DNA of 21,657 nucleotides, taken from a virus. The notes under the pieces are model-generated. The model was given only the letters and a program-made list of their open reading frames with translations, had not been told where the DNA came from and ran no database searches. The position numbers and the translations under genes were made by a program. Within the stretch, counting starts at the first letter, position 1; every line of letters begins with the position of its first letter. The stretch lies in IMG/VR virus record IMGVR_UViG_3300017917_000561, positions 1 to 21,657 of that record; one strand, 5' to 3'. Positions 1 through 21,657 of the stretch are shown piece after piece.

Positions 1-228
1 CGTAATCCAGGTGGAGATGAAGTTGTTGGATCTTTTGAAAGAGTATTTGATGAATTTATGACAAGATATTTTAGACAATCATTTTTACGTTCTTCTGGAC
101 TGTTTGAATACATAAATAATCCAATTGCATATAAAAAAGAATTTCGTGCTGGATCAAGAATGGGAAGAAACAAGGGTGTTGCAACTGGATTTAAATGGAT
201 TGCAAATGCTAGAATTGGAGTTAACTAA
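1..228 (+). CDS. Virion structural protein, C-terminal fragment (probable head-tail connector or neck protein)
   Basis: The window opens inside this gene. The first base is in frame and 75 codons run to a TAA at 226-228. The fragment is basic and aromatic, with a run of Arg and Phe (positions 20-30, FMTRYFRQSF) and a C-terminus ending in ARIGVN. No family can be named from the fragment alone. It lies directly upstream of a probable tail terminator and the tail tube, which is where head-closure, neck or gp10-like connector genes sit in siphoviruses. That placement is the only basis for the call. The stop codon overlaps the next ATG by one base, so the two are translationally coupled. Confidence 0.6.
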   Translation, partial: RNPGGDEVVGSFERVFDEFMTRYFRQSFLRSSGLFEYINNPIAYKKEFRAGSRMGRNKGVATGFKWIANARIGVN

Positions 229-815
229 TGGCTGAAATAAAAACTACTGGTTTTCCACCAACATTTTTAAATAAGTATGTAAATGCTCAATTAAATTTAT
301 TTGGTCTTATTTCAGATGGTCCAGAAGGTCTACAGCAAGCAGGATTTGATCCAATGGTACCTGCACAATATCCAACCAATATTGAAGATTTATATAATGA
401 TCAAATTCAAATACGCCAAACAGATAAGCCTATATTAATTGTCTATGATAGATTAATGAGATTTAGACCTACTCCATTTTATAGAAATAAAAGAGAACAA
501 CTAATATATTTTATATATTGCACTGATACAGCAAAATTAATAGATTCTGTTAGGGTGATTACAGATGCCTTAGATCGTGAAGATGCTGCTGCACAAGATA
601 TTAATAAATGGCTCAAAGAAAATCCTATATCTGGAACCCCAACTAATGTATTTTTTCATAATGTCAGGGTATACCAAGCAGACGAAAGCCGAGACGTAGC
701 AGAATTGGCATCGGCTAGAACACTTTTTGTTAATAAGCTTATTATTGAGTATGATTATCATACAAATGATGAAATAATCATTAATGGCACCACATATAAA
801 AATCCATATAATTAA
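228..815 (+). CDS. Probable tail terminator / tail completion protein
   Basis: A protein of 195 aa. The start is ATG 228, preceded by a GGAG Shine-Dalgarno at 217-220 with 7 nt spacing, and overlaps the upstream stop by one base. The sequence reads as a compact alpha/beta protein: a helical N-terminus, beta strands around residues 65-100 (ILIVYDRL, LIYFIYCTD), a helix near 100-125, and a last strand pair after residue 160 (FVNKLIIEYDYH). Tail terminators cap the tail tube and join it to the head. They are usually 130-200 aa and are encoded just before the tail tube gene, as here. No catalytic motif is visible. The function rests on fold impression and synteny; another neck component is possible. 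Confidence 0.55.
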   Translation: MAEIKTTGFPPTFLNKYVNAQLNLFGLISDGPEGLQQAGFDPMVPAQYPTNIEDLYNDQIQIRQTDKPILIVYDRLMRFRPTPFYRNKREQLIYFIYCTDTAKLIDSVRVITDALDREDAAAQDINKWLKENPISGTPTNVFFHNVRVYQADESRDVAELASARTLFVNKLIIEYDYHTNDEIIINGTTYKNPYN

Positions 816-821
816 AAATGC

Positions 822-830
822 TGATATACT
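822..830 (+). promoter_or_regulatory. Extended -10 promoter for the tail tube gene
   Basis: TGaTATACT at 822-830 is an extended -10 element (TGn plus a five-of-six match to TATAAT), starting 7 bases after the upstream stop. No good -35 is seen at 16-18 nt upstream. Transcription would start near 837, giving a leader of about 55 nt before ATG 892. The box recurs before other likely abundant products of this phage, which supports it. Activity is inferred. Confidence 0.5.
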
Positions 831-879
831 TAGGGTGAGGAAACCCGCCAAAACTTCATAATAGATTCTATTGAAAGTA

Positions 880-886
880 GAGGTGA
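880..886 (+). promoter_or_regulatory. Shine-Dalgarno fixing the tail tube start at ATG 892
   Basis: GAGGTGA at 880-886 (GAGGTG core) lies 5-6 nt before ATG 892. An in-frame TTG at 871 would add seven residues but has no Shine-Dalgarno of its own, and the GAGGTG would then be inside the gene. ATG 892 is therefore preferred. Confidence 0.7.
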
Positions 887-891
887 AAAAT

Positions 892-1536
892 ATGGCATAT
901 ACTCGTGGTACATCGACCAACATTATCGTTGGTGCTGCTGCACTTTTCGTAGCAGATACAACTCTTACTCCAGGTACACTGGAGGCGTTTGATAGCACAG
1001 AGTCATTCAAGGAAACGCTCTCAACAGCTCCTGCAAGCTCTGATTATACAAACGTAGGTTATACCATGAACGGTCTTGAACTACAGTTCCAACCAGACTT
1101 CGGTGAAGTACAGGTTGACCAAGTTCTTGACGTTGCTAAATTATACAAGCAGGGTATGCAGGTAAATCTTGCAACTGCTTTTGCTGAAGCTACCCTTGAG
1201 AACCTTCTCTTGGCTCTTGCCTTTAGTGAATCCAACCTTTCAGGAACAAAGTCTACATCAGCAGGACAAGCATTAAATCTTTCAGCAGGTAACATTGGAG
1301 AATGTCCAGTTGAACGTGCTATTGTCGCTGTTGGACCAGGAACTGGTGACTGCGAAGACTCAGCATATGTTGAGCGTGTTTATACAGCATACCGTGCTCT
1401 ATCAATTGAAAACGTAACTGTATCTGCAAAGCGTGATGAAGCTTCAATGTTTGAAGTTTCTTTCCGTCTTCTTCCTGAAGATACATCTGGATCATATGGT
1501 AAGATCGTAGATCGTACTTGGACTCCAGCATCATAA
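892..1536 (+). CDS. Major tail tube protein
   Basis: A protein of 214 aa starting MAYTRGTST. It has the look of a siphovirus tail tube subunit: a Gly/Ala/Ser/Thr-rich beta-sandwich, moderate length, no Cys cluster, no coiled coil, and a C-terminal strand region (FEVSFRLLPEDTSG) that resembles the last strands of tube proteins. It polymerises in rings around the tape measure to form the DNA conduit. Position agrees: after the terminator gene and before the chaperones and tape measure. Codon use is clearly different from the neighbours, with many CGT, CTT, TTC, AAC and GAC codons, as expected for one of the most abundant virion proteins. It has its own promoter (822-830) and a strong terminator (1560-1593), so it is a near-monocistronic unit. 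Confidence 0.85.
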   Translation: MAYTRGTSTNIIVGAAALFVADTTLTPGTLEAFDSTESFKETLSTAPASSDYTNVGYTMNGLELQFQPDFGEVQVDQVLDVAKLYKQGMQVNLATAFAEATLENLLLALAFSESNLSGTKSTSAGQALNLSAGNIGECPVERAIVAVGPGTGDCEDSAYVERVYTAYRALSIENVTVSAKRDEASMFEVSFRLLPEDTSGSYGKIVDRTWTPAS

Positions 1537-1537
1537 T

Positions 1538-1553
1538 AATCTAATCTTAGATT
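1538..1553 (+). repeat. Perfect 7-bp inverted repeat after the tail tube stop
   Basis: AATCTAAtcTTAGATT is a perfect dyad with a 2-nt centre, starting 2 nt after the tail tube stop and ending 6 nt before the terminator stem. The centre is too short for all seven pairs to form an RNA hairpin. It could be a protein-binding dyad, or a 3'-end stem with the inner pairs open. No function can be assigned. Confidence 0.45.
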
Positions 1554-1559
1554 GCAACT

Positions 1560-1593
1560 AACCCACTGTATTTTGCAGTGGGTTTTGTTGTTT
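1560..1593 (+). terminator. Rho-independent terminator after the tail tube gene
   Basis: Arms AACCCACTG (1560-1568) and CAGTGGGTT (1576-1584) pair perfectly over 9 bp around a 7-nt loop. They are followed by the T-rich tract TTTTGTTGTTT (1583-1593). This is the clearest intrinsic terminator in the window. It separates the abundant tail tube message from the long chaperone gene, whose own promoter begins 2 nt further on. Confidence 0.88.
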
Positions 1594-1594
1594 A

Positions 1595-1603
1595 TGGTAA
1601 AAT
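1595..1603 (+). promoter_or_regulatory. Extended -10 promoter producing a probable leaderless chaperone mRNA
   Basis: TGgTAAAAT at 1595-1603 sits directly after the terminator T-tract. Only 7 nt separate the end of the -10 box from ATG 1611, so the expected start point is at or next to the A of the AUG. No Shine-Dalgarno precedes the ATG. A partial -35 (TTGCAG, 1573-1578) with a poor 19-nt spacer lies in the terminator hairpin and is probably not used. Confidence 0.55.
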
Positions 1604-1610
1604 AGATAAA

Positions 1611-2300
1611 ATGGCTACTGAGATTTATAATAAAAATAATGTATTTTTAATTGATGGTACAGAAATAGAAATTACACCATTAAAAATTAAATACTTAAGA
1701 GAATTTATGCCAATTTTTAATAATATTAAAAATGCAAAAGACGATGATGAAACTATTAAAATATTGTTGGAATGTTTAAAAATTTGTATGAAACAATACT
1801 ATCCAAAAATATCAAATAGTATTGAAGAAGTTGAAAATAATATTGATTTACCAACACTCTATGCAGTTCTTGACGTAGCAGCAGGTATAAAAATAGATAA
1901 CAAGTCTGATAAAACAGTAACTGATCAAGCAAAAGATAATGGAAAGTCTTGGGAAGATTTAGATTTAGCAAAATTAGAATCTGAGGTTTTTATTTTAGGT
2001 ATATGGAAAGACTATCAGGAATTAGAAAAATCTTTATCTATGCCAGAATTACTAGCAACTCTTGAAAGTAAAAGAGAAAAAGACTATGAAGAAAAAAAGT
2101 TTTTAGCTGCAATTCAAGGTGTAGATATAGATGCTAATTCTAATAAAGGACAAAAAGAATGGGAAGACATGAAAGCAAGAGTATTTAGTAGGGGTGCAAC
2201 TACAGATAGTAATGATATTTTAGCTTTACAAGGACAAAATGCTAAGAAAGCTGGCTTTGGAATTGGCATGGGGCTAGACTATGAAGATCAAAGAAAATAG
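1611..2300 (+). CDS. Tail assembly chaperone, long form (G-T-like, single frame)
   Basis: A protein of 229 aa starting MATEIYNKNN. Residues 1 to about 95 are a paralogue of the next gene: 20 of the first 36 residues are identical by eye, sharing LIDGT, PLKI and LREFM. After a short linker, residues about 110-229 form a second, charged region (WEDLDLAKLE, LGIWKDYQELEKSLSMPELL, EKKFLAAIQG). This resembles the extension that in many phages of actinobacteria is reached only by a -1 frameshift. Here both halves are in one uninterrupted frame. Such chaperones coat the tape measure and recruit tube subunits during tail assembly. An in-frame GTG at 1578 lies inside the terminator arm and is rejected. 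ATG 1611 matches the paralogue's start. Codons are strongly AT-rich. Confidence 0.8.
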   Translation: MATEIYNKNNVFLIDGTEIEITPLKIKYLREFMPIFNNIKNAKDDDETIKILLECLKICMKQYYPKISNSIEEVENNIDLPTLYAVLDVAAGIKIDNKSDKTVTDQAKDNGKSWEDLDLAKLESEVFILGIWKDYQELEKSLSMPELLATLESKREKDYEEKKFLAAIQGVDIDANSNKGQKEWEDMKARVFSRGATTDSNDILALQGQNAKKAGFGIGMGLDYEDQRK

Positions 2301-2308
2301 TTGATTTA

Positions 2309-2317
2309 TGCTATAAT
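2309..2317 (+). promoter_or_regulatory. Extended -10 promoter for the short chaperone
   Basis: TGcTATAAT at 2309-2317 is a perfect extended -10 consensus, 8 nt after the stop of the long chaperone. No -35 match is seen at 17 nt spacing. The start would be near 2324, leaving a leader of about 22 nt that carries the AGGAGG site. Confidence 0.65.
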
Positions 2318-2332
2318 TAACATAGCCTAATT

Positions 2333-2338
2333 AGGAGG
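2333..2338 (+). promoter_or_regulatory. Strong Shine-Dalgarno of the short chaperone
   Basis: AGGAGG at 2333-2338, 7 nt before ATG 2346, is a full consensus site. The long chaperone has none. The difference predicts much higher synthesis of the short form. Confidence 0.75.
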
Positions 2339-2345
2339 AAAAAAT

Positions 2346-2666
2346 ATGGCAACAACCGTATATGAGGCTCAAGAGCTTACTCTCATAGATGGAACAAAAA
2401 TAAATGTTCGGCCTTTAAAAATCTCTCTTCTTCGTGAATTCATGAAGAAATTTGATAAGGTTGCGGCAGTGGCGGATGATAATGAACAATCAATGACTCT
2501 TTTGGTTGAATGTGTACAGGTTGCAATGCAACAGTATAAACCAGAACTTGCTGGAGATATTAGCAAGTTAGAAGAAGTACTTGATTTGCCTACTGTTTAT
2601 AAAATTATAGAGGCAGCATCTGGCACTACAATGGCAGCAAATACAAATATTCTTGCTGACGCATGA
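2346..2666 (+). CDS. Tail assembly chaperone, short form (G-like paralogue)
   Basis: A protein of 106 aa, MATTVYEAQE onward, colinear with the N-terminal half of the preceding gene (LIDGT, PLKI, LREFM, a conserved EC about residue 55, LDLPT-Y near residue 80). It stops at TGA 2664-2666, where the long form continues into its T-like extension. No overlapping downstream frame could extend it by frameshift; the tape measure begins 25 nt later. It has its own perfect extended -10 promoter, a consensus AGGAGG and more host-like codons (CGT, CTT, CTC, TTC) than its paralogue. This is the pattern expected for the G form, which in lambda is made in large excess over GT. Function by homology and position; the dosage role is inferred. 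Confidence 0.78.
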   Translation: MATTVYEAQELTLIDGTKINVRPLKISLLREFMKKFDKVAAVADDNEQSMTLLVECVQVAMQQYKPELAGDISKLEEVLDLPTVYKIIEAASGTTMAANTNILADA

Positions 2667-2690
2667 CATAACTAAAAAGAGGTGAAATAA

Positions 2691-5600
2691 GTGGCTGACG
2701 TTAATGCTAATATTGGCGTTAATATTGATACGTCTGAGGCATTAGCACAGTTAAAAGCCTTACAACGTCAGATATCACAATTTCACTCATCTATAATCAA
2801 AGGCAGCGAAGCTGCTGCACTAGCACAACGTGATCTGCAGAAAAACTTTATCAATAGTGTTAATTCTATTGGTGCTTTTTCTGCAGAATTACGAACAATC
2901 AAAACAACAGCAGAATCATTTACAGACTCACTTGAGAAAAATAAATTCTCAATGCGAGAATATTTCCGCTATGCTGGCGGGGCAACAAAAACATTTGGAA
3001 GACTATTTAAGTCTGAATTTGATACTATAAATAAAGTAGCAGAAGAAAATGTAAAAAGGCTACAAACTCAGTATATAAAGATGGGTAGAGACTCATCTGG
3101 AGCAATGAGGGCTATTGCTGTTATACCCAATGAACTTGACATGTCAAAAATGTCAACACAGTTGCAAATAGCAGCACAAAGACAATCAATTTTTAATCAA
3201 TTAATTAAACAAGGATCTACCAATCTATTAAATTTTGGTAAAAATACACAGTGGGCTGGTCGTCAGCTTATGGTTGGTTTTACATTACCATTAGCAGCTT
3301 TAGGAAGTACAGCAGCAAGAACATTTATGGATATGGAAACTGCTGCTATAAAGTTTAGAAAGGTTTATGGAGATTTATTTACACCAGCAGGAGAAACACA
3401 AAAAGCATTAGACGAAATAACAGCTCTAGGAGAAATGTTTACTAGATATGGTATAGCCGTATCTGATACAGTAAGTTTAGCTGCAGATGCAGCAGCAGCA
3501 GGCTTCCAAGGATTAGATTTACAAAGACAAACAACACAAGCAACAAGACTTTCAGTCCTTGGACAGATAGATCAACAAAAAGCTCTTGAAACTACTATAT
3601 CTTTACAAAATGCATTTAGGATGTCCTCAGAAGATCTTGCTGGATCTATTGATTTCTTAAATGCTGTCGAAAACCAAACTGTAGTATCTCTTGATGATAT
3701 TACAACTGCTATTCCAAAAGTTGCTCCAGTTATTGAACAATTGGGTGGTAATGTAAAAGATTTAGCATTCTTTATGGCAGCAATGAAAGAAGGCGGAGTA
3801 AATGCTTCAGAAGGAGCAAATGCCTTAAAGTCAGGTCTTGCATCTTTAATTAATCCAACCGATAAGGCAAGCAAAATGCTTGCTGGTATGGGAATTAATA
3901 TAAAGAAAATTATTGAAAGTAATAAAGGAAACTTAAGAGCAACAGTAATTGAATTTGCTAAAGCATTAGATACTCTAGACCCTTTAACTCGTGCTCGTGC
4001 AATTGAACAACTTTTTGGAAAATTCCAGTTTGCAAGATTATCAACATTATTTGATAATGTAACAAGATCAACTGGGCAGGCAGCAAGAGTATTAGATTTG
4101 GCTGGATCTTCATTAGAAGATTTAGCAGCACTTTCAGAACAAGAATTAGGAATAACAGCAGATTCAGCAATGAATAAGTTTAGAAAATCTGTTGAACAAT
4201 TAAAATTAGCTCTTGTTCCAGTAGGCAAAATATTCCTTGAGACAGTAACTCCAATATTAAAATTTATAGGTAATTTATTAGAAAAATTCAACGACTTACC
4301 ATCAGGAGTTAAAAAAGCATTAACTGTATTAACTGTTGCAATAGGTGCAATAGGTCCAGTAGCTCTTATGACATTTGGTTTGCTTGCAAATGGTCTTGCA
4401 AATATTATTAAATTTGTATCAATATTAAGAAATGGATATTTAAGATTAACTGGACAATCTCAAGTACTTGGAGAACAAACACAATTTTTAACAGTTGAAC
4501 AGCAAAATGCTTTAGCTGTTGCACACTCATTAGATCAGTCTCATGCACGATTAACACAAACATTTAATGTTGAAAAAGAAGCATTAACTAAATTAACTGC
4601 TGCATATGCTAGTGCATTTGGTGCTGCACAAAGATTTGCATCTATAAATCCTGGAATGATGCGACCTCCAGGTGGTAAAAAATTAAATAAAGGTACGGTT
4701 CGTGTTAGAAAATATGCTGATGGAGTTTTAATTGTTCCAGGAACTGGTAATAGTGATACAGTTCCAGCGATGTTAACTCCTGGAGAGGCAGTTGTACCAA
4801 AAGATAGAGTTAAACAATATGCACCATTAATACAAGGAATCATCGCTGGAAATATTCCAGGTTATGCAAAAGGACGAACTGGTACTGAAGGAACAAATGT
4901 AAGACTTCCTGGAGGATTTGCTGCAGCACACTTTGGTGGAAGCAACTTTATGACTATTGATGAAGTTCTTGCAATGCTTGCAGGAAGAACAGATAAGGCA
5001 GCAGATTCTATTAGATCAATGCTTTTGGCAATTGGAGATGGAACAAAGAAAATAACTGTGTTCACAAATGAAGTAGTTGCAATGGATGCAGAATTAAATG
5101 AAGCAGTTGGAAAAACTGGTAGTGGTAAAAGAGTAGATCGTCAATATGCTCAACAACAACTAACAGCACCACCAAAAGCCTTAGTAAGAGATATTGAATT
5201 ACAAAGACAATTAGAGGCTGCTGGTATTCCTATACAAGAAATAAGAAAAATTAATCAAAGAATTACTGATGAAATAATAGTAGGATTTGGTAAATTAGGG
5301 GATGTAACTGAGGTAACTGCAGAAGATTTAGATAAATTAATTACTGATGCATATAATGCTGTTGCAAAAACAGATGCAAGAGTTGATGCAGCGTATCAAA
5401 GAATGAAAGAAATAACAACATTTACTACTCCAACAACTCTTACAAGAGCACCATTAACAAAAGAATCATATTTAAATTTTAGAAAAAATAAAAAGAAAGT
5501 TGTAAAGGGGGTAGAACAAGTAGTTCCAAGTCCATATTTCCAAGGAATGGAAAGAGTAGTTGGACAAGGTAATGTACCATTTAGTGCAGAGGGTGCATTT

Positions 5601-8600
5601 AGAATAAAGCCACAAATGGCAACTGCTTTAGGATTATCTTCAGCACAGGCAGCAGCAGTATTTAAACAATTCTCTGATGAAGTAAAAATAAAATTAGCAT
5701 CACTTCGTAATGATATCGTTGGATTTACAACAGAATTTGAAGCACAAGCAAAAATTGCAGGATTAAAAACTGGAAATGCATATAAAACTGGCATAGATCA
5801 AAGTGGATTAAAAGATCCATATTTAGAATCTCGTCAACGTCAAAGTCCACATCCACTTGCTAGTAAAGACGGTGCTGATGATGGCAATGCATATGAAACA
5901 GCAAGACAGAGTGCTATAAGAAAACGACGTATTGCTTCATCACCAGGTGGGACTGTGGGTGGTGGAGGTGTTATTATTCCACCAGTTATTCCTTCAGTAG
6001 GTGGTGGAGGATTTGGTGGCAATGGTGGTGGAAGAGGTCCAATAACAGATCCTAGAATATTAAGACAAGCATATGCACAAAATAGACTTAGAAATTTTGG
6101 AGCTAAATTCGGAGCTGGTAAATTTGCTGGAGCTGGATTTGCTGCAAGTATGGCTGTTAGTGCAGCATCAATGGCTCCAGGCAAAATTGGTCAGGCAGCA
6201 CAAACAGCAATGCCAGTGGTATTTGGATTACAAGCATTACAAATGGCATTAAAACTTCCAATACCACATATTAAAGTATTTGCTGCATTATTACTTGCTG
6301 GCGTTGGAGTCATAAAATTAGTAAATGCTGCAAGAGAAAGAGAAAGACTTGCAATAGAGGGATTAGCTGACGCAGCAACATTAACAAAAGATAAGCTTCA
6401 AACTTTAGGTGACTTTTTTGGTGTTGTCCCAACACAAACTCCTTTTGAGTCTGCACTTCCACAATTAATAACTACTCCACAAAAACGTACTCAATTAGAA
6501 TCTCTTAAACAAAATGAGGGATTCCAAAAAACATTTGGTAAAGATATAACACAGTTACAAAAAGCTACTAAAAAAGAAGCTGAATTAGTTCTTAAATCTT
6601 TAGCTATAGAACTTAAAGGAAAGGGATTTGCAACTGAACAAATTCAAACAATTATTGATGCTTTGAGAGAAGAAGCTGGTAAAACAGATGTTGTTATTGA
6701 TGTAAAGTCATTTAATTTAAAAACAAAAGATGGTCAGGCAGCTTTAAAACAAACTGCAGATGATATAACTTCTAAGTTTGCAAAAGATTTTAGTGCTGGA
6801 TTTGAAAAAAATCTTGTTTTAGAAGGTGGAGTTGGACCAGGGGGACAAGCATATTCTCAATGGGTAACTAAATTAGTTCCAACAAAAGAATTAAAGAAAC
6901 AAACAAAAGCTGCAGGTACAGAAATATCAAACCTAATTAATGGTTTATCTGGACAATTTAAAGCTGGCATTATTAATCAAGAACAATTTAATCAAGGATT
7001 TAAAAATATATCAGATACATTATCTAAACTAAATCAATCTAATCCAGAAGCAGCATTAATGCTTGTTCAAAATGTTATGAAGACTCTTCCACCAGATGTA
7101 TATAAGGTTGTAAAAGGTATTAAGGATCTTGATGGAAATATGCTTATTCTTAGAATGCAAGCTGTTGGACTAACATCTAATCTTGCAGGTGTTGCTTCAG
7201 CATTACGTTTATTAGAAGATCCATTAGGCGATGTGTCTGATAAGATTAAGGCACAGCTACTAATAGAGGCAACTATAAAGCAACTTGATGCTTTAGAAAA
7301 GAAAATACAAGACTTTTTTAAGAAAAAAGGTGGTGTAATTGGAGGTGGTGAAAAATCTCCATTCCAACTTGCCCTTGAACAACTTCAAGCGTTAGATAAA
7401 GAATTAAAATATACAAATAAAGCATATCAACAATTAACTGCTGTTGGAATGAAAGCATCAGATGCTTTTGAAATAGCAAAAAATCCAATTCTTGCTGCTG
7501 GACTTGCTACAACAAAAATGGGTACTAAAAAATGGTATGAGCTATATGATTTAATAACTAAGACAACAAAAGCGTCTAAAGAATTATCAATGCTTGAATT
7601 TTTCCAAAAGAGAACTGAAGAATTAAATATACAAAAAAATATTGCATCTATTATTCCAAAATTAAAAGAAATGGGTATTGCTGTTGAAGATATTCAGGCA
7701 ATTATAGATGATCCAAACTTGGCACAAAGATTTTTTGAAGATCTTAAAGATGGCAAACTAGATAGTGCAGCATTAAAGAAATATATAGCAGAAATTCCAG
7801 ACTTTAAAAAAATTAAAGTATTTTTTGATTTAAAAACAGATGAAGAAATATGGAAAGATTTATATGATAAAGCAATGGAGTATTTTGATAGAGTTGAAGA
7901 AAGAATTCGTAGACAACGTCAATCTGAGATAGATGCAGCTCAGGCTGCAGTAGATGCAGCACAACAATCTGTAGATAAAATTCAAGCAGAGATTGACTCA
8001 ATACAGGCAACTGTTGATGATAAACGACGTGATGTTGAAATTAAATTTACAAGACCAATTGAAGATTTACAGAAAAAAATAGATCTTTTACAAAGAAAAA
8101 TTGAGACAGATTTCAATAGACCAATTGAAGAATTAAATAAGAGTATCGCAAGTAAGCAGAGAGATATTGAATTAAAGTTTGATAGACCTATTAGTGCTTT
8201 ACAGGCAGAGTCTGAAAGATTATCTAATGATTTAGCAATATTAGATAAGGCAGCAGAACAAATTAATAATAAATACGATTTACAAGCACAGGCATTAGAA
8301 AAAATATCTGAGGTTAATCAAGATATTATTAATCAACAAAAAACACAAGTAGATCTTGCTGGAGCATTAACTCAAGGAGATATTGCTGCTGCTGCACAAG
8401 CAGCACAAGATATGAGATCTCAAGCAGCAGAAGCTGCAGCAAGAGGTGCTGGAAAAACTCTTGAAGCAGCAAGACAGTCTGAACTAGATAGATTAAAATC
8501 AGCATCTGGAATGACAAGAGATCAAATTGAAGCACGTCAATTTGCAATTAGTCAATCTATATATAATTTAGAGCAACAAAGAGCTGTAAAACAAGCAGAA

Positions 8601-9566
8601 ATTCTTGCAATTCAAGATCAAATTTATACTATTGAACAAGCTCGTCAAATTGAATTAGATAAAGTTAGAACTTTAGAAGATAATATTTATGTATTAACAA
8701 CACAACGTGAAGATGCAGAAAGATCAATTCGTGATCTTGAAGATGATATTTATAAGCTTAAAGTTGGAAATAATTCTCAAGATACAATAGGTCTTGATTA
8801 TGCAACTAAAAAACTTAAAGCAGAACAAGATCGTCTAAAAGCAATAGAAGATCAAATTAAAAAAGATATTGAAAAAGCAACAGCAGATAAACAATATTGG
8901 ATTGATGCAAATACTGCAAGAGAAGATGCTATTACCGATGGAAATAATTACAATAAAGTTCTTGAATATACTTCTAAATTAGCAGAAGGCGTATTAAAAA
9001 CATGGCAAGATATTGTTAAAGCTCAACAGGCTGCACAAACTGCAGAAATAAAACAAATTGTTACAGATAAACCAAAACTAGGATCTGATGAAACATCAAA
9101 AATTCCACACGGTGCTTTATTAATACCAGAAATGTATGGCGGAAAAGTTAAACCAATGGCATATGGAGGAAGGGTTGGATCAGACTATGTTCCATCGTTA
9201 TTAACACCTGGAGAATTTGTAGTTAATAGAAATGCAGCAAAAGCATTTGGTCCATTACTATCTAAAATAAATGGATCAAAATATCCAGGCATGTTAAATA
9301 GTAATCTATCGCCACAACTTTATACACCAATATTACAACAATCATTTAATACTCCATCATATGGAATATCTAATCCTACCAATACATATATTCCAGTAAA
9401 AAATACAATTACACCTATTAATAATAATTCTAACGCAGTGTATAATTATAATGTAGATATATCGGTTGGTGGAACAAATGCTACTGCAGATAGTATTGCT
9501 AATGCAGTATTAAATGAAATAAGATATATAGATTCACAAAGAATTAGGGGACAAAAAGTATCGTGA
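2691..9566 (+). CDS. Tail tape measure protein
   Basis: A protein of 2291 aa, by far the longest gene. The start is GTG 2691 behind an AGAGGTG site. An N-terminal helical region is followed by the tape measure core at about residues 180-480 (FGKNTQWAGRQLMVGF, then TAARTFMDMETAAIKF). Hydrophobic segments lie at about 541-580 and 1160-1212 and could insert in the host membrane during DNA entry. A Gly-rich linker spans about 1085-1117. A long coiled coil covers about 1730-2040, with three 22-residue F-x-R-P-I repeats (F1786, F1808, F1830) and four I-Y pairs every 21 residues (1957, 1978, 1999, 2020). The SD-x-VP-x2-LTPGE motif occurs twice, at about 691 and 2167. Tape measures set tail length and travel down the tail with the DNA. 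No lysozyme or peptidase motif was recognised. Confidence 0.95.
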   Translation: MADVNANIGVNIDTSEALAQLKALQRQISQFHSSIIKGSEAAALAQRDLQKNFINSVNSIGAFSAELRTIKTTAESFTDSLEKNKFSMREYFRYAGGATKTFGRLFKSEFDTINKVAEENVKRLQTQYIKMGRDSSGAMRAIAVIPNELDMSKMSTQLQIAAQRQSIFNQLIKQGSTNLLNFGKNTQWAGRQLMVGFTLPLAALGSTAARTFMDMETAAIKFRKVYGDLFTPAGETQKALDEITALGEMFTRYGIAVSDTVSLAADAAAAGFQGLDLQRQTTQATRLSVLGQIDQQKALETTISLQNAFRMSSEDLAGSIDFLNAVENQTVVSLDDITTAIPKVAPVIEQLGGNVKDLAFFMAAMKEGGVNASEGANALKSGLASLINPTDKASKMLAGMGINIKKIIESNKGNLRATVIEFAKALDTLDPLTRARAIEQLFGKFQFARLSTLFDNVTRSTGQAARVLDLAGSSLEDLAALSEQELGITADSAMNKFRKSVEQLKLALVPVGKIFLETVTPILKFIGNLLEKFNDLPSGVKKALTVLTVAIGAIGPVALMTFGLLANGLANIIKFVSILRNGYLRLTGQSQVLGEQTQFLTVEQQNALAVAHSLDQSHARLTQTFNVEKEALTKLTAAYASAFGAAQRFASINPGMMRPPGGKKLNKGTVRVRKYADGVLIVPGTGNSDTVPAMLTPGEAVVPKDRVKQYAPLIQGIIAGNIPGYAKGRTGTEGTNVRLPGGFAAAHFGGSNFMTIDEVLAMLAGRTDKAADSIRSMLLAIGDGTKKITVFTNEVVAMDAELNEAVGKTGSGKRVDRQYAQQQLTAPPKALVRDIELQRQLEAAGIPIQEIRKINQRITDEIIVGFGKLGDVTEVTAEDLDKLITDAYNAVAKTDARVDAAYQRMKEITTFTTPTTLTRAPLTKESYLNFRKNKKKVVKGVEQVVPSPYFQGMERVVGQGNVPFSAEGAFRIKPQMATALGLSSAQAAAVFKQFSDEVKIKLASLRNDIVGFTTEFEAQAKIAGLKTGNAYKTGIDQSGLKDPYLESRQRQSPHPLASKDGADDGNAYETARQSAIRKRRIASSPGGTVGGGGVIIPPVIPSVGGGGFGGNGGGRGPITDPRILRQAYAQNRLRNFGAKFGAGKFAGAGFAASMAVSAASMAPGKIGQAAQTAMPVVFGLQALQMALKLPIPHIKVFAALLLAGVGVIKLVNAARERERLAIEGLADAATLTKDKLQTLGDFFGVVPTQTPFESALPQLITTPQKRTQLESLKQNEGFQKTFGKDITQLQKATKKEAELVLKSLAIELKGKGFATEQIQTIIDALREEAGKTDVVIDVKSFNLKTKDGQAALKQTADDITSKFAKDFSAGFEKNLVLEGGVGPGGQAYSQWVTKLVPTKELKKQTKAAGTEISNLINGLSGQFKAGIINQEQFNQGFKNISDTLSKLNQSNPEAALMLVQNVMKTLPPDVYKVVKGIKDLDGNMLILRMQAVGLTSNLAGVASALRLLEDPLGDVSDKIKAQLLIEATIKQLDALEKKIQDFFKKKGGVIGGGEKSPFQLALEQLQALDKELKYTNKAYQQLTAVGMKASDAFEIAKNPILAAGLATTKMGTKKWYELYDLITKTTKASKELSMLEFFQKRTEELNIQKNIASIIPKLKEMGIAVEDIQAIIDDPNLAQRFFEDLKDGKLDSAALKKYIAEIPDFKKIKVFFDLKTDEEIWKDLYDKAMEYFDRVEERIRRQRQSEIDAAQAAVDAAQQSVDKIQAEIDSIQATVDDKRRDVEIKFTRPIEDLQKKIDLLQRKIETDFNRPIEELNKSIASKQRDIELKFDRPISALQAESERLSNDLAILDKAAEQINNKYDLQAQALEKISEVNQDIINQQKTQVDLAGALTQGDIAAAAQAAQDMRSQAAEAAARGAGKTLEAARQSELDRLKSASGMTRDQIEARQFAISQSIYNLEQQRAVKQAEILAIQDQIYTIEQARQIELDKVRTLEDNIYVLTTQREDAERSIRDLEDDIYKLKVGNNSQDTIGLDYATKKLKAEQDRLKAIEDQIKKDIEKATADKQYWIDANTAREDAITDGNNYNKVLEYTSKLAEGVLKTWQDIVKAQQAAQTAEIKQIVTDKPKLGSDETSKIPHGALLIPEMYGGKVKPMAYGGRVGSDYVPSLLTPGEFVVNRNAAKAFGPLLSKINGSKYPGMLNSNLSPQLYTPILQQSFNTPSYGISNPTNTYIPVKNTITPINNNSNAVYNYNVDISVGGTNATADSIANAVLNEIRYIDSQRIRGQKVS
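8046..8180 (+). repeat. Three 22-residue F-x-R-P-I repeats in the tape measure coiled coil
   Basis: F-T-R-P-I, F-N-R-P-I and F-D-R-P-I begin at bases 8046, 8112 and 8178, exactly 66 bases apart (residues 1786, 1808, 1830). Flanking residues also recur (acidic plus Leu after the Ile). The DNA has drifted while the protein pattern is kept. Confidence 0.8.
8559..8753 (+). repeat. 21-residue I-Y repeats in the tape measure coiled coil
   Basis: Ile-Tyr pairs start at bases 8559, 8622, 8685 and 8748, exactly 63 bases apart. They are separated by Glu/Gln/Lys-rich heptad sequence. Twenty-one residues equal three heptads, so the Ile-Tyr pairs fall on the same face of a continuous coiled coil. Confidence 0.8.
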
Positions 9567-10198
9567 CAACATCAACATATTTGACTGGTAGAAAAAGATA
9601 TCAAAGACCACAGGCAATCTTATGGTCTGAAAATTCTGGTACATTGTCAGGTGGATTATATATACCTAACGGATATGAGGTAGGTGCTGATACTGGAGTA
9701 GAGACAGATACATCATTATTTAATCAATTTTTAATATTATCTGATCATAATAGATCTGAAATTAATATTTCTACACAAAGAATAGAGTCACGTAAAAGAA
9801 CAATTAATGGAAGAATGAGATCTTATCATATTGCAGATAAACTTGGATTTTCATTTAGCTGGACAAATCTTCCATCTAGAGCATATAATACCAAGGCAAT
9901 GTTTGAAAGTTCTGGACTATCAGATTTAAAGGGATCTACTAATGAATATACAGCTGATGGTGGAGCTGGAGGAGTAGAAGTATTAGATTGGTATAACAAT
10001 CATCAAGGACCATTTTGGATGTTTTTATCATATGATAAATATAGTAACTTTGGAAAAGATGCAGAAGATTTTAATCATTTAAATCAATACAATGAAATAG
10101 TTCAGGTATATTTTTCTAATCTTGACTATTCTATAGTTAAGCGTGGTGGAAGCAATCACGATCTTTGGAATATTTCTGTATCTCTAGAAGAGGTTTAA
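9563..10198 (+). CDS. Minor tail protein, probable distal tail (Dit-like) protein
   Basis: A protein of 211 aa starting at GTG 9563, overlapping the tape measure stop by 4 nt (GTGA). It is rich in aromatic residues and beta strands, with a conserved-looking core at residues 100-165 (GFSFSWTNLPS, NHQGPFWMFLSYD) and a C-terminus of strands ending VSLEEV. The gene directly after the tape measure in siphoviruses normally encodes the Dit or an equivalent ring, which connects the tube end to the hub. That position and the length suggest this role. The sequence does not show a classical Dit signature that I can name, so a generic minor tail protein is the fallback. The last codons (GAG GTT TAA) provide the GAGG Shine-Dalgarno of the next gene. 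Confidence 0.65.
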   Translation: MTTSTYLTGRKRYQRPQAILWSENSGTLSGGLYIPNGYEVGADTGVETDTSLFNQFLILSDHNRSEINISTQRIESRKRTINGRMRSYHIADKLGFSFSWTNLPSRAYNTKAMFESSGLSDLKGSTNEYTADGGAGGVEVLDWYNNHQGPFWMFLSYDKYSNFGKDAEDFNHLNQYNEIVQVYFSNLDYSIVKRGGSNHDLWNISVSLEEV

Positions 10199-10199
10199 A

Positions 10200-13100
10200 A
10201 TGTTTTCTGGAGATAGTCTAAAAAACCACTTACAGACATCAGATACTATTAAAATAAAATCCCTTATAACTGCTGAGTGGAATATGAATATGCCAGATAA
10301 CATTAGTAAACTTGGAAATTATAGATATAGACCAAATGGATCTGAAGTTAAATACAGAACTATACCTTTATCATTTGATATCAATGATGCTGGAAATTAT
10401 TATACTAATGCAACTAACTCAGATATTATTATTGATGGTGGATTTACAGACTCTGGAATACCACAACAATTTGTTTCAATAGATGAAAAAAGTAAGCTTT
10501 TATTTTCTTTAGAAGACTGTGTTAAACCATTTAGACCTAGATCTGGAATTAATAAATGTACTTATTTTTCAAATAGACATATATCAAATTCTGGCGCAAG
10601 ATTTGCTGAACGACCAAGATACTATATGCCATCAAGATACGATGAGTTTAGATATTGGACATCATACAGAAAAGAATCAAGTGCTGAATATGGAATTGCA
10701 AAAACTGTTATAAATGGTCAATATTATATTGATGATGCCTGTCCATTTGTAGTTTATAAAAATCAAGTTCCAACAAATAGAATAGTTATAAAAATGCAAA
10801 CTAATGTTGGCAATGTTAATCTTGGTCCGTTTACTACATCATCATCTACAAAGCCAGATCCATTTTTTGGAGATACTAATAAAACAACACCAATTAAATG
10901 GAAAGTTCAATATCTAAAAAATAATACTTGGACAGATGCATACTCTTTTAATGAAAACTCTGTAAGAAAAGATGGCACAGCAATAATAAAATCAGATGGG
11001 TATTTAGAGTTAGAATATGGACTAATAGTGCCTGAAGAATATGAAAACATATTTATATTTGCAGAAACACTATCTTCTTCTAATTTATTACCAAGTAAAG
11101 CAATTTCTGGATATGCATACTTAGTTGTTAGCGAACAAGATAGCGTAGGAATGTTTTATATATGGACTGGAGAAGAGTATGAACAGTTCTTGCCTAATTA
11201 TGGATGGAAGGTATCTGAAGCATCTGTAGATACAAAAACTGGATTTGTAACAGATCCAACAAATCCAAGTTCATTTTTAGATTCAGTTTCTGGTCAAACA
11301 AAATATAGAGAATTTGAATATATTAGTGGTATTAGAATTGTTGTTGAAACAATGAATAAATTTGATTCAACATTTGATCTAATTGAAATGTCACCTAGAC
11401 TATTGGTTGATATTTCAGATAAAGTAACTAATTATAATATTACTAAAAATTTATCAGATATGGGAAATGGTCCATTACCAGTCGGACAATTGTTAGTTTC
11501 AACTGGAACAATAAATATTTTTGATAATGATAGAGCATTTAGTGAAATAAATACATCAAGTATATTATCAAAATATTTAAGAAAAAATGTTAAGTTTAAT
11601 TTTTATGAGGTTGTAATTAATGTTGATGGATATGACTATTATATTCCAATTAAAACTTTATATTCTGAAGGATTTCCACAAACAGATTATGAAATAGATA
11701 TTACATTAAGAGATTTTTATTTTTATTTAGAATCTATGCCAGCTCCAAGATTACTATTAACCGAGGCATCCTTAAGTTTTGCTATTGCAACATTATTAGA
11801 CTATATAGGATTTTCTAATTATACTTTTAAAAGAATATCTGGAGAGCATGATCCAATAATTCCATATTTTTTTGTTGCACCAGATCAAAATGTTGCAGAA
11901 GTATTAAATCAGCTTGCAGTTGCAACACAGTCTGCAATGTTTTTTGATGAATATAATAATTTTATTGTAATGAGTAAAAATTATATAATGCCATCTGAAA
12001 ACAGCAGAGGCACTGATATGATTTTATCTGGAAACAATAATCAGTCAGTGGATGGTATTATAAGAAATGAAAGTTCTGGAATTCTTCCAAATATTATTGC
12101 AATATCATCAAAAGATAAAAAAATATATAATGACGGTAAAATTAACTACACTACAAGATACATTCAAAGATCATATGGATCAATAAAACAATCTAGCATG
12201 ATTGATAAACAAAAAACATGGATATATAAACCAGTTTTATTATGGGAAGTTTCTGGTACAGAAAATACAAAAACAATTAATGAGGTTGCATCTACTCAGG
12301 GTAGTTATGTATTATCTGCAATGCCAATGAATTCTAATTTAAATGCAAATCCTCCAGTTGTTGTAAATGGAGTAGTTACCAATAATATAATTGATTTTGG
12401 TGAAAATATTTACTGGCTAACAAGATATCAAGGATATTTTTATAATAATGGAGAAATAATTAAATATGATGCAGTTCAGTTTGATATAACTGGCACTGGC
12501 CTTGTTTGGATAACAAGTAATCAACAATATCAAGAATATTTTTCTTCTTTGCCATTTAATGGAAAAATTTATCCAACTGGGCTTGTTAGAATATATTCAA
12601 AACCATATTATGAAACTATTGATAATGTTTTTAAATTAAAAAATGGTGCAGTTCAAGAACACGGAAGAGGTCAGTTTGGAACCACAATAACAGATCACTA
12701 TGCTGGAATAAATTCATATTGGTCAAATAATGATTATGTTCGTGGTTGTACTATGGAAACTCAATATTTATTTACAACAAAACTTGATGGTGATATTGTT
12801 GTTCCATCTACAACAGTTGGACCTGCTGGTATTTCAAATGTTCTTGCAAGACAAACAACTAGAAATAGTGTAATTAAAAATTTTATGTCATTGTCTTCTC
12901 TAACAGAAACTGGTATAAATAGTTTACAATCAACTCAATCAGGAACAATCCAGTCATCAGCATTAGTTATGAATGGTCCATCATTTACAACAGCAGATAA
13001 TCCTTTAAATTTTATTTCTTATCAATATAAACAGTTAAATAATGCATATAAGCATTTTGGTACAAGAATGAGAGTTATTGGTAAAATTGAAAATAGTGAA

Positions 13101-14507
13101 ATAAGAACTCAAACAGCAATAGGTACTATGCCATATTTACAAATACCTGGAAATCAACCAAATCAAAGTGTCAATATAGGTGGAGCATCTGGCGGATTAG
13201 CTGTATTATTAAATCCAGAGACAAATAATGGATATTATTTTGAAATAATAGCTATGTCAGAAGATAATATATCTTCATATTTAAATTTAGATAAAAATGG
13301 AAATTCTGCAATATCTATTAATAATATTGTATTTTATAAAATTAAAAAAGATAGTTCAAGCGATAAAGCAATTCCAATAAAACTTTGGGGTGGTTTATCA
13401 AATATACTAGTTGATGATGGAAGATTCACTGGTCAATATAGAATGACTGGAGATGAAAATACAACAGTATATGATTTATCTGTAGAATATGAAGATATTG
13501 GAACTACCAGAAGATTCTATCTTTATATTAATAATAAACTCATTAAAATAGTAGATGATAAAGATCCACTACCAATATATAATAATATGGCACCATTTAT
13601 TCGTGGATCATCAAGATGTATGTTTGAAAATATATATGCATTATCCAAAAACTATTCACAAAATACTGTTTTTTCTGTTGGAGAAACATTGTCAGAGGCT
13701 TTCGGAGATAAAAATATTGACGCTAATGAATCATTTAGAAAATATTCAATGAGTGGAATATTGCAGGCAACATATTTGTCTGGTATTAGCTCTCAACAAC
13801 CTCCTAAATATAATATTTATTTTGATGAATTCGGAAGCATCATGAGAGAATGTGCATACTTTGATATTAAATATGATCGTGCATATCCAGCACTTTATGC
13901 AAATTTATCTCCAACTTTTAATAGAATAAAAACATATACAACATCTGGATTTCAAGCAGATTCATATGGTGCAGAATTTTTAATATTTAATGCTACCGAT
14001 AAAGCATTAGTTTTAGATGAAACCTCTGGTAATTATTTAAGAATTCAGGGAATAACATTTACACAAGATACTACTCGTGTTTTGTCAGTTGATGAATATT
14101 TTGCTAAAAGAAGTAATCTTGCTAATCCAGAATATACCAATCCAAATGGTAATTTAGTAAGATCTCCATTAGTAGAATTATCTAAATATAATGAAATTAA
14201 ACAAAGCAGAGTGGTACATGGTAAAAATGAATTTAGTTTAGAAAGTATATATATACAAAGTCAAGATGATGCAGAGCAATTAATGGATTGGATTATTAAT
14301 AAAATAATTAAACCAAAAATGTTAATTGGAATAAATCTTTTTTCTATGCCAATTTTACAATTAGGCGATATTGTAACCATAGATTATAAAGATAATGAGA
14401 ATAACGATATAGTTGTATCAAATAATAAAAGATTTGTAATTTATAATATAGAGCATTCTAGAAATGAAAATGGTCCAAATATGAGCATATATTTGAGCGA
14501 GGTATAA
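10200..14507 (+). CDS. Large tail hub / tip protein with probable lectin-like insertion
   Basis: A protein of 1435 aa starting at ATG 10200, one base after the previous stop, with GAGG at 10190-10193. Residues 1-400 are beta-rich and of unknown type. Residues about 404-600 look like a baseplate hub/Tal core (VDISDKVTNYNIT, then ITLRDFYFYLES and VAEVLNQLAVATQSAMFFDE). Residues about 934-1150 read as an inserted concanavalin/LamG-like sandwich (GGLAVLLNPETNNGYYFEI, RRFYLYINNKLIKIVDD, with a strand leading to ENIYAL). The C-terminus (about 1335-1435) returns to hub-like sequence with LQLGDIVTIDY. The protein would close the tail tip and may touch surface glycans. No hydrolase active site was recognised. 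Domain assignments are fold impressions by eye. Confidence 0.75.
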   Translation: MFSGDSLKNHLQTSDTIKIKSLITAEWNMNMPDNISKLGNYRYRPNGSEVKYRTIPLSFDINDAGNYYTNATNSDIIIDGGFTDSGIPQQFVSIDEKSKLLFSLEDCVKPFRPRSGINKCTYFSNRHISNSGARFAERPRYYMPSRYDEFRYWTSYRKESSAEYGIAKTVINGQYYIDDACPFVVYKNQVPTNRIVIKMQTNVGNVNLGPFTTSSSTKPDPFFGDTNKTTPIKWKVQYLKNNTWTDAYSFNENSVRKDGTAIIKSDGYLELEYGLIVPEEYENIFIFAETLSSSNLLPSKAISGYAYLVVSEQDSVGMFYIWTGEEYEQFLPNYGWKVSEASVDTKTGFVTDPTNPSSFLDSVSGQTKYREFEYISGIRIVVETMNKFDSTFDLIEMSPRLLVDISDKVTNYNITKNLSDMGNGPLPVGQLLVSTGTINIFDNDRAFSEINTSSILSKYLRKNVKFNFYEVVINVDGYDYYIPIKTLYSEGFPQTDYEIDITLRDFYFYLESMPAPRLLLTEASLSFAIATLLDYIGFSNYTFKRISGEHDPIIPYFFVAPDQNVAEVLNQLAVATQSAMFFDEYNNFIVMSKNYIMPSENSRGTDMILSGNNNQSVDGIIRNESSGILPNIIAISSKDKKIYNDGKINYTTRYIQRSYGSIKQSSMIDKQKTWIYKPVLLWEVSGTENTKTINEVASTQGSYVLSAMPMNSNLNANPPVVVNGVVTNNIIDFGENIYWLTRYQGYFYNNGEIIKYDAVQFDITGTGLVWITSNQQYQEYFSSLPFNGKIYPTGLVRIYSKPYYETIDNVFKLKNGAVQEHGRGQFGTTITDHYAGINSYWSNNDYVRGCTMETQYLFTTKLDGDIVVPSTTVGPAGISNVLARQTTRNSVIKNFMSLSSLTETGINSLQSTQSGTIQSSALVMNGPSFTTADNPLNFISYQYKQLNNAYKHFGTRMRVIGKIENSEIRTQTAIGTMPYLQIPGNQPNQSVNIGGASGGLAVLLNPETNNGYYFEIIAMSEDNISSYLNLDKNGNSAISINNIVFYKIKKDSSSDKAIPIKLWGGLSNILVDDGRFTGQYRMTGDENTTVYDLSVEYEDIGTTRRFYLYINNKLIKIVDDKDPLPIYNNMAPFIRGSSRCMFENIYALSKNYSQNTVFSVGETLSEAFGDKNIDANESFRKYSMSGILQATYLSGISSQQPPKYNIYFDEFGSIMRECAYFDIKYDRAYPALYANLSPTFNRIKTYTTSGFQADSYGAEFLIFNATDKALVLDETSGNYLRIQGITFTQDTTRVLSVDEYFAKRSNLANPEYTNPNGNLVRSPLVELSKYNEIKQSRVVHGKNEFSLESIYIQSQDDAEQLMDWIINKIIKPKMLIGINLFSMPILQLGDIVTIDYKDNENNDIVVSNNKRFVIYNIEHSRNENGPNMSIYLSEV

Positions 14508-14508
14508 T

Positions 14509-15639
14509 ATGGCCGATGATTTAAATGTCGCCTATGGTCCAGATGAAGAACTTGCAAAAATTTTTGCAAATAGGTCATTAACTAGCGAACAAAGATCAGA
14601 ATTAATTTCAAAAAAATCTGCAGAAATAATGAAAACAATAAATGCTCCATCTATAGGTATTGGAGGTTATGGATTTTTTACACCAAACCTTAATACATAT
14701 AAAGAATCAGATACACAAAATACAGAATACTATCAACAACAAGAAAAATTAAAACAGGATCTTGCTGGTAAATCAATATTACAACCTACATTAGAAAAGG
14801 GTGTTTATAGTGCATCAACATTTGATACTAAAGGAAATTTAGTTGATGTTAGTACAGGAAAAACTAGTGATCCAGCTGCCAAAGGAACAGAAAAATATGA
14901 TCCAAATGCTACTAATGAAAGATTTTTTTATGATGCTAGTGGCAAAAAATTAACACCTGCTCAGGCTGCAGCAACATCTACTGGAAAAGAATTTGCTGCA
15001 GCTGGATGGGATATAGGATATGGACCTGGATATATTGCGCCAGGTGTTAAAGCAGAATCACAAGTGGTACAGTCTAAAGCATCAAGAGCTAGGGTAATTC
15101 CAGAAACTTATCCTAACACAGAAATAAAACCAACTCCAATAACTCCATCTGTGATACAACAAACAATATCTACACCTAATGTAGTAATACAGCCACCAGT
15201 AAAAACTGCACCAATTGATACAGTTTTATTTAATGATGACTTAGTTCCAGTAGAAACTATGACTGATTTAATTTTTGAAGATATTGGTGGACAAGAATTA
15301 ATTAATATTGTTAGAAGTGATTTAATTGATGGACAAAAGCTAGACTATGTTCCAGTTAAAAATATAACAAATATACAACAACAGTATAATCCAAATAATA
15401 TATTATCATTACAAAATACTTCAGATAAATATTTTTCTAATTTTAATATATCCTTAGATGATAAAATTCCTTACGGTGCAACCAGTACTGGATTAGCCCC
15501 TGGAGATCCATTTATATATATAGACTCTAATACTGGAAACTTAGTTATAGAATTGGCTAATTTAGCTCAAGATAACGAAATACAGGTATCTTTTATGTCA
15601 GGTGGTACAATATATGAATTGGAGATAGATGAGTCATGA
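14509..15639 (+). CDS. Tail-associated structural protein of unknown fold
   Basis: A protein of 376 aa; ATG 14509 lies 1 nt after the hub stop with AGG at 14500-14502. It has an N-terminal acidic/helical segment (1-45) and a Gly/Tyr/Thr-rich low-complexity middle. A Pro/Thr-rich linker follows at about 190-237 (IKPTPITPS, TPNVVIQPPVKT). Next comes a globular part at about 240-320 with DLIFEDIGGQELINIVRSD, and a beta-rich end with GDPFIYIDSNTGNLVIEL. The linker suggests a protein that spans between tail-tip parts. Similar modules occur in minor tail proteins of phages of actinobacteria, to my recollection, but I cannot assign a function. It overlaps the next gene by ATGA. Confidence 0.6.
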   Translation: MADDLNVAYGPDEELAKIFANRSLTSEQRSELISKKSAEIMKTINAPSIGIGGYGFFTPNLNTYKESDTQNTEYYQQQEKLKQDLAGKSILQPTLEKGVYSASTFDTKGNLVDVSTGKTSDPAAKGTEKYDPNATNERFFYDASGKKLTPAQAAATSTGKEFAAAGWDIGYGPGYIAPGVKAESQVVQSKASRARVIPETYPNTEIKPTPITPSVIQQTISTPNVVIQPPVKTAPIDTVLFNDDLVPVETMTDLIFEDIGGQELINIVRSDLIDGQKLDYVPVKNITNIQQQYNPNNILSLQNTSDKYFSNFNISLDDKIPYGATSTGLAPGDPFIYIDSNTGNLVIELANLAQDNEIQVSFMSGGTIYELEIDES

Positions 15640-16763
15640 TAACTAATACTGGAAAATCAATTATAGGAAAATATATGCTTGGTCAAACTACAGCATATGC
15701 TTCTTACATAGCCATAGGATGTGGAGCTAAACCACTAGATTCATTAGAAACATATGATGATTACTCAAATAAACAAAGTCTTGATTTTGAAATGTTTAGG
15801 GTTCCAATATCTTCAAGAGGTTTTGTAAATGAAAACTCTATAGATAAAATTGTTTTTACTGCAGAGTTACCAACAGAAGAAAGATATGAAATAACAGAAG
15901 TAGGTCTGTACTCTGCTGGTGCAAATCCATCTGCTGGTAAATATGACAGTAAAAATTTAATATTATTTTCTGAAGATGAAAATTGGCAATATCATGGAAC
16001 ATCAAGTGCTATAGAAATAAATAAAATTACTACTCCATTAGATAGCCCAGCAAATGATAATATAATTATTTCCTCTGATTCAGCTTTTCAAACTAATTCA
16101 GATAATACAATATTTTTTAAAACTGGAAGAAAAGAAAAGTATGAAAGATGTAGATTTTTAAATAATATAATTTTATTAAAAGGAGATAGTTCCAATTTAT
16201 CTACATCTGTATCAGCATTTACCATTGGCAATGGTTCTGCACATATACACTTAACTGGATTTAATATTGACTTATCTCAAAACTCTCCAAGTGATTTATT
16301 AAAGCTTGCATTTTCTGTTATAAATAAAGATGGAGATTCTGGAGATGATCCAGATTCTGTAAGAATTTTAGTAGAGTTTGCTGCTACAGATGAAGGTAGT
16401 GGAGAATATGCTAGATTTGAAACTACATTAAATAATGGCACTGGAGTTAATCAATATGATTTTAGTACAAATAGATATTATGTTATTGAAAAAGAAATAC
16501 AAGACCTTATAACAACTACCAATTTTACTTGGAATGCAGTTACAACAGTAAAAATATATGCTTGTGTTATTAAAGATGGAGTAGCATCACCAGATTTTTA
16601 TGTTGCTTTAGATGCAATCAAATTAGAAAATATTGCAACACAAAATCCATTATATGGTTTAGTTGGGTATTCAGTAATAAAAAACGTAGATGGTGAAACT
16701 ATTATAAAAAGTCCAAATACATCTAACTATATTGAATTTAGATTTTCTATAGGTGTGACATAA
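15636..16763 (+). CDS. Tail fibre / adhesion protein with probable jelly-roll domain
   Basis: A protein of 375 aa starting at ATG 15636, overlapping the previous stop by 4 nt. Residues 1-125 (GKYMLGQTTAYASYIAIGCG, RYEITEVGLYSAG) resemble the attachment domain found at the N-terminus of many tail fibre and collar proteins. Residues about 165-350 are a run of strands ending in ASPDFYVALDAIKLENI, a closing pattern typical of galactose-binding-like jelly rolls and carbohydrate-binding modules. The predicted role is host surface binding at the tail tip. There are no collagen-like repeats and no chaperone tail. The attachment domain is moderately supported; the jelly-roll call is inference from strand pattern. 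Confidence 0.62.
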   Translation: MITNTGKSIIGKYMLGQTTAYASYIAIGCGAKPLDSLETYDDYSNKQSLDFEMFRVPISSRGFVNENSIDKIVFTAELPTEERYEITEVGLYSAGANPSAGKYDSKNLILFSEDENWQYHGTSSAIEINKITTPLDSPANDNIIISSDSAFQTNSDNTIFFKTGRKEKYERCRFLNNIILLKGDSSNLSTSVSAFTIGNGSAHIHLTGFNIDLSQNSPSDLLKLAFSVINKDGDSGDDPDSVRILVEFAATDEGSGEYARFETTLNNGTGVNQYDFSTNRYYVIEKEIQDLITTTNFTWNAVTTVKIYACVIKDGVASPDFYVALDAIKLENIATQNPLYGLVGYSVIKNVDGETIIKSPNTSNYIEFRFSIGVT

Positions 16764-17242
16764 TGTCTGTACAACAAACAAAAAAGGTTATTATTAAAAA
16801 AGAATTACTTCCTGAACTTGATGGAGATAATTTACAATATAGTTTAAGATTCAGAGTAATATCTGATGATAGAAATAGAGTATCTGCTTGGTCACCCATA
16901 TATAATATTTCAGTAGATCCTGAACCAGCTGAGAACATAACTCATTCAGTTCATCATGATTCAAATACAGATTTAGTTACAGTTGTTTGGACTATGCCCG
17001 CAACATTAACAGAAGATCCAACAACATCAGAGTCAATACAGGCTAAAATTAAAGAATTTGATGTCTTTGTACAATGGGATTCAGAACCATGGAAATATGT
17101 TACAACTGTAAATAATACAATATATGCTATTAATGTTAAGCCTGGAGCAAGCACAATAAAGGTAGCAGTTCAAAAACCAACATTTCCAAAATTAAGATTT
17201 TCTGGAGCGACTCTTTTTGAGTCTTCAGCCGAAAACGTTTAG
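16763..17242 (+). CDS. Small tail protein with fibronectin type III-like fold
   Basis: A protein of 159 aa starting at ATG 16763, sharing one base with the previous TAA. AGGTG at 16751-16755 gives a 7-nt spacing. The strand pattern is that of a fibronectin III or Ig-like sandwich: LQYSLRFRVISDD with RVSAWSPIYNI (residues about 24-50), TDLVTVVWTMP (about 70), FDVFVQWDSEPWKYV (about 100-115), then a closing strand TIKVAVQKPTFPK. Such domains are common decorations of phage tail tips and bind weakly to cell surfaces. The N-terminal KKVIIKKE stretch is basic. No enzymatic motif is present. It is the last gene before the leaderless promoter at 17243. Confidence 0.62.
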   Translation: MSVQQTKKVIIKKELLPELDGDNLQYSLRFRVISDDRNRVSAWSPIYNISVDPEPAENITHSVHHDSNTDLVTVVWTMPATLTEDPTTSESIQAKIKEFDVFVQWDSEPWKYVTTVNNTIYAINVKPGASTIKVAVQKPTFPKLRFSGATLFESSAENV

Positions 17243-17251
17243 TGATATAAT
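17243..17251 (+). promoter_or_regulatory. Extended -10 promoter producing a probable leaderless mRNA
   Basis: TGaTATAAT at 17243-17251 is a perfect extended -10, beginning at the stop codon of the previous gene. The -10 ends 8 nt before ATG 17260. The gap is only ATATATAT, with no Shine-Dalgarno. The predicted start lies within a base or two of the AUG. No convincing -35 is seen (CTTCAG at 17 nt spacing). Confidence 0.58.
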
Positions 17252-17259
17252 ATATATAT

Positions 17260-17700
17260 ATGGCAAAAATACCACTACCAGAACGAGGACAGCCTCTTGA
17301 TGTATCATATATTTATCAGTTGGCCTCTGCAGTAAATGATGTATCTTCACAGGTATCGTCAGCAACGTATAACTATACAACAATAGATGTTAAACAATTA
17401 GGAAAACAAAGTGTAAAAACATCAGATACTAGAGTTATTGGTGGGTATAAAGAAATAGCAAATAAAAAAACAATAGTTGCAGGAGATGAAATTTCTAATT
17501 TTTATCCATTTGAGGGAGATTTTAAATATCCTCCTGTAGTTACTGCATCTGTTATAAATTTAGACGGTACACCAGCAGGAAATGCAACAATAGTTATAAA
17601 CTCTATAACAGTTTCAAGAGTAGACTTTACCGTAAAGTTAGGGGTAAGTGGAACAGCATCAATTGGTGTTAATATAATTGCAATTGGTATTCCTAATTAA
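17260..17700 (+). CDS. Probable tail-tip adhesin with H-type lectin-like C-terminus
   Basis: A protein of 146 aa starting at ATG 17260. The N-terminus (1-55) is short and probably anchors to the tail or forms a trimer stalk (YIYQLASAVNDVSSQVSS). Residues about 56-146 have the order of strands expected for an H-type lectin or similar receptor-binding knob: FEGDFKYPPVVTASVINLDG, then VINSITVSRVDFTVKLG, and the closing GVNIIAIGI. The last part recalls the conserved W-x-A-I-G end of H-lectins but lacks the Trp. It is the final structural gene of the tail cluster, where receptor-binding proteins often lie. It has its own leaderless promoter, so its dosage may be set separately. The lectin call is inference. 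Confidence 0.6.
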   Translation: MAKIPLPERGQPLDVSYIYQLASAVNDVSSQVSSATYNYTTIDVKQLGKQSVKTSDTRVIGGYKEIANKKTIVAGDEISNFYPFEGDFKYPPVVTASVINLDGTPAGNATIVINSITVSRVDFTVKLGVSGTASIGVNIIAIGIPN

Positions 17701-17703
17701 AAA

Positions 17704-17892
17704 ATGATTTGTAAAAAGTGCAAGGGTAGAATTTTTGTTGATAGGCAGTATAGTTCATATGCACATCTAGAAGTATATTGTATAGGTTGTGGATTAAGAG
17801 TTTTTTATCATCCACCACAAAATTCTTATGAGGGATCATGGCTACTAGAAAAAGAAATCTTAAGAGCGAAAAGTACAATAGCGAGTCTGTAA
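17704..17892 (+). CDS. Small zinc-ribbon protein
   Basis: A protein of 62 aa with two CxxC knuckles, C3-K-K-C6 and C26-I-G-C29, spaced as in a zinc ribbon. The rest is an aromatic strand (LRVFYHPP) and a short basic helix at the C-terminus. The start, ATG 17704, is 3 nt after the previous stop with no Shine-Dalgarno, so translation probably depends on reinitiation. Its last 55 nt overlap the next gene in a different frame. Small zinc ribbons like this are frequent in phages and can bind nucleic acid or act as transcription or translation regulators. Which one applies here cannot be told. The Cys spacing makes it a real gene despite its size. Confidence 0.68.
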   Translation: MICKKCKGRIFVDRQYSSYAHLEVYCIGCGLRVFYHPPQNSYEGSWLLEKEILRAKSTIASL

Positions 17893-18383
17893 TCTCTGGC
17901 AATAAAAAGGTTTGGTTTTTAAACGGAGATTTAGTTAGACTTTATCATAGTTCAAGATCAACTGGATTTGTAACTGTTTATAATATAAACAAAGATAGAT
18001 TAGAAACTTGTTTACGATCTGATTTTAGAAATAATAGAAAAAGAGCATATACTATAGCAGAAACTGCTGTACTTGTCAATAGACATAGAAAATATATTCC
18101 AAGTTTAATAAAACGTGGAGTTATTCCAGCACCTATTGGTTCATCTAAAGATGGTAAAACTGGATTTCAAATAAGAGCATATTATTCTGAAGATCATATC
18201 AAAGAGATTCGTGATATACTGGCTAGTATACATATTGGTCAACCTAGAAAAGATAAACTTATTACAAATAACATGACACCAACAAATCAAGAGTTGACTA
18301 GAAGAATGGGTGATGGTATACTGATTTATACAAAAACTGAAGATGGAAGATATATTCCTGTTTGGGAAGAAAATATAAAATAG
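17838..18383 (+). CDS. MerR-like helix-turn-helix DNA-binding protein
   Basis: A protein of 181 aa. The start is ATG 17838, the only Met before residue 40, with a close AGGG at 17831-17834. Residues about 69-128 form a MerR-type winged helix: YTIAETAVLVNRHRKYIPSL (recognition helix-turn-helix), then IKRGVIPAPIG and the aromatic wing followed by YYSEDHIKEIRDIL. The N-terminus contains a small beta segment, KVWFLNGDLVRLYHSSRSTG, and the C-terminus is short. Typical MerR regulators carry a long dimerisation coil and effector domain; both are absent, so this is more like the excisionase/phage type. It could regulate phage transcription or help DNA architecture. Its position at the boundary of tail and replication genes fits a regulator. 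Confidence 0.72.
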   Translation: MATRKRNLKSEKYNSESVISGNKKVWFLNGDLVRLYHSSRSTGFVTVYNINKDRLETCLRSDFRNNRKRAYTIAETAVLVNRHRKYIPSLIKRGVIPAPIGSSKDGKTGFQIRAYYSEDHIKEIRDILASIHIGQPRKDKLITNNMTPTNQELTRRMGDGILIYTKTEDGRYIPVWEENIK

Positions 18384-18389
18384 CCTTTG

Positions 18390-18396
18390 AAGGAGG
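18390..18396 (+). promoter_or_regulatory. Shine-Dalgarno choosing GTG 18402 as start
   Basis: AAGGAGG at 18390-18396 lies 5 nt before GTG 18402. Two other in-frame starts are less suitable: TTG 18387 overlaps the site and GTG 18399 is only 2 nt away. Confidence 0.7.
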
Positions 18397-18401
18397 CAGT
18401 G

Positions 18402-18614
18402 GTGGAAGAAAGAAATGAAACAAAGGTATCTGTAACACTTGGATACACTCTTAATTTGGGTAATTTTCAATCCTTACGTGTTGACCTTGGTGTAGTTGAT
18501 TACACACGTGATGGTGAAACTACAAATGATGCAATGGATCGTGTATATTCTTTTGTTGAAGGTAAAGTAGTTGAAAAAGTACAAGAAGCACGAAGTGCAG
18601 TAACTGAGGAATAG
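18402..18614 (+). CDS. Small conserved-looking phage protein, function unknown
   Basis: A protein of 70 aa starting at GTG 18402. It reads as two strands and a helix: KVSVTLGYTLNLGNFQSLRV with DLGVVDYTRDGE, then a helix from about residue 35 to the end (AMDRVYSFVEGKVVEKVQEA). The NLG-(N/D)-(F/Y)-x-S-(L/M)-R motif is familiar to me from small proteins near phage replication genes, but I know of no proven role. Codons are clearly more host-like (CGT, CTT, GAC, ACA) than those of the gene before, and the Shine-Dalgarno is full consensus, so the product should be abundant. A nucleic-acid-binding or SSB-accessory role is possible but unsupported. Confidence 0.65.
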   Translation: MEERNETKVSVTLGYTLNLGNFQSLRVDLGVVDYTRDGETTNDAMDRVYSFVEGKVVEKVQEARSAVTEE

Positions 18615-18616
18615 TT

Positions 18617-18925
18617 ATGGCTGATCGCAAAGACCGCATGGCTTTGCTCAGTCGCTACAATAAGCTTTATTTGCAGAGATATGAGCAAAAGTCTAATCTC
18701 AATCTTAATGTTGAACAATGGGCTGCAGATGCTCTTGTAGAGTCCTATGGTTTAAAAGATTGTTATAACTTATTAGAATATTATTTTTCAATAGCTCAAA
18801 ATCCAAATTGGAATTTTTTTGCATATAATGCACAAGAAATTATAAACGGTAAAATAGAAACAGAGCAAGATACTAAAGAAAGAATAGAGCGCAGAAAATT
18901 GGCTAGGAAGTGGTTAAGTGAGTAG
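18617..18925 (+). CDS. Small protein upstream of the helicase; candidate helicase loader
   Basis: A protein of 102 aa. ATG 18617 follows GAGGA (18606-18610) by 6 nt and lies 2 nt after the upstream stop. It is all-helical in appearance: a basic N-terminus (ADRKDRMALLSRYNKLYLQR), a central WAADALVESYG helix, and a motif LLEYYFSIAQNPNWNFFAYN followed by a charged C-terminal helix. The N-P-x-W-x-F-F-x-Y-N motif resembles terminal helices of DnaD-like and helicase-loader proteins. The stop overlaps the DnaB-type helicase start by 8 nt, so the two are tightly coupled. Phage helicase loaders are usually encoded beside the helicase, and no other candidate is seen. Function is inference. Confidence 0.55.
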   Translation: MADRKDRMALLSRYNKLYLQRYEQKSNLNLNVEQWAADALVESYGLKDCYNLLEYYFSIAQNPNWNFFAYNAQEIINGKIETEQDTKERIERRKLARKWLSE

Positions 18926-20141
18926 TTCAGAAGCAAAGGTAATTAGTGCAGTATTGGACGATAAACAAATACATGTATTGCTACAGGCCAATATAGATGG
19001 ACTGCTTAGAACACATAATGATGTATGGAATTTTATAAAGCGATATGCAGAAACTAATGGCACTGTTCCTCCAACATCTTTAGTTGTTGAGAAGTTTAGA
19101 GATTTTGTTCCAGTTTCTGGAGTAGGTGCCACAAAACATCATTTAGAAGAATTACAAGCAGATTATTTAAATGATAGTCTTAAAGATATTATTAGAAATG
19201 CTGCTACAGATGTTCAGGGTGGACAGGGTATAAAAGCACTTGAACAGTTAATTACAAAAACATCAGAATTAAAAAAGAATACATCTACAATTAGAGATGT
19301 TGATGCAACTGACATTGATTCTGCTATTGCATATTTTGAAAATGTTAAAAAACAACAAGAATTGGGAAAGATAGGGATCCGAACAGGACTACCAGGATTT
19401 GATAACTACCTACCTTCAGGAATTATGCCAGGTCAACTGGGGATTTTCCTGGCATATCCAGGTATTGGCAAGTCCTGGTTAGCACTTTACTTTGCAGTAC
19501 AAGCATGGAAACAAGGTAAAACTCCAATGATAATTAGTCTTGAAATGTCAGAGGTTGAAGTTCGCAATCGTGTATTTGCAATTATGGGTGAAGGATTATG
19601 GTCACATCGTAAAATTTCAAATGGTGATGTTGAAATTGATATGATGAAAAAATGGCATCAAAGCAAACTTGAAGGAAGACCACCATTTCATATTATATCT
19701 AATGATCAGGGTGGAGAAATTACTCCATCGGTTATTCGTGGAAAGATTGATCAGTACCGTCCAGATTTTGTAATTGTAGACTATTTACAACTTATGTCTC
19801 CAAATCAAAAGTCTGATAATGAAACAGTTCGTATGAAAAATCTTTCTCGTGAATTAAAACTAATGTCTATTAGCGAAGAGGTTCCTATTATTGCAATTTC
19901 TTCTGCTACTCCAGATGATGTTAAAGATATGTCTACGGTACCAACTCTTGGTCAAACATCATGGTCAAGACAAATCGCATACGATGCCGACTGGGTTCTT
20001 GCATTGGGTCGTGGGGCTAACAGTGATATAATTGAATGTGCATTTAGAAAAAATCGTAATGGTTTTATGGGAGACTTTTTAGTACAGGTAGATTTTGATA
20101 AAGGATATTATAGATATAAAGATTATGAAGACAATAAATAA
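18918..20141 (+). CDS. dnaB-like: Replicative DNA helicase, DnaB-type
   Basis: A protein of 407 aa starting at GTG 18918 with AGGAAG at 18905-18910 (7-nt spacing). Residues 1-150 form a helical N-terminal domain shorter than in bacterial DnaB. The RecA-like C-terminal domain holds Walker A (AYPGIGKS, residues 179-186, K185), the post-Walker segment MIISLEMSE, Walker B with D288 (VIVDYLQLM), the later stretch AISSATPDD, and an arginine-finger-like FRKNRNG (R377, R380). Where bacterial DnaB has a Gln in motif H3 (SQLNR type), this protein has Ser-Ser-Ala-Thr. The helicase unwinds the phage fork as a hexamer and is followed at once by its primase partner. The assignment is secure. Confidence 0.92.
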   Translation: MSSSEAKVISAVLDDKQIHVLLQANIDGLLRTHNDVWNFIKRYAETNGTVPPTSLVVEKFRDFVPVSGVGATKHHLEELQADYLNDSLKDIIRNAATDVQGGQGIKALEQLITKTSELKKNTSTIRDVDATDIDSAIAYFENVKKQQELGKIGIRTGLPGFDNYLPSGIMPGQLGIFLAYPGIGKSWLALYFAVQAWKQGKTPMIISLEMSEVEVRNRVFAIMGEGLWSHRKISNGDVEIDMMKKWHQSKLEGRPPFHIISNDQGGEITPSVIRGKIDQYRPDFVIVDYLQLMSPNQKSDNETVRMKNLSRELKLMSISEEVPIIAISSATPDDVKDMSTVPTLGQTSWSRQIAYDADWVLALGRGANSDIIECAFRKNRNGFMGDFLVQVDFDKGYYRYKDYEDNK

Positions 20142-21057
20142 AGATATATATACAGCACAACAAATACATAGGGTTCTTACTGGAGCTGGAATAGATATTG
20201 AAGCCGAATACGGTACTGACTATATAATTTTTTGTCCATATCATAATAATAATCGTACACCTGCTGGTGAAGTATCTAAAGAATCTGGATTATTTTTCTG
20301 TTTTGGATGTCAAACTACAAAAAATCTAACAGAGTTAATAATGCATATGACTGGCAGAACATACTTTGAGGCTATTAGATATATTAAAAGCAAAGAGATT
20401 GAGACTGATCTTGAGGCGGTAGTTAATAAGGCTTTATATGCTGCGCCAGATTTTGTGCAGTATGATGAACTATTAATTAAAAGATTAAATAAGCAGGCAC
20501 TAGAATCTCCTAGAGCAATGTCATATTTTGAAGGTCGCAGAATAACAAAAGAATCTGTAACTAAATTTGATTTAGGATATTCTGATAAACAAGACTCTGT
20601 TATTATTCCTATGCAATCTCCCGATGGTATGAGTATTGGATTTGTTGCAAGGACAGTAGAAGGAAAAGATTTTAAAAATACTCCAGGACTACCTAAGAGT
20701 AAAATATTATTTAATTTACATAGAGTAAAATCATCAAAAGTTGTTTATGTTGTAGAATCATCTTTTGATGCTATTAGATTAGATCAAGTAGGATTCCCAG
20801 CAGTAGCTACGCTGGGTGCTAATGTTTCATCAAGCCAGATGAAATTATTAGAAAAGTACTTCAACAATGTTGTACTTATTGCAGATAATGATGAAGCTGG
20901 TTCAATTATGGCTGACCGCCTAACTGAAAAATTAGGGTCATTAATAACAATAATTAGATTAGATAAACAATATAAAGATATTGGTGATATGAATGATGAT
21001 GCTATTAGAAAACTTGAATACCAGTTTGACAACTCTATCATTGCTATGTTAAAATAG
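20125..21057 (+). CDS. dnaG-like: DNA primase, DnaG-type
   Basis: A protein of 310 aa. ATG 20125 overlaps the helicase stop by 17 nt; an in-frame TTG at 20095 would lengthen the overlap without a better site. A CHC2 zinc-binding domain is formed by C37, H40, C59 and C62 (CPYH, CFGC). The RNA-polymerase-like N-terminal part continues to about residue 200 (GRRITKESVTKFDLGYSD, SIGFVARTVEGKDFKNTPG). The TOPRIM core follows, with E211 (VVYVVESSFDAI) and the acidic pair D254-N-D256 in ADNDEAG. The protein ends soon after TOPRIM, so the C-terminal helicase-binding domain of bacterial DnaG is missing. It makes RNA primers at the fork. The last codons contain the promoter of the next gene. Confidence 0.92.
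   Translation: MKTINKDIYTAQQIHRVLTGAGIDIEAEYGTDYIIFCPYHNNNRTPAGEVSKESGLFFCFGCQTTKNLTELIMHMTGRTYFEAIRYIKSKEIETDLEAVVNKALYAAPDFVQYDELLIKRLNKQALESPRAMSYFEGRRITKESVTKFDLGYSDKQDSVIIPMQSPDGMSIGFVARTVEGKDFKNTPGLPKSKILFNLHRVKSSKVVYVVESSFDAIRLDQVGFPAVATLGANVSSSQMKLLEKYFNNVVLIADNDEAGSIMADRLTEKLGSLITIIRLDKQYKDIGDMNDDAIRKLEYQFDNSIIAMLK
21026..21055 (+). promoter_or_regulatory. Consensus promoter for the SSB-like gene, inside the primase 3' end
   Basis: TTGACA (21026-21031, perfect -35) is followed by an 18-nt spacer and TGtTAAAAT (21047-21055, extended -10). It overlaps the last codons and stop of the primase. The start would be near 21062, giving a leader of about 19 nt with AGGAG at 21071-21075. It is the only promoter here with both elements and so is probably the strongest. 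Confidence 0.75.
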
Positions 21058-21080
21058 AAAAACTTATATAAGGAGAACAA

Positions 21081-21657
21081 ATGACAATAGTTAAAGGGCT
21101 TAAGAACATCAACGCATTAGTTGAAAAGCCAAAATATGAAAGCACAGGAACAAAGGTACGCTGGGTAAAACTAGCGGATGGACAGGCAGCAAAGATTCGT
21201 TTCGTTAATGAACTAGACTCTGATTCAGCAAATTATAATGAAGACCGTGGTCTTGCAGTTGTAGTTTCAGAACATACTAATCCAAAAGATTACAAGCGTA
21301 AAGCAGCATGTACCCAAGAATCTGAGGGTCGTTGCTTTGGTTGCGAAATGGCACGTAAAGAGCCAAAGAGTGGCTGGAGAGCACGTCTTCGTTTTTATAC
21401 AAATGTACTTGTTGATGATGGAACTGAAGATCCATATATTGCAGTATGGTCACAGGGTATTAGTAAGCAATCTGCATTCAATACAATTCGTGAGTATGCA
21501 CTAGAAACAGGTAGCATCTCAAATCTTATTTGGAAACTAAAGCGTAATGGTCAGGGTACTGAAACTAATTACACACTTATTCCAAGCACTCCAGATACAG
21601 AGCCATTCAAGTGGGACGAGAAAGAATTCTTTAACCTTGAAAAGGTAGTTCGTGAAG
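21081..21657 (+). CDS. Single-stranded DNA-binding-like protein with gp32-type zinc site, N-terminal part
   Basis: At least 192 aa; the window ends before the stop. ATG 21081 lies 5 nt after AGGAG. The N-terminal basic segment (KGLKNINALVEKPK) leads into an OB-fold-like series of strands, TKVRWVKLADGQAAKIRFV (residues 24-42), later ARLRFYTNVLVDDG and YIAVWSQGI. Inserted between them are H65, C77, C85 and C88 (CTQESEGRCFGC), a near match in order and spacing to the H-Cys-Cys-Cys zinc site of T4 gp32 (H64, C77, C87, C90). The context after helicase and primase agrees with a phage SSB. Codons are host-like (CGT, AAC, TTC, AAG) and the promoter is consensus, as expected for a protein needed in stoichiometric amounts. 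Confidence 0.72.
   Translation, partial: MTIVKGLKNINALVEKPKYESTGTKVRWVKLADGQAAKIRFVNELDSDSANYNEDRGLAVVVSEHTNPKDYKRKAACTQESEGRCFGCEMARKEPKSGWRARLRFYTNVLVDDGTEDPYIAVWSQGISKQSAFNTIREYALETGSISNLIWKLKRNGQGTETNYTLIPSTPDTEPFKWDEKEFFNLEKVVRE

Follow-up and report, generated by a model that had tools for sequence, protein, structure and literature searches.

It is probable that a whole clade of phages has abolished the frameshift of the tail assembly chaperone genes, which ranks among the most conserved programmed frameshifts, and has rebuilt the G:GT ratio by gene duplication, with a leaderless GT fusion and a Shine-Dalgarno-led G gene, so that stoichiometry has been moved from elongation to initiation and transcription. 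A -1 ribosomal slip that yields the short and long tail chaperones is used by nearly all long-tailed phages. For lambda, a G:GT ratio of approximately 30:1 has been described, with both proteins bound to the tape measure protein and the tail tube protein recruited by T (PMC5009743). Our search of the open-access literature, outside which subscription papers lie, found no published description of a two-gene G/GT layout.

Two tail assembly chaperone genes in one locus

The window, i.e. the whole analyzed stretch of 21,657 nt (IMG/VR record IMGVR_UViG_3300017917_000561), carries two chaperone genes between the genes for the major tail protein and the tape measure protein, with the following features:

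892..1536, + strand: major tail protein gene, the upstream neighbour (ATG at 892, Shine-Dalgarno AGGTG at 881-885)
1560..1584, + strand: intrinsic terminator 3' of the major tail protein gene (11 pairs, T-rich tail)
1595..1603, + strand: extended -10 promoter TGgTAAAAT of the long gene, 7 nt before ATG 1611; leaderless transcript predicted
1611..2300, + strand: long tail assembly chaperone, an in-frame GT fusion (phrog_10504 plus phrog_10474, alignments)
2309..2317, + strand: extended -10 promoter TGcTATAAT of the short gene (from sequence)
2333..2338, + strand: Shine-Dalgarno AGGAGG of the short gene (from sequence)
2346..2666, + strand: short tail assembly chaperone, a G-only paralogue (phrog_10504 match, 42% identity to the long G domain)
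2691..9566, + strand: tape measure protein gene, 2291 aa (phrog_10030, tail length tape measure protein, E 1.3e-100)

The gene at 892-1536 matches phrog_2175 (E 5.5e-35) and phrog_885, major tail protein (0.0017), and occupies the position of the annotated major tail protein in Streptomyces phages. It apparently has its own extended -10 box (TGaTATACT, 821-829) with a leader of approximately 60 nt, and three successive tail genes may therefore each have a promoter. The terminator that follows it has a fold of -16.9 kcal/mol (z -5.2), and a hairpin with a T-run is visible at this position in most relatives. The helicase of the window phage is 38% identical to that of Streptomyces phages, of which the phage is a distant relative, and judging from its relatives it is likely to have an actinobacterial host; scans of genome contigs found no relatives and gave no prophage or host link.

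The original prediction described 1611-2300 as a single uninterrupted frame followed by a separate short paralogue, and both frames are indeed intact (229 aa from ATG 1611 and 106 aa, respectively). A count by eye again gives 20 identical residues among the first 36, and the alignment shows 42% identity across 93 aa (E 3e-28). Both proteins match phrog_10504 (the long one over its first ~100 residues, 2e-21; the short one 2e-19), and the long protein alone matches phrog_10474 (residues 131-204), so that it consists of a G domain (residues ~1-95), a linker, and a T domain that starts at Trp114. That these are two separate protein families is what one would expect if G and T lie in separate frames in other phages. 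Annotated Streptomyces phage chaperones are matched over both domains (tblastn, E about 1e-31). The predicted models of both proteins begin with a beta hairpin followed by helices. Against predicted viral structures the short protein (model pLDDT 65, moderate confidence) matches the fold of a tail assembly chaperone at 1.8e-6, and the long one (pLDDT 75) has weak matches to predicted structures of N15 GT (0.019) and of an Enterococcus phage frameshift chaperone. The fold search of the PDB gave no significant match to any solved structure, and nothing useful came from sequence searches of Pfam and the PDB. By profile, gene order and, moderately, predicted fold, both proteins resemble tail assembly chaperones, the short one included, as originally supposed.

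The window therefore resembles the lambda-type G/GT cassette: its chaperone genes stand between those for the major tail and tape measure proteins, they are homologous to chaperone genes annotated in other phages, and their two products have a common N-terminal G domain, to which the longer one adds T; an excess of the short form is predicted here as well. It differs in having neither a slippery site nor a frame change: in place of a T frame that overlaps G in -1 with a slippery heptamer, there is a single GT frame, and each product has a paralogous gene to itself, with its own promoter and its own mode of start.

Distribution of the two layouts and loss of the slippery site

We surveyed 327 related loci, from IMG/VR contigs and from Streptomyces and Rhodococcus phages, for the two-gene layout, as the original prediction had proposed. 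GT is followed by G in 222 of the 327, and G is followed by T in the -1 frame in 94; in two Rhodococcus loci only T was matched, and the remaining loci are cut by contig ends. As some contigs were present as more than one locus, near-copies were removed, which left 128 fused and 55 frameshift representatives. The GT-G layout is clade-wide in a widespread group of environmental phages whose hosts are probably Actinobacteria.

An in-frame X_XXY_YYZ slippery heptamer of the type C_CCA_AAY or G_GGA_AAY is present in the G/T overlap of 51 of the 55 frameshift representatives (CCCAAAC 23, GGGAAAC 20, CCCAAAT 7, GGGAAAT 1). CCCAAAY and GGGAAAY differ by lineage and occupy approximately the same place at the G end, as if exchanged in evolution. 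The slip of these relatives thus sits between G and T, whereas the matching linker of the fused genes has a heptamer of any X_XXY_YYZ type, mostly A-rich, in only 12/128. The four frameshift representatives without a heptamer are all Streptomyces phages. At loci L163, L164, L166 and L171 (G end, about 3288-3342) T lies in the -1 frame and the overlap has no X_XXY_YYZ heptamer; in the annotations of three of them, Coruscant, Evy and Daubenski (L163, L164, L171), G and T stand as separate genes that are not joined. In the Stanwilliamsviridae Streptomyces phages G and T occupy separate frames; the annotation of Patelgo joins them as a frameshift product, as does that of the Rhodococcus phage NiceHouse. 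Members of this family (Coruscant, Evy, Karp, Patelgo) share gene order and homologous G and T domains (about 35-41% identity) with the window, but have T in the -1 frame, a single copy of G, and a Shine-Dalgarno start.

One could argue that a cryptic frameshift or an internal stop still lets the long gene yield a short product, and that the second gene is a spare copy. X_XXY_YYZ heptamers do occur at two positions of the long gene of the window, 1775 (TTTAAAA) and 2093 (AAAAAAG). We rejected both as frameshift sites: they lie outside the G-T linker, and a -1 shift would add just 12 residues before a stop. AAAAAA-type heptamers occur at the position of 2093 in 41 of 128 relatives, as Lys-Lys codons would lead one to expect. 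The short gene, moreover, is always present and under strong purifying selection, which speaks against a spare copy, and we regard this explanation as very improbable.

Among the 327, every complete locus with a fused GT also has a second G, and apart from cut contigs no intermediate layout was found (fused GT without G, duplicated cassettes, or G with a relict T). In phage TP901-1 a mutant was made in which gpG and gpT are permanently fused and no free gpG is present; its particles have a normal appearance but lack infectivity (PMC4493119). The long gene shares the permanent in-frame GT fusion with this laboratory mutant, which has no separate G gene, but the natural phages with the split layout always carry one. 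The absence of a fused GT without a second G fits the non-infectivity of the TP901-1 mutant, and the natural phages appear to solve the problem of the fusion by keeping a separate gene for G.

Start signals, codon usage and selection

The two genes differ in their start signals. In the window the -10 box of the long gene ends 7 nt upstream of the ATG and the Shine-Dalgarno sequence is absent. A TGnTAnnnT box ending 5-9 nt before the ATG of the long gene was found in 120 of 126 non-redundant relatives (shuffled control: mean 2.1, maximum 8), and a Shine-Dalgarno sequence in none of the 126. The short gene has TGnTAnnnT 20-45 nt before its start in 127/128 and a Shine-Dalgarno sequence in 128/128, and in the window its predicted TGcTATAAT and AGGAGG are both in place. 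The G genes of the frameshift phages look like the short gene (-10 box in 55/55, Shine-Dalgarno in 54/55). These patterns suggest that the short gene retains the ancestral start and that the start of the long gene is derived and probably leaderless.

TANNNT approximately 12 bp before the start codon is the mark of leaderless genes in bacteria, and genes of this kind are frequent in Actinobacteria (PMC3160421). The long gene shares with these TA-led genes both the box, at about 10-13 nt before the start codon, and the lack of a Shine-Dalgarno sequence; here, however, the feature is confined to one of two paralogues and is apparently part of a dosage arrangement. The absence of a Shine-Dalgarno, noted in the original prediction, stands, but with a -10 box only 7 nt from the ATG the gene most probably has a leaderless transcript and not simply weak expression. 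Leaderless mRNAs are common in Actinobacteria and can be well translated, so that the missing Shine-Dalgarno is by itself no proof of low output.

Codon usage separates the two genes as well. The contrast between host-like codons in the short gene and AT-rich codons in the long one, which had been noted from the window, is borne out by GC3 values of 0.245 for the short gene and 0.116 for the G half of the long gene (major tail protein 0.262, tape measure 0.13). For synonymous codon choice the score was the log-odds of usage in the major tail protein against usage in the tape measure, and each locus was excluded from the reference when it was itself scored. In 109/109 loci this score is higher for the short gene than for the G half of the long gene, and the mean values are 0.011 for the short gene, 0.005 for the frameshift G, -0.34 for the long G half, and -0.24 for T. 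In the frameshift phages G scores higher than T in 34 of 39, and the contrast between the short and long genes matches this contrast between G and T. Between relatives, the short gene has a median dS of 0.37, against 1.18 in the long G half and 1.19 in T. The low dS of the short gene could be due in part to recombination; we read the codon and dS contrasts as probable signs of expression level.

Differences relative to the window concentrate at third codon positions, and dN/dS is about 0.1 in both genes, i.e. both are under purifying selection, which argues that both are translated and constrained. This bears on the idea that the long gene is an unexpressed or decaying copy, as its AT-rich codons and the missing Shine-Dalgarno might suggest. 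Its frame is open and under coding selection over 128 non-redundant loci, its promoter is conserved at a fixed distance, and it holds the only T domain of the locus, so that we give this idea hardly any credence. Of the three outcomes that the original prediction had named as refuting it (a frameshift within 1611-2300 in relatives, an untranslated 1611-2300, and a second protein that is no chaperone), none holds.

Origin and predicted working of the split cassette

The long copies are united in a single branch of the G-domain tree (94/90). Another branch (100/99) unites the short copies and is nested among the frameshift G proteins; the Streptomyces outgroup is also of the frameshift type. This topology indicates that the split layout is derived, most simply with a single origin, from one duplication within the frameshift phages. 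As the layout arose once, its many loci are not independent tests. The tape measure tree also groups the split-layout phages, with one exception, L140. In L140 (1-4362) and in L252-L255 a frameshift cassette adjoins a tape measure gene of the split-clade type, and in L252-L254 the upstream genes, including the one for the major tail protein, and the G and T genes are of the frameshift type. We interpret these five as recombinant phages with a breakpoint between T and the tape measure gene. The frameshift and split cassettes appear to do the same job and to be interchangeable, since a frameshift cassette can stand next to a tape measure gene of the split clade.

The same recombinants have to be considered with regard to a less likely, but still credible, alternative, namely that the paralogues now have different functions, with the long protein as a dedicated initiator at one end of the tape measure and the short one coating the rest. 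The split would then mainly have allowed specialization of the G domains rather than a change of the ratio. The long G domains evolve faster (dN 0.125 vs 0.035 in the short gene) and have long branches in the tree, and the two paralogues of the window are only 42% identical. On the other hand, dN/dS is low and similar in both genes, the codon and initiation contrasts directly predict a difference in dosage, and a frameshift cassette, which uses one G domain for both forms, adjoins the tape measure gene of the clade. Such divergence is compatible with a ratio set by dosage rather than exclusive of it.

We consider it likely that in the split cassette duplication and separate transcription and initiation replace the ratio set by frameshifting, in the following manner. 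An ancestral cassette of the usual type (G, slippery site, T in the -1 frame) was duplicated. In the upstream copy G and T became permanently fused in one frame, the slippery site disappeared, and a promoter was gained so near the ATG that the mRNA should be leaderless; the downstream copy lost T and, with the ancestral promoter, leader and Shine-Dalgarno retained, encodes G alone. Fused GT would then be made at a low level from the leaderless transcript, and G in excess from its own strong, Shine-Dalgarno-led promoter, augmented by read-through from the promoter of the long gene, which we propose because no terminator was found between the long and short genes. Judging from the sequences compared, the short form is most likely in excess, with separate transcription and initiation setting the ratio. 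The tape measure protein is the expected client of both chaperones: as in lambda, G and GT would bind and together coat it, and the T domain would recruit the major tail protein. Transcription and translation initiation would take the usual place of slippage in setting the stoichiometry.

In the widely conserved G/GT frameshift, slippage itself may matter or only the ratio that it sets. Phages with the split layout are a natural experiment in this respect, as they have the same proteins, the same gene order and a related tape measure protein, with the ratio apparently set otherwise. They also warn that two chaperone genes need not imply an unannotated frameshift, and they point to a possible route for the loss of recoding, through duplication, fusion and separate initiation.
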